From: Deltaproteobacteria bacterium
GTDB lineage: Bacteria > Desulfobacterota > Desulfobacteria > Desulfobacterales > Desulfatibacillaceae
Direction of reading: 5' to 3'
DNA: 64,000 nucleotides
NCBI GenBank assembly: GCA_016235345.1
Contig: JACRLG010000035.1
Location: forward strand, 1-64,000
Below are positions 1 through 64,000 of the stretch, piece after piece. How positions within the stretch are numbered: position 1 is the stretch's first letter; each line of letters starts with the position of its first letter. A program made the translations under genes and the position numbers. The notes under the pieces are model-generated. The model was not told where the DNA came from and did no database searches. It saw only the letters and a program-made list of their open reading frames with translations.

Positions 1-179
1 GGCCGCCTTTCCCGGGCCGTAAGAGGCGCAACCTTCCCGCCTACGGCCGGTGTCACATCCACGACAACGAAATGGTATGACCAGCCTGACCCCGGCTGGT
101 ATGACTTTCCTGCCACCAATAGGTATGACTTTCCTTGTAGTGGCAGGTCAATAACTCACCCTTCGGACGACGGTCAACA
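1..179 (-). mobile_element. Probable end of an IS21-like transposon
   Basis: Read on the minus strand, the segment begins TGTTGACC at 179 and carries three copies of GTCATACC whose plus-strand GGTATGAC forms start at 74, 98 and 122, exactly 24 bp apart. A CTGCCAC/GTGGCAG inverted pair (about 110-116 and 139-145) lies among them. IS21-family ends typically begin TGT and carry repeated transposase-binding sites, so this fits the end of such an element with its transposase genes to the left of the window. No transposase is visible, so the family name is inference. Confidence 0.4.
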
Positions 180-710
180 CTTTTTTTTGGTTACATCGAA
201 TATAATTTCCCCACACGCCAAACCATCCAAAATAATTCCACATTTTCATTTACCCACCCGGCGACGCAACGGACCGGACAATCCGACACCTGTCCCGCGC
301 CGACTTGTTGCCGAACGACAGCCATTTTCCTCTGGTTCTTCCTTGGCTCCGGCCTGTACTCCTCCCCAATTTCCTACCCCATTTTCGCGGTTCGCCTGAT
401 TGCATTTCGGTTCTTCCCCGCGCGGCCCTTTCCACGATACCCGATAATGTCCCGGATGGCGCTGACCGGAAGAGAGACAGAAAATCCCGCTTTCTAAAAG
501 GTGGGATACTGCCCGTGCGCCCCAGATGCAGTCCGCCTAAATCCTCGTTGATAAGGCGCGCCGAAACCGGAAATCGAAAACCGGGGACGGTGGGACTCCC
601 CCCCTGCATCATTTGGGTGCGCGGGATTTTTGAAAGTTTTCTGGCTCTTTGGACAAAGAGGCGCACAAAGGGACAATCAGGGAGAGCGATGATCGGGAGA
701 CCGGCAGACC
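180..710. other. Gene-poor stretch, no supported gene
   Basis: Open frames exist on both strands, but they overlap each other, are proline/arginine-rich, and have no recognisable family or convincing ribosome binding site. I see no RNA gene or strong hairpin here. Confidence 0.5.
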
Positions 711-878
711 GCCAAAATCCCCACCCCAAGGCAGGGGCAGGGTCACAGCCCGCCGTCAAGGAATGGCTCGCGGGAGAGAAGTAAGGGTCTCAATCCCCAC
801 ACCAGGGCATGGGCAGGGTCACGGAACATTCTCCGCAATCGGCGGAGTAATCGTTTGTCTCAATCCCCACCCCCCCAT
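711..878 (-). CRISPR. Degenerate CRISPR array remnant (2-3 repeats)
   Basis: A 36-bp unit at 787-822 recurs imperfectly at 711-746. Only its first 14 bases recur at 857-870, with similarity fading by about 878. The intervening spacers are 40 and 34 bp. On the minus strand the unit ends GGGGATTGAGAC, close to the ATTGAAAC end common in CRISPR repeats. In that orientation the 711-746 copy is altered at its 3' end, as leader-distal terminal repeats often are, and the 857 copy has lost its 5' half. No cas genes or leader are in the window, so this is best read as a decaying orphan fragment. Confidence 0.5.
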
Positions 879-959
879 TTTTTCACGATAATTTCCCGGA
901 AATGGGCTGAATGATAATCCTGGTTTCGTCATTGCTTGGCGTGGCAATCAAGCCTGGTT

Positions 960-1247
960 GCGTCCAAAGATGACCATCAGGTGGCCAGCGAGCGTCCATA
1001 GTGCGTCCAACGGAAATACAGTAAACACTAGTCGCGTCCAACGATCCCATCTATTTCCCTATCTATCGCGTAAGGATTTTTTGGATCTGGCTCTGGCGGA
1101 AAGGCAAAAAGCTGAAAGTGAAGCCATAAAAAAATAATATGTTTAATAGATATAAAAAAGAATACGGACATTCCGTTGGGATTCGTGGGACAAGCCACGA
1201 CGGCCGGGCTTCTCCGATGGACGCCTGATGGACGCCCCGATGGACGC
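960..1247. repeat. Phased array of GCGTCCA sites
   Basis: GCGTCCA occurs directly at 960, 992, 1003 and 1034, and its complement TGGACGC at 1218, 1229 and 1241. Spacings are 32, 11 and 31 bp in the direct cluster and 11 and 12 bp in the inverted cluster, close to multiples of one DNA turn. This arrangement suggests a protein-binding array read from one DNA face, with two clusters facing each other. No adjacent gene identifies the binding protein. Confidence 0.4.
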
Positions 1248-1358
1248 GCGGCTCCAGGTGTCTGGAAAACATGCTGGGGCGAAGGTTTCAGAATTTTTTA
1301 ACGCACGTTTTAAGACTGAAAACGGCAAGATCGGCGGCTCGATGCGTGCCTTTCCGGG

Positions 1359-1850
1359 CTAAACAATATGGGAAGGGGGGAGAGCGGGCGGAAAACATTC
1401 TGAAATACTTGAATATTTTTTTGAAGCTTTCCGGAAGGATGCCTGTTCGTTTTGGGAAAGAGTGCAATTTGGAATGTGAGGAGGACCTTTCAGGACGGCA
1501 ATTTTCGGTGGCGGCCCCGGATATGTCAAATTTGCCCACCCGGACGACCTCCAAACAGGACGTTCCATCGAATTTTTCCATAGGTAGCCCCTGGTTTTTG
1601 GAGCGGAAAAAGTTTGGCAATGGATTTGCCTTGCCGGAAAATTAATGCCGCAAAAAAATTGGGCTATCTGAGGAAAAGTGCGTTCCAAGATTTTTTGAAG
1701 ATGCCTGTCTTTCAATTCGCCTTTCAATTCGCCGACCATGCCTTGATAACCTTTCGCCGATTCTTTGACTGCCTGAAGAGTGATGAAAAAAATAAATATT
1801 TTCTGAAACCCATTGACAAGTCCGCGAAATTGTGTTTTGGTTATAGGCAT
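1359..1850 (-). CDS. Doubtful small hypothetical protein
   Basis: The first about 66 residues, starting MPITKTQFRGLV, look protein-like: a hydrophobic patch (FIFFITL) is followed by a K/E-rich helix. The start has a purine-rich GGGGGG stretch about 7 bases upstream. After a run of seven T near 1659 the composition changes to proline/serine-rich sequence that resembles non-coding DNA. A shift at that run would give a stop a few codons later. Either a short protein of about 70 residues or a decayed gene is possible. I do not recognise the family. Confidence 0.25.
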   Translation of the reverse strand: MPITKTQFRGLVNGFQKIFIFFITLQAVKESAKGYQGMVGELKGELKDRHLQKILERTFPQIAQFFCGINFPARQIHCQTFSAPKTRGYLWKNSMERPVWRSSGWANLTYPGPPPKIAVLKGPPHIPNCTLSQNEQASFRKASKKYSSISECFPPALPPSHIV

Positions 1851-1871
1851 TCTTGCGCCCCCCTAGGCTAA

Positions 1872-1910
1872 AAATCGTGGGAGGGGTGTTTTTTTTGGCC
1901 CTCCCGATTT
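1872..1910 (-). terminator. Stem-loop, terminator-like on the minus strand
   Basis: AATCG-N2-GGAGGG pairs with CCCTCCCGATT across a T-rich loop. On the minus strand the stem is followed by TTTTT. It lies just upstream of the doubtful ORF ending at 1850. Confidence 0.4.
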
Positions 1911-2209
1911 CATCGCGGAGGGCCTATTATGCTTGGCTTTTCAGATTTTCCATCAAAAGTTTTTCCTCATTTTTTCTCTCGCTCCCTTGATTTTTCAGAC
2001 TCTTCCAGCGCCCTGCCGGATACTTCGGCGGAACGCATGGGAAACCCGCGCCCTATTTCACGTCAACCGAATTTTTCCGCATCGCGGCGAGGTCCACCTG
2101 GCCTTCACACGACCGTGTGAGCCGGACTGCGCCCGCAGAAATGTCGTTTGCCATGAAAAATCACCTGCACGCATAACCTTTTTTTGACCGGATATGGAAA
2201 GAACCGATA
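1911..2209. other. Intergenic, nothing recognised
   Basis: This stretch of about 300 bp contains two overlapping short open frames with no family resemblance. No RNA gene or repeat was seen. The promoter of the downstream phage-type genes should lie here, but I could not place it. Confidence 0.4.
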
Positions 2210-2488
2210 ATGGCGCAGCACGCAAACAGCAGTATTTTGGCCCCTTCGCTTCCAAATGAGATTTTGGACTCAATCCCGCCCGTTCTTTGGCGGACGGACC
2301 CGCTTTTCAAGACGCTCACCGGCATTTCGCGCCGCAGCATGGCCAACATGGACAGCCTTGGGCAGGGGCCTTCCGAGCGCATCGTGATGGGCAAAAGCCG
2401 CGTGGGATACCCCAAGGCCGCCCTGGTGGAGTGGCTGGCAAAACGCATGCGCGTAGATTTCCCGACAGTAAAGGGGGTGACGAAATGA
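2210..2488 (+). CDS. AlpA/excisionase-like small HTH protein
   Basis: This 92-residue protein has a C-terminal half (residues about 35-85) that matches the AlpA/MerR-type excisionase helix-turn-helix pattern: a hydrophobic SRRSMANMDS helix, then GPSERIVMG, then GYPKAALVEWL. Such proteins act as small transcription or excision factors in prophages and integrative elements. The stop overlaps the start of the next small gene (ATGA), so the two are probably translated together. No integrase is within reach on this side, so the parent element is probably eroded. Function is inferred from family shape only. Confidence 0.55.
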   Translation: MAQHANSSILAPSLPNEILDSIPPVLWRTDPLFKTLTGISRRSMANMDSLGQGPSERIVMGKSRVGYPKAALVEWLAKRMRVDFPTVKGVTK

Positions 2489-2664
2489 AAAACAAAGAAG
2501 AACAAGTCCTCACACCCATAAAGGCAATCAGGCAAAAGTGCATTGAATGCGTTGGCGGAAAAGAGATTTCCAGGGTACGGCGTTGCCATTTGATAGGTTG
2601 CGCCATCTGGCCCTACAGAATGGGGCGGCGGCCCTCCAAAGAGCAGGACACGCAGCCGGAATAG
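2485..2664 (+). CDS. Phage-type small cysteine-rich protein
   Basis: This 59-residue protein starts at an ATG overlapping the previous stop by four bases. It carries IRQKCIECVGG followed by CHLIGC and WPYRMGRRP. That C-x2-C ... C-x4-C, then WPYRxGR arrangement is common in small phage-encoded, probably zinc-binding proteins of unknown function. The coupling with the AlpA-like gene supports a two-gene phage or element remnant. Confidence 0.55.
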   Translation: MKNKEEQVLTPIKAIRQKCIECVGGKEISRVRRCHLIGCAIWPYRMGRRPSKEQDTQPE

Positions 2665-2690
2665 GCATCAAGAGACTTGACCTAAGGCGC

Positions 2691-2731
2691 GCCGCACCTT
2701 CGACGGGAATTTCTCCCGCCGGAGGTGCGGC
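2691..2731 (+). terminator. Strong stem-loop after the phage-type pair
   Basis: GCCGCACCT pairs with AGGTGCGGC, and an inner GACGGGA/TCCCGCC helix extends the structure. It lies 26 bp after the stop at 2664. No long T-run follows, so termination is likely but not certain. Confidence 0.45.
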
Positions 2732-2801
2732 ACCCTTTGAGCCGGATTTCCGCCTGGATTCGATATCTCTGGCGTCGGAAATGAGTGTGCGCCTCTGAAA
2801 T

Positions 2802-3089
2802 GTTCCTGCCGGAAACAAAGCCGCTTTTGGAATCAACTTCTAATGTTTCCTATGGAAACCAAACAAGCTGAGAAAGCCTTAAAATGTTTCTTCAGGAAAC
2901 CGAAATAGCGCGGTTTTTCGTAAGTTTTGTTCCTCATGGAAACAATGTTTCCCGAAGAAACCGATTTTCTGAACCAAAAGCACTCAAATTCGGTTCCTGG
3001 CGGAAACAATGTTTCTTGCAGCTACCGAATTCGACGCATTTTTTGCCCTAAAAACGGTTTCCGCCGGAAACATTGTTTCCATTGGAGAC
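2802..3089 (+). promoter_or_regulatory. Nine-copy array of a 15-bp palindromic operator
   Basis: Nine sites match GTTTCCNNNGGAAAC, starting at 2802, 2845, 2886, 2929, 2947, 2993, 3011, 3057 and 3075. The last six form three pairs: the two sites of a pair are 18 bp apart and pairs repeat every 64 bp. The first three are single sites 41-43 bp apart. The copy at 3011 is the most degenerate. The array ends 54 bp before a Cro/CI-type HTH gene, whose product is the natural candidate for binding it. Confidence 0.7.
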
Positions 3090-3142
3090 CATCATTTTCG
3101 TCAACCGAATAAGGCAAAATCGAAAGGAAAAAGGCGCTTTTC

Positions 3143-3424
3143 ATGGAGATGAAAAGAGGATTCGTCAACGAGCTCGCAAGGCAGGCGGGAATTTCACACA
3201 GCCATGTTTCGAACATTCTTTGCGGAAGAAAGCGGCCCCGTTACAAGATCGCTTCCTATCTCGCAGGGGCGACAGGGACCGAAATCTACATTTGGATGGA
3301 AGGAACGCCTTACGATATTCGTAGCGCCATTGAGGAAGCGGAGGAGAAAGCCCGCCTTGCACGGGAGGCTGCCAGGGAAGAGTACTATCGCTCAGTGATA
3401 GGTGATGATGACATTCCCTTTTGA
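3143..3424 (+). CDS. Cro/CI-family HTH regulator
   Basis: This 93-residue protein has an N-terminal XRE-type helix-turn-helix (about residues 5-55): FVNELARQAGISHSHVSNIL, then GRKRPRYKIASYLA. It is followed by a short charged helix rich in E/A/R and an acidic tail, GDDDIPF. ATG 3143 is preceded by an AAGGAAAAAGG ribosome binding site; a second in-frame ATG lies two codons in. The nine-copy palindrome array immediately upstream suggests autoregulation or control of a lost element function. No replication or partition partner is visible in the window. Confidence 0.75.
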   Translation: MEMKRGFVNELARQAGISHSHVSNILCGRKRPRYKIASYLAGATGTEIYIWMEGTPYDIRSAIEEAEEKARLAREAAREEYYRSVIGDDDIPF

Positions 3425-3610
3425 GGTTACCTGTGGGTATCAAGGCTTATGGATATGAGCATTCGGGCGACCTGGAGGGCTCCGGGGAAATTGACGCCAC
3501 AGGCATTTCGAGCCTCATTTGATCCTAAGCGCTTGGATGACGCTTCGTGCTTAAACAGGCGACTCCGTAGCCCTATCCCGGAGGTGGCTATAGGTTTGGA
3601 TGGATGAAAT

Positions 3611-3639
3611 CATCGGCAAGGGATAACCCCTTGCCGATG
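3611..3639. terminator. Stem-loop between convergent genes
   Basis: CATCGGCAAGGG and CCCTTGCCGATG form a perfect 12-bp stem around a 5-nt loop. It lies between the HTH gene and the convergent peptidase gene and could serve both strands, although neither side has a long T-run. Confidence 0.5.
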
Positions 3640-3649
3640 AATTAAGCCT

Positions 3650-4270
3650 TCATAAAATGGCGGCTATCTGAAGATTTGTCGCCGCACAAAGAAGAACGCA
3701 ATAACCCAGCATGTTCGGTTCATAGGCGTCCTGAAATTCATCTTCCATAAAAGGCGTGTTGGTGCTCCCAGCCGGGTCCATAACTACAAGCGTGCCGCCG
3801 AAGGGCCTTACCAGGATAAAATGAAAGACATCATCATCGTCGGCGATAAGGTATATGGCCTTGGATTCCGGGTTGGACTGTAACTCCCCAAGAATCTTGG
3901 ATTCTTCACGGTAATCAGAAACCTCATTGCCCTGTTTGCGGTATGCCGTGGCAGTTTTTCGATAAACGCGGAGAAGGTGGCTGTGCAGCAGGCGATGAAA
4001 GAGGGTATTCCCGTAACTTTTTGACGGTCCTCGCCTCGATTTCACCCACAACTTAGTTGAAAGGCCGCGACTTTTGGCACACCGGGCAAGGTAGGCAGGG
4101 GTGGACCCCATGAAAATCATATTGCAGACCTGCCTCCAAATCTCCATCTCAGTTTTTTCCGACAACTCTGCTTTGCCGAACTCATGAAGGGCCGTCATCA
4201 GGCATGCCGGGCCGCAGGAATAAATCCTTGTTTGTTTCCAAGTATAAAGCTGGGGCGGATTCATTTGCAT
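3650..4270 (-). CDS. C39-like cysteine peptidase-fold protein
   Basis: This 206-residue protein has SCGPACLMTAL (Cys19) near the N-terminus, His150 in DVFHFILVRPF, and Asp165 in VVMDPAGSTN. This is the Cys-His-Asp order of papain-fold C39-like peptidases. No signal peptide is seen, so it should act in the cytoplasm. It is the last gene of the minus-strand run that begins with hsdM, 70 bp after the metallopeptidase gene, so it may be co-transcribed with the restriction system. Substrate and role are unknown. A catalytically idle relative cannot be excluded. Confidence 0.55.
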   Translation of the reverse strand: MQMNPPQLYTWKQTRIYSCGPACLMTALHEFGKAELSEKTEMEIWRQVCNMIFMGSTPAYLARCAKSRGLSTKLWVKSRRGPSKSYGNTLFHRLLHSHLLRVYRKTATAYRKQGNEVSDYREESKILGELQSNPESKAIYLIADDDDVFHFILVRPFGGTLVVMDPAGSTNTPFMEDEFQDAYEPNMLGYCVLLCAATNLQIAAIL

Positions 4271-4340
4271 TTATCAATCCAGGTTGCTTTGAAAATGGCT
4301 ATTTCGAGTTGCCGAAAAACCCGTTTTCGATGTCATGGAA

Positions 4341-5057
4341 TCAATACTCCCAATCATCATGGCTGACCGGCAGGCGGTTCAACTGATCCTTGTAAAATTT
4401 CCATTTTGGCATGAATTGATCCATAATATGGACAAAGCGGGCGTTGTGGGTTGGGGCAAGCAGATGCGCCATTTCATGCACCACGATATATTCAAAGCAC
4501 TCGGCGGGCTTTTTGGCAAGCTCGGTGTTTAAACGGATGCTCCGGGTTTTCGGGTTGCAGCTTCCCCATCTGGTTTTCATCCGTTGCACAAAAAAGTGCG
4601 CGACCTTAACCCCCATAACCGGCTCCCACTTGGCGATAATAGGCGGTGCGGCCATTTTGATCTGCTGGCGATACCATTCCTCGATTATGGCCTCTTTTTT
4701 CAGATCATCCGTTCCGGGGCGCACATGCAGTAAAATCTGGCTGTGCTTCAAATCGACTGACGGGGCCTGATGGCCCTCGGCAACCGTCAAAAGATAACGC
4801 CTGCCCCAAACATAGTGGCTTTCGCGCTGCAAATATTCGCGCGGGGTTTCGCGCTCCTGATTACGGAATTTCTCCTGCTGTCTTTTGATCCAGCCTAATT
4901 TTGAAATGGCGAAGACGCGTATGGTTTCTATATTCATGCGCAACGGGGCGGAAATCCGCACGCTTCCGGTGGGCGGATAAACGCTTAAATGAATATTTTT
5001 GATGTTTTTGAGCACCACGTCAACAGCGATGCCGCCCAGATCAAGCCTTGTTGACAT
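4341..5057 (-). CDS. YgjP-like zinc metallopeptidase (DUF45)
   Basis: This 238-residue protein is of the YgjP/DUF45 type. A beta-rich N-terminal part is followed by MKTRWGSCN and the zinc site HEMAH (residues 194-198), with a further THNARF motif (His204 region), as in minigluzincin-type metallopeptidases. Its ATG shares one base with the hsdR stop, indicating translational coupling. Genes of this family often sit beside type I restriction systems; their role there is not established. Cytoplasmic action is inferred from the absence of a signal peptide. Confidence 0.8.
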   Translation of the reverse strand: MSTRLDLGGIAVDVVLKNIKNIHLSVYPPTGSVRISAPLRMNIETIRVFAISKLGWIKRQQEKFRNQERETPREYLQRESHYVWGRRYLLTVAEGHQAPSVDLKHSQILLHVRPGTDDLKKEAIIEEWYRQQIKMAAPPIIAKWEPVMGVKVAHFFVQRMKTRWGSCNPKTRSIRLNTELAKKPAECFEYIVVHEMAHLLAPTHNARFVHIMDQFMPKWKFYKDQLNRLPVSHDDWEY

Positions 5058-8000
5058 CAGTATTCTTTCTGCGCCTTGATGATGAGGAAAACGCGCTCAA
5101 CCTCGCGGGAGTCATTTCCCAAAATGGGCAACAAGGCCTGCTTTATTTTGTTCTCACGCGTCGCAATGTCGCGCCAGCCGTCCGGGCGAATTTTTATAAC
5201 CGTTTCGTCAATCCTTAAGGCCAGTTCCTCATTGCGGCCAAGATTGTTGAACAGTGCCCGCTTTCCCGGCGTGTCGAGGTTTTCTGGCATGTCATCGCCA
5301 GCACCTGCTTCAACGAGCTTTGCCAATTCTGCAATCTGTTTCAGATACTCCTCGTACTCGATTGCCTTGGCCTTTCGGGCCGCTATGATCTCATCCAAAA
5401 GCGCCGACATCTTCTCGAAAAAAGCCGGGTCGTTCAGATGCTCCTTTATGATCTTTCTTCGGACGTTGTTTTCGATGGTCTCCGCAACGGCGTCCCTGTT
5501 GCCCTTCAAGCCGCCCAACTGAGATGCAATGGCTCTTGCGATGCCGGTTTTTACGATCAACTCCAGCAGGGACAAATCGTCAAAGGGCGAAATTTTCCTC
5601 GGCTCGTCGGCTTCGATGTAGGTGTCAATAAGGTGCCGCATGTCCGCCTCGTAGGCTTTCAGATCGAGGCTTTCCCCGCTTGCCTTGCGGATGACGTCGC
5701 GCACGGCAAGGTAATGCGCCGTCTGCTTTTTGATGCGGGAAATATCGGTTTCGGTGTATCCGGCCTGGGACAATTCGTCCGATATGTTGGCGTAGACCCG
5801 AACAAGGGCAACTGTTGCCTTATAGAGAGCGGCGCGTTGGGGCTCCCGATCCGTCAAGTCCGTGGGATTTTCCGTGTTGCCGCAAAAATGGCGGATGTGC
5901 TCCATCTCGTTCTTTGGCGGCTCCACCGGCTCACACAGAAGGGCCAGGGATTCAAGCGCGGTATCGAGCCGCTCTTTGCCTTTTTTCAGGCGATCCTTGA
6001 GGAGCACATCCGGGTCGGCTCCCCCGGCGCTGTGGTCAAGCTCTGACGTGTAAACCGAAATGGCGTTTTCCACCTTGCGGAACAAATCCTTGTAATCCAC
6101 TATGTAGCCGAAGTCCTTGTCCTCGCCGTCAAGCCGGTTGACCCGGCAGATGGCCTGGAAAAGTCCGTGGTCCTGCATGGATTTGTCTATGTAAAGATAG
6201 GTGCAGGGCGGGGCGTCGAAGCCCGTGAGAAGCTTGTCCACAACCACCAAAAGCTTCATGTTCATGGGTTCTTTTATGAACATTGCTTTGGCCCGCTCCT
6301 CGTAGGTTTCGGTCCTGGTCATGTTCGGCTTGGCTTCGACGTTCTTCAAAATCTCGGCGTAGGTGTTGTAAATGAACTCCCTGTCCGTCTCGGTGTTGGC
6401 TCCGGTGTCCTCCCGTGTGATATCCCCGGGCTGCGGATTATAGGATGTCACCACCGCGCACTTGCCTCTGAACCGCGACTTCTCAAACAGGGTGAAATAC
6501 TTGCACGCCTCGTAGATGCTGGAAGCCACCAGCATGGCATTGCCGCGTTCGCCGGAAAGGCGGGGCTTTACGCTGAAATCGAATATTATGTCACACACCA
6601 CCCGGTCCATGCGGCTTTTGGAACTGAGCACTTTCTGCATGGTGCCCCATTGCTTTTTAAGCTCATCCTTCTGCCAGTCGTTGAGGCCCTTTGTCTTGGC
6701 CTCGAACCATGCGTCAATTTTATCAACGGAGCCCAGGCGCTGGTCAATGTCCCGGGCTTCATAAACGAGATCAAGCACGACCTCGTCCTCCACAGCCTCG
6801 CTGAACTTGTAGGTGTGGATGTAGCCGCCGAAGACTTCAAGGCTCGTCTGCCTGTCCTTTTTCAAAAGAGGGGTGCCGGTAAAGCCGATGAAGACGGCGT
6901 TCGGCATCATGGCCTTCATAACCCGGCGCAGCTTGCCGCTCTGGGTGCGGTGGCACTCGTCAACAAATACGAAAACCTCCCCCACCGTGCGGCTTGGTTG
7001 CGCCTCCAACTCCTTTATGAACTCGTCAAAGTTATCCACGTCCTTTGCGCCGAACTTGTGTATAAGCGAGCACAGGAGGCGCGGACTTGCAAGGCCAAGC
7101 TGGTTCATGAGGTCGCGGCCGCTTGTGGTGCGCTTGATGGCCTCGCCCGTTTCTGTGAACACCCGCTCGATCTGCTTGTCCAATTCATCCCGGTCTGTGA
7201 TGATGGCCACGCGGGCCTTGGGGTTGTTTTCCAGAATCCACTTGGCGAGCAGCACCATCACGATGCTTTTGCCGCTGCCCTGGGTGTGCCAGATTATGCC
7301 GCCCCTGTGTTGACGCACGTGATCCTGCGCGGCCTTGATGCCGAAATACTGGTGGACCCTTGGCAGTTTCTTGATACCGCCGTCAAAGAGCACGAAATCG
7401 TGAATCAGCTCCAACAGCCGGGCTTTATTGCATATTTTTAAAAGGTACTTGTCCAGTTTGAAACGGCTGTTGTCGTCTTCATCTTCTTTCCACTTTAGAA
7501 AATACTTCTCCGGCGTTCCTATGGTTCCGTATTGCAGGCCCTCGGAGTCGTTACCGGCAAAAATGAACTGGACGGTGCTGAAAAACCATTGGTTGAATTC
7601 GGGCCGCTGGTTTGAAATGTTCTGGCGGATTCCATCGCCAATGGAAACCCTGCTGTTTTTAAGCTCCAGAACCCCCACGGCGATTCCGTTGACGTAAAGC
7701 ACGATGTCGGGCCGCCGCTCGCGGTTGCCCTTTAGAGTCACTTCCTCGGCAATGGCGAAGTCGTTTTCTTCCGGGTTTTGCCAGTTTACAAGGTGAACGG
7801 TCTCCGTTGCCTTGCCCGCCTCGGTTTTTACCGGCACGCCGTAGCGCAAAAGGCCGTAAACGGCGGAATTGTTTTCGTAGAGGCTTCGGCTGTGGTTGTT
7901 CGCCTCTGTGCGCAGCCTGTGGAGGGCCACGCTGATTTGCTGCGAAGAGTAACCGCGCCCCGCAAGCCAGGCCGAAAAAAGTTCTTCCTCGATGTTGCTA

Positions 8001-8110
8001 TTCCCCCGCCGGTCGGAAAAATCGCCCAGCCAGCGATACCATAGCTCATCAACCAACAGGGCGATAACACGGTTTTGGGTGGCGCGTTCGGATTTGCCGA
8101 TGTCGCTCAT
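5057..8110 (-). CDS. hsdR: Type I restriction enzyme, R subunit
   Basis: At 1017 residues this is the normal size for HsdR. The nuclease domain shows RRPDIVLY and GVLELK (about residues 132-151, the PD-(D/E)xK pattern). The translocase has Walker A HTQGSGKS (about 275-282), DECH (about 384-387), GFTGTPL and later superfamily 2 helicase motifs such as LLTGFDAP and AICRVNR. The subunit cleaves unmethylated DNA after ATP-driven translocation in complex with HsdM and HsdS. I chose ATG 8110 because it overlaps the upstream stop (ATGA) and has GGGAGGTGA before it; an upstream in-frame TTG at 8125 is less likely. Confidence 0.93.
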   Translation of the reverse strand: MSDIGKSERATQNRVIALLVDELWYRWLGDFSDRRGNSNIEEELFSAWLAGRGYSSQQISVALHRLRTEANNHSRSLYENNSAVYGLLRYGVPVKTEAGKATETVHLVNWQNPEENDFAIAEEVTLKGNRERRPDIVLYVNGIAVGVLELKNSRVSIGDGIRQNISNQRPEFNQWFFSTVQFIFAGNDSEGLQYGTIGTPEKYFLKWKEDEDDNSRFKLDKYLLKICNKARLLELIHDFVLFDGGIKKLPRVHQYFGIKAAQDHVRQHRGGIIWHTQGSGKSIVMVLLAKWILENNPKARVAIITDRDELDKQIERVFTETGEAIKRTTSGRDLMNQLGLASPRLLCSLIHKFGAKDVDNFDEFIKELEAQPSRTVGEVFVFVDECHRTQSGKLRRVMKAMMPNAVFIGFTGTPLLKKDRQTSLEVFGGYIHTYKFSEAVEDEVVLDLVYEARDIDQRLGSVDKIDAWFEAKTKGLNDWQKDELKKQWGTMQKVLSSKSRMDRVVCDIIFDFSVKPRLSGERGNAMLVASSIYEACKYFTLFEKSRFRGKCAVVTSYNPQPGDITREDTGANTETDREFIYNTYAEILKNVEAKPNMTRTETYEERAKAMFIKEPMNMKLLVVVDKLLTGFDAPPCTYLYIDKSMQDHGLFQAICRVNRLDGEDKDFGYIVDYKDLFRKVENAISVYTSELDHSAGGADPDVLLKDRLKKGKERLDTALESLALLCEPVEPPKNEMEHIRHFCGNTENPTDLTDREPQRAALYKATVALVRVYANISDELSQAGYTETDISRIKKQTAHYLAVRDVIRKASGESLDLKAYEADMRHLIDTYIEADEPRKISPFDDLSLLELIVKTGIARAIASQLGGLKGNRDAVAETIENNVRRKIIKEHLNDPAFFEKMSALLDEIIAARKAKAIEYEEYLKQIAELAKLVEAGAGDDMPENLDTPGKRALFNNLGRNEELALRIDETVIKIRPDGWRDIATRENKIKQALLPILGNDSREVERVFLIIKAQKEY

Positions 8111-9627
8111 TTGCTCACCTCCCAATGCCCGCCTTTGGTGGGGCCGATTCGGGCTATCGCACCATCAGATTTAAGCCTTTGAACCTGTTTTTCTATCGCC
8201 CTGGTTGTTTTGCCCATTAGTCCGGCGATTTCGGGAATTGTGATCTCCGGGTTTTCGCGCATCAATTCAACGATTTTCTCCCCGGTTTCTCCCGAACTTT
8301 CCGGGGTTTCTCCCGAACTTTCCGGGGTTTCTCCCGAACTTTTAGCCGTTTCTCCCGAACTTTTGGCCGTTTCTCCCGAACTTTCCAGAGTTTCCCACGA
8401 ACCGTCCGGTTCGGTGGCGGAAAGTCGCGGAATGGTAAGAGCGAAACCGTCCGTCATCCGAAATTCAGGTTCGGGAAGCCCGGCATCCCTGCAGCGGCGG
8501 ATCATGTCGCCGGTGCCGGTTCCCATGCGCTCGATGTATTTTGTCAAATAGAGCGGTTCGGCCAGGAGGGGATTGTGCGGCACGGAGCCGTGCGGCTCGC
8601 GCAGTCGTTGCAGGGTTAACGAGGACGGCAGGCGACCGGGATTCCAGACCTCCAGCCGGTCGGCAAAAAGCATGACCTGGACGCTGCCGTTGCTGGTGTA
8701 GTCGCGGTGGGCCACGGCGTTGACGATTCCCTCGGCCACCACCTCGCGCGGGATTTCGTAGGTCACCGGAGCCTGGGCGCTTTTCGCCCGTGTGCCGACC
8801 CTTAAGGCCAGCTTTGACATGACGAAATCAACCGCCTGATCCACCAGCGAGAAAGCCGTACCCTTGTAAACCTGATACGACGGAATGGGCTTGGCCACCT
8901 CCGTTCCGTGGAAATGTGCGCACTTGATCTCCGAAGCGGGCAGGAAGCGTTGAGGCTCCTTTCCGAAGAGCAGCACGGCGGCGTTTGTGGGCTGGCCGTC
9001 ATCCAACAGGTTCAAGTGGGTCAAAAGCTCCTTGCCGGAAGCCGATTCCCTTAGCGGAAAGCCGCGAGACGCGCGGGCGTCGCGGATGAACATTTTCATG
9101 CCTGCGCTGCCTATATCCCGTATCGTCGCCCCACGGCAGGGAGCCGCGTCAAACGGGCCGTTCAGAATCAATTTGTGCTCGTCCAGGTAGGCCACCAAAG
9201 AGGCGTACACGGCGGGAAGGAGGCTTGCCGAATCAATGAAGCGGCGGCGGATAAGCTCAGAACCGGCCCGACGGATCAGCGCCAGCATCTTGGGGTGCCT
9301 TGACTTGTCGCCTGTACCCTTCACATAGATAAGGCGCGGCTTGCCAAGCTCCGTGGCGCGGTTGAATTCGCGTTCGGTTGGGGATACCCCAGCCGCGTCC
9401 TCCGCGCCGTATTCGTTTCCGAAAATGCCCACGTAAAGCTCGCAGGCGGCCACCTCATCCAGATATACGGCATCGGTCCGCCTGTCTGCGGCGGGCAGGT
9501 CCTCAAACAGGAACATCTCGAAAAAACGCCGCAACAGCGGGTCAGAATGCAGATAGGCGCGCAGGTCGGCGCGTTCCGCCGCCAGTTCCTTTTGCACGCT
9601 GCTTAGGAAAATGCGTATGGGTTTCAT
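8107..9627 (-). CDS. DUF4062 / GHKL-like ATPase / winged-helix protein
   Basis: This is a 506-residue multidomain protein. Residues about 4-90 are DUF4062 (IRIFLSSVQKELAAER). Residues about 290-400 resemble the HATPase_c_4 domain of Schlafen/AlbA-type putative regulators, with NAVAHRDY (303-310) and NPGRLP (329-334). Residues 414-448 are five copies of a heptad-like SSGETxx linker. Residues about 450-506 are a winged-helix-like segment (ITIPEIAGLMGKTTRAIEKQ). It is coupled by ATGA overlaps to both hsdS and hsdR, so it is an integral part of the restriction operon. A signalling or regulatory role is inference. Confidence 0.75.
   Translation of the reverse strand: MKPIRIFLSSVQKELAAERADLRAYLHSDPLLRRFFEMFLFEDLPAADRRTDAVYLDEVAACELYVGIFGNEYGAEDAAGVSPTEREFNRATELGKPRLIYVKGTGDKSRHPKMLALIRRAGSELIRRRFIDSASLLPAVYASLVAYLDEHKLILNGPFDAAPCRGATIRDIGSAGMKMFIRDARASRGFPLRESASGKELLTHLNLLDDGQPTNAAVLLFGKEPQRFLPASEIKCAHFHGTEVAKPIPSYQVYKGTAFSLVDQAVDFVMSKLALRVGTRAKSAQAPVTYEIPREVVAEGIVNAVAHRDYTSNGSVQVMLFADRLEVWNPGRLPSSLTLQRLREPHGSVPHNPLLAEPLYLTKYIERMGTGTGDMIRRCRDAGLPEPEFRMTDGFALTIPRLSATEPDGSWETLESSGETAKSSGETAKSSGETPESSGETPESSGETGEKIVELMRENPEITIPEIAGLMGKTTRAIEKQVQRLKSDGAIARIGPTKGGHWEVSK
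8286..8390 (-). repeat. Five 21-bp tandem repeats inside the DUF4062 gene
   Basis: Five consecutive 21-bp units encode a 7-residue repeat, SSGETAK or SSGETPE, between the ATPase and the winged-helix part. The unit length is a multiple of three, so copy-number change would lengthen or shorten the linker without a frameshift. Confidence 0.85.
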
Positions 9628-10934
9628 ACCAACCGAATCCTTCCGGTAAGCAGTTCCTGCATCATGCCCTGTTTGATTTGGCGGGCCTTGGCCAGTTTTT
9701 CCTCAAGGGTGGATATTTCCGCATCCATGTCCGAAAGGATGGAGGCGATGGCGGTTTGTTCGGTTTTGGTGGGTGGGCGGGGGACTTTAGCGTCCCGTAC
9801 CTGCTTTAGACTAATCTGGGGATATGCTTGTCCGGTCGTGATCGAAGCAAACCGCCTTCTGACCGAACGCTGTGATAAAAAATGATAAACATAGTGAGCA
9901 TTAACATGGGTCGCATTCATGCGAACTCTGGCGATATGCTGGTTAAGATTCGCCGTTCCTATCCCGTAAAGGAAAACAACTCGGCCTACGTTGCCTGTAA
10001 TCGTAATAAGAATATCTCCATCGCAGACCTGACTTCGACGAAGTACACTGTGTGCTTCGGGGGAGATATACATGGACTGATTTAAATCCAATCCGTTATC
10101 GGACACGCACTCACTTCTCAAGAAAAGCACGCCATGCGTTTCCCATTTGAAACCATAGGTTGTCGGCGTGGAACCCTTTGTAATGAAAGCTGATAAATGC
10201 TCCAACGAATCCAGTTCCCAATCTTCAGGGATCAATCCCGCTTCGGTCTGCTTGTAGCCGCTCTTGACTTCAAACCCCGGCAGGCGCTTCTTGCCGGTAA
10301 GCAACTCCTGCATGGCTCCTTGTTTGATTTGGCGTTTTTTTACGATGAGCTGTTCCAGGGATTCGATGAGGGCGTCCGCATCGCTCAAAGCTCCGGCAAT
10401 GGCCTCCTGTTCGGCTTTGGTGGGGGGGAGGTTGACTCGAATCTGTTGAACAGTCGTCAAGTTCATTCCGGCTTTTGCGCCTGAGTCGGTCAATGCCCGA
10501 AATAGTCTCTGCGGTTTTTCCGATGCCAGAAAATAACTGACGAATCGCGAACTGGTTTGTGCTGGGTCGAATCGCACCAATGCAATGTGCTGATTGATAT
10601 AGGCTGGTTTTGGCAATTTTGATGAGACGTTGCCGACTATGCCAATATCGGCGGTAATTGAAATCAAAATATCGCCATCTTGGAGCTGCGTTCGCATGGC
10701 CTCACTATTATTAGCGGGAAGGTTCACAAAACGCAGGTCTTCAAGGTCCATATAAATGCTGGCTCTGTTTAGGTTCGTGATTCGGATGAACGGTGAGCCT
10801 TGATCCGAATAATAGGAAGCCCACCCGCGTGAACCGCTTGTGACATAAGGCTTCATATCTTTGATCTGCTTAACCTTCCAATCCTCCGGTATCACCCCAA
10901 CCTCGGTCTGTTTGTAGCCGGGCTTCACGTCCAT
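9624..10934 (-). CDS. hsdS: Type I restriction enzyme, S subunit
   Basis: This 436-residue HsdS has two target recognition domains (about 20-165 and 240-380) separated and followed by similar helical conserved regions. The conserved regions contain PPTKAEQEAIAGALSDADA and PPTKTEQTAIASILSDMDA, each ending in QIKQG-MQELLTG. The segments GYKQTEVGVIPEDW and GYKQTEAGLIPEDW repeat at the start of each half. HsdS determines the bipartite DNA target for HsdM and HsdR. Its start lies 10 bp inside hsdM and its stop overlaps the next ATG, so expression is coupled on both sides. Confidence 0.92.
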   Translation of the reverse strand: MDVKPGYKQTEVGVIPEDWKVKQIKDMKPYVTSGSRGWASYYSDQGSPFIRITNLNRASIYMDLEDLRFVNLPANNSEAMRTQLQDGDILISITADIGIVGNVSSKLPKPAYINQHIALVRFDPAQTSSRFVSYFLASEKPQRLFRALTDSGAKAGMNLTTVQQIRVNLPPTKAEQEAIAGALSDADALIESLEQLIVKKRQIKQGAMQELLTGKKRLPGFEVKSGYKQTEAGLIPEDWELDSLEHLSAFITKGSTPTTYGFKWETHGVLFLRSECVSDNGLDLNQSMYISPEAHSVLRRSQVCDGDILITITGNVGRVVFLYGIGTANLNQHIARVRMNATHVNAHYVYHFLSQRSVRRRFASITTGQAYPQISLKQVRDAKVPRPPTKTEQTAIASILSDMDAEISTLEEKLAKARQIKQGMMQELLTGRIRLV

Positions 10935-13324
10935 GAGAACCCCATCCTTTCCAGGTGGCGGTTAACTTTTTCTTCCAGGTCGGCGACGAGGCACACCATT
11001 TGGGGCATGGGGGTTTCGTAGCGTTCGGCCAGTTCCTTCACGCGCCGGGTAAGGGCCTGGCTTATGCGGTCCATCTCTCCGTGAATGGCGGCATCAAGCG
11101 CTGAAAGCCACTTGTCGTCCACAACCAGCGTTTTAATTTCGTCCTGGGTAAGTCTTGGGTATTTGGCGTATGCCTTGGCGTCAAGCGCGGCTTCGGCAGC
11201 TTTTAAGCTCTTTTTCAGGTCTGCTTCTTCATTGGACAGTTTTAGCCAGTCGTTCAGGGCGTCGGCTTCATCTTTTGAGTCCCTGTCGCCCCTAATCTCC
11301 TTGAGCCTTGCGGAGACACCAGCCTTGTTCACCTTGTCCATTGCCGAAAAAAAGCCGTCCTCGCCGCCGTGCTCCTCCTCAATCTCGGCAATCCGGGCGC
11401 TTACGCCTTCAAGCTCCGCCGCAATTTTTTCCAGCGCTTCCTGCTCCTTTTTAAAGTACCGGGCCACTATCAGTTCCTTGGGCACAAGGTCGCAGGCCCA
11501 GCCCTTGTCCTTTTCCCTGCCCTTCTTGTCGCGCTCGATAACGCGGTATGTCTCGGCCTTCCAGCCGTCGTCGGCTATAATGTAGCAATCATCCTGCATT
11601 ATCCCTGCCCAGTAGTCCATCAGGTGCTGGTAAACGTCGTATTTGTCCATCAGGGGTTTATCCGCGTAGTGGGCCAGAAGGTCCTCGGAAAGGGTCGTTA
11701 TCAACTCCTTGGGATGAAACCCCATTTTTAGGTCTTTAAGCGCGGCGGCGGATTTGGCGCGCCATTCTTCAAAATGGGAGTTCATGCGCAAAATGAAATC
11801 GGCAAACTCCGGGTGCTCGTAAATGGCGGGCTTTATGGCGGCCTTTTTTACGGCAAGGTTAAGGTAGCCGGGCCGGTTTTCGGAAAAAAGGGCGGCTTTG
11901 AGGTTAGGGCAGATCGCCCAGTAGCGCCCAAGGGCTTCAACGTCGCGCAACGGTATGCCGCCCTTCAAGTGGCCTTCAATGTCTTGGATGTCTTCTTGCT
12001 CGGTGCTGTCTATGTAGCGCGGCAGGTTAAGGTTGAACTCGTTTTTCTCTATCTCGTCCAGGCTCACCGTGCGGGAGTATTTGGGGATTTCCAGGCGATT
12101 GTTGAAAACGTCCACAATTTTATGGATGTCGCGGTCGCGCAGGCGGTTCTTGGGGCCGTCCTTCATGAATCCGCCGCTTGCGTCAATCATGAATATGCCC
12201 TTGCGGGCGTGGGCGTTTTCCTTATCAATCACTATTATGCAGGCCGGTATGCCGGTTCCGTAAAAGAGGTTGGCGGGAAGCCCGATCACGCCTTTTATGT
12301 ATCCCCGGCGGACCAGGGCGCGGCGGATGTCTGCCTCTGCGTTGCCCCTGAAAAGGACGCCGTGGGGAAGGATGCACGCGCCCTTGCCGTTGGCTTTAAG
12401 CGAGCGCACGATGTGCAGAAGATAGGCGTAATCGCCCTGTTTGCCGGGCGGGGTGCCGAAGAATTTGAAGCGGTCGAACGGATCGTTTGCGGGATCGAGC
12501 CCCGTGCTCCAGCGCTTGTCGGAAAAGGGCGGATTGGCCACCACGTAATCGAAGGTTTTAAGTGCGCCTTTGTCTGTATACTTGGGGTTGGAAAGAGTGT
12601 TGCCCTGCTCGATCCAAGCCGTCTCATAGCCGTGCAAAATCATGTTCATGCGGGCGAGCCCGCTTGTGGCGGCGTCTTTTTCCTGCCCGTAGAGCGTAAC
12701 ATCCGCGCTTGCCTCGTCGCCAACCTTCAAAAGCAGGGACCCGGAGCCGCAGGTGGGGTCATATACGGTGGTGTCGTTGGTGGTGTCGGCGTCGCGGATG
12801 CCTATTATCTTGGCGATTACGCGGCTTACTTCGGCGGGGGTGTAGAACTGGCCCTTGCTCTTGCCGCTTTCGGTGGCAAAGTGCCGCATGAGGTATTCGT
12901 AGGCGTCGCCCAGTATGTCGTCGCCTTCCGCGCGGTTTTTCGAGAAATCCAGCGCCTTGTTCTCGAAAATGCCAATAAGGTTGGTGAGCCGGTCAACCAT
13001 CTCCTTGCCGCTGCCGAGCTTGGTGGCGTCGTTGAAATCCGGCATGTCGGAGAGCTTGTTGGCGTCCGCCAGGGGGGCGATGATCTTCTTGTTGATCATA
13101 TCCCCAATGTCGGGCGTACCTTTTAGGGCCGCCATATCCGCAAAACTCGCGCCGTTGGGGATCGCTATGGGTGCGTACTGTACCCCGGCGTATTTGTCGG
13201 AAACGTATTTTATAAAAAGCAGAACGAGGACGTAATCCTTGTACTGGCTGGCATCCATGCCGCCGCGAAGCTCGTCGCACGACTGCCAGAGGGATGAATA
13301 GAGTTCGGATTTTTTAAGTGCCAT
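10925..13324 (-). CDS. hsdM: Type I restriction enzyme, M subunit
   Basis: This is an adenine-specific N6 DNA methyltransferase subunit of 799 residues. The HsdM_N region (residues about 4-130) is followed by GQFYTPAEV, the SAM-binding VYDPTCGSGS (about 187-196) and catalytic NPPF (about 264-267). The C-terminal 300 residues are a helical, charged extension, making it longer than the about 500-residue HsdM of E. coli but similar to other long HsdM proteins. ATG 13324 is preferred over upstream in-frame starts because it follows CAGGAAAACC and begins MALKKSELYSSLW, the usual HsdM start. It is the first gene of the island operon. Confidence 0.93.
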   Translation of the reverse strand: MALKKSELYSSLWQSCDELRGGMDASQYKDYVLVLLFIKYVSDKYAGVQYAPIAIPNGASFADMAALKGTPDIGDMINKKIIAPLADANKLSDMPDFNDATKLGSGKEMVDRLTNLIGIFENKALDFSKNRAEGDDILGDAYEYLMRHFATESGKSKGQFYTPAEVSRVIAKIIGIRDADTTNDTTVYDPTCGSGSLLLKVGDEASADVTLYGQEKDAATSGLARMNMILHGYETAWIEQGNTLSNPKYTDKGALKTFDYVVANPPFSDKRWSTGLDPANDPFDRFKFFGTPPGKQGDYAYLLHIVRSLKANGKGACILPHGVLFRGNAEADIRRALVRRGYIKGVIGLPANLFYGTGIPACIIVIDKENAHARKGIFMIDASGGFMKDGPKNRLRDRDIHKIVDVFNNRLEIPKYSRTVSLDEIEKNEFNLNLPRYIDSTEQEDIQDIEGHLKGGIPLRDVEALGRYWAICPNLKAALFSENRPGYLNLAVKKAAIKPAIYEHPEFADFILRMNSHFEEWRAKSAAALKDLKMGFHPKELITTLSEDLLAHYADKPLMDKYDVYQHLMDYWAGIMQDDCYIIADDGWKAETYRVIERDKKGREKDKGWACDLVPKELIVARYFKKEQEALEKIAAELEGVSARIAEIEEEHGGEDGFFSAMDKVNKAGVSARLKEIRGDRDSKDEADALNDWLKLSNEEADLKKSLKAAEAALDAKAYAKYPRLTQDEIKTLVVDDKWLSALDAAIHGEMDRISQALTRRVKELAERYETPMPQMVCLVADLEEKVNRHLERMGFSWT

Positions 13325-13625
13325 GGTTTTCCTGTTGCTGTTTGCGCTGTTGCAGAAGGTTTGCCCCGAAGCTGACAAACCGGCTGAATTTTACGCATAA
13401 AAAGCGAAATTTTGGTTTCCTGCCCGTATAGCATATCCCGAATATTTTTACCAAAGCCCTTTGGAATCCGTAATCAAACTATTGATCAGGCATGATTGAT
13501 CCAAGCCATGAAGTGCCAGCAGAATTAAAGCGCGTTTCATCCAATCGAAAGCGGCGGGGACAGGTGGAAACTAAAGGCCGGAAAATTTAAAGTGGGGACA
13601 GGGTGGGGACAAAATGCAGGCAAAC
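13325..13625. other. Intergenic region upstream of hsdM
   Basis: This stretch of about 300 bp between hsdM and the tRNA terminator should hold the promoter of the restriction operon. I found no convincing -35/-10 pair, repeat or small gene in it. Confidence 0.4.
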
Positions 13626-13661
13626 GAAAAAGGGGTTAAGCCGTTTATGGCCTAACCCCTT
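13626..13661 (-). terminator. Intrinsic terminator after tRNA-Thr
   Basis: On the minus strand AAGGGGTTAGGCC pairs with GGCTTAACCCCTT across a short loop and is followed by TTTTTCG. It ends the tRNA-His/tRNA-Thr transcript. Confidence 0.85.
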
Positions 13662-13672
13662 GAAATCCTTGG

Positions 13673-13745
13673 AGCCGACGAGCGGAATCGAACCGCTGAC
13701 CTGATGATTACGAATCAACTGCTCTACCGGCTGAGCTACGTCGGC
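13673..13745 (-). tRNA. tRNA-Thr(CGT)
   Basis: This is a 73-nt cloverleaf. The acceptor GCCGACG pairs with CGTCGGC, the D arm is GCTC/GAGC, the anticodon loop is TTCGTAA giving anticodon CGT, and the T arm is AGCGG/CCGCT around TTCGATT. The anticodon stem has one T-T mismatch. CCA is not encoded. It follows tRNA-His in the same direction and shares its terminator. Confidence 0.93.
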
Positions 13746-13755
13746 GCTGAAATGG

Positions 13756-13830
13756 GGTGGGAGACGGGACTTGAACCCGCGACCTCCGAGGCCACAACCC
13801 GGTGCTACCACCAGCTGAGCTACTCCCACC
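13756..13830 (-). tRNA. tRNA-His(GTG)
   Basis: The acceptor GTGGGAG/CTCCCAC carries the extra 5' G opposite a C discriminator that is specific to tRNA-His. The anticodon loop TTGTGGC gives GTG, and the T arm is GCGGG/CCCGT around TTCAAGT. CCA is not encoded. It lies 10 bp upstream of tRNA-Thr. Confidence 0.95.
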
Positions 13831-14026
13831 ATATCTTTCCGCTTCGCCCCACCTTAAAGAGGGGGCCGCCACATGAAGGCGATCACCTATCACAACCGTT
13901 TCGGCTTGGCAAGTAATTTAGGCATCCTTTTAAAAAAAGGCTGTGCGCCCATCAAAAATTTTCAGCCTGAAAAAACATGGGAAGACGCCTCTTTCCTGTC
14001 GGCGAGAAAGAGACGCCCGCAGTAGT

Positions 14027-14145
14027 TGCAGGGCATGGTTCTTTTCCGGTTGTTAAGGAAAGCCGTGGGCGAAAAAATCGCCATGATCTTCCTCCTCCAC
14101 CATTTTACATAATACGGAAAATGAAAACAAACTGCGCTCCTGGCA
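14027..14145 (-). repeat. Dispersed repeat family M, copy 1
   Basis: This copy of an intergenic repeat of about 120-128 bp is also found near 27,491, 45,223 and 57,989. One end reads GGTTCTTTTCC and the other AACTGCGCTCC on the plus strand. The interior ATCTTCCTCCTCCACCATTT closely matches copy 4. It lies about 200 bp upstream of tRNA-His and in the same orientation as that gene. Confidence 0.65.
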
Positions 14146-14306
14146 GGAAAATCTTCGGCCATAACGAAATTGTTGCAACAGGCTCGCGTGATATGGTAGG
14201 AAATGATCCTGCACGGGCCTTCCGTGGCCTGTGGCGATCCACATCTCCTGTCTTTTTCAGTCGTGGTTTCCGGTCGGTTCCTTCCCCCAAAAAAATGGAG
14301 CGAACA

Positions 14307-15416
14307 ATGTTGGATTTCGGTACGCACCGGTTTGCCGCAGGATTGGGCCGCGCCCGTTGGGCGGGTTTTGGTCTTTTTTTGACTCTTTGCCTTGTTTTCC
14401 TGATGTTTGCGGCCATCGGCTGCAAACAGGAAAAGGCCGAGGAAGCCCCTTTGCCGCCGCCAGCCGAAGCGCCGGTTCTGGCTGAGCCCCCTGCTGAAGC
14501 ACAGCCGGAGGCGGCGTCCACAGGGGAAATCCAGGCGACGGGCCAGGATAGCGGCCTGCCGTCGGCCAAGGCGGCAAGTACCGGACGCAAGATCATTCTT
14601 TCCTTCATGCTGTCCGTGGAGGTGAAGGATGCAATGGCCACCTTCGAGGCCCTTGACAGGCTCGCCGTCCAGGCTGGGGCCTACGTGATAAAGAGCACCA
14701 AGGACCGCCGGGACGACGGAACCCTGAAGGGCTCTGTGACCTACCGAGTGCCGCCCGGATTCCTCGACGGCTTTCTTTTCAAGATCAGAAGGCTCGGAAA
14801 AATTCTTGGGGAGACTTCCAGCGGCGACGACGTGACTGACCAGTACGTGGATTTGGAAGCGCGCATAAGAAACGCCAAGGCCACCGAAGAGGAGGTCCTT
14901 AAGATTCTGCACGAAAGAACCGGAAAACTTCTGGACGTACTTGAGGTGACCAGGGAGGTTGGGCGGATTCGCGGCGAAATCGAGGAGATGGAGGCCAGAA
15001 AGCGCAACATTGAGCTTCTGACTGCAACCAGCTCGGTAACGGTGGACATAAGCGAGCCCGAACCTGACGGAGGGTCGGAAAAGGTGAAATCGCCCTTCAG
15101 GCCCATCTGGGAGGCGGTCAAATCGGCCTTCAACGAGGGCATGGTGCTTCTTTCCGGTTCACTGCATTTCCTCATCGTCACGTTCTTTGCACTTCTGCCG
15201 TGGGCCTTGTTCGCCGCAATCATTATTATTATTTGGGCAAAGGCCAAAAAACGCGGAGCCGGAAACCGGGTTCCCGCGCAAGGTTCCGGTCCTGCGATAA
15301 GGACGCCCATGATCACACCAGCGAGGGTAAGAAGGCCGCAAACCGGAACAAGGGAACAAACTGGTGATGATACGGAAGACGGGACACCGGGAGACGATAA
15401 TCCGGCTGGCAAATGA
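14307..15416 (+). CDS. DUF4349 lipoprotein
   Basis: This 369-residue protein has a lipoprotein signal peptide: a hydrophobic stretch (FGLFLTLCLVFLMFAA) ending in the lipobox AAIGC. A Pro/Ala/Glu-rich linker follows. The DUF4349 domain (about residues 95-260) has the typical YVDLEARIRN motif and a coiled coil (ILHERTGKLLDVLEV onward). One transmembrane helix (FFALLPWALFAAIIIIIWA) precedes a basic, proline-rich tail. ATG 14307 is chosen because GGAG lies 6 bases upstream and the signal peptide begins just after. Function is unknown; an envelope role is likely. Confidence 0.8.
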   Translation: MLDFGTHRFAAGLGRARWAGFGLFLTLCLVFLMFAAIGCKQEKAEEAPLPPPAEAPVLAEPPAEAQPEAASTGEIQATGQDSGLPSAKAASTGRKIILSFMLSVEVKDAMATFEALDRLAVQAGAYVIKSTKDRRDDGTLKGSVTYRVPPGFLDGFLFKIRRLGKILGETSSGDDVTDQYVDLEARIRNAKATEEEVLKILHERTGKLLDVLEVTREVGRIRGEIEEMEARKRNIELLTATSSVTVDISEPEPDGGSEKVKSPFRPIWEAVKSAFNEGMVLLSGSLHFLIVTFFALLPWALFAAIIIIIWAKAKKRGAGNRVPAQGSGPAIRTPMITPARVRRPQTGTREQTGDDTEDGTPGDDNPAGK

Positions 15417-15457
15417 GGCCTTTAAGGCAAGAATGATGAGGTAGCGTAAATAGTGAC

Positions 15458-15487
15458 AAAGGCGTCGGCGAATTTCGCCGACGCCTT
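15458..15487. terminator. Bidirectional terminator
   Basis: AAAGGCGTCGGCG and CGCCGACGCCTTT form a perfect 13-bp stem with A-run and T-run flanks, placed between the convergent DUF4349 and SDR genes. Confidence 0.85.
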
Positions 15488-15526
15488 TGTTATCGGGCAG
15501 CGCACGGGCGGCTTTTTGCGAAACCG

Positions 15527-16285
15527 TCAGGGATAAGGCTCACCCGTGGGGCGGATCATTATTTCGTTCACGTTCACGTGGGGCGGCAACGCAATAAGCC
15601 AGGAAATGCCCTCGGCGATGTCGCCCGGTTCAAGCAGCCTGCCGAACTGGGCGACGGTTTTCCCGAAATTCTCCTCGTTGTAACCGGCCACATCCTGAAA
15701 TTCGGAGAGCACTATTCCGGGCATGACAAGGCTTACGCGCACTCCGTGCTGGCAGATTTCCCGGCGAAGGGCCTCAGCCATGGCCCCCACGGCGAACTTG
15801 CTTGAGCCATAGAAACCGCTGAAGGGGGAGATGTTTCGCCCCACCACGCTTCCGATAACCACTATGTCGCCGCTTTTGCGCTCCCGCATGTAGCGCCCCG
15901 CCCGCCTCATAAGAAGGGACGCGCCCAGCACGTTGACCCGGTAAAGATCGCGCCACTGGGATTCGTCGCTTTCAAGCAAGCCGCCCGCAAGCCCCCGTCC
16001 GGCGTTGACAATGACGATGTCGATTTTCTTGCCGCCTTCACCCCAGGCCAGGGAATTGTTCAGAAGCGAATCGATGTCGTCCGTATCGCTTGGGTTGCCC
16101 ACCACGGCCAGGGCTTTTCCCCCAAGCGCCGTAATCTCGGCGGCCAGGGCGTCCAACCGGTCCTTCCGCCTGGCATGAATCACCACGGCTGCGCCGGATC
16201 TGGCCAGAGCCAAGGCAGTGGCCCTTCCGATGCCGGAACTGGCCCCGGTCACTATCGCCGTTTTGCCTTTCAAAAGCCCGTTCAT
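15527..16285 (-). CDS. Short-chain dehydrogenase/reductase
   Basis: This classical SDR of about 252 residues has the cofactor motif TGASSGIG near the N-terminus, NAG in VIVNAGRG, catalytic Ser in IGSVVG and YGSSK as the YxxxK site. The residue after the second beta strand is followed by ARRKDR, which suggests NADP(H). ATG 16285 has GGGACGG upstream and begins directly before the fold. An in-frame ATG at 16309 overlaps the previous stop (ATGA) and is an alternative. It is co-directional with, and probably co-transcribed with, the acyl-CoA synthetase gene. Substrate is unknown. Confidence 0.85.
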   Translation of the reverse strand: MNGLLKGKTAIVTGASSGIGRATALALARSGAAVVIHARRKDRLDALAAEITALGGKALAVVGNPSDTDDIDSLLNNSLAWGEGGKKIDIVIVNAGRGLAGGLLESDESQWRDLYRVNVLGASLLMRRAGRYMRERKSGDIVVIGSVVGRNISPFSGFYGSSKFAVGAMAEALRREICQHGVRVSLVMPGIVLSEFQDVAGYNEENFGKTVAQFGRLLEPGDIAEGISWLIALPPHVNVNEIMIRPTGEPYP

Positions 16286-16305
16286 GGATGCCGTCCCTTT
16301 CCCGA

Positions 16306-18486
16306 TCATTTGGCCTTGTGGAACTTCTGGTACTGGCTCATCATGGCGAGCGCCTTCACAGCCCGCTCAGGGGTCTTGAAAAACACGCTCTTGTACTTCC
16401 TGCCCGGAACCGGAATCATGGTCTTGTCGGAATCATCCGACACCAGGGGCACGCCAAGTATGGGCTTGTCGTAGCGGTCCATGAGATCGGTGAGATGCTC
16501 CACGTAGCGGTCCTCGATCTGGCAGAGCGCCGCATGAAGGGCGTAGAGATGCTCCTTGTTCGCGCCGGGGTCGCTGGCCAGGGCACTTTCCACCATGCGG
16601 TTGAGAGCGATCTTGCGGCCGAGGATGCCGAGATTAAGGACAGCGTCGCAGCCGTCCCAGGCCATGAGCACGTCCGCCACCCGCACCGGGATGGTGGGGT
16701 CGTTTTCACCGACAAGGTCGATGGGGTTTCCACGGCTCCAGAAGGGCGGAAGAATGGCGTTCACCTTCTCAAAGACCTCCGGCGAAAGGGGAACCACCTC
16801 CAGGCCGTACTCGTCGCAAAGGTCGGCGGTGACCACGCCCCAGCCGCCGCCCAGGGTCATTATGGCCACCCGGTTGCCCCTTGGAAGCGGCAGGGCGGTG
16901 AAGGCCGCTGAAAGGTCCAGAAGGTCCATGGGGTGGTTCACCCTGACGATTCCGGCCTGCCTGCACGCCGCGTCGAAAACCCGGTTGTCGCCTGCCATGG
17001 CCCCGGTGTGGCTTGCAGCCGCCTTGCCGCCAGCCTTGGTGCGACCGCCCTTTAGGACCACCACGGGCTTTTTTGCCCCGACCCGGCGCGCGCTCTCAAA
17101 AAAGCGCCTGCCGTCCTTCACGGATTCTATGTAGAGCACAACGCTTCTTGTGAGCTTGTCCACCTCGAAGCATTCCATGAAATCCTCTATGGAGATCATG
17201 GCCTCGTTGCCCGAACCGCAGAAAGCCCGAAGGCCGATGTCCTGGCGGGCCGCGAAACCCATGAGCTGCGCGCCCATGTTGCCGGACTGGGCCACCATGG
17301 CGGTTGAGCCCGCAGGTGTTCTGATGTGGCTTCCCATGCAGAAAAGGTTGATGTGGGGGTTGGTTATGCCCATGGTGTTGGGGCCGAGAATCAGGATTCC
17401 GTGCTCCCTGGCCTTTTCCACCAGCTTTTTTTCAAGCTCCTTGCCTTCGGGGCCTATTTCGCCGAAACCTGAGGTGATGAGAAGAACGTGCTTGATGCCC
17501 TTTTGGGCAAGCTCATCCATCAGGGGCAGAACCTGGGCCGCCGGAATCGTCACCACGGCAAGGTCAACCGCTTCGGGAAGGTCCAGGACGCTCTTGTAAA
17601 CGGGCCTGCCGAAAATGGTCTTTTCCCTTGGATTGACGAAGTAGATGTCGCCCGCAAAACCGCCCGCGATGGTGGAGGTCGCCACCATGTGGCCCCACTT
17701 GCCGAGGCGCGCGCTCATCCCCACGAACACCAGGCTTTTGGGATAGAACATGGGCCCCACAAGCTCGGGCGGAACGGGCGGATGGGTGACCTTTCTGATC
17801 TCCTCCGGGCCGAGAACGATGAGGGCGTCAACTGCAGTCAGGCCGCCGTCGGGGCCGGCCAGAAGGGGGTTGATGTCCACCTCGGCCACGTTGGGGCACT
17901 CCATGGCAAGCCTCGAAAGGCCCAGAAGAACCTCGGAAATCTGGTCGCGGTCAACCGCCGCCTCGCCCCGGAAATCGCCCAGAAGTTTTTTCGCGTGGAT
18001 ATCATCCAAAAGCGCGTCCACGTCCTCCTGCACCAGGGGCGCAAGCCTGAAGGCCACGTCGCCCAGGGCCTCGGTGAGAACGCCGCCGATGCCGAACATG
18101 ATCACCGGCCCGAACTGGGGGTCGCGGAAAAGCCCGGCCACGAACTCCAGGCGGCCCGTTATCTGGGGCTGCACCAGAAAACTTTCGAGAAGCGCGCCCG
18201 CCTTTTCAGCCACGTCCTTCGCGGCTTCCTCCACCGCGCAGGCGTTGGCCAGATCAAGATGCACCAGGCCCATCTCGCTCTTGTGCAGGAGCTTATCGCC
18301 CATGCCCTTCAAAACCACCGGGAAACCGAGCTTTTCCGCAGCGCTCACCGCTTCGGCCACAGTCTTTGCCGTATGTTCCTCGACGACCGGAACTCCGAAT
18401 TGTTTGAGCACGTCCTTGGCTTCGGCCTCGGTGAGGGCCGTGCGGCCTTCCTGCATTACTTTTTTCAGATAAACGTTCGCGTCCAC
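16306..18486 (-). CDS. NDP-forming acyl-CoA synthetase (fused subunits)
   Basis: This protein of about 726 residues has an N-terminal ATP-grasp (beta) domain (GFPVVLKGMGDKLLHKSEMG, MFGIGGVLTEAL, AEVDINPLL). A CoA-binding Rossmann domain and a ligase domain follow, with SHTGAMAGD carrying the phosphohistidine. It should interconvert an acyl-CoA, ADP (or GDP) and phosphate with the free acid and ATP, as in acetate- or aryl-CoA-forming enzymes. The beta-alpha order is the reverse of some archaeal enzymes but common in bacteria. GTG 18486 follows AGGGG and is my preferred start; GTG 18504 is possible. Confidence 0.88.
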   Translation of the reverse strand: MDANVYLKKVMQEGRTALTEAEAKDVLKQFGVPVVEEHTAKTVAEAVSAAEKLGFPVVLKGMGDKLLHKSEMGLVHLDLANACAVEEAAKDVAEKAGALLESFLVQPQITGRLEFVAGLFRDPQFGPVIMFGIGGVLTEALGDVAFRLAPLVQEDVDALLDDIHAKKLLGDFRGEAAVDRDQISEVLLGLSRLAMECPNVAEVDINPLLAGPDGGLTAVDALIVLGPEEIRKVTHPPVPPELVGPMFYPKSLVFVGMSARLGKWGHMVATSTIAGGFAGDIYFVNPREKTIFGRPVYKSVLDLPEAVDLAVVTIPAAQVLPLMDELAQKGIKHVLLITSGFGEIGPEGKELEKKLVEKAREHGILILGPNTMGITNPHINLFCMGSHIRTPAGSTAMVAQSGNMGAQLMGFAARQDIGLRAFCGSGNEAMISIEDFMECFEVDKLTRSVVLYIESVKDGRRFFESARRVGAKKPVVVLKGGRTKAGGKAAASHTGAMAGDNRVFDAACRQAGIVRVNHPMDLLDLSAAFTALPLPRGNRVAIMTLGGGWGVVTADLCDEYGLEVVPLSPEVFEKVNAILPPFWSRGNPIDLVGENDPTIPVRVADVLMAWDGCDAVLNLGILGRKIALNRMVESALASDPGANKEHLYALHAALCQIEDRYVEHLTDLMDRYDKPILGVPLVSDDSDKTMIPVPGRKYKSVFFKTPERAVKALAMMSQYQKFHKAK

Positions 18487-18853
18487 TTGCACCCCTGTCG
18501 GCACTTGATGTCAGTCATATCTGCCCGGATCGGATCCGGCCAGGTCCAGGAATAACGCCTGTTTGGGCCATTCCGGTATTCATCGCCACGATTCGGCGCT
18601 TACTTTACGGCCTGCAACATGCCACAATTCAACCGGCCCAACAAGCAAATTTTGCGGTAAGAAAAACGAGCGCATGATCGGAATCCGGCGCGGCTGATTA
18701 TATATGGTACGGAAAGTTATAACGCTTGCCGAAGAATTCATATTGATAGAAGGGATTCCGAGCCTTAGCCGCAGGGGGGCTGTCCTGGCGTAACCGCGCG
18801 CGCAAAGGGGAAAAATGTGGACGCCGATCGGGAGGAATTTGGGGCGGGGACAT
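18487..18853. other. Intergenic, upstream of acyl-CoA synthetase
   Basis: No supported gene lies between the acyl-CoA synthetase start and the tRNA-Val terminator. Promoters for the minus-strand pair presumably lie here, but I could not define one. Confidence 0.4.
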
Positions 18854-18885
18854 AAAAAAAGGCCACGGCGCAAGCCGTAACCTTT
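18854..18885 (-). terminator. Intrinsic terminator after tRNA-Val
   Basis: On the minus strand GGTTACGG pairs with CCGTGGCC across CTTGCG and is followed by TTTTTTT. Confidence 0.85.
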
Positions 18886-18897
18886 TGTAATCGTTGG

Positions 18898-18969
18898 TGG
18901 GCGATGCAGGATTTGAACCTGCGACTTCTACCGTGTGAAGGTAGCACTCTCCCGCTGAGTTAATCGCCC
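18898..18969 (-). tRNA. tRNA-Val(CAC)
   Basis: This is a 72-nt cloverleaf. The acceptor GGGCGAT pairs with ATCGCCC, the anticodon stem CTACC/GGTAG encloses TTCACAC giving anticodon CAC, and the T arm is GCAGG/CCTGC around TTCAAAT. CCA is not encoded. Confidence 0.94.
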
Positions 18970-19124
18970 GTGCTGGGTTCGTTCTATAGACCCTCGTTTC
19001 AATCCCCGTCAAGCGTTTTTTTGACCGGACGCCAAAAAGAACGCCTGAAAGCCTGCATCCAGGCCGCCTCGCCCTCCCTCTTAGAAAGCCAAACGCGACG
19101 AGAGCCAAAAGGACCGGACCTTCA

Positions 19125-19721
19125 TCATGGGGCCGGAAATCTATCCGCCATGATCCATTGGACCTCTTCCAGCCACCGCTTGCGCTCGTCCTCCGTGCTC
19201 GTCACCACCACCGAAAAGGTGCGGCGGTAAAAATTTCTCACGCCGCACAAATCGAAGACGCAGTTTTTCCATATGGTTTCCAGCGGGTCACCGAAAACCG
19301 CCCTCTCCCTTTCCGGGCAGGTATTGGACGTGTTGAACACCACTGCGGTTTTCGCCCTCAAAAGCCCCCTGGGCACCCCTTCCCCGCCGTCGCCCTCCAC
19401 AAATTCATAGGCCACGCCCGGCCTTATCACCCGGTCCACCCAGCCCGCAAGAATTGCAGGCGGCATGCCCCACCAGTTGGGATGAACGACCACGATTCCG
19501 TCCGCTTCGGCTATTTCACCGCAATGTGCGGCTATTGCGGCGGAGAGGGTTGCGTCCCGGTCAATCTCGCCATTTGGCAGCACCGGGTCGAAGCCCTCGG
19601 TGTAAAGATCGTGAAAAAGCACCTCGTGGCCGCATTTCAAAAGGGCCTCGCGTGCGGCGAAAGCTATCGCGTGATTGAGGCTTTCAGTATTCGGATGGGC
19701 GAGAATGAGTGAAATTGTCAC
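19125..19721 (-). CDS. Flavodoxin-fold NAD(P)H dehydrogenase-like protein
   Basis: This 198-residue protein of the flavodoxin-like NAD(P)H:quinone oxidoreductase family begins VTISLILAHPNTESLNHA and contains FHDLYTEGFDPV and VHPNWWGMPPAILAGWVDRV, the FMN-binding and dimer-forming segments of the MdaB/KefF/NQO-like group. GTG 19721 is chosen because GGAGG lies five bases before it; upstream in-frame ATGs would add a basic, non-conserved leader. It probably reduces quinones or electrophiles in the cytoplasm. It stands alone. Confidence 0.8.
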   Translation of the reverse strand: MTISLILAHPNTESLNHAIAFAAREALLKCGHEVLFHDLYTEGFDPVLPNGEIDRDATLSAAIAAHCGEIAEADGIVVVHPNWWGMPPAILAGWVDRVIRPGVAYEFVEGDGGEGVPRGLLRAKTAVVFNTSNTCPERERAVFGDPLETIWKNCVFDLCGVRNFYRRTFSVVVTSTEDERKRWLEEVQWIMADRFPAP

Positions 19722-20458
19722 ATTGTCCTCCGATGAACGGTGCATCCGCCGTCGGGTAATGGACCCTGATGCGGGCCGGATTAATGCTTTCGGGTGGCTG
19801 ACGCCACAGGCTCGTACCAATAGCACCGGATTCCTGATTCTGCAACGGCCAGTCATTGCAACAAGGCCGCCAATCAAGGGTTAAGCGCTTCATGCCGATG
19901 CAAAACACCGTTGTTTCCTTCGATTTTGAGTATCGCCCACGGCCTGAAAATAGTTCCAAAGTATTAGAGGCCAGTCCAGATACCCTCAAATTCTTCATCC
20001 TGCCGGTAATACCCTTTTGCCTGAATGATGATTCATTTTGCCCCTGTCCGCGTTTTTTTCCCGATTTGAAAAATTCGTTTCAAAACCAAAAAGCGTGAAA
20101 TACGGGTTAAAAAATTTTCGGAAAACGAAAATATTTATGGTAAAGTACTATTCAGATATTATATGTTATTTTAGCATGTTAAATATTTAGAGCCTGCTCT
20201 CCGGGTAAATTTTACCAGTCCCCAGTATTAAAATTGATAAAAATTGACCACTCTTTGGAATTATCAGGTCACAGTCTTTTAAATGGCTGCCTAATACCGG
20301 AGTCGTATTGAAAACACCCCGATAAATAAGACTAAATTACGTTCCCAGTCTGATTGCAAGAACCATCCCCCCTCGTTTATAGTGCAATCAAATCGAACGC
20401 TCGTTTCACTTCATACGCCGCAAGGCGAAACAAAAAACAAATCCGGGGGGACTTTTCA
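19722..20458. other. Long intergenic region upstream of lipase 1
   Basis: About 740 bp without a supported gene. The centre (about 20,090-20,300) is AT-rich, unlike its surroundings. The last about 75 bp resemble the leader of lipase 2, including CGCCGCAAGGC and the CCGGGGGG ribosome binding site. No RNA gene recognised. Confidence 0.5.
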
Positions 20459-21349
20459 ATGAAACGCATCGCTTTCGCAATCTTGGCTCTGGCCCTTCTC
20501 ATTCCCGCAACGGTTTTCGCAAGTGGATCCTCCAGCACCCCTTGCGCCGTCAAGTATCCCGTGGTTCTGGCCCACGGCATGGGCGCTTCGGCTGAAATCC
20601 TGGGGATCATGGATTACTGGTGGGGCATCGAGTCAGCGCTGGAAGGCAAGGGCGCCAACGTTTTCATCACCTCGGTAAACGGCATGGATTCAACGGCCAA
20701 CAAGGCCGCCGCCTTCAAGTCCCAGTTCCTTCAGATTCTGGCCGTTACGGGAAAAGCCAAAGCCAACATCATCGGCCACTCCCACGGCTGCCTCTACACC
20801 CGTTACGCAATCTCGAACTTGGGCCTTGCCACCAAGGTGGCCACCCACACAAGCATTGCAGGCCCCCACAGGGGTTCCGCCATCGCCAACATCCTGGTTT
20901 ACGGCCTGCCCAGCCCGCTTCTGAACGCCGCCGGTGATGTCCTGGATTTCGTGTACGCCTTCATCTTCGGCGACGACGATCCCAACACCATCCAGAACGG
21001 CATTGAGCTTTGCACCGACTACATGGCCAACGTGTTCAACCCCAACACCCCCAACAAAACTGGCATCTATTATCAGTCCTGGGCTGCCAAGGCCAAGACC
21101 GCCTGCCCCAGCATCATCCTCAATCCCACTTGGCTCGTCCTGCTCACCCAGGAAGGCGCAAACGACGGACTGGTTTCCATAACCTCCGCCAAATGGGGAA
21201 CCTACAAGGGCGTGCAGGAAGCCGCATGGTACTCCACCGGATGCGACCACCTGAACATCGTGGGCCAGCTCTTCGGCCTCACCCCCGGATTCTCCGCCCC
21301 CGACTTCTTCGTATCGGTGGTGACCGACCTGAAGAACAAGGGCTACTAA
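20459..21349 (+). CDS. Secreted lipase, alpha/beta hydrolase (copy 1)
   Basis: This 296-residue protein has a Sec signal peptide (MKRIAFAILALALLIPATVFA). The mature enzyme shows VVLAHGMGAS (oxyanion region) and GHSHG with Ser108 as nucleophile. NDGL supplies the likely acid and CDHLN the likely catalytic His. This is the layout of family I triacylglycerol lipases of the Pseudomonas/Burkholderia type. No lipase foldase (lif) gene is adjacent. CCGGGGGGA precedes the ATG. A closely related second copy follows in tandem. Confidence 0.85.
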   Translation: MKRIAFAILALALLIPATVFASGSSSTPCAVKYPVVLAHGMGASAEILGIMDYWWGIESALEGKGANVFITSVNGMDSTANKAAAFKSQFLQILAVTGKAKANIIGHSHGCLYTRYAISNLGLATKVATHTSIAGPHRGSAIANILVYGLPSPLLNAAGDVLDFVYAFIFGDDDPNTIQNGIELCTDYMANVFNPNTPNKTGIYYQSWAAKAKTACPSIILNPTWLVLLTQEGANDGLVSITSAKWGTYKGVQEAAWYSTGCDHLNIVGQLFGLTPGFSAPDFFVSVVTDLKNKGY

Positions 21350-21377
21350 GAGCCTGACAAATACCTGACACGCTCCA

Positions 21378-21407
21378 AGGGGCGGGGAGAAATCCCCGCC
21401 CCTTTTT
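21378..21407 (+). terminator. Terminator of lipase 1
   Basis: AGGGGCGGGG pairs with CCCCGCCCCT around AGAAAT, followed by TTTTTATTTT. Confidence 0.9.
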
Positions 21408-22021
21408 ATTTTGACGCCATCCCCGCAAACCGTTTCCTTTATATTCACGATGTCCCCGAAAATATCCGCTGGAAAATGGAGGCTTTCCGCGCAAGATGCT
21501 TGGAAAGCCGATACTTATGAAATTGTCCTATCGATAATGTCCCCATCCGGGCCAAATTCCGCCGCACAATCGCAGACATCACAATACCCGGACAAGGGTT
21601 CATTTTGTCCCATGGGTGGTTTTTTTCCGGTCCTTTCGGTTAAGAGCCCGAACTGACGCCTTAGGCATCTGGCAAGATAGCCGAAGATAATCCCCCTCCT
21701 TTTTGCCGCTTTTAGCCTCGGCAATAAATTATCATCAATTTAAAATACTTATAAACTTTATAGGCCTAACCGGCCCTAATTTTTAATTCCGGGGTATTTG
21801 AAATGAAAACTTTTCATTCATGCTTTGGAACTATCCGATTCCCCACTTTGACGGTCAAACCCATGCCCGATACCTATTGAACACAGTGCCGCAAAATAGG
21901 AATAAATTACGCAGCGGGCCTGATTGAACCAATCGACGCACCTCTATATATTGGACACAACTTGAACATCCGTTTCGCTTCAAACGCCGCAAGGCAAGAC
22001 CAAAACAATCCGGGGGGATCA
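21408..22021. other. Intergenic region between the two lipases
   Basis: About 610 bp with no supported gene. An AT-rich part lies at about 21,720-21,810. The last about 70 bp duplicate the lipase 1 leader. Confidence 0.5.
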
Positions 22022-22915
22022 ATGAAACGCATCGCCATGGCAATTCTGATTCTGGCCCTTCTCATGCCCGCAACGGTTTTCGCGGGAGGCTCCAAAAGCT
22101 CAACCACCTGCGCCACGAAATACCCCGTGGTCTTGGCCCACGGCATGGGCGCTTCGGCCCAGGTCCTGGGAATAGTCGACTACTGGTGGGGCATAGAGTC
22201 CGCGCTGGAAGACAGAGGCGCAAATGTTTACGTGACCTCGGTAAACGCCATGGACTCGGTTTTCAACAAGGCAGCCTCCTTCAAGGCCCAGTTCCTGCAC
22301 ATACTGGCCGTGACCGGCAAGGCGAAAGCCAACATTATCGCGCACTCCCAGGGCGTCCTCTACACCCGGTACGCCATCTCCAACATGGGCCTCGGCCCCC
22401 AGGTGGCCACCCTAACCAGCATCGCAGGCCCCAACAGGGGCTCCTACATAGCGAACCTGATCGTGTACAAGATTCCCAGTTCGCTTGTGACCATCGGCGG
22501 CAAGGTTCTCGATTTCGTCTACTCCTTCCTGCTGGGAGACAAAAATCCCCAGTCCGTCGAAAACGGCATGGAGCTTTGCACGGACTGGATGGCTGATTTC
22601 TTCAACGTGAACGTTCCCAACGTAAGCGGCGTCTACTACCAGTCCTGGGCATCCAAGGTGAAGATCGGCTGCCCCAACCTGCTCTTGAACGCCACATGGC
22701 TCATTCTTCTCAACAAAGAGGGAGCCAACGACGGCATGGTTTCCGTCAACAGCGCGAAGTGGGGAGCTTTCAGGGGAGTTCAGGAAGCCGCATGGTATTC
22801 ACCCGGCTGCGACCACCTGACCATCATCGGCCAGCTTTTCGGCCTCACCCCCGGATTCTCCGCCCCCGACTTCTTCGTGTCGGTGGTCAGCGACCTGAAG
22901 AACAAGGGATACTAA
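22022..22915 (+). CDS. Secreted lipase, alpha/beta hydrolase (copy 2)
   Basis: This 297-residue paralogue of the preceding lipase starts with the same type of signal peptide (MKRIAMAILILALLMPATVFA). Its nucleophile motif is AHSQG (Ser109), with Ala in place of the first Gly of GxSxG, a substitution also known from Bacillus lipases. NDGM and CDHLT supply the acid and His. Leader and terminator sequences are also duplicated, so the whole transcription unit was copied. Differences cluster around the nucleophile and in the middle of the protein, compatible with altered substrate range. Confidence 0.85.
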   Translation: MKRIAMAILILALLMPATVFAGGSKSSTTCATKYPVVLAHGMGASAQVLGIVDYWWGIESALEDRGANVYVTSVNAMDSVFNKAASFKAQFLHILAVTGKAKANIIAHSQGVLYTRYAISNMGLGPQVATLTSIAGPNRGSYIANLIVYKIPSSLVTIGGKVLDFVYSFLLGDKNPQSVENGMELCTDWMADFFNVNVPNVSGVYYQSWASKVKIGCPNLLLNATWLILLNKEGANDGMVSVNSAKWGAFRGVQEAAWYSPGCDHLTIIGQLFGLTPGFSAPDFFVSVVSDLKNKGY

Positions 22916-22942
22916 GAGCCTGACATAGAGTTGACACGCGCC

Positions 22943-22979
22943 AAGGGGCGGGGAGAAATTCCCCGTCCCTTTCTATTTT
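22943..22979 (+). terminator. Terminator of lipase 2
   Basis: AAGGGGCGGGG pairs with CCCCGTCCCTT around AGAAATT, followed by TCTATTTT. It matches the terminator of lipase 1. Confidence 0.88.
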
Positions 22980-23040
22980 GTTGGGTTGCCATAGCCCGTC
23001 AAACTTGAATCTTTCGCACTTGTCTGCTAAATTTCCCGCC

Positions 23041-24381
23041 ATGAAAAAATTCGGCCAATTTTCCGTGTGCGGACTTCTGGGCAAGGGCGGCATGGGCGCG
23101 GTCTATCTGGCCCGGCACGATGTGATAGACACCCTCGTCGCCTTGAAGGTCCTCGCTCCAAGTCCCTTTCTGGAAGCCCTCATCCCCCTGCCCCGCCTTT
23201 GCGAACTTTTCGTAAACGAGGCGAAAATCATGGGCCGCATAAGGCATCCTCACGTGCTTTCCGCCTTTTATCTCGATTTTGAAAAGGGCCTACCCTACTT
23301 CGCCATGCCCTTTCACGCCCGAAACCTGGGCGAGGTTATGGGCGAAACCTACGACGCAGAAACCGAAAGCCGCATAATCCGCCCGGACCGGGCCATGAAA
23401 TACGCCCTTGAGACGCTTTCCGGCCTTGCCTGCCTGCACGATTTCGGCGTTGTCCACCGGGACATCAAGCCCTTCAACATTCTTCTGTCCGACAGCAACC
23501 GCGTGAAAATCGCCGATTTCGGCCTCTCCCGGCTTCGGGGCGAGATTTTCCAGCGGCCCGACAACTTAAAGGTCGGCTCGCCTTATTACGCCGCCCCTGA
23601 GCAGGAGAACGACCCCGATGCGGCAGGACCCGCCGCCGACCTCTACGCCGTGGGGGTGATGCTTTTTCGGATGATTACGGGCAAACTTCCTGAGGGAAAT
23701 ATCGACGGAATCGAAGGCTTGGGGCCTGCCTGGAGGGATTTTTTCGCAACCACCCTCGATGCCCGGCCCGACAGACGTTTTTCCTCAGCGCGGGCCATGG
23801 CGGAAACCCTGGGAGGACTGCGCAGGGCCTGGATTGAAAACCAGGAGGCCGCCTGTAGGCTTGAGATAGGGGAAGGCCCGCAAGAGCGCCCTCAGACGGC
23901 GGCTTCGGAAATCAGACCGGAACCCGTGAAAGTGAGCGCGGCCAAGGCAAGGGAGTTTTTCGGCCTTGACCTTCTTTGGAGGCCGGTATCGAAAAATTTG
24001 GATGACAAGAGGTTTGCCGACAACGGGGACGGCACGGTGACGGATCTTTCAACCGGCCTTTTGTGGCAGAAGGGCGGGACGGATTATCCGGGCGATTTCG
24101 GGCAGGTAAGGGAATACGGGGAAAAAATGAACGCGGAGCTTTTCGCCGGGCGCTCGAACTGGAGGATTCCCACCGTTGACGAGCTTAAAACCCTGGCCTC
24201 ACCGGCTGGCAAAACCGACGATTTTTGCGCGTCGCCGGTTTTTTCGCCAGTCCAGAACCGCCTCTGGAGTTCTGACCGGGCCACCTTCACCGCTTTCTGG
24301 TGCGTGAGCCTGGACCTTGGCTACGTGTTCCGCCAGAATTTTTCCGCACCCTGCTTCACGCGCCTGGTAAGCGGAAGCTGA
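23041..24381 (+). CDS. Ser/Thr protein kinase with C-terminal DUF1566 domain
   Basis: This 446-residue cytoplasmic protein has a Hanks-type kinase domain at residues 7-270: GKGGMGAV (P-loop), VALKV with Lys36, HRDIKPFN (139-146), DFG (159-161) and APEQ. After a linker of about 60 residues, residues about 325-446 form a DUF1566/Lcl C-terminal-like domain (RFADNGDGTVTDLSTGLLWQ, NWRIPTVDEL). No transmembrane segment is seen. The pairing suggests that the DUF1566 domain acts as a sensor or effector attached to the kinase. No phosphatase or substrate gene is adjacent. No clear ribosome binding site precedes the ATG. Confidence 0.85.
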   Translation: MKKFGQFSVCGLLGKGGMGAVYLARHDVIDTLVALKVLAPSPFLEALIPLPRLCELFVNEAKIMGRIRHPHVLSAFYLDFEKGLPYFAMPFHARNLGEVMGETYDAETESRIIRPDRAMKYALETLSGLACLHDFGVVHRDIKPFNILLSDSNRVKIADFGLSRLRGEIFQRPDNLKVGSPYYAAPEQENDPDAAGPAADLYAVGVMLFRMITGKLPEGNIDGIEGLGPAWRDFFATTLDARPDRRFSSARAMAETLGGLRRAWIENQEAACRLEIGEGPQERPQTAASEIRPEPVKVSAAKAREFFGLDLLWRPVSKNLDDKRFADNGDGTVTDLSTGLLWQKGGTDYPGDFGQVREYGEKMNAELFAGRSNWRIPTVDELKTLASPAGKTDDFCASPVFSPVQNRLWSSDRATFTAFWCVSLDLGYVFRQNFSAPCFTRLVSGS

Positions 24382-24428
24382 AAATATTCTCTCCCCAGGC
24401 TGCTTGTTTTGTATGATGCCATCCAAAC

Positions 24429-25343
24429 TTACTGCCCCACACCATCCTTCCAGGCATAGTACATACCTGTCGAAAACAAGCGTGCCAGGTTATTTTCGTC
24501 GACCCATGGGTATTGTGCCAAATAAGACTCTCGCCACTCAGGCCAGATACCATCCCTGCCACGCTTTTTTGCTATAATAAAAATAAGATCATATCCGCAT
24601 TCCATTGCAACACGGGCGACATCGTTAAAATGATCCAACTCTTCAGTGTGCAAATTAGGACACGCCTGTCGAAGGCGGCCTTGAATTGGCCGACCATAGT
24701 TCTCGCCCCATTCCTGAGCAAATTTCAGTGCTAAATTTAGGCGAGCTTTCAGCGAGTAGCATGGATCATTCGACCTCGCGATTTCCAAGCGTTCATTCAG
24801 AAATTGAGCAAGCTCGTTAGCTTTCTTTCCGTATGTATCAGGAATAGCGCCTTCACACTTCCCAATAATTTTGGCGAATTGACGAAATTTTTTTAATTGG
24901 TGACAGGATGGTACAAAATTGAATCCAACTATCTGACGAACCCATATTCCGGTATGTCTGATCGTAACAACAAAAAACTGGTCCACGGCTGACCATGGAA
25001 CAGTGTTTCGTCGAAATAGATTCGAAATTGTGAATCCTGATTGATCTACATGAAGATAAGGGCACCCAGGAATTCTCTGGACGATAGCGATAGGCAGCCA
25101 CCGTACAAATAACCCTGCAATAAAAAAGCCTGTCCAGCTTTTGACCATGCCTATCCAGATCCCGCCTGCTACACCGGCAGCAGAAATGAGGAAAAGGCTG
25201 ATTGCTGACCATTTCTTGTTATATAGAGTTATAGATGCCTGTATTTCTGTCATTTCATCCATGGCGAAATAGTCAATTAGGTTGGACCAAGCCCAGTGCA
25301 GGCCGACATTGATTCCACCTGCATTAGATTGACGGAAGTGCAT
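24429..25343 (-). CDS. Unknown membrane protein with two N-terminal helices
   Basis: This 304-residue protein has two adjacent hydrophobic helices at about residues 47-85 (AISLFLISAAGVAGGIWIGM and TGFFIAGLFVRWLPIAI). A beta-rich stretch follows (YLHVDQSGFTISNLF, VPWSAVDQFFVV) that resembles a bacterial PH-like domain. The C-terminal half is soluble and helical. ATG 25343 has CAGGAAA upstream. Base composition is lower in GC than its neighbours, suggesting transfer. I do not recognise a family for the C-terminal half, and no neighbour suggests a role. Confidence 0.5.
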   Translation of the reverse strand: MHFRQSNAGGINVGLHWAWSNLIDYFAMDEMTEIQASITLYNKKWSAISLFLISAAGVAGGIWIGMVKSWTGFFIAGLFVRWLPIAIVQRIPGCPYLHVDQSGFTISNLFRRNTVPWSAVDQFFVVTIRHTGIWVRQIVGFNFVPSCHQLKKFRQFAKIIGKCEGAIPDTYGKKANELAQFLNERLEIARSNDPCYSLKARLNLALKFAQEWGENYGRPIQGRLRQACPNLHTEELDHFNDVARVAMECGYDLIFIIAKKRGRDGIWPEWRESYLAQYPWVDENNLARLFSTGMYYAWKDGVGQ

Positions 25344-25625
25344 TGAATTTTCCTGGTCGGATACGGTCTGTTTTGGTCGTTCTTTGCTTGGCGCCAATCT
25401 ACGAAATCCTACAAACCCAACACCTTATATGAACTGCCAATTCTCCTAACCATTACGCGATTATGCCACTAAACGCACCAAGGCATCAGTGTGAGATTAA
25501 TTTGTCCCGCGCTGCTTCCATGCCGTACCACACCCGAAAATATATTACCACTGGGTTTGAGACGAGCCTTCACCACACACGACATCGGCATTTTCTTTTA
25601 AAATTTCAAAGAAACAGCCAAAATA
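25344..25625. other. Intergenic, nothing recognised
   Basis: About 280 bp of moderately AT-rich DNA between the unknown membrane protein and the RNase H gene. No gene, repeat or hairpin identified. Confidence 0.4.
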
Positions 25626-26318
25626 CTAATTTAAATGTTCTTTTCCTTTTTCCGCAGCCCCGGTTGCCAGGGCGTCCGCACGCTCGTTTTCCGGGTGCCC
25701 GGCGTGGCCCTTGACCCAGGCGAATTTGAGGTTATCAAAGGTCTTCATCAGGGCCTTGATTTCGTTTACCAACTCCACGTTTGCCCTGGCCTTCCAACCC
25801 TGGGTGAGCACGTTAAAGGCGTACTGGCTGTCAGTAAAAAGCCTCACCGGCAGGCTCCGCTTTTTTACAGCCCTAAGCCCGGCCAAAATGGCGGAGAGTT
25901 CGGCCACGTTGTTGGTGTCTTCGCCGATGTACTCCCCGATCTCCTTCACGTGCTCCCCGTATCGCATCACAACCCCTATTCCCGCCGGGCCGGGGTTTCC
26001 CAGGGCCGCGCCGTCGGTATAGATGCAAACCGCGTTGGGGGGAACATCCGGCGGGGAAAAATCGGGAACCGGGGCCTTTTCCTTGGGCTTTTTCGGCGTC
26101 CGCTGGCTTTCCGTGGGAACCTGACCCTGGGCGAGCGGCATCACGCTTTTTGCCAGGGCCGAGTAGGTGCGCGGGTCATCGGGCTTGTAGCGCACGCGCA
26201 CCTTGCCGTTTGAAACGATGGCCTCTCCGTTTTCGCGGGCCGCCACCCACACCTTGTTGCCCTTGAAGGCCATGCGCACCCAGAAGGTGCCGTCGGCAGC
26301 TTTTTCTTTTTCGATCAT
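25626..26318 (-). CDS. rnhA: Ribonuclease H type I with N-terminal extension
   Basis: This 230-residue protein has an RNase HI domain at residues about 92-225 with the acidic active-site set: Asp in IYTDGAALGNPG, Glu in NNVAELSA, Asp in LFTDSQYA and Asp in NERADALA. It cleaves RNA in RNA-DNA hybrids. The first about 60 residues (FWVRMAFKGNKVWVAARENG) form a separate small domain followed by a Pro/Lys linker, so it is longer than the 155-residue E. coli enzyme. Its ATG overlaps the upstream stop (ATGA), coupling it to the NamZ-like gene. Confidence 0.85.
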   Translation of the reverse strand: MIEKEKAADGTFWVRMAFKGNKVWVAARENGEAIVSNGKVRVRYKPDDPRTYSALAKSVMPLAQGQVPTESQRTPKKPKEKAPVPDFSPPDVPPNAVCIYTDGAALGNPGPAGIGVVMRYGEHVKEIGEYIGEDTNNVAELSAILAGLRAVKKRSLPVRLFTDSQYAFNVLTQGWKARANVELVNEIKALMKTFDNLKFAWVKGHAGHPENERADALATGAAEKGKEHLN

Positions 26319-27490
26319 CTGTATATCAGGTACGGCCTGCGGGTTTCGAAAAAGCTCCTCTCGTCCCTGTCCCAAGACTCCTCGAACATTTTGGGATCAT
26401 TGCCTTTTTCCAGGGTGAGCCTCGCCCTGTCGGTTCCGAAGATCATGTCTATGGGCCATTTTTCGTATTCATACTCGTAGGGCGGTGTTTTCCAGGCAAA
26501 GGATTTGGGCCGCCTTTTATAAATGGAGGCCAGAAGACGCCACGCAAGGGATACGGGCCGGAACTTTTCCCGGTCCGTGACGTGGATGGAAAAGCCCTTG
26601 CAAAGCTCACCCTTCCACTTGTTGGACGTGGGCTCGAAGGCCGTGGGCCGCAGTATCGCGCCAACCTGTTCCGGGCCGCCAAGGTCTTCCAGCACCTCGT
26701 CCCATTCCAGGTACGGCGCGCCCAGCATGGTGAAGGGCAGCGTGGTGCCGCGCGCCTCGCTCACGTTGGTGCCCTCCCAGATCACCTGACCGGGGTATGT
26801 GACAGTACTTTCCACGGTGGGCAGGTTGGGCGAGGGCGGAATCCAGGAGAGATCGGTATCTTCCCAGTAATGGCGGCGCTCCCAGCCGGTCATGGGGATA
26901 ACCTCCAGGTCGCAGCCGATGCCGAACTCCTCGTTCATAAGGCGGGCGATCTCGCCCATGGTCAGCCCATGGCGCATGGGTATGGGATAACGGCCCACGA
27001 AGGAGACGAATTCGGGCGCGAGGAGGTTTCCTTCCACCAACTCGCCGCCTATTGGGTTGGGCCGGTCCAGGATCACCACCTTCCGTCCGTGCTTTTTCGC
27101 TGCCTCCATCAGATACGATACCGTATAGATGAAGGTGTAGACGCGGGTTCCCACGTCCTGGATGTCCACCAGGGCCGTGTCGAAAAGCTCCATGGCCCGG
27201 TCCGTGGGAACGCGGGTCTGGCTGTAGAGGGAAAAGGCCGGAACGCCTAGAAAGGGGTCGGTGGTGTCCGGGGACTCTATCATGTTGTCCTGCCGGGCCG
27301 CGAAAAAACCGTGCTGGGGGGTGAAAACGGCCTTCAGCCTTCCGGGGAATTTTTGATCCAGAACCTTGGCGGAGGGCAAAAAACGGCGGTCCACCGAGGC
27401 GGGGTTGACCAGCATGGCAAGGCGCGAAGAGCGCATGAAGGCCGGGGGGTTTTCCAGCAGATTTTCAAAACCCGTGCGAAATATGGACAT
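26315..27490 (-). CDS. DUF1343 / NamZ-like exo-N-acetylmuramidase
   Basis: This 391-residue DUF1343 protein has characteristic motifs FTPQHGFFA, VDIQDVGTRVYTFIYT, VILDRPNPIGG and WEGTNVSEARGTT. Characterised members (NamZ, glycoside hydrolase family 171) remove N-acetylmuramic acid from peptidoglycan fragments, so a cell-wall recycling role is likely. I see no signal peptide from ATG 27490, which fits cytoplasmic action or a missed leader. The ATG abuts dispersed repeat M copy 2, so its promoter and ribosome binding site would lie within the repeat. It is followed by rnhA with a 4-bp overlap. Confidence 0.85.
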   Translation of the reverse strand: MSIFRTGFENLLENPPAFMRSSRLAMLVNPASVDRRFLPSAKVLDQKFPGRLKAVFTPQHGFFAARQDNMIESPDTTDPFLGVPAFSLYSQTRVPTDRAMELFDTALVDIQDVGTRVYTFIYTVSYLMEAAKKHGRKVVILDRPNPIGGELVEGNLLAPEFVSFVGRYPIPMRHGLTMGEIARLMNEEFGIGCDLEVIPMTGWERRHYWEDTDLSWIPPSPNLPTVESTVTYPGQVIWEGTNVSEARGTTLPFTMLGAPYLEWDEVLEDLGGPEQVGAILRPTAFEPTSNKWKGELCKGFSIHVTDREKFRPVSLAWRLLASIYKRRPKSFAWKTPPYEYEYEKWPIDMIFGTDRARLTLEKGNDPKMFEESWDRDERSFFETRRPYLIYR

Positions 27491-27616
27491 ATTACCGGGA
27501 GCGCTATTTATTTCCATTTTTTGCTTCCATGAAAAGAGTGGGGGCAGAAGATCGGGGCATTTCTTCTCCGGGCCGGATCCCCTTAAAAAGGGAAAAGAAT
27601 CATGCTCCGCTTAATA
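27491..27616 (+). repeat. Dispersed repeat family M, copy 2
   Basis: The ends read ATTACCGGGAGCGCTATTTA and ATCATGCTCCGCTTAATA. It fills the start of the region between the NamZ-like gene and the divergent helical-protein gene. The interior is the most diverged of the four copies. Confidence 0.65.
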
Positions 27617-28039
27617 TACCACCTTTTTTTTGCGTTCGGAAAAAAACTGGGTTAATATTAAATATCGTAATGAAATCGTGTTGGCAAGATAAACGAGCCC
27701 GCATACCGGGAGCGTAAATCATGTTCGATCAGGCCCGGAGCAAGCCCCATGCGGCGTTTTTCGATCCGGGCCGGTCAATGGCGCGAAGACCGGCGCTTTC
27801 GGGCAGGCGGCGGGGCCGGATACGGGTTATAGTAATCTTCACAGGAAGGGTCATCCTCTGCATCGTTTACCGGCAAGTCTGGTTCAACCTTGCAGACGAA
27901 ATTATCGAACGCCTTGACGCAAGTATTACCGCTTTTAGGGCAATGGAGGCCGGAAAAAAATTTAAGAAGCGCGGTTTCGTTCAATGGCGTCACCCGAACG
28001 CTTCTTGGCGTTTTAAAACGGAAAGGGGGATTTTTCAAC
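27617..28039. other. Intergenic region upstream of the helical protein
   Basis: About 420 bp. An in-frame extension of the downstream gene exists, but its sequence is basic, non-conserved in style and lacks a ribosome binding site, so I treat it as leader DNA. Confidence 0.4.
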
Positions 28040-28807
28040 ATGGCAGGCGAGGAGAAAAAATCCAGAAAACCCGAAAAGGTTGGCTTGAACACCCTTATCG
28101 GGCGCATCGCGGACGGCCTTAAATCCATGACCGAAATCGGGATTCTGGACGACCTGTCGGGAATTTTGAAAACCCTTGCCCGCAACAAGGACTACATCGT
28201 AACCCTTGTTGAGAAGAGCTACTCCTTTTCGGTGGAGACAAACAAGGTCTGGGTTGACCGCAAGTCGAACATCGAGAGCATGATAACCGAGGGCGACCGC
28301 CTGATCTGCGCCTTTTCCGCCGATTCCGAAAATCTCGCCAAAAACGTGGGAAGTCTCACGAGCGACATGGCCGCCGTTGCTGGCGGGCTTTCCGGCCTTG
28401 TGAACGAGGCCAGCGTTTTTCTGCCCGAAGTGAGAAAAACGCTCGCCGAGGCGGGCGGGCTGGCCGCCGAGGCAGGGACCGCCATTCCCGTTGCAAAGGA
28501 GCTGGCCGAGCGCTCTTTGGCCGCGGTCAACCAGGTGAACGCCATCCTGCCGACGCTTGCGGCCACGGCCGGAGACGCCTCCGCCATGATAAAGGAGATG
28601 CGGGAGATGATGCCCCAGATAAAGGCCCTGCTTACAGGTGCCAACGGACTGATGAAGGAGGCGGACGGGCTTCTTCCCAAGGCCCAGCGCGCCCTGGACG
28701 CCCTCAACCGGGCCCTTCCCAAGCTGGACAAGGTGGACGGGAAATCCCTCAAAAAATTCTTCCAGGAAGACGGCCTGCGCATCTTCCTGAAAAAGCTGCC
28801 CTTTTGA
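28040..28807 (+). CDS. Long helical (coiled-coil) protein of unknown function
   Basis: This 255-residue protein is helical almost throughout. From about residue 90 it shows heptad-like Ala/Leu/Val spacing (AKNVGSLTSDMAAVAGGLSG, ERSLAAVNQVNAILPTLAAT), reminiscent of the C-terminal helical tails of MlaD/MCE or phasin-like proteins. No signal peptide or transmembrane helix is present. GGAAAGGGGG lies upstream of ATG 28040. I do not recognise a named family. It is monocistronic, ending in a terminator. Confidence 0.6.
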   Translation: MAGEEKKSRKPEKVGLNTLIGRIADGLKSMTEIGILDDLSGILKTLARNKDYIVTLVEKSYSFSVETNKVWVDRKSNIESMITEGDRLICAFSADSENLAKNVGSLTSDMAAVAGGLSGLVNEASVFLPEVRKTLAEAGGLAAEAGTAIPVAKELAERSLAAVNQVNAILPTLAATAGDASAMIKEMREMMPQIKALLTGANGLMKEADGLLPKAQRALDALNRALPKLDKVDGKSLKKFFQEDGLRIFLKKLPF

Positions 28808-28840
28808 GGCCGCCCCTGCCCTCCCATAAGGCGCAACTAA

Positions 28841-28889
28841 AAAAGGCCTCCCGAAAAACGCCGGAGCCGGTCGCTTTCAGGAGGCCTTA
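28841..28889 (+). terminator. Stem-loop after the helical-protein gene
   Basis: AAGGCCTCC pairs with GGAGGCCTT around a long loop that itself can form GCCGGAGCCGG-type pairs. It lies about 35 bp after the stop. Confidence 0.55.
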
Positions 28890-28950
28890 AAAGATACTTG
28901 GCGGGAATTTATCTGGCAACCTGTGGAAAAAGCCTTGATGGAAGCCTGGA

Positions 28951-29075
28951 ACAGCCTGGATAAAAACGATGAAATGCAAGGAGCGCGAAAAGCCAATGAG
29001 GGAGCGTACGCCTTTGTACGTGACCGAAATTGGTTTTGATGTGCGACACAGCAGTTCGCTTTTTTATCCAGGCTG
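28951..29075 (-). repeat. Dispersed structured element R, copy 1
   Basis: The element starts directly at the stop codon of the minus-strand gene ending at 29076. In that sense it reads: copy-specific arm ACAGCCTGGATAAAA, conserved GCGAACTGCTGTGTC, a variable arm with AAAACCAAT, hairpin ACGTAC/GTACG, variable arm ATTGGCTTTT, conserved CTTGCATTTCATCG, and the complementary arm TTTTATCCAGGCTGT. The outer arms pair perfectly. Confidence 0.8.
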
Positions 29076-29537
29076 TTAAGCGCGGCCCCAGGGCTCCATG
29101 TCTGTAAGCGGATGCTTTTTTTCCTTCTGGTTCTTGTCCACCGGCGCTAAGCCCATGTTTTTGCCAAGCTCCAGCATATAGGTGATCTTGGTGATGAGAA
29201 GCCCCCTCAGCATGAATTCCACGGCGAATTTCTGCTCGTCGGACGGGTCTTCCAGGCCAAGGTCCATCATAAGCTCACGAACGACAGGCTCGACCCTGGA
29301 GTTTATGTCCTTCTGGACAGCCGTGAGCCCGCCCTCCTTTTTCGCTCCCCATACGGCGGGAACAATGTATGTGGCGTGCTCGAAAAAAAGAACCGACCTG
29401 TGGGTGACGAAAATCTCGTGGGCCAGCCGGTCGATGCGGTCGCCCATGGATTTTCCGAGACGGGTCACATCCGATTTTTCTTCCCTGGTAAAGCGCCCGA
29501 CAAGATGCCGTATCAATCCCACCTTGGCCCCCGCCAT
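29076..29537 (-). CDS. Conserved-looking hypothetical protein
   Basis: This soluble, helical protein of about 153 residues contains RIDRLAHEIFVTHRSVLFFEHATY and a long C-terminal helix with FMLRGLLITKITYMLELGK. No signal peptide or cysteine motif. No good ribosome binding site precedes ATG 29537. A TTG about 8 codons later follows AAGG with better spacing and could be the true start. I do not recognise a family. It has element R directly after its stop. Confidence 0.6.
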   Translation of the reverse strand: MAGAKVGLIRHLVGRFTREEKSDVTRLGKSMGDRIDRLAHEIFVTHRSVLFFEHATYIVPAVWGAKKEGGLTAVQKDINSRVEPVVRELMMDLGLEDPSDEQKFAVEFMLRGLLITKITYMLELGKNMGLAPVDKNQKEKKHPLTDMEPWGRA

Positions 29538-29714
29538 ATAAAATAGTTACACCCAAAAATTCCCGTAAAACTTTCGCACAAAATTAACACAAGCGGTGTT
29601 ACAAGTGCAATTTATTTTCAACGGACAGAAAATAAGGGATTTGGCCGGATTTTTTTACGCTTGCCGCAAGAGGCGATGCTATGTTAGAAAATGCGAAAAC
29701 TTAAGGGAAAGAAC

Positions 29715-30209
29715 ATGGAAAACGCGGCTGATATCTACCACAGCAAGATGATGGAGACCCTTCTGGGCTCCATGACCCAACTCCCCATTTTCCGGTCCCT
29801 CACGGAAGACGAGCTGAAGGAAGTGGCCAGGTACATGTTTTTTCTGGAATTCGCCAAGAACATGACCGTGTTCAGGGAGGGGGATTCCGGCGACTACGTG
29901 TGTTTCGTGGTGGAAGGTCTTCTGGAAGTGACCAAAAAGGCGAAATCGGGCGGCATTACCGTGATCGCCCAGCTTGTGCAGGGGCATTCGATAGGCGAGA
30001 TGTCCGTAATCGACGAATTCCAGCGTTCCGCCACCGTAACGGCCAGGGAAAAATCAAGGCTCGTCACCCTCACCCGCAAGAATTTCGAGACCCTGGTGGA
30101 TCAGCACCCCAGGATCGGAAACAAGATGCTGAAGGGCATAGCCCGAAGCCTTTCCATGAACCTTCGGAAGACCTCCGGGCAGTTGGCGGAAAAACTTCCG
30201 GTGGTGTGA
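29715..30209 (+). CDS. Cyclic nucleotide-binding domain protein
   Basis: This 164-residue protein is mostly one cNMP-binding beta-barrel: LPIFRSLTEDELKEVA, VFREGDSGDYVCFVVEGLLEV, GHSIGEMSVIDEFQRSATVTA. The latter is the phosphate-binding cassette, but the usual RxA arginine is present as RSA. There is no C-terminal DNA-binding domain, so it is not a CRP-type regulator and more likely a stand-alone sensor or partner protein. ATG 29715 is preferred because AAGGGA lies upstream; an in-frame ATG at 29691 is possible. Confidence 0.8.
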   Translation: MENAADIYHSKMMETLLGSMTQLPIFRSLTEDELKEVARYMFFLEFAKNMTVFREGDSGDYVCFVVEGLLEVTKKAKSGGITVIAQLVQGHSIGEMSVIDEFQRSATVTAREKSRLVTLTRKNFETLVDQHPRIGNKMLKGIARSLSMNLRKTSGQLAEKLPVV

Positions 30210-30238
30210 ACCCGGCGCCTTTTGACCGACGCAGACGG

Positions 30239-30661
30239 TCAGATTCCGCTTTTTCCGCATCCATCGCAGATCAGGTCGGCCAGGGTCACGGTGTTCAGCT
30301 TGTCAAAAAACGCCTTCGACGCCTCCTGCCAAAGAACCCGTGTCCGACAGGTGTCTGTTTTTTCGCAATATCCCGGAACCGACTGGCAGGCCACAAGCTC
30401 AGGGCCGCCTTCCAGAAGCGCCACCACCTCGCCAACGGAAATGTCCTCCGGCCTCATTGCAAGGCGGTGCCCGCCCTTTGCCCCCCTGATGCTCTCCACG
30501 TATTTTGCCCGCTTCAGAGGCAAAATGATCTGCTCCAGGTATTTCATGGAAACGTCCAGGCGCTTGGCCACCTCTCCCAACTGCACGTAGCCCGTGTCCT
30601 TCCGGCAGGCCAGGTCCAGAAGAAGCCTTGTGCCGTAACGGCTCTTGGTTGACAGTCTCAT
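30239..30661 (-). CDS. Rrf2-family (IscR-like) transcriptional regulator
   Basis: This 140-residue Rrf2 protein begins with a winged helix (MRLSTKSRYGTRLLLDLA, GAKGGHRLA). Three cysteines in the effector loop (ACQSVPGYC ... DTC) could hold an Fe-S cluster as in IscR. A second CDGC motif lies at the C-terminus. It is divergent from nifU-nifS, the usual setting for an Fe-S-status regulator of cluster assembly, so control of that operon is the natural inference. Confidence 0.85.
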   Translation of the reverse strand: MRLSTKSRYGTRLLLDLACRKDTGYVQLGEVAKRLDVSMKYLEQIILPLKRAKYVESIRGAKGGHRLAMRPEDISVGEVVALLEGGPELVACQSVPGYCEKTDTCRTRVLWQEASKAFFDKLNTVTLADLICDGCGKSGI

Positions 30662-30884
30662 CGCTTCATACCTCTAAAGCCAAAGGTTTCCCAGGTTCCC
30701 GGCAACCGGACATTTCGACCGGTGTTGAATGGCCAGGCCGCCTGCTTTTATCCAACGAAATTTCCTTGACATTACATATGGAAATCGGTCCCGGTTTCTG
30801 CTAAAGGCTTTGAGCGCGGCGCAGGCGAACATGGGCGGCAGCGTAAAAGCCCCGGACGGAATTCATTATGATCCGGGCAGGCCC

Positions 30885-30913
30885 TTGACATCCACGAGTT
30901 TGAGCCCAATATG
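30885..30913 (+). promoter_or_regulatory. Possible promoter of the nifU operon
   Basis: TTGACA at 30885-30890 is followed after 17 bp by AATATG. The -10 match is weak, so this is tentative. Another TTGACATTACATATG lies near 30768. The 365-bp region between the Rrf2 gene and nifU holds no gene. Confidence 0.3.
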
Positions 30914-31026
30914 TGATTTTGGACATCAAACACCGCCCTCTTGCTGGCGGCTGCCGTAATTCCCATTTTTACGGTGGGAATTATGCCTTATCCTCTTACA
31001 TGACCCAAGGCCGGGAGGCAAATAAA

Positions 31027-31539
31027 ATGTACACAAAAACCGTGATGGACCATTTCAGGAATCCGCGCAACGTGGGGGAAATGGCCAACCCAAGTGGCGT
31101 GGGGCAGATAGGAAACCCCGTTTGCGGCGACATGATGACCATTTATCTGGATATTGAAAACGACGTCATAAAAGACATCAAGTTCCAGACCTTCGGATGC
31201 GGGGCGGCCATAGCGGTCTCGTCCATGCTGACGGAACTGGCCAAGGGCAAGACCATCGCCGAGGCCAAGAAGATCACCAACAAGGACGTGGCCGCCGCCC
31301 TGGACGGGCTGCCCAAGAACAAGCTCCATTGTTCCAACCTTGGGGCCGACGCCCTCCAGTCCGCCATAAGGGACTACGAGGACAGAAAAAGCGGCAAGGT
31401 TAGAAAACCTGAGGAAGAGGCCGAAAAGCACAGCCACGACCACGAAGACAAGTGCTATTGCCCCTACTGCGATTCCGAGCTTGCCGAGGGCGACACCTTC
31501 TGCAAGGCCTGCAGCTTCCACGATGATGAGAAAAAGTAA
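31027..31539 (+). CDS. nifU: IscU/NifU-type Fe-S scaffold with C-terminal zinc ribbon
   Basis: This 170-residue protein has an IscU-fold domain at residues 1-125 with the three cluster-ligand cysteines in GNPVCGDMM, FGCGAAIA and LHCSNLG. A His/Glu-rich linker (KHSHDHEDK) and a zinc-ribbon-like CYCPYC ... FCKAC tail (residues about 140-165) follow, which standard IscU lacks. It assembles Fe-S clusters with sulfur from the desulfurase encoded next. The ATG follows GGGAGGC and is the first M of the canonical MYTKTVMDHF start. Confidence 0.88.
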   Translation: MYTKTVMDHFRNPRNVGEMANPSGVGQIGNPVCGDMMTIYLDIENDVIKDIKFQTFGCGAAIAVSSMLTELAKGKTIAEAKKITNKDVAAALDGLPKNKLHCSNLGADALQSAIRDYEDRKSGKVRKPEEEAEKHSHDHEDKCYCPYCDSELAEGDTFCKACSFHDDEKK

Positions 31540-31551
31540 GGAGGCTTCGCA

Positions 31552-32736
31552 ATGGGTGTCGTGAATCTCGATCACATGTCGGCCAACCCCCTTATCCCGG
31601 AGGTGCAGGAGGCCATGATAGCGGCCATAAAGGCCCCGCTGGGAAACCCCTCCAGCCAGCACCAGATGGGGGAGAGCGCGGCCCTGCTTCTGGACGACGC
31701 GCGCCAGGCGGTGGCCTCTTTGGTCAACGCCGCAGTCCCGCGCGAGATAGTGTTCACATCCGGCGGCACAGAGAGCGTCAACATGGCCATAAAGGGCGTC
31801 GCCTGGGCCTTTGGCGTTGAGGGCAAGGGAAAGCACATAGTCACCTGCAACACCGAGCACAATGCCGTTATCCGGTCGCTGCGGCGCCTGAAGCAGATGG
31901 AGTACTCGGTGACCTCGGTCCCCGTGGATGAATACGGAAGGGTCAACCCCGACATAGTGGCCAGGGCCATCAAGCCGGACACCATCCTGGTTTCCATCAT
32001 GCACAGCAACAACGAAATTGGCACCATCCAGCCGGTGAAGGAAATAGCGGCGGTCTGCAAGCAGAAAAAGGTGCTCTACCACTGCGACGCCGTTGACTCC
32101 GTGGGCGTGGTGCCGGTGGACGTGCAGGACCTTGGCGTCGATCTTTTAAGCTTCGCTTCCAACACCTTCTACGGCCCCACGGGAGTCGGCGGGCTGTACG
32201 TAAAGCGCGGGGTGCCCATCTGGCCGCTTTTTGACGGCGGCGTTCAGGAAAACCGCAAGCGCGCGGGCACGGAAAACCTTATAGGCATAGCGGGAATGGG
32301 CGCAGCAGCCAAGGCGGCTCAGCGGGACATGGAAGCCCGGATGGCCCACACGAAAAAGTTGAAGGACCTCTTTCTGGCGAAACTTCCCGAATACGTCAGC
32401 GAATACGGATTGAACGGGCATCCCGAATTCTGCCTTCCCAACCTTGTGTCCTTGTCCGTAAAGCACGTGGAGGGAGAAAGCGTGGTCCTCATGCTGGACG
32501 ACGAGGGCTTCGCCGTCTCCACCCGCTCGGCCTGCGCGTCCGGAAGCCTGAGGGCATCCCACGTCCTTCTGTCCACCGGCTTGGGATTCGCCGATTGCCA
32601 GGGGACAATGGTCATCACCTTCGGCCTCGACAACACCGAAGACGACGTGATGCGTTTTCTCGCCTCCCTCAAGACATCCGTCGGCACCCTGCGCGAAATT
32701 TCGCCCCTTTTCAAAAACGGACAGGCCGCAACGTGA
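31552..32736 (+). CDS. nifS: NifS/IscS-like cysteine desulfurase lacking the PLP lysine
   Basis: This 394-residue class V aminotransferase-fold protein has FTSGGTES, NTEHNAV, SNNEIGTIQP, the RAGTEN segment and the mobile-loop cysteine Cys328 in TRSACASGS. The place of the PLP Schiff-base lysine, normally SxHKxYGPKG, reads SFASNTFYGPTG, so His-Lys is replaced by Asn204-Thr205. The active-site DATQ-type motif is DAVD. The protein should therefore not form the usual internal aldimine. It lies between nifU and a MOSC gene in one operon. It may donate sulfur differently, bind iron, or work as a scaffold partner. I recall a similar lysine loss in Archaeoglobus fulgidus IscS. Confidence 0.88.
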   Translation: MGVVNLDHMSANPLIPEVQEAMIAAIKAPLGNPSSQHQMGESAALLLDDARQAVASLVNAAVPREIVFTSGGTESVNMAIKGVAWAFGVEGKGKHIVTCNTEHNAVIRSLRRLKQMEYSVTSVPVDEYGRVNPDIVARAIKPDTILVSIMHSNNEIGTIQPVKEIAAVCKQKKVLYHCDAVDSVGVVPVDVQDLGVDLLSFASNTFYGPTGVGGLYVKRGVPIWPLFDGGVQENRKRAGTENLIGIAGMGAAAKAAQRDMEARMAHTKKLKDLFLAKLPEYVSEYGLNGHPEFCLPNLVSLSVKHVEGESVVLMLDDEGFAVSTRSACASGSLRASHVLLSTGLGFADCQGTMVITFGLDNTEDDVMRFLASLKTSVGTLREISPLFKNGQAAT

Positions 32737-33164
32737 AAATAGTATCAATCGCAACAAGCAAAAAAAAGAGCACCAAAAAGACCGTGGTGCCTGAGGCCCG
32801 GCTCGTCGTGGAGCACGGAATAGAAGGCGACGCCCACGCCGGGCCCTGGCACAGGCAGGTGAGCCTTCTTGCAAGCGAGCGGATCGATGAAGCCCGCGAG
32901 CGTGGCCTTGACGTCACCTTCGGCGATTTCGCAGAAAACATCGCCACCACAGGCGTTGACTGGAAAACCGTGCCGGTTGGGACCCGCTTCCGCATGGGCG
33001 AAACGGCCCTGGTGGAAATCACCCAGATAGGAAAAGAATGCCACAACAAATGCGCCGTCTACTACAGCGCAGGAGACTGCATCATGCCCCGCGAGGGGGT
33101 GTTCTGCCGGGTTCTTGAGGGCGGCCCCATACGCTGCGGCGATCCCATAGAAGAGGTTAAATGA
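32733..33164 (+). CDS. MOSC-domain protein
   Basis: This 143-residue protein is a stand-alone MOSC domain: VPEARLVVEHGIEGDAHAG at the N-terminal side, GDFAENI, and the conserved cysteine region GKECHNKCAVY. MOSC domains carry persulfide sulfur or bind molybdenum cofactor. The GTG start at 32733 overlaps the nifS stop (GTGA) and the stop overlaps nadA, so it is fully embedded in the sulfur-transfer operon. Delivery of sulfur to a molybdoenzyme cofactor is plausible but not shown. Confidence 0.85.
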   Translation: MKIVSIATSKKKSTKKTVVPEARLVVEHGIEGDAHAGPWHRQVSLLASERIDEARERGLDVTFGDFAENIATTGVDWKTVPVGTRFRMGETALVEITQIGKECHNKCAVYYSAGDCIMPREGVFCRVLEGGPIRCGDPIEEVK

Positions 33165-34207
33165 TGGCTGCGGATGAAAACGAGGTTTTGCAGGCCATAA
33201 GGAAAAAAATGGATCGAAGGGGCGAGCGGCTCGTTATCCTCGCCCATCATTATCAGCGCCCCGAAATAGTGGCACTGGGCCATTTCGTGGGTGACTCCTT
33301 CGCCCTGTCCCAAAAGGCTGCGGCCTGCGAAAAGGCTCACAATATCATTTTTTGCGGCGTTCATTTCATGGCCGAATCCGCCGCCGTGCTGGCCGCGCCT
33401 CATCAGGTGGTGCAGATCCCCGACATGGAAGCCGGCTGCCCCATGGCCGACATGGCCGACCCGGTGAGCGTTTCAAAAGCCTGGGACGAGCTTTCGGCGG
33501 TGGCGGGGTCGAGCATTATTCCCCTGGTTTACATGAACTCGTCGGCGGAGCTCAAAGCCTTCTGCGGGGCGCACGGAGGGGCGGTATGCACCTCGTCCAA
33601 CGCCAAAACCGCCATCAAATGGGGCTTTTCCAAGGCGGAGAGGGTCTTGTTCTTCCCGGATCAGCACCTTGGCCGCAACTCCGCCAACGCCCTGAAAATT
33701 GCCCGCCATCAAATTATCGTCTGGACTCCCGGCAAGCCCCTTGGCGGCAACACTGAACAATCCGTAAGGAACAGCAAAATAATTCTGTGGGACGGCTTCT
33801 GCCACGTTCACACCAAATTTTTGCCGGAACACATTCTGAACGTGCGCCAAAACAATCCCTCAGCCAAAATCATCGTGCATCCCGAATGCACCGAAGACGT
33901 GGTGAATCTTGCCGACGCGTCAGGCTCAACCGACCAGATCATAAGGTTCGTCAAGGCCCAAACGACAGGTTCAACCATCGTAATAGGAACCGAGATTCAC
34001 CTGATCGAAAGGCTTGCCACAGCCAATCCGGACAAAACCATAGTGCCTCTTCTGCAGAGCCTTTGCCCCAACATGTACAAGATCAGCCCGGAAAAGCTCC
34101 TGGCTGTCCTTGAAAACCCCGGTACGCTAAACAGGGTCGAAATCGAGGAAGGCGTAAAGGCGGACGCGAAAAAGGCGCTTCAAAGAATGCTTGAGCTTAC
34201 CCCTTAG
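33161..34207 (+). CDS. nadA: Quinolinate synthase NadA
   Basis: This 348-residue enzyme condenses iminoaspartate with dihydroxyacetone phosphate to quinolinate in NAD synthesis. It shows ILAHHYQRPEI, GDSFALS and the three [4Fe-4S] ligand cysteines in MEAGCPMAD, HPECTEDV and SLCPNMYK. The position after the Fe-S assembly genes makes sense because the enzyme needs a labile cluster. The ATG overlaps the MOSC stop by four bases. nadB and nadC are not in the window. Confidence 0.95.
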   Translation: MMAADENEVLQAIRKKMDRRGERLVILAHHYQRPEIVALGHFVGDSFALSQKAAACEKAHNIIFCGVHFMAESAAVLAAPHQVVQIPDMEAGCPMADMADPVSVSKAWDELSAVAGSSIIPLVYMNSSAELKAFCGAHGGAVCTSSNAKTAIKWGFSKAERVLFFPDQHLGRNSANALKIARHQIIVWTPGKPLGGNTEQSVRNSKIILWDGFCHVHTKFLPEHILNVRQNNPSAKIIVHPECTEDVVNLADASGSTDQIIRFVKAQTTGSTIVIGTEIHLIERLATANPDKTIVPLLQSLCPNMYKISPEKLLAVLENPGTLNRVEIEEGVKADAKKALQRMLELTP

Positions 34208-34229
34208 GCCGGAGGCCATCCCTTTTTTC

Positions 34230-34688
34230 ATGGGTTTTTTCGCCAGCATCAAAGCGGCTTTTTCCGGCCTCCTGAACCCGGGGACCGGCAAGGCGTCCCT
34301 CTGGGACGTTCCCCAGGGAAGGGCCAACAACCGCAGGCTTGGACGCACCGGCGAGTCAATGGCGGTAACCCACCTGAAGAAAAACGGCTACAGGATGGTT
34401 GACTCAAACTACCGGGCCAAAACCGGCGAGGTGGACATTATTTGCGAGGAAGGCGGGGCCCTTGTCTTCGTTGAAGTCAAAATGCGCCGCCAGCGCGCTT
34501 TCGGCCCGCCCCAGGCGGCGGTGGATAAGCGCAAGCAAAGAAAAATAGCCCGCACGGCCCAGCATTATCTGGCCAGGACCCGCCAGAGAGGACGCAGGGT
34601 CCGCTTTGACGTATTGGCCATAACGGTCACGGGGGGCGAACCGGTTTTCCGCATCATCAAAAACGCCTTCGACTCGCCCTTCCGTTAA
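34230..34688 (+). CDS. YraN / UPF0102 family protein
   Basis: This 152-residue YraN-like protein has NRRLGRTGESMAVTHLKKNGY, GEVDIICEEGGALVFVEVK and the RQRAFGPPQAAVDKRKQRKI segment. The E-x-D-(I/L) ... (E)VK pattern is that of restriction-endonuclease-like folds. Function is not settled in the family. ATG 34230 precedes a short hydrophobic leader; a TTG at 34191 overlapping nadA would add 13 residues. It is probably the last gene of the nifU operon. Confidence 0.85.
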   Translation: MGFFASIKAAFSGLLNPGTGKASLWDVPQGRANNRRLGRTGESMAVTHLKKNGYRMVDSNYRAKTGEVDIICEEGGALVFVEVKMRRQRAFGPPQAAVDKRKQRKIARTAQHYLARTRQRGRRVRFDVLAITVTGGEPVFRIIKNAFDSPFR

Positions 34689-34964
34689 GTCCACAGCCCC
34701 TATCCTTAGTGGCCCGGCACAAATTCCTTGCTTTTGGAGCCCTCTTCATTTTAAAAATCGAAAGCTGTAAATCCCTGCTTGCCATATCCAGCATGACGGT
34801 TGCGAAGAAGGAATCACGGCGGGGGCCGTTGCGCCGCCGTTTCATGTGAATCCCGGGCCTGGGTAAAAACCATGGATTGACATCAACTCCGGCTTTTCTG
34901 GAATGGACCGGTTTTCCGTCCCCAAAACGACAGCTCATCAATAAACGATCAGAAACGGAAGCAC
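34689..34964. other. Intergenic, nothing recognised
   Basis: 276 bp between yraN and the epimerase gene. No hairpin, repeat or small gene stands out. Confidence 0.4.
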
Positions 34965-36059
34965 ATGGTAAAGCCCAAGCGGAGCGTGCTTGTTACGGGG
35001 GTGGCCCATCACTGGGGGCAGAGCCTTGTGCCCCTCCTGGAGGCAGACCCGGACTTCGACACCATAATCGGCATCGATTACAAGCCCCTGTCCAAGCCTT
35101 TCAAGCGGTTGGAATTTTTTCAGATAGAACCACATCACCCTCTTCTGGCCGAGCTTTTGAAGGTCTCCAGGGTGGACACGGTTTGCCATCTTCTTTTCGA
35201 GGACGCCTACGCGCCAAGCGAGGAGATTTTCGATCTCAACGTCATGGGCACAATGGACCTTCTGGCGGCGTGCGGGGCCGGCGAGACCCCCCGCGTGGTC
35301 ATCATGAGCGACACCAAGGTTTACGGCGCGTATTCGCACAACCCAAATTTTCTGGAGGAATACGCCGATTTCAAGGGCAAGCACTCCCACCCTTACATCA
35401 CCCACAGGGTGGAAATAGAAAACATGGTGGACCGTTTCACCCGCCAGAACTCCAACCCGGAAACGACCATTCTAAGGTTCGCCAACATCCTGGGCTACGG
35501 CGTGGACACTCCCATGAGCCGTTACCTCGATAGCCAAATGGTGCCGGTGGCCTTCGGGTTCGACCCCATGGTGCAGTTCACCCACGCCAGGGACGTGATT
35601 TCCTGCCTTTATCACGCTGTGAAAAATGACGTGGCGGGTGTTTTCAACGTGGCGGGCGATGGATATCTGCCCCTAAGCCAGGTTCTGCGGCTTGGCCGCC
35701 GGGTGCCGCTCCCCTTCGGCGCGCCCTTTTTGCGCATAGGAACCAAGGTGTTTCAAAAGCTCCCCATTCCGGATTCCCTGCCCATTCCCACGGATTTTTT
35801 AAAATTCAACTGCGTGGGCGACACGGCTCGAATGGCCCGCGACCTGAAGTTTTCACCCCGTTATTCCACCAAGGAAACCGTGCTGGATTATTTCGAGAAC
35901 ATGAGGCTGGCGAAATACAAGCCAAGGAAAACGCGCATAGAAAGCGACCCCAAGGCGACGGAGGAATTGCAGGATTATCTGAAGTCGAAGACCAGGGCCA
36001 AGGATTATCTTTCGGAACTCATAGAAACCTTCAACAAGGAAGGCGGCCATGACCAGTAA
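34965..36059 (+). CDS. Extended-SDR NAD-dependent epimerase-like protein
   Basis: This 364-residue protein has an N-terminal Rossmann fold of the extended SDR type, starting SVLVTGVAHHWGQSL. The usual TGxxGxxG is altered at its middle glycine. VIMSDTKVYGA and YITHR stand at the Ser and YxxxK positions, so the active-site lysine is Arg. Later parts (FTHARDVISCLYHAV, FNVAGDGYL) follow the family. It overlaps a putative acyltransferase gene by 11 bp. Proteins like this often act on envelope lipids or sugars, but with these changes catalysis is uncertain. Confidence 0.75.
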   Translation: MVKPKRSVLVTGVAHHWGQSLVPLLEADPDFDTIIGIDYKPLSKPFKRLEFFQIEPHHPLLAELLKVSRVDTVCHLLFEDAYAPSEEIFDLNVMGTMDLLAACGAGETPRVVIMSDTKVYGAYSHNPNFLEEYADFKGKHSHPYITHRVEIENMVDRFTRQNSNPETTILRFANILGYGVDTPMSRYLDSQMVPVAFGFDPMVQFTHARDVISCLYHAVKNDVAGVFNVAGDGYLPLSQVLRLGRRVPLPFGAPFLRIGTKVFQKLPIPDSLPIPTDFLKFNCVGDTARMARDLKFSPRYSTKETVLDYFENMRLAKYKPRKTRIESDPKATEELQDYLKSKTRAKDYLSELIETFNKEGGHDQ

Positions 36060-37251
36060 GTCCAGGGCGGAAGACAAAGCCCCGCGCTGCGCGGCCAAAA
36101 CCGCCAAGGGAGGTCCTTGCCGCAACCGGGCGATCCCCGGACAGGCCTTCTGCCGGATGCATCTGCCCGTAAACGGCCACAACGGCGCCTACGGAAATAA
36201 CGGAGCGAACCCCAACGGGAGCGGATCCAATCCTTTCGGATTCGACCCCAACACCTTTTTCGGAGCCGGACAGAACCAGGGCCAGCAGCCCGACCTTGCC
36301 CAGATAGCCTTTCTTCTGGAGCAGATACTTGCCCACCTTGCCCGTATGGGCCATGACGCGCCGTTCCATGATGGGCCAACGGGTGACAAGTCAAGGGTCG
36401 CCGCCGAGCTTTTCTGGAAGGCCCTGGCCTTTTGCGAAGAGAAGATGGCCGTCATAAAGCGGAGGGTGGACGGCGATTACGAGGTGGACAAGTGGGGCCG
36501 GGACCTGGAGCTTCTGGCCGAAGTTCTGCCGCTCTTCCAGTTCCTTTACCGCAGCTACTGGCGCGTGACCGCCATAGGGGTGGAGAACGTCCCGGCTGAC
36601 GGGCGGGCGCTTTTAGTGGCCAACCATTCGGGGGTGGTGCCCTGGGATGCGGTGATGGTGATGACCGCCATTCTTGAGTGCCACGAACAGCCGCGCTACG
36701 CCAGGGGCCTTTATCTTTCGTGGGCTGCGGAGATTCCCCTGATGGGGCTCATCATGAACCGGCTGGGCCAGGTCCAGGCCCTGCCTGAAAACGCGGTTCG
36801 CCTTTTGAATGAAGACGAGCTGGTGATGGTTTTCCCCGAAGGGGCCAAGGGCATAGGCAAGCCCTTTTCCGAGCGCTACCAGCTTGCCCGCTTCGGCAGG
36901 GGCGGTTTCGTGAGGGCGGCCCTTAAGGCCAAAGCGCCCATCATCCCGGTATCCATCGTTGGGGCCGAGGAAATACATCCCATGATTGGAAACGCGGCCC
37001 CCATCGCCTCCCTTTTCAACATGCCGTACGCGCCCATAACGCCCACCTTTCCGCTTCTGGGGCCTCTGGGCCTTCTTCCCCTTCCAAGCAAGTGGACCAT
37101 TCATTTCGGCAAGCCCATCGAGGTCAAGAACCTCATTCACGGCCCTGCGGGCGAGCCTCTCCTTGTAACCAAGATCACCAACGAAGTACGCGAGATAATT
37201 CAGAAAAACATCCACGAGATTTTGAAGAAGCGGAAAAACGTCTTCTGGTAG
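36049..37251 (+). CDS. PlsC/DAGAT-type acyltransferase with N-terminal cysteine motif
   Basis: This 400-residue protein has an LPLAT-type acyltransferase domain at residues about 165-390, with NHSGVVPWDA (acyltransferase motif I, with longer than usual His-Asp spacing), FPEGAKGIG and PIIPVSIVGAEE. It resembles the DAGAT/Tmem68-like branch. Residues 14-40 carry C-x10-C-x10-C-x2-H (RCAAK ... PCRNR ... FCRMH), a small predicted zinc motif. A Gly/Asn-rich low-complexity linker follows. It is translationally coupled to the epimerase-like gene. Membrane-lipid or storage-lipid acylation is inferred. Confidence 0.8.
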   Translation: MTSKSRAEDKAPRCAAKTAKGGPCRNRAIPGQAFCRMHLPVNGHNGAYGNNGANPNGSGSNPFGFDPNTFFGAGQNQGQQPDLAQIAFLLEQILAHLARMGHDAPFHDGPTGDKSRVAAELFWKALAFCEEKMAVIKRRVDGDYEVDKWGRDLELLAEVLPLFQFLYRSYWRVTAIGVENVPADGRALLVANHSGVVPWDAVMVMTAILECHEQPRYARGLYLSWAAEIPLMGLIMNRLGQVQALPENAVRLLNEDELVMVFPEGAKGIGKPFSERYQLARFGRGGFVRAALKAKAPIIPVSIVGAEEIHPMIGNAAPIASLFNMPYAPITPTFPLLGPLGLLPLPSKWTIHFGKPIEVKNLIHGPAGEPLLVTKITNEVREIIQKNIHEILKKRKNVFW

Positions 37252-37288
37252 GAAAAAGGAAGGAAAACTTCAAGGTTCAAGCGGCCCT

Positions 37289-37322
37289 GCGGCCAGGTGA
37301 TCTCTCACCTGGCCGCATTTTT
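37289..37322 (+). terminator. Intrinsic terminator after the acyltransferase
   Basis: GCGGCCAGGTGA and TCACCTGGCCGC form a perfect 12-bp stem with a 4-nt loop, followed by ATTTTT. Confidence 0.93.
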
Positions 37323-37421
37323 CATGAAAAATTCCATGGACCGGCCCCCTTGGCCTTGGTAGGAATTTTTGCCGACAGGCTTTTTTAATGCCTTTTTCAA
37401 ACCGATGAATCACCTCGTATC

Positions 37422-37549
37422 GGCAGGCTGATCACAAACGATGAGCCGCAAGGCGCGCAAGCGGGCGGCGGCGGAGCGTGCTTCATGCACGTGAGCACGC
37501 CGCGTGCGTAGCGCTAACACTGTCGGATCGCGCTTGTGGACGGCCTGCC
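37422..37549 (-). repeat. Dispersed structured element R, copy 2
   Basis: This is the most diverged copy. It starts at the stop codon of the minus-strand phasin-like gene. The outer arms GGCAGGC and GCCTGCC pair, with CACAA/TTGTG inside. The core retains a TCATCG end and a GCACG/CGTGC hairpin in place of GTACG. Confidence 0.6.
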
Positions 37550-38254
37550 CTAGGCTGCCTGGGCGGCCAAGATAAGATCCGCCTTCTTGTTGAACTCGGT
37601 CACGGCTGCGGTGAGTTCCACTATGTCCGTCCGGGTGGGCAGATCAAGTGCGCGGGTCACTACCGAAAGTCCGCCGTCGATGGCGTTCTGCGCCTTGGTC
37701 TTGACCAGGGTCTTGGTATTGGCTACGGTTTCGGTGGCCTGGGCTGCAAGCTTTTTGCCGTCTGCGGTTACGCCGTCTATGGCCTCGTTTGCTGTCTTTT
37801 TCGCGGCGGCCAGAAGGGCCTTGCCGTTTTCCAGGGCTGCCTTGCCGGACTCGATGGCTTTGGCGCGCTTGCCCTCAATGAGTTCCTTGGGATTCTCGAA
37901 GGTCTTCTTCACGGCCTGGTTGTAATCCTTCAGGGCTGCGGTGGCTTCTTCGGCGGCCTTCTGGAAGGTCTTGATGACGTAGAACTCGGCGTCGTCAGCC
38001 TCGACGGGCTTGGGCGCGATGTTTTCCACCATGGGGATGCGGGCCATGACCTTTTTGCCGTCTTCCACGATTCCGGCGACAGCTTCCTTGGTGTTTTTCC
38101 TGGCCTCGTCGGCGAAAACCTTGCCGGACTCAACGGCCTTTTTCACGACTTTTTCGTTGTAATCCATGATGGCCGCCGTGGCGTTTTCGGCCACCCTGTT
38201 GATGGCTCGCACGACGTAGAATTCCGATTCCGCCTTTTTGATTTCTTCCTGCAT
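37550..38254 (-). CDS. Phasin-like protein with internal duplication
   Basis: This 234-residue, Ala/Lys/Glu-rich, entirely helical protein contains a duplicated segment: EFYVVRAINRVAENATAAI (about residue 11) and EFYVIKTFQKAAEEATAAL (about residue 90). Each is followed by DYN and a lysine-rich helix. This resembles phasins that coat polyhydroxyalkanoate granules. GGGGAGGAATCACC before the ATG is a very strong ribosome binding site, suggesting high expression. No PHA synthase is in the window, so granule binding is inference. Confidence 0.65.
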   Translation of the reverse strand: MQEEIKKAESEFYVVRAINRVAENATAAIMDYNEKVVKKAVESGKVFADEARKNTKEAVAGIVEDGKKVMARIPMVENIAPKPVEADDAEFYVIKTFQKAAEEATAALKDYNQAVKKTFENPKELIEGKRAKAIESGKAALENGKALLAAAKKTANEAIDGVTADGKKLAAQATETVANTKTLVKTKAQNAIDGGLSVVTRALDLPTRTDIVELTAAVTEFNKKADLILAAQAA

Positions 38255-38533
38255 GGTGATTCCTCCCCTTTTGTTTTTACAGCATTGAATGTGTTCCGGG
38301 TATGTGAGCGGGTATCGCTCATCTTTTGACTAATGATATGACGCGGTGCGTCATTTGTCAATGGCTTTTTTTCCCGGAACGTAAAAAATTTATATTATCC
38401 TGAATTTTTATTGTTTTATTAGATAATGGATAGAAACTGGCTATGATGCAGAGCGTCAATAGGTGTTGAATAACAGGCCTTGATGCGATGACGGGCGTGC
38501 GGACTCCGGGCGGAAGGTTGAGTAGAAACGAAA
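38255..38533. other. Intergenic region between hmcF and the phasin gene
   Basis: About 280 bp. The part near 38,330-38,420 is AT-rich and could hold the phasin promoter. No gene seen. Confidence 0.4.
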
Positions 38534-38566
38534 CCGGGGTGCGGAAAAAACATTCCCGCACCCCGG
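38534..38566 (-). terminator. Stem-loop after hmcF
   Basis: CCGGGGTGCGG pairs with CCGCACCCCGG across a T-rich loop (minus-strand reading), about 30 bp after the hmcF stop. The T-run after the stem is weak. Confidence 0.65.
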
Positions 38567-38598
38567 CGTCAAAGGAATTATGAATTGAACCCGGCGGG

Positions 38599-40029
38599 CT
38601 ATTCCTCGCCGCCCTCCTCCATCTCATCTTCCATGCCTTCGTCTTCCTCATCCTTGGGTTTCAGATGATCGGGAACGATGACCATAGAGAGAAGAAGGGG
38701 TTTCAGGAAACTCCAGCGGATGCCCATGTGGTAGATTTCCTCGTTGTCCCTTATGGCGTCCCAGCAGTTGTGACAGGGGGAGATGACCAGTTTCGCGCCG
38801 GTGGCCATTATCTGGTCCCGCTTGACCTTGAGGCCTATGTTGCGCTGTTCCCTGTAGCGGCCTATGCCGTTCATGCCACCTCCACCGCCGCAGCAGAAGT
38901 TGTGCTCCCGGTTGGGCTCCATTTCCCGAAAGTCTTCCGCAATGTAGCTCATTATCTCGCGGGCAGTGTCCGCCATGCCGCAATTGCGAATATAGTTGCA
39001 GGAATCCTGGTAGGTGACCGGCTCCTTGATTTTCTTGGCCGGATCGATTTTGAGCTTTCCCGTGCGCAGGGCCTCGGCCACCCACTCGACATAGTGGAGA
39101 GTTTCCACCGGGGTCTGGCCGGTCTTGATACCTGCCCAGTAGGGGCCTTCCACAACGGTGGCCCTGTAGGCGTGGCCGCACTCGGTGACCACCATGCGCT
39201 TGGGCTTCAAGCGCTCCATTGCCGCGTAAACGCCCTCCACCTGGAGCTTGCAGGCTTCCCAGTCGCCCGCGAACATGGCGAGGCTGGTTTCCTCCCAGCC
39301 TTCGGAAGGCACGGTCCAGTTTTCACCGGCTATATGAAAAAGGATGGCGGCTTCCGCGAGGTCTTCGGGATAATGCTTGGGCTCGCGGGCGTTCACCGTG
39401 TACATGATGTCCGCGTTTTCCTTGTCTATCGGAATTTCCAGGCCCGGCCATTCCTCCTCCTGCTCCTCGGCCATCCACGAGCAGGTGTCAACCCAGTCCT
39501 CGGTGGTAATGTCCATCTGGGCGCGGTAGATGCGGTGCATTCCGGCGCCTATCTTCATCTCCCAGGGCACGAATCCCTGGGAATGGCAGAGCCCGCGAAG
39601 GTAGCTGAACATGACCCCCATGTCGATGCCGAAGGGGCAGTACATGCCGCAACGGTTGCAGCAGGTGCATTTTCCCCAGGCCGTATCCATGCAATAGCGC
39701 ATGAATTCGTTGGAGACCCTGCCCTTTTTGCGGACAAGCTCGCCCAGGGTGGACTGAATTTTAAAGGATGGAACCTGCTGGGGGTCCTTGTTGTTGGCCA
39801 GGTAGAAAAAGCATGAATCGGCGCACATGCCGCAGTGGGCGCAGATTTCAAGCCAAGTCTTAAGGCGGCTCTTGAAGGTCTTGGAAAGCGTGTCGGCAAG
39901 TTTCGCCTGATCCACGTCGAGCTGGGCCATCTCCTCGTAATAAAGCTTGCCGCTCTTGTCGGCCAGCGTGGCCTGGAGGGCCTCCACGTCGTTGATGGGC
40001 CGCCTGTGGCACAGTGTTCCTTCGGGCAT
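38599..40029 (-). CDS. hmcF: HmcF: HdrD-like Fe-S subunit of the Hmc complex
   Basis: This 476-residue cytoplasmic protein has ferredoxin motifs [11 protein letters not shown] and [11 protein letters not shown] (about residues 60-135). C-terminal CCG-domain cysteines follow ([31 protein letters not shown]) as in HdrD, DsrK and TmcB. In the Hmc complex it is the cytoplasmic electron-accepting subunit, linking periplasmic cytochrome c3/hydrogenase electrons to cytoplasmic partners. ATG 40029 follows AAGGAG at 8 bases. The C-terminal tail is very acidic. It is separated from hmcE by repeat R copy 3. Confidence 0.88.
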
Positions 40030-40114
40030 GACAATCACTCCTTTGTGGAGAAGATTCCTTCCCCTCCCTGACGGGGTTCGTCACCCCGAAAAACCTGAAA
40101 GCTATTATTTGTCA

Positions 40115-40234
40115 GGCTGATGAAAAACGATGAAATGCTAAGGTTGGCAAGCCAAAAAGGAGGGAGCGTACGCTTTTGTACGTGACCAACTTTTTGGTGA
40201 TGCCTGACACAGCAGTTCGCGGTTTTCGACAGCC
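40115..40234 (-). repeat. Dispersed structured element R, copy 3 (inside the hmc operon)
   Basis: The element begins 1 bp after the hmcE stop codon. The outer arms GGCTG-N2-GAAAA and TTTTC-N2-CAGCC pair. Inner arms CCAAAAAG and CTTTTTGG pair. Conserved GCGAACTGCTGTGTC, the GTACG hairpin and GCATTTCATCG are all present. An additional TGTCAGGC/GCCTGACA pair is possible. Confidence 0.8.
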
Positions 40235-40235
40235 G

Positions 40236-40913
40236 TTACCAGGATAAGCCTTTTGACTTCATACCCCCCCGCTTGATCCCGTAATCCATGCCGATTTGCG
40301 CCCTGCTCATGAAGAAAAGCACGAAGTGGGACAGTTTGGTGAAGGGAATGGCCACAAGCATTATTTCGCCTGAAAGTATGTGGGCGATCAGCCAGGTGTC
40401 GTAGTCGCCCAGGTGATGGGTGGCCACAAATCCGGTGACGAAGGGCGCAACCGCGATGGCGAGAACCAGGTAGTCGTACCAGGTGGTGAGGATGCGAACC
40501 TCTGCGAGGCCTATGCGGCGCAGAACCAGAAAGCCTGCGGCCGTCATGACCGCAATGGTGAAGACGTCCGCCACGCCCTCCGGCAGGGCCGGAAGCGAGA
40601 AGCCCCAGCGCTCGGCCATAAGCACGTTGTGGCCAAGAAGGAATATCGGGGTTATCAGAAGCCCGGCGTGAAAGGTGAAAAACAAGAGGGTCATGAAGGG
40701 CTTCTGCCGCCAGCCGTGGGCCTTGAACGGAATGAGCCAGAAGACTATGGAGCGCACCGCCCCCCTTATGCCGTATTTCAAATGCGGCATGTAGGCCACG
40801 CGGTCCAGCTTCCAGTCCAGGCCCCTTATATAAAGGACGGCCCGCACTGCGCAGCCCACGGAAAAGACCAGAAAGCTAAGCCAAGCTAAAGGCCCTGTGA
40901 CAAAATCATACAT
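40236..40913 (-). CDS. hmcE: HmcE: cytochrome b-type membrane subunit
   Basis: This 225-residue integral membrane protein has about five to six transmembrane helices and conserved histidines in FHAGLLITP, GFVATHHLG and FTKLSHFVLFF that can ligate heme b. It resembles HmcE, TmcC and DsrM/NarI-type cytochromes b, which pass electrons across the membrane to the HdrD-like subunit. Length and gene position match HmcE of Desulfovibrio. Confidence 0.88.
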   Translation of the reverse strand: MYDFVTGPLAWLSFLVFSVGCAVRAVLYIRGLDWKLDRVAYMPHLKYGIRGAVRSIVFWLIPFKAHGWRQKPFMTLLFFTFHAGLLITPIFLLGHNVLMAERWGFSLPALPEGVADVFTIAVMTAAGFLVLRRIGLAEVRILTTWYDYLVLAIAVAPFVTGFVATHHLGDYDTWLIAHILSGEIMLVAIPFTKLSHFVLFFMSRAQIGMDYGIKRGGMKSKGLSW

Positions 40914-40997
40914 TGTGATTTTCTCCTAAACGGCTTTATGCTTGCCGTAAATCCCGTATCCCGAAGCATCCCGAAATCCGCCACGCATCAGGCGGTT

Positions 40998-41162
40998 TCA
41001 GTGTTTCTCATGCTCTTCCTGCGGCTCATACTCGTCTTCCTCGTCGCGCTCGGTAAGGAAGGCCCAGAACCCGACGTATCCGGCCAGGATGGTCACGACC
41101 AATATGTAGAGGACCCCTTTGGTGTGGAGCATGAATTCATGCAGGGTAACGTATTCGTCCAT
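40998..41162 (-). CDS. hmcD: HmcD: small single-span membrane protein
   Basis: This 54-residue protein starts MDEYVTLHEFMLH, has one transmembrane helix (GVLYILVVTILAGYVGFWAF) and ends in a strongly acidic tail (ERDEEDEYEPQEEHEKH). GGGAGCAAAAATC precedes the ATG on the minus strand. Position and size match HmcD, the small membrane subunit between HmcC and HmcE. It is too short for many gene callers. Confidence 0.85.
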   Translation of the reverse strand: MDEYVTLHEFMLHTKGVLYILVVTILAGYVGFWAFLTERDEEDEYEPQEEHEKH

Positions 41163-41177
41163 GATTTTTGCTCCCTA

Positions 41178-42347
41178 TCAATGCTCCGGGTAACCCGGAT
41201 GAGAGAAGAAAATTGGCATACGGGTCACTATGAACCGGAAAACCAGAATTCCCACCGTGACCACGAAAACCGAAATGACTATCTCCTGCCAGTTGGGTAT
41301 GTAGCGCTCAGCCCAGGGCAGATGATAGTTGAAGGCGATGAGGCAGATGTTCAGGCGGTTCAAAACCAGCCCGAAAACGGTCCAACCGGCTGTGAAACGG
41401 ATGAGCTTCAGGTTCTTTTCACGCACGCCGATTGCATACATAAATGAGGGAAGCGCCACGAAGCCCAGCATCTCCACCAGGAACCACGCGCCGTAGCCTG
41501 ATGCAAGATAATGCCAGTTATTGTCGGCGGCAACGCCTATGGTCTTGATGCAAAAGTACCCTGCAAGAACGAAACTGGCGGCCTTGCCAAAGCCAAGGGT
41601 CACGCCGTCTTTTTCCGCCTTGTGGGCGTGGTCGAATTTTTCCTCGAAATATTTCGCCGAAAGCGCGCTTTCGAAGATCACCATGGAAAGGCCCGCGATA
41701 ATGGCGGACACGAAAAAATAAATAGGGATGTAAGACGAGTACCACAGGGGATGGAGCTTGGAGGGCGCGATGAGGAAAAGCGCCCCAAGGCTCGACTGGT
41801 GCAGGGTGGAAAGCACCACGCCCAGGATGGTGAGGCCCATGGTGAGCTTCACCACTAGGCTCCTGGCCCGCCTGAGGCCGATCCACTCCATGGCCGCAGG
41901 CGAGAACTCGATGAGAAGAACCGTGAGGTAGGCAGCAACGCAAGCGCCCACCTCGAATAGAAGGGAGGTGGTGCCCTGGCTCATGATGAAGGGGTAAGGA
42001 AGACGCCAGGGGCGGCCCACGTCGTAGTGAAGGGCCAAAACCACCAGGGCGTAGCCCAGAAAGCCGGTGAGGATGGCGGGACGCACCGCGCTGTGATAGC
42101 GCTTCATGCCGAAGATGTAGACAGCCGCCGATGTGACGAATCCCCCCGCAGCAAGACAGACTCCGGCCAGAAGGTCGAAGCCGATCCAAAGCCCCCAGGG
42201 GTAATGGTCGTCGAGATTGGTTACGGCGCCAAGCCCGCTTGTGAAGCGACGAAAAGTCACGTAAAGGCCCAGGACGACGATTATCCCGGCCACCACGTTT
42301 CCCGGCGTCACCAGCGATTTTTTGGCCCCGATGGTTTGTTCGGCCAT
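41178..42347 (-). CDS. hmcC: HmcC: NrfD-like integral membrane subunit
   Basis: This 389-residue NrfD/PsrC-family protein has about ten transmembrane helices, beginning after TIGAKKSLVTPGN. Conserved features include YPWGLWIGFD, GRPWRLPYP and the PLWYSSYIPIYFFVSAIIAG segment. NrfD subunits exchange electrons between periplasmic Fe-S subunits and quinone or downstream subunits and may couple this to proton movement. It lies between hmcB and hmcD. Confidence 0.9.
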   Translation of the reverse strand: MAEQTIGAKKSLVTPGNVVAGIIVVLGLYVTFRRFTSGLGAVTNLDDHYPWGLWIGFDLLAGVCLAAGGFVTSAAVYIFGMKRYHSAVRPAILTGFLGYALVVLALHYDVGRPWRLPYPFIMSQGTTSLLFEVGACVAAYLTVLLIEFSPAAMEWIGLRRARSLVVKLTMGLTILGVVLSTLHQSSLGALFLIAPSKLHPLWYSSYIPIYFFVSAIIAGLSMVIFESALSAKYFEEKFDHAHKAEKDGVTLGFGKAASFVLAGYFCIKTIGVAADNNWHYLASGYGAWFLVEMLGFVALPSFMYAIGVREKNLKLIRFTAGWTVFGLVLNRLNICLIAFNYHLPWAERYIPNWQEIVISVFVVTVGILVFRFIVTRMPIFFSHPGYPEH

Positions 42348-42426
42348 GTGACAGCTCCTTGATCGGTAAAATTTGAACCGATTGATGTTCCAAAAAAAAT
42401 CAGGCCAGAAAAGATTTAAGGGCCGC

Positions 42427-43554
42427 TTATTCCTCCGCCGCGCCTTCGTCCGCCGCCCCTGCCGGGGCTTCCGCCGCCGCTTTTTCCGCAGCTTCCTTTT
42501 CGGCCTTTTCCTTGCGGGCCTTTTCTGCGTCGGCCAGGGCCTTTTTCACGGCGTTTTCCACGGCCTTGCCCTGATCGCGCTTGGCGTCCTCGGCGGCCTT
42601 CTTGAGCCTGGCCTCGGCCTTGGCGTTCACCTTTTCAACCGCTTGCGCCACCGCCTCCTTCTGCTCCTCCCGGGCAATCTTTTCCTTGCGCTTGGTAATG
42701 GCGTAGATGCCGGTAAGCAGAACCGGCCAGAGGCCGACCACTATTGGAACGGACCCAAGGGCTCCGGCGGTGAGGGCCGGGGCGGGTGTGATGCCCAGAT
42801 CCTCACGAAGTCCGAGTTCCTTGAAAGGCGCGGGAGACAGGTAGAGCCAGCTTGTGCCGCCCATCTCGTTCTCGCCGTAAATGTGGTCTTCGTACTTGTC
42901 GGGATGCTTGGCTATTCTTTCCCTTGCCGTTGCAAGAAGGTCCTCCCGCTTGCCGTAAACCAGCGCCCCCGCAGGGCAGGCCTCCACGCAGCCTGGAAGT
43001 TTTCCCTCCATTATGCGCGGATAACACATGGTGCATTTCACGACCTTGGGCGTAAAAGCCTTGTCGTATTCGTAGGTGGGCACCTCGAAGGGGCAGGCCA
43101 CCATACAGTAGCGGCAGCCCACGCAGACCTTCTCGTTGTAGATCACCGGGCCTTCCGGCGTTTTCGTGAAGGCCTTGACGAAGCAGGCCGAGGCGCAGGC
43201 TGGCTCCAGGCAGTGGTTGCACTGGCTCTTGCGGAAAACCGGATGCCCCGGGGCTCCTGCCTCGTCGTACCTGTTCACCACGGTGAAGGCGTCGTTGGTG
43301 GTGCGGCGCTTATCGTTTAAAACCGCAAGGTCCTTGAAAGGCTTTTCAGGCGACGGAAGTTCGTTCACCTTGTTACAGGCCGCCTCACAGTTTCTGCACC
43401 CCACGCATCTCACAGAGTCGTGCAGAACCGCAAAGCTGCCCTCGTGCCCCGCAAAATGCCGGTTGGAAGCGGCGTGCGCCGGAAGGGCCGACGCGGCGGC
43501 GGCAGTGCCCGCCGCCGTCATCCACCCCAGAAACTTCCTTCGGGAAATCGCCAT
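42427..43554 (-). CDS. hmcB: HmcB: periplasmic Fe-S subunit with Tat signal
   Basis: This 375-residue protein begins with a twin-arginine signal ([20 protein letters not shown]). Four [4Fe-4S] motifs follow ([51 protein letters not shown]). A C-terminal transmembrane helix ([18 protein letters not shown]) anchors it. Beyond the helix is an unusual tail of about 95 residues rich in Ala, Lys and Glu. It takes electrons from the HmcA cytochrome and passes them to the membrane subunits. ATG 43554 has GAGGTGA upstream; GTG 43563 is less likely. Confidence 0.9.
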
Positions 43555-43579
43555 TATGTTCACCTCGATCAGAAACGGA

Positions 43580-45175
43580 TTATTTTTTCACTTCACGATG
43601 ACAGTCGGTGCAACCCACGGCATCCTTCACGCCCATATCCTTGTGGCATCCAAGGCACTGGCCGTGATAGGCCGCCACGAGCCCGGGTTTTCCGTCCTTA
43701 TCCTCGCCGGGAATGTTCGCGTGGCAGCTCGAACACTTGGGAGGAGTCTTGGACTGCGGGCTCTGGTGGTGGCAGCCCTGGCAAAGGGAGCCTTCGCCCA
43801 CATGGAAGGCCGTTGAAAGGCGGCTCGCCTTCATGCCCTTTTCAAGCGCCCTCACCATTGCCCTGTGAGGCATTTCCGAGGGGCCGTACTGGGCGGACAT
43901 GGTCTTTATGGTCACCTTTTCCGGGACGTCTGCGTCAACGTAGGTTCCGGTGAAACGCTTTCTGGCCTCGGCCATTTTGCGGGCCGCAACGGCCCTTTCG
44001 GCGGGGGACGCGTAGGTGGCCGGGGCCTCCTTGTGGCAGGTTGCGCAGCCCGAATCCTTGCCCGGCGATTTGGGAAGACGCGCATGGCAGCCCACGCAGC
44101 TTTTGGCTTTCTGCCTGTCGTTGTGGCAGCCGATGCAGGTCTTTTTGGAGGCCGGATCATGCATGGCCGCTTCCAGGTTCACGAACTTGCCGTCCTTTGA
44201 GCCCGGAACGGTGTGGCACTTGACGCAGGCCGAAAGGTCCGCGTGATGGCAGGCCTTGCAGGACTCGTTGGCGGCCTCGTGCTCCTTGTGCAAAAAGGCC
44301 ACCGGGTCCATGCGGGCGCGGCTGGTGTCGCCTGGGGCCTGGGCCGCCGCAAGAAGGGCCGCGTCGGGCTGGCTCCTCGTATAACGCGGGGGATCGGCAG
44401 GCAGCTTCATGGCCTTCCGCTCCTTTTCGCCGTGGCAGCCCGCGCAGTTCACCGGGCCGGCCTTGACGCCGGATTTCGCCTTTTCCTGATGACAACGGAT
44501 GCAGGAAGCATGGGCGGCCTCGGAATAGGCCCTTACGTTGTCCCCGGAGTAAGCGCGTGTTTTGTCCACGCCCTTTCCGTCGTGGCAGTAAGCGCAGGAG
44601 CCTTCCTTGCCCTTGGCGTAGACGAGCTTATTGGCCTTGGCGTCGTAAACGTGGTGACAGAGCTCGCACTTGTTCTGCATTTTCTGGGTGTGGGCGAAAT
44701 GCAGGGGCCGCGTAAAATTCATGGAAAGCCGCGCGAGTGTGGCGGCTGGCCGGTCATCGTGGCATTTTCCGCAGGTCACCGGGCCGGATTTGGATCCCTT
44801 GCGGGCGGTCTCCTTATGGCAGGCGATGCACTTGTCGTGATAAACGCCCATCACCTGCTTTTTCCCCTTGTCCTCCAGACGGGCAAACTTGTTGGAAAGC
44901 CCCTTTACGCCCGGAATCTGAAGGTGACAGGCGGTGCAGTCCCTGCCCATTTTGGAAACGGCCGCCGTGTGCGCGTCGTGCAAAAAAACCGGGACCGGCC
45001 TTTTGAGGGCCCCGTAAGCCTTCATAACGTCTATCCTTACGACGTCGGGCCTCCTGTTCCCCAAAGAGCCGGATACGCCGGAAAAAACCGGCCCTGCCAG
45101 CCCGTAGACAACCGCCGCCACGGCGAAAGCCACCACGGCGCCTGTCAAGATGAGCCGTTTTCGTCCGTTTGCCAT
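43580..45175 (-). CDS. hmcA: HmcA: 16-heme high-molecular-weight cytochrome c
   Basis: This 531-residue exported cytochrome has exactly 16 CxxCH motifs, from DCTACH to CTDCH, the number known for HmcA. An N-terminal hydrophobic segment ([20 protein letters not shown]) acts as export signal or anchor. In the periplasm it takes electrons from hydrogenase or formate dehydrogenase via cytochrome c3 and passes them to HmcB-F. ATG 45175 follows AAGGAAC. Upstream in-frame ATGs, one within repeat M copy 3, would add a non-signal leader. First gene of the hmcABCDEF operon. Confidence 0.93.
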
Positions 45176-45222
45176 GTCTGTTCCTTTTCGCATTGATCTA
45201 TCCGTGCGACTCAGATTTTTGG

Positions 45223-45350
45223 TTATTAAGCGGAGCATGGTTCTTTTCCGTCTTTAAGAAATCCGGCAAAGGGAAGAAATACCCCAGTCTTCCTTCCCCG
45301 CCATTTTCGGAAAAACGAAAAATCGAAATAAATTGCACTCCCGTCAATAA
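45223..45350 (-). repeat. Dispersed repeat family M, copy 3
   Basis: The plus strand reads TTATTAAGCGGAGCATGG at one end and AATTGCACTCCCG at the other. In the minus sense it points at hmcA and ends about 50 bp before its start codon. Confidence 0.65.
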
Positions 45351-45410
45351 CTGAATCAGCAAGATTAAGTAACCGGCGCAAGAGAGCGCATTTCTGCGCG
45401 CGATAAGTTC

Positions 45411-45860
45411 TCACACCATGGCCTTCAAGCTCTGCTGCTGTTTTTCCCGTTCGATATCCAAAAGGTCCTGCATGGTGGTTCCGTCGTAAACGCAAAAAAG
45501 GGACTCCCACACCTTTTCCCACATGGGCGAAAGAGCGCATTCGCCGCCAAAGGGGCAGTTGTCCCTGGAAACGCAGGCTATGCAGTCGTGGGCCTTGTCG
45601 CCTCGTTTTTCCATGAAGCGGATCACGTCGCCCACCGCCACGTCGTTGGGTTTCCTGGAAAGCTCGTACCCGCCCTGGTAGCCGCGTTTGGAGTCCACGA
45701 AGCCACTTTTCTTGAGCTGATTCAAGATGACTTCCAGAAAACGCAGGGGTATGGCCTGGGTGCGGGCTATGTCCGACACCTTGATGGGCCCCTTGCCGTG
45801 GTGCTTGGCAAGCTCGAAGATTGCGCGAAGGGCGTACTGTTTTTTCTGGGTGATGAGCAT
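45411..45860 (-). CDS. Rrf2-family transcriptional regulator
   Basis: This 149-residue protein has an N-terminal winged helix (ITQKKQYALRAIFELAKHH, KRGYQGGYELS). A cysteine-rich effector region (DCIACVSRDNCPFGGEC) is suited to an Fe-S cluster or thiol sensing. It lies directly upstream of hmcA in the same direction. The Rrf2 family was named from the regulator gene linked to the hmc operon in Desulfovibrio vulgaris, so control of hmc is the obvious hypothesis. It could also regulate the divergent hdr operon. Confidence 0.87.
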   Translation of the reverse strand: MLITQKKQYALRAIFELAKHHGKGPIKVSDIARTQAIPLRFLEVILNQLKKSGFVDSKRGYQGGYELSRKPNDVAVGDVIRFMEKRGDKAHDCIACVSRDNCPFGGECALSPMWEKVWESLFCVYDGTTMQDLLDIEREKQQQSLKAMV

Positions 45861-46256
45861 GCCCTGATTCCCGCGTTAAAACCGGCTCCTTGGGTTCAAA
45901 AGAGCAAAAAAACTTTTTTGAGCCTTTTGGGGCTTCAGACCGGCCCTGTCGAACAGGCGAACTCCAGCTTTCCGCATCGAAGTTTTCCGGGAAACCCTGC
46001 ATTTTCCCCTGCCGGTTCAAACCTGACCGATCTTGTCAGATATTTTCCCGACTCCATAGGTCAGGAAAAGGAACCTTGTCAATCTTTTTTTGCTTCGCAG
46101 GCCTTTTAAATTCATAGCCCCGTCGCTATGGGCCGGATCGGGACAATAAGCCGCCTTTCTTGACAATTATGGGCTTCCCATATAAGAATGATGCGAAATC
46201 CTGAGTATTTTGTTACCGGCGATTCCGGTGCCTTAAATCGGGGGGAAGCACGAATA
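45861..46256 (+). promoter_or_regulatory. Divergent control region (Rrf2/hmc versus hdr)
   Basis: About 395 bp between divergent units and no gene. TTGACA at 46160-46165 and TATAAG at 46181-46186 are separated by 15 bp and could be the hdr promoter with a short spacer. CCTGACC at 46022 and GGTCAGG at 46059 form a 7-bp inverted pair 30 bp apart that might be a regulator site. Both are tentative. Confidence 0.35.
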
Positions 46257-47990
46257 ATGAGCCTTTCTCTTGCGGTTTACATAAGCCTGGCCGTTTTCGC
46301 CCTGGCCCTTGCCGCCCGGTGCTCCGGCTGGTTCATCCGGGTGATCGGCCCGGAAAACGGCGCGTCCCCCTTCAAAGGCCGCTTCAAAGCCGCCCTGGCC
46401 GGAACTCTTGGAACCGTTTTTTCCTTAAAAATATTCGCGGTGATCGGGGTGTTTTTCCGGGACGCCCTTTTCCAGTGGCCCATCCTCAGGCAGAGCATCT
46501 ACCGCTTCATAATGCACATGTCCATTTTCGCGGGCTTCGTCTTTCTTCTCATTTTCCACGCCCTGGGAAAATTCGTAACCGCTCCTTTGTTCGATGAAAA
46601 TTTCGCCTACCTGAATCCCTTCCTGTTTTTACGGGACGCCGCCGGAATCCTTGTACTTTTGGGCCTTGGAATGGCCGTGGCCCGAAGGTTAGCCCGGCGG
46701 AAGATGAGGATTAAAACCAACCTCGGCGACGTTTACGCCATTTTCATCGTGGGCCTCATAATTCTAAGCGGATTCGCCCTCTGCTCCGTCAAGATGACCT
46801 CCCATGACGTATTTCTCTCCATGAGCCTCGATTACGCCGGGCTCGACCCCGAAGGCACCCCCGACGACTTGAACGCCCTGGAGGCATACTGGGCTGCAAA
46901 TTACGGCCTTGTTTCACCCGTTTTCAAGGCCCCCTTCGACCAGGACCTTCTGACAAGCGGCGAAGCCGTCAACGAATCCTGCGTTTCCTGCCACGTGAAA
47001 AACGGCAACGCCCCGGCGAGCTTCGCCCTGGCCAAAATCATGGCACCGGCGGCGGGCCTTTTCAACAGCGCCTCTTCCGTCAATATTCTGTACTGGGGCC
47101 ACGTCCTGGCCTGCCTTCTGGGGCTCGCCATTCTTCCCTTCACCAAGATGTTCCACGTGTTTTCCACCCCTTTGGCCCTGGTGCTGAAAAACACCGTTAC
47201 CCCGCTTTCCCGGCCCGAAAACCTTATGACCCGCCGGCTTGTGGCCCTGTCGGCCTGCACCCACTGCGGAACCTGCAGCTTAAGGTGCTCCGCCATGATG
47301 GCCCATCACGTGACCGGAAACCCCTTCATCCTGCCCTCGGAAAAGGTCGGAGCCCTGAAAAGGCTGGCCAGGGGAAAGAAACCCACGGCCAGCGAGCTTT
47401 GCGCGGTCAGCCAGGGGATAATGCTCTGCACCAACTGCGACCGCTGCACCGTGGTGTGCCCGTCGGGCCTGGAGCTCAGGGACATCTGGGTTTCGGCAAG
47501 GCAGGGGATTCTTCTGGCCGGGCCTCCCGAACCCCTCGTGTGGACGCCCTTTTCCTTCCTTCGGGGTCTCAACAGGGAAAAGCTTTCCCCCGCCGAATAT
47601 GAAGGCCCCGTCGAAACCGCCAGGAAGGCCCTGGAAGCCTCATTTTCCACCCTTGCGGACAAAAACGCGGAACTCGTTGTGATTTTAAACGCGGATACCG
47701 CCGACATCGACCCGACATTCAGGGGATGCTTCGGCTGCACCAACTGCACCAATGTCTGCCCGGTGGTGAAAAGCTTTGATGAGCCCGAAAAGTCCCTGGG
47801 ACTGGCTCCCCACCAGATAATGGCGGCGGTGGGCATGGGGGCCTCGGTTGCGGCGGCGGGGTGCCACATGGTGCGCGAGTGCCTCACCTGTTACCAGTGC
47901 CAGGAGCACTGCCCACAGAACGTTGCCGTCACCGACGTGATTTACAGGTTAAAGGAACAAGCGGCCAGGGCTTTTGCCTCAAAGCCGTAA
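46257..47990 (+). CDS. Cytochrome b / Fe-S (HdrE-HdrC-like) fusion protein
   Basis: This 577-residue protein has an N-terminal membrane part with about six helices (starting MSLSLAVYISLAVFALALAA) and histidines in FIMHMSIFAGF and WGHVLACLLG. A CVSCH heme c motif (Cys242) sits in a loop between helices. The C-terminal half carries CTHCGTCSLRC, CTNCDRCTVVC, CFGCTNCTNVC and CLTCYQCQEHC, that is two pairs of [4Fe-4S] sites as in HdrC-like subunits. It probably moves electrons between membrane or periplasm and the HdrAB proteins encoded next. GGGGGGAAGC precedes ATG 46257. Confidence 0.8.
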   Translation: MSLSLAVYISLAVFALALAARCSGWFIRVIGPENGASPFKGRFKAALAGTLGTVFSLKIFAVIGVFFRDALFQWPILRQSIYRFIMHMSIFAGFVFLLIFHALGKFVTAPLFDENFAYLNPFLFLRDAAGILVLLGLGMAVARRLARRKMRIKTNLGDVYAIFIVGLIILSGFALCSVKMTSHDVFLSMSLDYAGLDPEGTPDDLNALEAYWAANYGLVSPVFKAPFDQDLLTSGEAVNESCVSCHVKNGNAPASFALAKIMAPAAGLFNSASSVNILYWGHVLACLLGLAILPFTKMFHVFSTPLALVLKNTVTPLSRPENLMTRRLVALSACTHCGTCSLRCSAMMAHHVTGNPFILPSEKVGALKRLARGKKPTASELCAVSQGIMLCTNCDRCTVVCPSGLELRDIWVSARQGILLAGPPEPLVWTPFSFLRGLNREKLSPAEYEGPVETARKALEASFSTLADKNAELVVILNADTADIDPTFRGCFGCTNCTNVCPVVKSFDEPEKSLGLAPHQIMAAVGMGASVAAAGCHMVRECLTCYQCQEHCPQNVAVTDVIYRLKEQAARAFASKP

Positions 47991-48015
47991 GAACTGTTTT
48001 TAGGTGGGAGCGCAC

Positions 48016-48942
48016 ATGGCTTACGCACTGTTTTGGGGATGCAACATCCCGGCAAGGCTTCCGGGATATGAAAAAGAAGCCCGCGCCGTGCTTTCCGCCC
48101 TTGGGGTTCTATATTCGGAAAGCCGCCGCTTCGCCTGCTGCGGCTACCCCGTGCGCCCGGCGGACCGGCTGGCTTGGCTGGTTTCGGCGGCCTCCAACAT
48201 GGCCGTGGCCGAAAAGGCGGGCCGCGACTTGCTGGTCCTGTGCCAGTGCTGTTACGGCTCCTTCAAAAACGCGGCGGCGGCCCTTGCCGCCGATCCCGGT
48301 CTTGCCGCAAGGGTCAACGAAATTCTGGCCTCCCAGGGCCTCCGCTACACCGGCTCGTGCAGGATAGTCAACGTTTTCAGGATGCTTCATGATGAAATTG
48401 GAATCGACGCCATCAAGGAAAAGGTGACCCGGCCCCTGACCGGAATTGCGGCGGCCTCTCACACCGGCTGCCATTCCCTCAGGCCGAGCCGCGTCACCGA
48501 GTTCGACGATCCCCTCCACCCCAAAATTCTGGACAACCTGATCTCGGCCCTGGACGCCACGAGCCTCGACTATCCCAAAAAGCTCGAATGCTGCGGCGCT
48601 CCTTTAACGGGCAGCGACGACGCGCTTTCCGTGAAGATTATGGCAGATAAGCTAATAAGCGCGAAAAAGGCCGGGGCCGAAGTCCTGGTCACCGCCTGCC
48701 CCTGGTGCCAGATTCAGTTTGAGACCTTTGGGGGCCAATTGGAGGGAGACGCCCTGCCCCCCCTGCCCTATCTCCGGCTTTTGGGCCTTGCCATGGGTAT
48801 AGTCCAGGATGACACGGGGCTTTTTTCCGAAAGATCGCGCGAAGTTGCCGGGGCTTCGGACAAGGACGCGGGCCGGACCGGGGTTAAAGTCAAAAATAAG
48901 TCCGACACGGACATAATTGACGCGGGAGAAACAAATGTCTGA
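48016..48942 (+). CDS. hdrB: HdrB-like heterodisulfide reductase subunit
   Basis: This 308-residue protein has two CCG domains: residues about 40-75 ([17 protein letters not shown]) and about 190-245 ([19 protein letters not shown]). These bind the noncubane Fe-S clusters that reduce disulfides in HdrB. A polar tail of about 35 residues overlaps the hdrA start by 8 bp. With the upstream HdrC-like fusion and downstream HdrA it completes an HdrABC-like set. The physiological disulfide or partner in a sulfate reducer is not known. ATG 48016 follows GGTGGGAG. Confidence 0.88.
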
Positions 48943-51937
48943 CACGGTTGGAAGCGTGATGGTGGTGGGCGGCGGAATATCCGGGATGCAGGCCGCGCTT
49001 GATCTGGCCAACTCCGGTTATTTCGTCCACCTGGTGGAGCGCACGGCGGGCATAGGCGGCATGATGAGCCAGCTTGACAAGACCTTTCCCACCAACGACT
49101 GCGCCATGTGAATTCTCTCCCCAAAACTGGTCGAGGTCGGCCGGCACATAAATATCGAGCTTCTGACCCTTTCCGAGCTAACCGGCGTAACCGGGGAAGC
49201 CGGAAACTTCAGGGTTAAAATCACCAGGCACCCGCGCTACGTTGACGTGGACAAGTGCATAGCCTGCGGTGCGTGCACCGAAAAATGCCCCGCCAAGGTT
49301 GATAACGAGTACGAGGGCGGCCTTGTGAAGCGCAAGGCGGTGTACGTGAAGTATGCCCAGGCAGTGCCCCTGAAATACGCCATAGACGACCGGTATTGCC
49401 TGAAGCTCACCAAGGGCAAGTGCGGGCTGTGCGAAAAAAAATGCCCGGCGGGTGCCATCAATTACGCAGACACGAAAGAATTCCTCGAAATCTCAGTGGG
49501 CGCGATAATCATGGCCCAGGGAGGCGACACCTACAACCCTGCCTCCCACGACACCTACGGCTACTCGAATAATCCAAACATAGTCACAAGCCTCGAATTC
49601 GAGCGCATACTTTCGGCCTCCGGCCCCTACGGCGGGCATCTGGTGCGGCCCTCCGACCACAAAGAGCCGAAGAAGATCGCCTGGCTCCAGTGCGTGGGTT
49701 CGCGGGACGAGCACATCGGGCGCGGCTACTGCTCATCGGTGTGCTGCACCTACGCAGTAAAGGAGGCCATGCTGGCCAAGGAGCACGCCAAAGGCCTGGA
49801 CGCCGCCATCTTCTACATGGACATGCGCACCTTCGGAAAGGACTTCGAGCGCTTCTACAACCGGGCAAGGGACGAGGCGGGAGTAAGATTCATCAAGGCC
49901 CGCGTCACCGGAATCGAGTCAGACCCGGAAACCGGCCTGCAGAAAATCGCCTGGATGAACGAGGACGGGCAGCTCGCCACGGAGGGCTTCGACATCGTGG
50001 TGCTTTCGGTGGGCTTGGGCTCCACCGAAGAGGGCCGGGAGCTGGCCCGAAGGCTCGGAGTGGGCCTCGACCGCTACGGATTCATACCCACCGGCAGCTT
50101 CACCCCGGTTGACACTGAGCGTCCAGGAATCTTCGTCTGCGGGGCCTCGGCGGGCCCCAAGGACATTCCTTCCTCGGTGATCGATTCCTCAGCGGCAGCG
50201 GCCCAGGCCGGGGCCCTTCTGGCCGAACACCGGAACGAGCTCACGCGCGCCAGGGAAATCCCCTCCGAAAGGGACATACGCGGCGAAACCACAAGGATCG
50301 GAGTTTTCCTCTGCCGCTGCGGAACCAACATAGCGGGGGTGGTGGACATCCCGAAACTTCTGGAACGGACAAAAACCCTGCCCGGCGTGGCCTTTGCGGC
50401 GGAGAACCTCTTTTCCTGCTCCCAGGACACCCAGGACAAGATGGCGAAGCTGGTTGCGGAACACGGCTTGAACCGGGTGGTGGTGGCGGCCTGCACCCCC
50501 AAGACCCACGAGCCTCTGTTCCAGGAAACCCTCACCAACGCGGGCCTCAACAAGTACCTTTTCGAGATGGCCAACATAAGGAACCACTGCTCGTGGGTCC
50601 ACAAGGACGAGCCCGAAAAGGCAACGGAAAAGGCCTGGGACCTGGTGCGCATGGCGGTGGCCAAGGCCGCCCTTTTGGCCCCCCTCACAGAGCCGGTTCT
50701 TTCCATCGATCCCAAGGCCCTGGTGATCGGCGGCGGCGTGGCGGGCATGGAGGCGGCCCGGAATCTCTCGGCCCAGGGCTACAAGACCTTTCTGGTGGAG
50801 AAGGCCGACAGGCTTGGCGGTAACGCCAAAAAGCTCCATCGCACCTGGAAGGGCGAGGACGTCCAGGACTACCTTGCCCGGCTCATCGTAAAAATCAGCA
50901 ACGACCCTAAAATCGAGGTGCTTTTAAACGCCACGGTCACGGCGGTGGAAGGCTTCGTGGGCAATTTCAAAACCACGGTTAACGCGGCTGGCGAAAGCCG
51001 CATGCTTGAGCACGGGGTCACCATCTTCGCATCGGGCGCGACCGAGCTTGTCCCCCAAGGTTTCGGTTACGGCGAAAACCGGCGCGTCCTAACAGGGCTT
51101 TCGCTTTCGCAGAAGCTCACCAACGAGCCGGAATCGGCCAGGAACATAAAGCAGGCCGTCTTCATTCAGTGCGTGGGCTCCCGCATCCCGGAGCGGCCCT
51201 ATTGCTCCAAGGTCTGCTGCACCCAGAGCATCAGAAACGCGCTTTCGCTTCTCGAAGTCAACCCGGATATCAAAATCACCATACTTTTCAGGGATATGCG
51301 CCCATACGGCCTCCGGGAGGAGCTTTACCGCCAAGCCCGCGAAAAAGGCGTGCTGTTTTTGAGATACGACGCGGAAAAGCCGCCCGATGTCGATGCCGAC
51401 GGGGTTGTGAGATTCACGGACAGGGTCCTCAAGCGGCCTCTGAAAATAACTGCTGACATGGTGGTCCTGGCTACGGCGATGGTCCCGGAAAAGGACTCGC
51501 CCTTAGGCCCATTTTACAAGGTGTCCCAGAACGCGGACGGATTCTTTGCCGAGGCCCACGTGAAACTGAGGCCCGTGGATTTCGCAACCGACGGCGTTTT
51601 CGTGTGCGGCCTGGCCCACGCGCCCAAGAGCCTGGATGAATCCGTTAGCCAGGCCCAGGCGGCGGCGGCCAGGGCCGTGACCCTGCTGTCAACCCGCCAG
51701 ATGGCGGTGGCCGGAACCGTGGCCGCCGTAAACCCGTCCCACTGCTCGTCCTGCGGGGTCTGCGTCTCGATATGCCCCTACGGCGCGCCCCGCTTTGACC
51801 CAAAAACCGGCAAGGCCTTCATCGAGGCCACCCTTTGCAAGGGCTGCGGCCTGTGCACGGCATCCTGCCGTTCGGGGGCCATATCCCTCAAGGGCTTTGA
51901 TGCGCCCCAAGTATTCGCACAAATCGAAGCCCTGTAA
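48935..51937 (+). CDS. hdrA: Double-module HdrA with selenocysteine (in-frame TGA)
   Basis: The reading frame runs from ATG 48935 through an in-frame TGA at 49109-49111 to 51937, giving 1000 residues with Sec59. Around it the sequence reads TNDCAM[15 protein letters not shown]; other HdrA proteins have Cys there (DCxMCILxPK). Module 1 (1-450) has an FAD Rossmann motif ([13 protein letters not shown]), the Sec site and ferredoxin motifs at about 108 and 163. Module 2 (450-1000) is a full HdrA with [18 protein letters not shown], a second [10 protein letters not shown] motif and C-terminal [11 protein letters not shown] and [11 protein letters not shown]. HdrA bifurcates or confurcates electrons at FAD. 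A standard caller would split this gene. Confidence 0.88.
49127..49144 (+). promoter_or_regulatory. Candidate bacterial SECIS hairpin
   Basis: CTGGTC pairs with GGCCGG (6 bp including two G-U pairs) around the loop GAGGTC. The apical loop starts 21 nt after the TGA and its first base is G, as bacterial SECIS rules require. This supports Sec insertion rather than a true stop. Confidence 0.65.
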
Positions 51938-51949
51938 TAAGGCCGTCCA

Positions 51950-52076
51950 AAAAGGCCGTCCACAAGCGCGAACTGCTGTGTCAGACTTCGCGGCGCGGGG
52001 CGGAATGTACGAAAAGTACTATTCCTTCCCGCGCCGCTTGTCTTCCTTGCATTTCATCGCTTGTGATCGGCCTTTT
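51950..52076 (+). repeat. Dispersed structured element R, copy 4
   Basis: Located 12 bp after the hdrA stop, in the plus sense: arm AAAAGGCCGTCCACAAGCG, conserved GCGAACTGCTGTGTC, inner arm GCGGCGCGGG, hairpin TGTACG/AGTACT, inner arm CCCGCGCCGC, conserved CTTGCATTTCATCG, arm CGCTTGTGATCGGCCTTTT. Both arm pairs are complementary. Confidence 0.8.
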
Positions 52077-52165
52077 AAGTCGGCAGAAGCCCTGCGGGGA
52101 AAATTGGGCGGGGAAAGCCTGTCAGCCAGGAATCACACCGTATATAAGGTTTTGCAATCGCCTTC

Positions 52166-52372
52166 TCAGTATCGGAAGAAATACGGAACTGCGGTAAGAA
52201 CGACGCCGATAATCACGATAAGGACCGGGCTCTCGAAAAAATAGGGGTAGACGCAAAGGGCGATGCCAGTAACGAGCGGAATCAGCCTGCCCTGCTTTTT
52301 GCCGTACATGAAATACCCGACGCCTATGGCCCCGAACAGAACCCCCCAGAGCATCACTCCCGCATCCGGCAT
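52166..52372 (-). CDS. Small two-helix membrane protein
   Basis: This 68-residue protein has two transmembrane helices (VMLWGVLFGAIGVGYFMYG and ESPVLIVIIGVVLTAVPYFF) joined by a basic KKQGR loop and PLVTGIALCVYPYF. Similar small proteins occur in many proteobacteria and are sometimes labelled amino acid transport protein without evidence. GGAGGTG lies just before the ATG. Confidence 0.75.
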   Translation of the reverse strand: MPDAGVMLWGVLFGAIGVGYFMYGKKQGRLIPLVTGIALCVYPYFFESPVLIVIIGVVLTAVPYFFRY

Positions 52373-52506
52373 TTCGCACCTCCGACAGGGTTCACAACGA
52401 GACGAGACTTTTTAGCGCACATTTTTCACATGACACCCGGAACAACCAGGCCGGTCACAAGCGATGAGTATGGTTTTTTTTCCTGTGTTTCCAGGACTCC
52501 GACCCG

Positions 52507-52629
52507 AAAGAACCAGCACAAGCGATGAAATGCAAGGAGCGCGAGCGGCGCGGGAGCAAGCGTACTAAATGTACGTGGCGGACCGCGCCGCAATGCGCGA
52601 CACAGCAGTTCACGCTTGTTCTGGTTCTT
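52507..52629 (-). repeat. Dispersed structured element R, copy 5
   Basis: The element directly follows the gpmA stop. The outer arms AAAGAACCAG and CTGGTTCTTT pair, as do ACAAGCG/CGCTTGT. Inner arms GCGGCGCGG and CCGCGCCGC pair, with the CGTAC/GTACG hairpin between. Both conserved strands are present. Confidence 0.8.
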
Positions 52630-53376
52630 TCATTTTTTCTTGGCTTGGTTCGCTACGTCCTGCGCCGCCTTGGCCACCGCCTCCGGGTCGCCCAGGTAGC
52701 GGGAGCTTATGGGCTTCAAGTCCCTGTCCAGCTCGTAGACAAGGGGAACGCCGGTGGGGATGTTTAGTTTTAAGATTTCCTCGTCCGAGATGTTGTCCAG
52801 GTACTTTACCAAGGCTCTCAAACTGTTGCCGTGGGCGGTGAGTATCACGCGCTTTCCGAGCTTGATACGGGGGACCACCACCTGGTGCCAGTACGGAAGG
52901 AAGCGGGCCACCGTGTCCTTGAGGCATTCGGAGGCCGGGATGTCCGAGGGGTTCAGGCCCTTGTAGCGCGGGTCATGGGAGGGATGCCGGGCGTCGGCGG
53001 TTTCCAGGGGGGGCGGCGGCACGTCGTAGGAGCGCCGCCACAGAAGCACCTGCTCCTCGCCGTGGCGCTCGGCGGTTTCGGCCTTGTTGAGACCCTGGAG
53101 CGCGCCGTAGTGGCGCTCGTTGAGCCGCCAGGAGTGAGAGATGGGAACGTACATCAAATCCATCTCCTCCAGGGCGAGCCACAGGGTCTTTATGGCGCGT
53201 TTCAGTACCGAGGTGTGGGCCTCGTCAAAGACGTAGCCCTCCTCCTTCAGAATGCGCCCGGCGCTTTTGGCCTCCTCCACGCCCTTGTCTGTAAGCGGCA
53301 CGTCGGTCCAGCCGGTAAACCTGTTTTCGCGGTTCCAGGAGCTTTCTCCGTGCCGCAGAAGAACTACCTTGTACAT
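52630..53376 (-). CDS. gpmA: 2,3-bisphosphoglycerate-dependent phosphoglycerate mutase
   Basis: This 248-residue enzyme interconverts 3- and 2-phosphoglycerate in glycolysis and gluconeogenesis. It shows RHGES (residues 8-12), [41 protein letters not shown] and AHGNSLRAL, covering both catalytic histidines. ATG 53376 follows GGAGG; the length is that of E. coli GpmA. Confidence 0.95.
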
Positions 53377-53389
53377 TTTTTCCTCCGGT

Positions 53390-54013
53390 TCATTCAATTA
53401 GAATTCCCAAAAGCTCCAATATTCTCCTGGAAGTGTATTCGCCGACGTCCGCCAGGGCGTCCGTGGGCATGAAGCAATGCGCGTTTTTCGAGTAAAGGCA
53501 GGTGACGGAGGGCGGAAAGTCCTCATCCGGCATGTAGAAAAGATAGGTCAGGCCCACCTTGGGCAGGGGGTGGAGCCGGAGCGAAAAATCCGCCGTGTTC
53601 AATATCCCCTCCGGCGCGGGCTCCCCGCAAAGCCCGGCCATGAGGCGGTCCCGCGCTTCGCTTATGTCCTCCACAAAGGGCATAAGCACGTTTTCGGTGC
53701 GGTTCTTGAATGCCCCCACGTAGGGCGCGCTTCCCGGCAGGTCCCGGAAGGACACCGGCGGGTCGTGGCGGCAGGGCTCGCAGGCCGCGTGAAGGGCGTA
53801 GAGGGAGACCACCACCCCGCGAGGGCCGTCCTCCTCAAGTCCGCCAAGGCTTATGCCGTCCGGGTGGATGCGGCAGCGCTCGCCGAAGGCGTCGAAGTGG
53901 AAGTCGTCCCCGAAACGCCTGGCTGCGAGCTTCTCGTCCAGGTCGCCCGGCAACCTCATGTAGAGGCGGTCGATGTTGTGGAGAATTATCCTGCGATAGC
54001 TTGTTTCGGCCAT
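53390..54013 (-). CDS. DUF3786 protein
   Basis: This 207-residue soluble protein contains [51 protein letters not shown] and [41 protein letters not shown], matching DUF3786, a family seen mainly in anaerobes and in proteins linked to corrinoid or metal enzymes. Function is unknown. ATG 54013 begins MAETSYRRI. Upstream in-frame sequence is basic and unlikely to be coding. Confidence 0.75.
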
Positions 54014-54081
54014 GTTCCGGCTTTCGTTCAATCGATGCGGCAAGGTGAGTCGATAGTGTCGGTGGATGTCGCGCCCGCGCC

Positions 54082-54426
54082 TTAACCGGTGAAGTCGAAA
54101 CCGGGGGTTTCGGCAACCACGAAGCATGTGGAGCGAAGGGCCACGCAGCCCTTTTTCACCCACAGCCTCACCATCACGCAGTTTTCGCCGGAAAGAGCCA
54201 CCACGTTGGGAAGCCGCTCCACGTATTCCACGTCGGACGCGGCGAACTCGTAGTAGGTGACCACCGATGAAAGCGGATCGGGCAGAAGCACCATCCGGGC
54301 GTCATCGGTGGGGTGCTTTTTCGGGGTTCCGGAGAAGGGCACGTGGGTCTTTTTTAGGCGCTGCTTGTTTTCGTAGGGAACAAGGTCGAAGCGCTCCACC
54401 TTTTCCAGAAAAAACGAAAGGGTCAT
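54082..54426 (-). CDS. Small hypothetical protein
   Basis: This 114-residue soluble protein, MTLSFFLEKVERFDLVPYENK onward, has a beta-rich middle (MVLLPDPLSSVVTYYEFAA, NCVMVRLWVKKGCVALRS). It is co-directional with the DUF3786 gene 68 bp downstream, and the two may form an operon. I do not recognise the family. Codon use matches the neighbours. Confidence 0.6.
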   Translation of the reverse strand: MTLSFFLEKVERFDLVPYENKQRLKKTHVPFSGTPKKHPTDDARMVLLPDPLSSVVTYYEFAASDVEYVERLPNVVALSGENCVMVRLWVKKGCVALRSTCFVVAETPGFDFTG

Positions 54427-54572
54427 GGCACGGTCCTCCGTTTTCAGGTCGCCGGTTTTGCTTTTTCATACCACACGCACCGGGTCTCATGCAAACACGG
54501 AGGATGGATGGAAGCCGGATAGGTCGAGGAGCGGGCGCAGTTCGGACTATAATGGAGCTGGCCGGAAACCCG

Positions 54573-55439
54573 TCATCTTGGGGTTTTGCCGGAAAAAGCG
54601 CCCGGAAGGAGGCTTATAAGGAAAAACAGACAGGAGGCCAGCACCACCGTGGCCCCGGTGGCGGTCTCTGCCCAGGGCTGGGCGGAAATTATCAGGCCCG
54701 TTACTGCGGATATCAGGGAAACGCCCACGGCCCACCAGAACATTCCCCCGGCGGACCGGGCAAGGTTCCGTCCGGTTGCGGCGGGCACGATGAGAAGGGC
54801 GGTAACCAGGAAGACCCCCACCGCCCATACGGCAAATATCACCACTACAGATACAAGCCCTGCGAAAAGGTACTGGTAGAGCTTCACCCGCACCCGGTGG
54901 GCCTGGGCAACGCTCTGGTTTATTCCCATCAGAAGCATCCGGTTGTATCCGAGGGCAACAAAAGCCATCAGGACCGCGAACAGGAGAAAGAGGCACCATA
55001 TCTGGGCGTCCGAGGTGGTGAGGATGTCGCCGTACAGAAAGCGGGTGACGTCGCGGGCCGCCTGCCTGTCCCGGCTCACCACCGCGAGCCCGAAGGCTAT
55101 CACCCCGGAGAAGAATACGCCTATCACCGTGTCCTTGGAAAGGGAAGAGCGCCGCCCCACCGATACGATGAGAAGGCCGATGAGAACTCCGAAACCCATC
55201 ATGGAGGCCTGGGCCGAAACGCCCAGCAAGAGGCCCAGGGCCACGCCAGTAAAGGCCGAATGTGAAATGGCGTCCGAAAAGAAGGCCATGCGGAAATTGA
55301 CTATGGAAACCCCCATTGCCGCGCACAGGGGGGAAAGAAGCAAAAGCCCCGCCATTGCCTGCTGCATGAAGCGGGCCTCCATGCAGGAAAAGGGAAAAAC
55401 GGCCGCCAGAAAGGAATACAGGGGCGCAAGGTCAGGCAT
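54573..55439 (-). CDS. znuB: Metal ABC transporter permease (ZnuB type)
   Basis: This 288-residue ABC-3 family permease has eight to nine helices and typical segments AMGVSIVNFRMAFFSDAISHSAF, GVFFSGVIAFGLA, GDILTTS and VGVFLVTALLIVPAATGR. It forms the membrane channel of a high-affinity zinc or manganese importer. Its start overlaps the ATPase gene by 8 bp. Confidence 0.9.
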   Translation of the reverse strand: MPDLAPLYSFLAAVFPFSCMEARFMQQAMAGLLLLSPLCAAMGVSIVNFRMAFFSDAISHSAFTGVALGLLLGVSAQASMMGFGVLIGLLIVSVGRRSSLSKDTVIGVFFSGVIAFGLAVVSRDRQAARDVTRFLYGDILTTSDAQIWCLFLLFAVLMAFVALGYNRMLLMGINQSVAQAHRVRVKLYQYLFAGLVSVVVIFAVWAVGVFLVTALLIVPAATGRNLARSAGGMFWWAVGVSLISAVTGLIISAQPWAETATGATVVLASCLFFLISLLPGAFSGKTPR

Positions 55440-56181
55440 GGCTGCACCACGTCTCCGCCACGCACTTTCCCGGCTGGGACGTATGAAGGCCGAAGGTGGC
55501 GGCGAGAATTTCGTCGGTGAGAACGGAGATGGGCCCTGCGGCCTTCACGGTTTTTTTCAGGCAGATGACGTCCGTGGCGTGGGCCGAAACCATCGAAAGG
55601 TCGTGGGTGACGATTATCTGGGTCACCGGGCTGTCTTTATGAAGCCTGGCGAAAATCTCACACAGGAGGCCCTCCCCCGCCACGTCCACCCCGGCTGCGG
55701 GCTCGTCCATAATAAGTATCTGGGGCTCCTGGGAAAGGGCCAGGGCCAGGAGCACCCTCTGAAGCTCGCCGCCTGAAAGCGACCCAAGCCTTTTTAGGGC
55801 GAGATGCGCCGCCTTGACGTAATCCAGGGCTTCCATGGCCCGCGCCCTGTGCCTTGCGCCTATCCCGAAAAAAAGCGGCCTTCGCTGGCGGTCCATGACC
55901 AGAAAATCCAGCACAGTCACGGGAAGCCCCCGGTCGAAGTCGAGCCTCTGGGGCACGTAGCCAAGGCGGGCCGCATCCACCCTTATTTTTCCCTCATAGG
56001 CCACCTGACCCAAAAGGGCCATCAAAAGCATGGTCTTGCCCGCGCCGTTGGGACCGATGAGGGCTGTAATGCTTCCCTTGGGCACGCTTGCGGTAACGCG
56101 GCCCAGGATGACCACGCCCCCGAAGGATACGGTGACGTCCTCGAAGGATACCGCAGAGTTTTCAGACCGGGGGGAATTCAT
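55432..56181 (-). CDS. znuC: Metal ABC transporter ATP-binding protein (ZnuC type)
   Basis: This 249-residue ATPase has Walker A GPNGAGKT, Q-loop YVPQRLDF, signature LSGGELQRVLLA, Walker B ILIMDEP and switch His in VTHDLS. It energises metal import with ZnuB and the binding protein. Its ATG overlaps the znuA stop (ATGA). Confidence 0.93.
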   Translation of the reverse strand: MNSPRSENSAVSFEDVTVSFGGVVILGRVTASVPKGSITALIGPNGAGKTMLLMALLGQVAYEGKIRVDAARLGYVPQRLDFDRGLPVTVLDFLVMDRQRRPLFFGIGARHRARAMEALDYVKAAHLALKRLGSLSGGELQRVLLALALSQEPQILIMDEPAAGVDVAGEGLLCEIFARLHKDSPVTQIIVTHDLSMVSAHATDVICLKKTVKAAGPISVLTDEILAATFGLHTSQPGKCVAETWCSHA

Positions 56182-57095
56182 TTTTTCCCCAGGACGGATT
56201 TTAAAATTCCGAGGTTTTTTTGCATCGCGGCCTCGTAATGGGAAATATCTGCCCCGTCCGGGCCGTTGGCCACCGGATCGAGCGCCGCCACCGGTATTCC
56301 GGCCTCCCTGGCTATGGTCTCGCCGACCTTTGCAGGATACTGGGGTTCGGTAAAGAGTGCCGCCGCCTTTTTGGCCCTGATGGCCTTCACGATTTCCAGC
56401 ATGTCCGAGGCCGAGGGCTCCTGTCCGGGCTCATCCTCCACAACTGCCACTATTGCAAGGCCGCAGTCCTCAGCCAGATAGTCGAAAACCGCGTGCTGTG
56501 TGACGATTCTTCGGTTGGGAAAGGCCGCCGCCGCCCTGGCGTAAGAGGCCGCAAGGCCGGACAGCCGCCCGTGCCAGAAGGCCGCGTTTTTTCGGTAAAG
56601 GGAGGAGTTTTTCCCGTCCAGCGCGGCCAGGGACTCCCCAAGGGCCTTCACCATCTGCGCCGCGCGTTTTGGGGATGAAAAAAGGTGCGGGTTGAACCCT
56701 CCGTGATGATGGCCTTGTCCGTCATCGCCCATCAACCTTAGAATACCCTTCTGCCCCGCAGATGTGTCGATGATTTTGAGCTTGGGCTTGGCCTTTTTCA
56801 GCGACGCATCCAAAAACTCCTCCATGCCCAGGCCGTTTATCACCAGGACGTCGGCCTCTGCCAGTTTTCGCATGTCCTTTGGAGTCAGTACGTAATCGTG
56901 GGGGCAGCCAAGGGCCGACGGCAACATGAGGTCAACCGACACCCCAGCCGAGCCTTTGGCCACCGAGCTTGTGAAAACATACATGGGATAGGTGGAGCAG
57001 AGCACCTTGAGGGGCCTTGGTCCTGCAACGGCGGATGCCGCTGAAAGGATCAGGCACATTATGACGATAATGTAGAAAAAGCGAACGGTTTTCAT
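56178..57095 (-). CDS. znuA: Metal-binding periplasmic protein (ZnuA type)
   Basis: This 305-residue cluster 9 (TroA/ZnuA) binding protein has an N-terminal Sec signal (FFYIIVIMCLILSAASAVAG). Metal-site residues lie in GCPHDY, the short loop GQGHHHGGFNPHLF, TQHAVFDYLA and the C-terminal acidic FTEPQYP region. The His loop points to zinc rather than manganese. Its start overlaps the regulator gene by four bases, so regulator and transporter form one operon. Confidence 0.9.
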   Translation of the reverse strand: MKTVRFFYIIVIMCLILSAASAVAGPRPLKVLCSTYPMYVFTSSVAKGSAGVSVDLMLPSALGCPHDYVLTPKDMRKLAEADVLVINGLGMEEFLDASLKKAKPKLKIIDTSAGQKGILRLMGDDGQGHHHGGFNPHLFSSPKRAAQMVKALGESLAALDGKNSSLYRKNAAFWHGRLSGLAASYARAAAAFPNRRIVTQHAVFDYLAEDCGLAIVAVVEDEPGQEPSASDMLEIVKAIRAKKAAALFTEPQYPAKVGETIAREAGIPVAALDPVANGPDGADISHYEAAMQKNLGILKSVLGKK

Positions 57096-57394
57096 TTCAG
57101 ATGGCTTTCCAGGTCCATGCCATGCGAATGATCTGGAGAGTCCCCCGCATGGCAGACAAGGTGGTATTCCTGGCAGTCACCGCACTTGGCCATGAAATGG
57201 GTGCGGGCAAGCGTAGCCCAGTGATCCCTCTGGCGGGGGGTCAGAATCCCGGTTCCGCTGCAAAGGGGGCAGGTGTTTTCAAGGGCTGAAAGAACGGCCC
57301 TTCGCACGAACTCGCTTTTGTTCGGAACCTTGTCGAGGATTTCGGCGAGAGCCGGATCGACCTTGAATGTGAGCGTTACCGGTTTTCGGCTCAT
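57092..57394 (-). CDS. Ribbon-helix-helix metalloregulator, CopG/NikR-like
   Basis: This 100-residue protein has an N-terminal ribbon-helix-helix (VTLTFKVDPALAEILDKV, NKSEFVRRAVLSAL). A cysteine/histidine-rich C-terminal half follows (C42-x2-C45, C71-x2-C74, H78, C81, then HSH), suited to zinc sensing. It differs from NikR, which has a larger ACT-like metal domain. First gene of the znuABC operon. A perfect palindrome 18 bp before its start codon is the likely operator, so it is probably an autoregulated zinc-responsive repressor. Confidence 0.82.
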   Translation of the reverse strand: MSRKPVTLTFKVDPALAEILDKVPNKSEFVRRAVLSALENTCPLCSGTGILTPRQRDHWATLARTHFMAKCGDCQEYHLVCHAGDSPDHSHGMDLESHLK

Positions 57395-57411
57395 GACCCA
57401 TCCTTGTGAGT

Positions 57412-57432
57412 TGGTAATATTTTGTATTACCA
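57412..57432 (-). promoter_or_regulatory. Palindromic operator of the znu operon
   Basis: TGGTAATA and TATTACCA form a perfect inverted repeat with a 5-bp spacer, centred about 28 bp before the start codon of the RHH regulator. Position and symmetry fit binding by a dimeric ribbon-helix-helix protein. Confidence 0.7.
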
Positions 57433-57649
57433 GTATCGCTAATCCCTGTCAACCTTTTCCATCAGCCCTTAAACGCAAAATGGTCCGGGAAGGCACAGGC
57501 AGCCTTCACGGACCAGGGGGGATGAACACAAGCCAGAGGAGCCTTGAGTCCGGCTTGCAAGCAAAATCAGGGCCGACGGGGCAAAGATCAGCCTCGGCAG
57601 GGTAAAGTCTAAACGCGCAAGAGCATTGCGGCGGCAGAGATGATCCGGG

Positions 57650-57952
57650 TCAGCTCCTGTAGCTCCAGACAATGGCCCCGAAAACCAGAAGCCCCAGAAG
57701 GCTTATATATAGGCCTCCGGGCTTTCCCTGGGCGATCACCCCGTAAAGGCCCAAGGCCACGAAAGCGCCCCCGAAAGCCGTTCCTATCGCCAACGAAAGA
57801 TTGAACGCTTTTTTGGGGCCGCCTTTTTTGCCCTGCGCTTTTTTTGGGGCCGCCTTTTTCGGTAAGGCCTTTTTGGGTGAAGCCTGTTTTTGAGGAGCCT
57901 TGCTCTGGGGCGCGGTTTTTTGGCCCTGCCCCTTTGACTTTCTTTTGCTCAT
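57650..57952 (-). CDS. Small membrane protein with lysine-rich N-terminal tail
   Basis: This 100-residue protein has a first half that is Lys/Pro/Ala/Gln low complexity (repeats such as PKKA and PQK). Two transmembrane helices follow (LAIGTAFGGAFVALGLYGVI, LYISLLGLLVFGAIVWSY). The basic tail should be cytoplasmic and may bind nucleic acid or acidic lipid. A good GGAAGAAGG stretch precedes the ATG. No family recognised. Confidence 0.65.
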   Translation of the reverse strand: MSKRKSKGQGQKTAPQSKAPQKQASPKKALPKKAAPKKAQGKKGGPKKAFNLSLAIGTAFGGAFVALGLYGVIAQGKPGGLYISLLGLLVFGAIVWSYRS

Positions 57953-57988
57953 CCGTCGCCTTCTTCCTGTAGCCGTTTAAAAAAACTA

Positions 57989-58116
57989 ATATTATCGGGA
58001 GCGCAATTTGTTTCCATTCTCCGCTTTACGGAAAAATTGTGGATGAGGAAGATTTGGCTCTTCTTCCCGCATCGGGCTTTCCTTGAAAAAGGAAAAGAAC
58101 CATGCTCCGCTTAATA
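57989..58116 (+). repeat. Dispersed repeat family M, copy 4
   Basis: The ends read ATATTATCGGGAGCGCAATT and GAACCATGCTCCGCTTAATA. Imperfect terminal inverted repeats share GGAGC ... TTTCC. It lies in the 306-bp gap upstream of the gene at 58260; the rest of that gap holds nothing recognised. Confidence 0.7.
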
Positions 58117-58259
58117 GCCCTATCCGGCAAAAAGCCCGGCTTGCAACCCGGAATCAACATACGTTACAGTAGGGGCGGATACAAGATGAATCGTAACCCG
58201 CGCCCTATGGACGAAACCGAAATAACCCAAGAGGACCAAACGGCGGAATCGAACCGGCC

Positions 58260-58958
58260 ATGAATCGACTTTGCGCAACCTTCCTTGAAGGCGCCTCGGT
58301 GATCCTTGAGTTCGGCGGCTCGGTCCGCCTTTTGACCAATCCGCGTTTCAAGGAAAAATCAAAAACCGATGACAGCCTTATCGACCGGCTTTCCCGACTG
58401 ACCGGCTTGGTGATAACCGCCTTTGAACCCGGACAAGCCGACCTTTCCGCCCCGTGGTCAAAAACGGTCCTGGAAGCTCCGGTGGTGGTGCCCAGGGGCT
58501 TTGTCTGGCAGGCGGAGCTTGCCGGTTTTTCCACCTGCCATGAACTCGCAGCGGGCGAATCCGTCGGCCTTGGCCCAATCAGGCTCACCGCAACCCCTGC
58601 GGCCCCTGCCGACGGAAGGTTCAGCGCCATTATCGAGGCGTTCGGATTTACGGTTTTTTTCGCCGGGGAAACCCTTTTCGAGCCTCTTTTGGGAGCCGTT
58701 CCCAAAAGTTTTCCCAAAATTGACCTGGCCTTTCTGCCTGTTGGCGGCCCTGCCTTTTCGTCTTCATCCCGCCCCAAAACCCTGATGTCGGCCCAGGAGG
58801 CCGCTGGCCTGTGCGCCGTATTGCGCCCTCGCACGGCAATTCCCATACTCTGGGAGGCGGATCCCACCTCTCCCGCAGCCTTTATCACGGCTGCAAAAAT
58901 ATTCGCACCCGCCACAAAAATCAAAATCCTGAAATACGGCGAGTCCGTCTGCCTTTAG
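58260..58958 (+). CDS. Degenerate metallo-beta-lactamase-fold protein
   Basis: This 232-residue protein follows the UPF0173/UlaG-like layout: an early GASVILEF strand, a LTNPRF loop, FTVFFAGETLF in place of the usual YxGDT, and IDLAFLPVGGPAF. The zinc motif HxHxDH is absent; the corresponding place reads VITAFEPGQADL. The GD of the second metal site is GE. It is therefore probably catalytically inactive or uses another chemistry. The ribosome binding site before ATG 58260 is weak. Confidence 0.6.
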   Translation: MNRLCATFLEGASVILEFGGSVRLLTNPRFKEKSKTDDSLIDRLSRLTGLVITAFEPGQADLSAPWSKTVLEAPVVVPRGFVWQAELAGFSTCHELAAGESVGLGPIRLTATPAAPADGRFSAIIEAFGFTVFFAGETLFEPLLGAVPKSFPKIDLAFLPVGGPAFSSSSRPKTLMSAQEAAGLCAVLRPRTAIPILWEADPTSPAAFITAAKIFAPATKIKILKYGESVCL

Positions 58959-59210
58959 GCCAAGCGGTGAAAATCACCGTAGCCCCGAAAAAATCACGGC
59001 TGCACCCGGAAAAAGCTGTGATAAGTCAGGCAATGGCTCCGGCAGATTATTAATGATTCCATTGGGATATGAAACATTTCACAGATAGGTGATTATCTGG
59101 CACACAATTTGCTATTTTAATAGATATTATTGATTTCGACTCACTTTTCCGAACAAAAACCAGCATCATTTCCCGCCGTCGGGAAAAATGGCGGAAAACC
59201 GGAGATTCCC
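58959..59210. other. Intergenic region upstream of the pilin gene
   Basis: About 250 bp. An AT-rich stretch at about 59,090-59,140 probably holds the pilin promoter, but I could not define one with confidence. Confidence 0.4.
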
Positions 59211-59576
59211 ATGATCGCCCTCACGCGCAAAAGACAAAAAGGCTTCACCCTGGTGGAACTCATGATAGTCATCGCCATAATCGCGATCCTGGCGGCGATA
59301 GCGATTCCAATGGTGTTGCGATACCGGATAAGGGGCTACAACACGGCGGCGCTCACCGATCTTAAAAACGGCTTCATATCGGCCCAGAGCCATTATTCCG
59401 CCCACGTCGGGACCCCGGTCACCCTGTCCTTGCTGAAATCGGCAGGCTACACGCAGACCGCCAACGTGATCCTCACCGTGAATGACGGCAACGAAACAGC
59501 CCTTTCCATCAGCACCACCCACGCTAACGGGGACACCACCTACTCCATCTCCTCCGACGGCACCATAACGCATTGA
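59211..59576 (+). CDS. Type IV pilin-like protein (PilA type)
   Basis: This 121-residue prepilin has leader MIALTRKRQKG, cleavage before FTLVELMIVIAIIAILAAIA with the conserved Glu5, and then a small globular domain (GYNTAALTDLKNGFISAQSHY, GYTQTANVIL). It is assembled into type IV pili or a type II secretion pseudopilus. GGAG precedes ATG 59211. It stands alone, without pilus assembly genes nearby. Confidence 0.9.
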   Translation: MIALTRKRQKGFTLVELMIVIAIIAILAAIAIPMVLRYRIRGYNTAALTDLKNGFISAQSHYSAHVGTPVTLSLLKSAGYTQTANVILTVNDGNETALSISTTHANGDTTYSISSDGTITH

Positions 59577-59600
59577 CGCTGCGCAACCGGCGGCAACCCG

Positions 59601-59637
59601 CCTGAAAACGCTGATTTGCAGTATCGGCGTTTTCAGG
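59601..59637 (+). terminator. Stem-loop after the pilin gene
   Basis: CCTGAAAACGC pairs with GCGTTTTCAGG around a loop that can itself pair (GAT/ATC). It lies 25 bp after the stop, between convergent genes. Confidence 0.7.
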
Positions 59638-59661
59638 AAGGCTGCGCCCCTTGGAAAATCC

Positions 59662-60657
59662 TCACCACCTGATCAGCGCCGTTCCCCATGTGAAGCCCGC
59701 GCCGAAAGCCGCAAGCAGCAAAATATCCCCCGGCTCCACCATGCCCGCCCTCACAGTCTCATCCAGAAGAAGCGGGATGGACGCGGCGGTTGTGTTGCCG
59801 TAGCGCTCGATGTTGTGAAGAAATTTTTCCTCCGGCCATTTCAGCTTGGCGGCGGCGAACTGGTTTATACGAAGGTTGGCCTGGTGCGGAATAACGTACT
59901 TGATATCTTCGGCCTTTACCCCGGTTTTTTCCAGCGTACTTTCGATCACCTCAGGAAGCCTTGTCACAGCGTGCTTGAAAACGGTCTTGCCGTCCATCTG
60001 GGGCCATATCTGCCTGGACTTCGCAGTCTCCTCGGTGATGTAGGGCTTCTTGGATATGTCCCAGATGTCCAGGTAAAGGGCCTTTGCGTGGCGTCCGTCC
60101 GCGTGCAGTTCGGTGTAAAGAATCCCCCTGTCCGCGTCTTCGCTGGGCGAAACGATGACGGCCCCGGCCCCGTCGCCGAAAAGAACCGCCACGTCGCGCC
60201 CTTCATCGGTGAAGTTGAGTGCGCTTGAGTGGACCTCGGCCCCCACCACAAGTATGTTCCTGTACGCGCCGGTCCTCACAAAGGCGTCGGCCACAGCCAG
60301 CGAATAGATGAAGCCCGAACACTGGTTTCGGACGTCCAGGCAGGGAACGCCCGGAATGCCCATCTTGGCCTGGAGGTAGCAGGCGGAGCCCGGAAAATGA
60401 TGGTCCGGCGAGAGAGTGGCGAAAATGATGAAATCCACGTCCTGCTCGGTTATGTGAGCGTCTTCCAGTGCGTTTTTGACGGCTAAGAGCGCAAGGTCGG
60501 AGCAGCTTACGCCCTCTTCGGCAAAACGCCTCGCCTCGATGCCGCTTCTGGTGTGAATCCATTCATGGCTGGTGGTCATGATTTTCGCAAGGTCGTCGTT
60601 GGTGACGGACTTTGGCGGTACGTAACTGCCTATCCCCTTGATACGGCTTCGGATCAT
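59662..60657 (-). CDS. fabH: 3-oxoacyl-ACP synthase III (FabH)
   Basis: This 331-residue thiolase-fold enzyme has Cys113 in NQCSGFIYSL, His in IPHQANLRI and Asn in YGNTTAASIP. FGDGAGAVIV and the C-terminal GAGFTWGTALIRW also match. It starts fatty-acid chains by condensing acyl-CoA with malonyl-ACP. No other fab genes are adjacent, so this may be one of several paralogues or serve a specialised pathway. Confidence 0.92.
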   Translation of the reverse strand: MIRSRIKGIGSYVPPKSVTNDDLAKIMTTSHEWIHTRSGIEARRFAEEGVSCSDLALLAVKNALEDAHITEQDVDFIIFATLSPDHHFPGSACYLQAKMGIPGVPCLDVRNQCSGFIYSLAVADAFVRTGAYRNILVVGAEVHSSALNFTDEGRDVAVLFGDGAGAVIVSPSEDADRGILYTELHADGRHAKALYLDIWDISKKPYITEETAKSRQIWPQMDGKTVFKHAVTRLPEVIESTLEKTGVKAEDIKYVIPHQANLRINQFAAAKLKWPEEKFLHNIERYGNTTAASIPLLLDETVRAGMVEPGDILLLAAFGAGFTWGTALIRW

Positions 60658-60854
60658 CGAAAAACTCCTTGTTTTTGGGACTTTGAGGCGGCCATACCCG
60701 GACGGAGGTTTGCCCCTGGTTTTCGGGGCGAATCAACTGATTAGAAAATCGCGGCGGCAATGTCAACGAAAGCCTTTGGAAATGCGGGGACGACGCATTT
60801 GAAACAAAGAAAAGGATTCGCAGGGGGCGGGGTTAGCTAATCGCCGCTTCCGCC

Positions 60855-61547
60855 CTACTTTCTGAAGTGCGGGCACCTTTTTTCGCATCTGCGGCAGGCG
60901 GGCTCCCGGATTGTTGAATCCGGCTCGCCAAAGGCCACGATGGCCGAAATTGATTTGCGTGGGCTCATCATGCCGCCCGGCGTGAGGGTGATGCCTATGC
61001 TTTCTGCGTCGGCAAGGGCGAGAAGCTCCCTGTTGTCTGTAACTGGCCAGTCGCAGTAGCCGGGGCTGTACCGAAAGCCCGAAACCAGTCCCGATTCCTC
61101 CATAAGCGCGGAAAGCCTTTCATGCACCTTCTGGGCCAGACCCTCGGCCAGCACCGAGGCGACTGCGTCCGCGCAATAATCCCGCAACAGATCGCCGCCC
61201 TTTTCGCCGGGCAGATCAAGCGTCGGCTCTCCTATGGTAAGGGCGAAGGCGGCCCATAGCTTTGCCGGAAAAAGCGCCCCCGAAACAAGGCGCGTGGAAA
61301 AAACGAAGCCTCCGGGGACGGAAAAGCCGCGTTTTGGGCTTTCAATTTCGACAAGTTCCAAAAACCTCGCCACGGCCTTGGGCCTGCACGATCTTCGGAG
61401 CGGCTCTCCGATCTGGTCCAATACCCGTCGTACCTGATCCGAAACGCATTTCGCGTCGGGATAGCCCAGGCGAAAAAGAAGCGCCGCCTCGTCGACCGCC
61501 AGGTCGTCAGGGCATAGATCCGGTCGCCATATCCGTCCTTTTTCCAT
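60855..61547 (-). CDS. MetH activation-domain-like protein
   Basis: This 230-residue protein resembles the SAM-binding activation domain of B12-dependent methionine synthase as a stand-alone unit. It contains RYSPGYCDWP, close to the family RxxxGY(G)DW motif, followed by ITLTPGGMMSPRKSISAIVAFG. The C-terminus adds CRRCEKRCPHF, a small cysteine motif. In anaerobes that split MetH, such proteins help reactivate the corrinoid. The MetH catalytic part is not in the window. ATG 61547 has GGAG six bases upstream. Confidence 0.8.
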   Translation of the reverse strand: MEKGRIWRPDLCPDDLAVDEAALLFRLGYPDAKCVSDQVRRVLDQIGEPLRRSCRPKAVARFLELVEIESPKRGFSVPGGFVFSTRLVSGALFPAKLWAAFALTIGEPTLDLPGEKGGDLLRDYCADAVASVLAEGLAQKVHERLSALMEESGLVSGFRYSPGYCDWPVTDNRELLALADAESIGITLTPGGMMSPRKSISAIVAFGEPDSTIREPACRRCEKRCPHFRK

Positions 61548-61883
61548 TAACGGCTCCAAGGTTTTCTGCGGGAAAATTCAAACGAAAATGGAATTAAACC
61601 CTGGCACCCGAAATATCATGATGCCGATTATGATTGAAGCATGGGGCGAAAATGGTTTATTAATGAGCCCGGTTTTCGTCCGGCCTGGAATTCAAGCGCC
61701 GGTTCCCCAAAATCGTTCAGCACGGCCATGAGGGCCGGAGCGCCCCATTACATTGCACGGTTTCACGATTCACTGCAAGAGGGCCATCCTTGAAACCTGA
61801 TCCATACAAAAGCGACGATATCTAAAGGACTTGATTTGTTTTCAATATCAAAGGCCCTATTAACAGACCCGAAAGGTTGAACC
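61548..61883. other. Intergenic region between divergent genes
   Basis: About 335 bp with no supported gene. A promoter for the OmpH/Skp-like gene is expected but not placed. Confidence 0.4.
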
Positions 61884-62435
61884 ATGCCGGAAGTCTCCAG
61901 GATTTACCGGAAGTTGCCGGTTTTGGCCGCGTTTTTGGCCATCCTTGTTTTTTCGCCCAAGGCCGTTTTGGCGGATAACTGCTGCGTGGGATACATTCAT
62001 CTCGAACGGGTGATAGGAGAATCCACAATAGGGAAGGCCGCCGGAGCGCAGTTTCAGAAAGAGCTTGCCCAGCGGGAGGCGGAGGTCAAAAAGCTTCTGG
62101 ATGAGGTCAAAAAGCTCAAAACATTCATAGAAACACGGGGGCATTTGTTAAATGAATCTGATTTAAAAGCCAAATACGGGGAATACGACAAGGCTGTGGC
62201 CCTGTATCAGAAGGAATTCCAGGCCGCCGACAGTGAAATGAAGCGGAAAGACGTTGCAATAATGAAGGCCATACTGGAAAAGATAGACCCCATTATGCAA
62301 AAAGTGGCCCAGGAACGCGGCTTTCTGCTGTTGATCAAGGACCCGGGCATACTTGGATACGTGCATCCTTCGGCTGATATAAGTTCCGAAGTTTTAAAGC
62401 GCCTGGAAGCCCAGACAGCCGCCACCAAACCCTGA
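61884..62435 (+). CDS. OmpH/Skp-family periplasmic chaperone
   Basis: This 183-residue protein has a Sec signal peptide (LPVLAAFLAILVFSPKAVLA), then GYIHLERVIGES, and a long coiled coil of about 85 residues (QFQKELAQREAEVKKLLDEV onward). It closes with LLIKDPGILGYVHPSADISSEVLKRL, matching the Skp/OmpH fold that holds unfolded outer-membrane proteins. Normally skp follows bamA; here it is isolated, so it may be an additional paralogue. GAAAGG precedes the ATG. Confidence 0.85.
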   Translation: MPEVSRIYRKLPVLAAFLAILVFSPKAVLADNCCVGYIHLERVIGESTIGKAAGAQFQKELAQREAEVKKLLDEVKKLKTFIETRGHLLNESDLKAKYGEYDKAVALYQKEFQAADSEMKRKDVAIMKAILEKIDPIMQKVAQERGFLLLIKDPGILGYVHPSADISSEVLKRLEAQTAATKP

Positions 62436-62643
62436 GCCTTCAGCCCGCCGTCTTTGCCTGATCCTTTTCAGAAAAAAGGTTGAATGATTTTCGGAAATGT
62501 GAAGGGGAAACCGTGTTGAACAAGGTTTGTGGCAACTGTAAAGAATCGCTTTCCTGTGTTTCTTCCAAGGCCCCAAAACCTTGAAGCGCCCTTAATTTGG
62601 TTGACAAAGTCGGCGTGTTTTTTTAAAAGGTTGCCCACCAGTA

Positions 62644-62731
62644 GCCGGAGTGGTGAAACAGGTAGACGCGCTGGACTCAAAATCCAGTGGGCCTTGCGCC
62701 CATGTCGGTTCGATTCCGACCTCCGGCACCA
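62644..62731 (+). tRNA. tRNA-Leu(CAA), probable attachment site
   Basis: The acceptor GCCGGAG pairs with CTCCGGC. The anticodon stem CTGGA/TCCAG encloses CTCAAAA giving CAA. A long variable arm (GGGC/GCCC) marks a leucine tRNA. The T arm is GTCGG/CCGAC, and CCA is encoded at 62729-62731. The adjacent integrase gene suggests its 3' part is the attachment site of an integrated element. Confidence 0.95.
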
Positions 62732-62740
62732 ATTAAATCA

Positions 62741-62773
62741 AGGGGTTACGGAAAGCATCCGTAACCCCTTTTT
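62741..62773 (+). terminator. Intrinsic terminator after tRNA-Leu
   Basis: AGGGGTTACGG pairs with CCGTAACCCCT around AAAGCAT, followed by TTTTTG. Confidence 0.92.
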
Positions 62774-62812
62774 GTTGGTTGGGGGCGATTGTGACACTTT
62801 TTGTGACACTTT

Positions 62813-63883
62813 TCAAAATTTCCTTCTAAACCCCCTCTTCTGCCTGTTGCGTTTCCGCTCTTTTTCGTGGGCATCCCTCTTTCTTGCGGCGTCCGTTAAG
62901 TCATCATTGTTTACAATGTTGTACCGGTCGAAGATGCTCCGGGTCTGGTGACCACTTATTTTCATCACCACCGTTTGATCAATGCCCGAACGCACCATGT
63001 CACGCACCGCTGTCCTGCGAAGATCATGAAAATGTCGTTTACCAATACCCGCTCGTTCACATGCGGATTGCCACGCCTTTCGGAAATCCTTGTTGCGGTC
63101 GGTGCCGTTCTCATTAGGGAACACCCAGTCGCAACGCTTTCCGCTTCTCTCCCATCGTTGCTTTTGGATTGTCAGGATTTTCCGCAACATGCTGTCCATC
63201 GGAGCCGATCCGCATTTTTTGATCTTCGAGTGCTCCGGGTCCGGGTGTACAATTCCAAATTCAAAATCCACCTGTTCCCATTTCAACCGCATTACATGCA
63301 ACTTGCGCCACCCTGAACGGTGAGCGAAAATCGCAAGGAACTTCAGGTGCATCGGCAACGCCTTTACCACTGCCAAAAAATCTTCATCTTCAAAAAAGCC
63401 TTCACGCGGTTTTCCTGCTTTTCCCATAGGGATATGCGGGATACGAGCCACCTTGGGCGGAGTGCAAATACTCCCCAACTTGAACATCCTTTTTAAAGCT
63501 GCAAGTTCAAGATTGATGGTAGAGTCCGTTACCCCTTCAGAACGCCTCTTTTCCTTGTATTTCGTCACCCTCCCGGTTGTGATGTTTATAGCCATGTAAC
63601 CCAAAAAGAACTCGCGCAGTTTGTTTAGGCTGAAATTCAGTCTGTCCAAAGACTTGCGACCCTGATCCCTGTAATCCTCCAAGATCAATTTCTCCAAGTC
63701 TTCAAAGGTGGTTCTTTTAAAGTAGACACTCGGTATAACACCTTGAGCGATTTCTCCTTCGCGCAAATGAAGGAGTTGCTTCGCTACAGACTTAACCGTG
63801 CTCTTTGAACTTTCACGGATTCGCCTTCCATTGAAAAAATAGTCAATCCACCATGTGTCGCCACGCTTATATATTTGTGACAT
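62813..63883 (-). CDS. Tyrosine recombinase / integrase
   Basis: This 356-residue phage-type integrase has an N-terminal Arm-like region, a core-binding domain (TTFEDLEKLILEDYRDQG onward) and the catalytic set Arg193 (SGWRKLHVM), HxxR at 286-289 (HDLRRTAV), His312 (SGHQTRS) and Tyr321. Its 3' end points at tRNA-Leu about 80 bp away, the usual arrangement when the tRNA is the attachment site. The integrated element would extend rightward past the window edge. The C-terminus is strongly basic. Confidence 0.92.
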   Translation of the reverse strand: MSQIYKRGDTWWIDYFFNGRRIRESSKSTVKSVAKQLLHLREGEIAQGVIPSVYFKRTTFEDLEKLILEDYRDQGRKSLDRLNFSLNKLREFFLGYMAINITTGRVTKYKEKRRSEGVTDSTINLELAALKRMFKLGSICTPPKVARIPHIPMGKAGKPREGFFEDEDFLAVVKALPMHLKFLAIFAHRSGWRKLHVMRLKWEQVDFEFGIVHPDPEHSKIKKCGSAPMDSMLRKILTIQKQRWERSGKRCDWVFPNENGTDRNKDFRKAWQSACERAGIGKRHFHDLRRTAVRDMVRSGIDQTVVMKISGHQTRSIFDRYNIVNNDDLTDAARKRDAHEKERKRNRQKRGFRRKF

Positions 63884-63910
63884 TGGAACCCCTCCTTTCC
63901 AAAATACTTC

Positions 63911-63945
63911 AGGGGAGTCCGGCTTTTTCGATGCCGAACTCCCCT
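63911..63945 (-). terminator. Stem-loop upstream of the integrase gene
   Basis: AGGGGAGT-N-CGGC pairs with GCCG-N-ACTCCCCT across TTTTTCGAT. It could terminate a gene to the right of the window or attenuate the integrase transcript. Confidence 0.55.
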
Positions 63946-64000
63946 ATAGTCTTTGTTCTGCAATACGCTGTTGCCAACGAACTTACATTGTCGGAAGTTT

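Follow-up and report, generated by a model that had tools for sequence, protein, structure and literature searches.

A very probable selenocysteine codon in a double (type II) HdrA encoded beside a cytochrome b/c-HdrC fusion

Introduction

In methanogens, acetogens and sulfate reducers alike, HdrA determines the point at which electrons are split. According to the accessible text of PMC9012536, Cys197 of methanogen HdrA ligates the N-terminal Fe-S cluster of the partner subunit, and E356 and K409 are named as bifurcation residues in the available part of PMC12054007, which places the pair in both modules in 75% of archaeal type II HdrA. Two papers, from 2022 and 2025, of which parts were available, describe double HdrA. 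In the passages at hand, archaeal type II HdrA (A3/A4 in PMC12054007, fused HdrA3/4 in PMC9012536) consists of two fused TrxR modules, one carrying the N-terminal domain and the other Cys197, and its sources are given as class A6, which has neither an N-terminal domain nor a C-terminal ferredoxin, and class A12, which resembles the type II C-terminal region (PMC12054007). The protein studied here, from the window (the whole stretch of 64,000 nucleotides that was analysed), shares the two fused modules and this division of the N-terminal domain and the Cys197 position between them, but differs in having a very probable Sec in place of Cys197 and a cytochrome b/c-HdrC fusion in its operon.

Selenocysteine in HdrA of Deltaproteobacteria and methanogens, which the sequence-only reading of this DNA had mentioned, is in print, as are tandem and fusion events of hdrA in Deltaproteobacteria and a UGA-containing gene entered under two locus tags, Dmul_C02770/80 (excerpts of PMC1794560, PMC2702500, PMC5109826 and PMC2933860). 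Adjacent Sec-encoding hdrA and frhD genes are likewise reported (excerpts of PMC1794560 and PMC11227280). The published Sec-HdrA operons, as far as their accessible descriptions go, are hdrA-frhD-frhG-frhA or mvhD-linked, whereas the window encodes cytochrome b/c-HdrC, HdrB and HdrA. The HdrA of Moorella MetFV-HdrABC-MvhD, compared through parts of PMC9012536 and PMC9430772, is unlike ours in its mass of 162.8 kDa, its GltD-type insert and its MetVF partner (PMC9430772). In the sulfate reducer HotSeep-1, HdrA is joined with a haem-c redox protein, as in the window, and electron transfer linking cytochromes c with either DsrC or ferredoxin was proposed as its role (PMC10553843, available section); there, haem c and a CCG domain share one protein, whereas in the window HdrB is separate and the haem-c motif lies in cytochrome b-HdrC.

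Sec in HdrA, double HdrA and the splitting of such genes by annotation are thus already known, and double HdrA is a widespread kind, as judged from the accessible parts of this literature. What may be new is the cytochrome-linked operon, the loss of the second bifurcation site and the joint Sec/Cys switching of HdrA and MvhD. In a literature search covering titles, the starts of abstracts and some passages, with subscription papers outside it, neither a set of cytochrome b/c-HdrC, HdrB and double HdrA nor Sec at Cys197 or joint HdrA/MvhD switching was found.

Results

The hdrA frame runs through a single TGA, which very probably encodes Sec.

48935..51937, + strand: hdrA, double (type II) HdrA, very probably Sec-containing, 1000 aa plus stop (translation with TGA read as U, HdrA matches, 85-row alignment)
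49109..49111, + strand: UGA codon (very probably Sec) for residue 59, which aligns to Cys197 in 5odc_A, a methanogen HdrA

The start ATG overlaps the 3′ end of hdrB by 8 bases. The sequence-only reading had held that the frame is broken only by the TGA at 49109, where the family has Cys, and that this TGA is a Sec codon. Translation of 48935–51937 gave this TGA, at residue 59 of 1000, as the sole interruption; without recoding, the mechanical ORF list has in the hdrA frame only a GTG-started ORF of 896 aa (49247–51937). The site codon among the 110 loci listed was TGA in 54, TGT in 36 and TGC in 20 (Cys in 56 together), and no other codon was seen, a restriction well beyond what chance would give. 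These loci include the window's own (L021), and L081 repeats L042, leaving 109 distinct loci, 53 of them, window included, with TGA and coming from isolates (such as L115, L118 and L126) as well as MAGs. Such counts are not a census, because the 80 named loci are the best 80 among the scan matches listed for two codon-degenerate peptide patterns; these, LDKTFPTN and KLVEVGRH, lie beside or partly within the hairpin described below. The 106 other full-length frames contained at most one TGA each and no TAA or TAG.

The earlier suggestion to look for selA, selB, selC and selD, whose absence would have spoken against Sec, led to selA, selB, selD and a tRNA-Sec (ARAGORN, anticodon TCA) in the host genome. 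Its selD has one in-frame TGA of its own, and three MvhD-like genes have an in-frame TGA too. Site codons, hairpin core and Sec machinery together argue that TGA 49109–49111 is very probably read as Sec.

A bacterial SECIS (bSECIS) element is a hairpin directly 3′ of the UGA with a G near the start of its apical loop. The window has a candidate of this form.

49127..49144, + strand: bSECIS-type hairpin, 22 nt after the UGA, with a 7-bp stem (49127–49133/49138–49144) and apical loop AGGU (49134–49137)

The hairpin that had been proposed at these positions exists and its core tracks the TGA genes, but as a single sequence it is unexceptional: its fold energy was −10.2 kcal/mol (z −1.15), and 25 of 200 shuffles folded equally well. 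The hairpin alone was for this reason rejected as proof of a bSECIS. Among genes that all encode the same peptide, the 18-nt hairpin core was exact in 42 of 45 Sec genes against 0 of 24 Cys genes, and all seven stem pairs were possible in 48/52 Sec rows against 2/55 Cys rows. Tree-independent pairs pointed the same way (6 in this direction, 0 opposite and 1 tie for rows with the peptide VEVG, p 0.031; 8–9, 0 and 2–3 ties for all rows, p 0.004–0.008). In the hairpin register the loop was AGGT in 44 of 52 Sec rows and AGTG in the other 8. The 12-nt core of the hairpin is still present in the Cys gene L039, whereas the sequence there differs in eight Sec rows. One clear double change, C-G to U-A, was seen in L042/L081, and covariation is weak proof of the stem because the Sec genes hardly vary. 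The comparison, not the single fold, carries the predicted hairpin and indicates an RNA-level constraint in the TGA genes.

The domain layout was derived from an alignment of 85 rows (the window and 84 of the 106 full-length relatives) and from structure comparison.

48935..50230, + strand: module 1, TrxR-like FAD domain without N-terminal HdrA domain; Sec59 (very probable), E223, K276 and Fe-S cysteines C253/C266/C270/C271
49235..49462, + strand: inserted ferredoxin of module 1; C108, C111, C114, C118 and C155, C163, C166, C170
50285..50710, + strand: N-terminal HdrA domain, part of module 2, with C460, C462, C495, C520
50711..51709, + strand: TrxR-like domain of module 2; C746, C757, C761, C762, without a Cys197 equivalent and without inserted ferredoxin
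51722..51889, + strand: C-terminal two-cluster ferredoxin; Fer4-type matches at residues 932–983

Residues 1–432 of module 1 superimposed on 7bke_A 143–584 (Z 34.9, rmsd 1.2, 426 aligned), and residues 451–623 aligned on 5odc_A 2–174. Across the 85 rows, all eight cysteines of the inserted ferredoxin, C460/C462/C495/C520 and C937, C940, C943, C947, C968, C974 and C978 of the C-terminal ferredoxin were invariant, and C971 was kept in at least 90%. C56 was as invariant as position 59 (85/85), and residues 622–660 of module 2 were Cys-free in the window and in 82/85 rows. An AF2 model built from the 85 rows reached pLDDT 91.9 and pTM 0.92; it replaced a poor one from 14 similar sequences (pLDDT 67.1, with residues 43–62 below 50). 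The structure comparison of module 2 also listed thioredoxin reductases, as expected for a TrxR domain. The protein missed the curated cut-offs of the methanogen-type HdrA/HdrA2 models of NCBIfam, with 976.8 of 1100 for NF040770, 750.8 of 1400 for NF041778 and 677.4 of 1300 for NF041891.

Alignment and structure comparison agree with the tandem fusion of two HdrA modules that had been read from the sequence, the first with the TGA site and ferredoxin motifs and without the N-terminal HdrA domain. The second was correctly said to have no Cys-pair motif, but is not the full HdrA that had been supposed. Because it has no inserted ferredoxin, the modules are complementary, not partial plus full. 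The two TrxR-type modules in one chain, with the N-terminal Fe-S domain and the Cys197 position on different modules, assign the protein by its sequence to type II HdrA, as a predicted pseudo-dimer in which most parts of HdrA occur once. The E356/K409 equivalents are present in module 1 in 85/85 rows and both kept in module 2 in 24/85; there the window has S725 and R767, so that here only module 1 keeps both bifurcation residues. The pair in both modules is not strictly defining, since it is stated for 75% of archaeal type II; it was kept in the second module in 11/11 archaeal-titled rows. The module order for ANME is worded in reverse in the accessible text of PMC9012536, whereas the Cys/Sec module came first in 85/85 rows, archaeal-titled ones included.

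Upstream of hdrA, the following genes were annotated.

45411..45860, − strand: regulator of the Rrf2 family, lying between the hmc operon and the hdr operon (TIGR00738, 112 bits)
46188..47990, + strand: fusion of a NarI-type cytochrome b with two HdrC-like dicluster Fe-S domains
48004..48942, + strand: hdrB, with two complete Cys-rich CCG motifs (residues 13 and 156; PF02754, two stretches)

Domain matches confirmed the cytochrome b/HdrC fusion reported earlier as a neighbour. HdrA, HdrB (206 bits against TIGR03288, below its cut-off of 345) and HdrC-like parts, as expected of HdrABC, are encoded together, and the only HdrC-like domain of the operon lies in the fusion. The fusion has a CxxCH c-haem motif at residue 265, found in 30/30 homologues examined, the window protein included. 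The gene order cytochrome b/c-HdrC fusion, hdrB, hdrA is common in close relatives: in 43 of 63 close homologue rows, a match that includes the cytochrome part lies immediately upstream at a distance that would accommodate hdrB. An mvhD was not found beside the window's hdrA. DsrA and DsrC were found, and the host is a probable sulfate reducer. In Qmo and Hmc of sulfate reducers redox modules are likewise tied to a membrane cytochrome, but HdrB in the window forms a protein of its own that bears two CCG motifs, and the window's cytochrome scored only weakly, 32.5 bits against QmoC (cut-off 300) and 19 bits against HmcE (cut-off 275), which argues against membership in Qmo. The very probable Sec codon, fusion and cytochrome neighbour singled out earlier as a combination worth noting are thus confirmed by comparison, but less unusual than supposed: a single TGA occurred in 115 of 150 HdrA match rows among the matches listed in a class search, and double HdrA is published, as seen in parts of those papers.

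Discussion

Computation supports the UGA as Sec, the domain layout, the lost second-flavin residues and the operon; cluster ligation, electron route, direction and partners we infer. UGA at residue 59 would be decoded by SelB and tRNA-Sec, helped by the downstream hairpin. Module 1 holds the inserted ferredoxin, the Sec59 position and an FAD site in which both bifurcation residues are kept. Module 2 holds the Fe-S domain at its N terminus, the C-terminal ferredoxin and another TrxR domain, from which those residues are missing. The most likely role of Sec59 is to bind, in the same polypeptide, the N-terminal Fe-S cluster that belongs to module 2, which would be the counterpart of the ligation by Cys197 between subunits in methanogen dimers. 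Electrons would then pass from the FAD of module 1 over the Sec-ligated cluster and the inserted ferredoxin to free ferredoxin. The high-potential branch may lead from the TrxR cluster to HdrB and a thiol/disulfide partner, plausibly DsrC, and also, with cytochrome b/c-HdrC as the carrier, to a final acceptor that would be either menaquinone or a c-type cytochrome of the periplasm. We regard this reading as a whole, a Sec-containing type II HdrA with cluster ligation by Sec59 and an electron route via HdrB and cytochrome b/c-HdrC, as probable. The fusion illustrates how a symmetric dimer can turn into one asymmetric polypeptide that, judged from its residues, has a single bifurcating flavin. 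Because gene finders that treat UGA as a stop truncate such genes, the number of type II HdrA proteins in sulfate reducers is probably underestimated.

The UGA might be read as another amino acid, such as Cys by a suppressor tRNA, and roughly half of the loci do have Cys there; this is very improbable given the Sec machinery and tRNA-Sec, the exact hairpin core that goes with TGA genes, and the further in-frame TGAs that this genome has in selD and in three genes resembling mvhD. The chance that the TGA is a real stop is smaller still and practically negligible. A 58-residue peptide and an 896-aa protein starting at 49247 would agree with the mechanical ORF list, but the same TGA recurs in 53 distinct loci of isolates and MAGs, and the residues around it and the FAD-binding N terminus are conserved among homologues. 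Pseudogene, sequencing error and two-protein readings were all rejected from the site codons, the hairpin core and the open frames in 106 relatives.

The role of Sec59 leaves more room. It could form with C56 a redox-active selenenylsulfide pair (CxxU) for thiol/disulfide chemistry near the flavin in place of ligating a cluster, as would fit the invariance of C56 and the motif CxxU given for HdrA in the available part of a 2026 review (PMC13188914). We consider this unlikely, since the aligned Cys197 is reported, in the text at hand of PMC9012536, as a ligand of the partner's N-terminal cluster, and a ligand role explains why the Cys/Sec lies on the module without an N-terminal domain of its own. 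It is similarly doubtful that the complex is soluble, with HdrA and HdrB bifurcating together with further soluble proteins encoded elsewhere (MvhD, or modules for NADH or formate) and cytochrome b/c-HdrC no more than co-transcribed. Fourteen of the 63 close homologue rows, some from contig ends, have no adjacent cytochrome b-HdrC match, 6 further rows match only its Fe-S half, and in 17 of the clade's loci hdrA lies next to an MvhD stretch of at least 100 aa. Against this stand the 43 rows with a cytochrome-containing match directly upstream and the placement of the operon's only HdrC-like domain in the cytochrome fusion. Cluster ligation by Sec59 and a membrane cytochrome route are therefore the readings that we prefer.

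HdrA and the neighbouring MvhD agreed in Sec/Cys in 73/79 loci, and in 17/17 of the window's clade; a cruder count that accepted any TGA in the MvhD stretch gave 71/79, and fixing the column gave 73/79. Joint changes numbered 14, against 11 and 12 counted singly. The MvhD Sec lies in a G-[U/C]-H-x-G motif at a position that is strictly Cys/Sec and possibly a [2Fe-2S] ligand. We tentatively suggest, with somewhat less than even confidence, that selenium tunes one electron wire at two co-evolving Fe-S ligand positions, Sec59 of HdrA and the Sec of MvhD, and that the window's clade adds membrane cytochrome b/c coupling, which would make it a bifurcating HdrABC linked to quinone or cytochrome. Nature offers here a series of orthologous operons in which one predicted cluster ligand is either Se or S, for the most part in genomes keeping SelA, and with it a direct way to test the role of selenium in flavin-based electron bifurcation. 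Loss of Sec decoding as the general reason for Cys versions was unsupported, as 15 of the 18 genomes that have a TGA-free hdrA copy contained selA, the only gene scored; the misses were G255 and G278 (both 77% complete) and G208 (88%), the last a genome that has a TGA copy. In three of the 18 (G242, G161 and G208) the site codon of the TGA-free copy was not read. Both G042 and G208 have a TGA copy as well as a TGA-free copy.

A TGA codon within hdrA

The hdrA frame runs from an ATG at 48935 to a stop at 51935-51937 and, when translated with TGA as U, encodes 1000 residues with a single in-frame TGA at 49109-49111 (residue 59). Under the standard code, a mechanical ORF list gave a GTG-started ORF of 896 aa from 49247 in place of the full gene. 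The surrounding genes are:

38599-45238, minus strand: hmc cluster (HmcA, HmcB, HmcC, HmcE and HmcF, each above its NCBIfam cut-off)
45411-45860, divergent: Rrf2-type regulator upstream of the three-gene set, between the hmc cluster and the hdr operon
46188-47990, plus strand: cytochrome b-HdrC fusion gene, first of a compact three-gene set
48004-48942, plus strand: hdrB, second of the set
48935-51937, plus strand: hdrA, third of the set, its ATG overlapping the end of hdrB

A control region is possibly common to the divergent hmc cluster and the hdr operon.

The residue-59 codon was compared across 110 loci, which are best matches and not a census (30 from genomes of the class, including the window's copy, and 80 from named genome records; L081 duplicates L042). 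It was TGA in 54, TGT in 36 and TGC in 20, with no other codon. The 106 other full-length frames, counted without the window, the repeat L081, L106, whose best stretch was incomplete, and L154, which has an ambiguous base, had at most one TGA each and no TAA or TAG. The 1000-residue frame and this column bore out the claim of the sequence-only reading that TGA 49109 is the sole interruption and stands where family members have Cys. The window's genome (4.01 Mb, 36 contigs, 97% complete) contains selA (587.5 bits), selB (360.6) and selD (342.8), all above cut-offs and selD itself with an in-frame TGA, as well as a tRNA-Sec (74.9 bits against a gathering score of 47) with anticodon TCA according to ARAGORN. 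This tRNA is selC, so the four sel genes named in that reading were all found. Judged from these sequences, the TGA is very probably decoded as selenocysteine (Sec59).

A hairpin downstream of the TGA

A bSECIS hairpin had been proposed at 49127-49144. The segment does fold, into a 7-bp stem with an AGGU loop (-10.2 kcal/mol), and its exact 18-mer is tied to TGA genes, but the fold alone was unremarkable for a single sequence (z -1.15). Among distinct loci encoding the same peptide, LVEVGR, the 18-mer CTGGTCGAGGTCGGCCGG was exact in 42 of 45 TGA genes versus 0 of 24 Cys genes, although every one of the six codons has synonyms, and the codons GTC GAG GTC GGC were invariant in all 45 TGA genes. 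In the 107-row tree, this 12-nt core of the hairpin was present in 44/52 rows with a Sec codon versus 1/55 rows with Cys (L039), and all seven stem pairs were possible in 48/52 versus 2/55. On a tree built by a quick method, FastTree, rows with the peptide VEVG gave seven independent pairs, of which six showed the core tracking Sec and one was tied (p 0.031). Among all rows the core tracked Sec in 8-9 of 11 pairs, the remainder being ties (p 0.004-0.008). Eight Sec rows with the peptide LVECGR had a different sequence at the hairpin site, AGTG taking the loop position. For the two of them that were folded, RNAfold favoured another hairpin, and the register is therefore less certain for these eight rows.

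Architecture of the fused protein

In the predicted model (pLDDT 91.9, pTM 0.92), residues 1-432 aligned with HdrA residues 143-584 (7bke_A; Z 34.9, rmsd 1.2, 426 aligned) and residues 451-1000 with residues 2-649 (5odc_A; Z 33.2, rmsd 2.7, 547 aligned). Based on the sequence and structure matches, module 1 comprises a thioredoxin-reductase (TrxR) module with an inserted ferredoxin, and module 2 an N-terminal domain, TrxR and a C-terminal ferredoxin. The two-module fusion and the missing N-terminal domain of module 1 stood as first proposed, but module 2, which lacks the inserted ferredoxin, is not a full HdrA. Residue 59 corresponds to position 197 of 5odc_A, the methanogen HdrA, in an ungapped stretch of the sequence alignment. 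Passages of PMC9012536 describe Cys197 as a ligand of the N-terminal Fe-S cluster of the dimer's other HdrA, and also tandem and fused HdrA in which one partner has lost the N-terminal domain and the other Cys197; PMC12054007 names such fusions type II HdrA. The sequence and model leave scarcely any doubt that the window's HdrA is of this type. The cluster cysteines were invariant in an 85-row alignment except C971, kept in 90% or more, and from the motif count we infer seven [4Fe-4S] sites and two FAD sites. Sec59 is likely a ligand of an Fe-S cluster.

The operon in related genomes

The claim of a cytochrome b/HdrC fusion beside hdrA was confirmed by a PF02665 match (nitrate reductase gamma family, 38.3 bits versus a cut-off of 22.9) and two dicluster Fe-S domains. 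Every NCBIfam match of this protein was far below its cut-off. A CxxCH motif at residue 265 was present in 30/30 fetched homologues, itself included, and HdrB has two complete CCG motifs. The window falls within a 36-row clade (support 100) of the 107-row tree, over the whole of which Sec and Cys switch 12 times. Of the 34 clade loci having at least 500 bp upstream, all but L029 and L039 have hdrB directly before hdrA (32 loci). The end of cytochrome b-HdrC was visible upstream in 29 of 36 clade loci, several contigs or stretches ending early. That end was not found upstream in the other 74 loci, which have very different upstream lengths and include L081, the repeat of clade member L042.

HdrA was matched at E 1e-100 or better in 287 of 291 genomes of the class. 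Among the matches listed, 150 rows were taken, 115 with one TGA and 35 with none. Within these listed matches, cytochrome b-HdrC lay in the same orientation 0.9-1.3 kb upstream in 49/63 rows at 61% identity or more (35 with TGA, 14 without; six covering the Fe-S half alone, residues 301-596) and in 4/87 rows below 61%. It is somewhat probable that HdrA works in a membrane-linked complex. DsrA (614.6 bits) and a DsrC with two cysteines near its C terminus were also found in the window's genome, and the host is therefore very probably a sulfate reducer.

Joint switching of HdrA and MvhD

No mvhD was found next to the window's hdrA. The window's genome contains nine MvhD-like places, and an in-frame TGA occurs in three of them (L161, L163 and L165, on contigs C28, C2 and C13 of G000); other selenoproteins of this electron-transfer type are therefore probably encoded elsewhere in the genome. 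An MvhD stretch of at least 100 aa was near hdrA (no more than 1.5 kb after it or 2.5 kb before it) in 79 of 110 loci, and the variable column of its G-[C/U]-H-x-G motif held Cys in 39 and a Sec codon in 40, with nothing else. The two proteins agreed in 73 of the 79 (35 Sec/Sec, 38 Cys/Cys), including 17/17 in the window's clade; five discordant loci had Cys HdrA with Sec MvhD, and one the reverse. Counted singly on the HdrA tree, HdrA changes 11 times and MvhD 12 times, and only 14 joint changes are needed to account for both. Across 11 independent pairs, 8-9 changed the same way, 0-1 opposite and 1-3 were ties (p 0.004-0.039).

Loss of Sec decoding could explain part of this joint switching. 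However, selA was found in 15 of 18 tested genomes with a TGA-free copy (the misses being 77%, 77% and 88% complete; archaea and Chloroflexi lay outside the test), and the Sec/Cys switch therefore looks gene-specific within the tested group. Neighbouring Sec hdrA and frhD genes appear in parts of PMC1794560 and PMC11227280, and joint switching was not seen in those parts.

In family f2, six loci (L024-L027, L029, L030) have Cys and L040 has Sec at both HdrA and MvhD, with selA in all seven; Sec and Cys sister genomes also occur within genus g6, part of this set. The f2 sister genomes constitute a natural Se/S comparison set. In L085, L138, L153 and L157 MvhD has a Sec codon at another cysteine, the second of the CNWC motif, and L153 and L157 adjoin Cys-HdrA.

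Bifurcation residues and proposed electron flow

K409 and E356 of HdrA are held to mark bifurcation (in part of PMC12054007). The module 1 equivalents, K276 and E223, were kept in 85/85 rows. Both residues were kept in module 2 in 24/85 rows, including all 11 archaeal by record title; the window has R767 and S725 at these positions. By these residues, the window's protein would have a single bifurcating flavin, that of module 1. We infer that module 2 has turned into a helper supplying its N-terminal cluster and C-terminal ferredoxin.

As outlined in sections of PMC9012536, electrons enter HdrA at the C-terminal ferredoxin and are split at FAD: one pair reaches HdrBC via the TrxR cluster, and the other reaches free ferredoxin via the inserted ferredoxin and, in the heterodimers proposed there, passes the N-terminal cluster on its way. 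In the window's HdrA, the low-potential branch would run from module 1 to the N-terminal cluster of module 2 and then return, Sec59 forming the junction. Electrons on the high-potential branch would reach HdrB and disulfide chemistry, perhaps with DsrC, and cytochrome b/c and then menaquinone or a periplasmic cytochrome, perhaps the neighbouring HmcA. The reaction could run as bifurcation or confurcation. This full route is tentative.

Relation to described systems

HdrA proteins with Sec have been described from Deltaproteobacteria and methanogens, and hdrA fusions from Deltaproteobacteria (parts of PMC1794560, PMC2702500 and PMC2933860), as has a UGA-containing HdrA under two locus tags, Desulfococcus multivorans Dmul_C02770/80 (part of PMC5109826), with an equivalent annotation problem in archaea (part of PMC12054007). 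For HotSeep-1, an HdrA is described as joined to a haem-c protein (part of PMC10553843). The core of the finding, a Sec-containing fused HdrA, is therefore of an already known kind; it is set apart by an operon linked to the membrane, by loss of the second bifurcation site and by HdrA and MvhD switching together.

A repeat 3′ of hdrA

A palindromic repeat some 120 nt long, dispersed in the genome, lies just 3′ of hdrA (51953-52073, plus strand; copies L173-L190); its fold z is -10.7. From 292 first-look candidates, 40 genome places, including the window's, were scored at 80-100% identity. No Rfam family reached its gathering score there. Across an alignment of 19 copies, both sides had changed at 14 of the 34 predicted pairs, and the repeat resembles a structured element of the REP or MITE kind.
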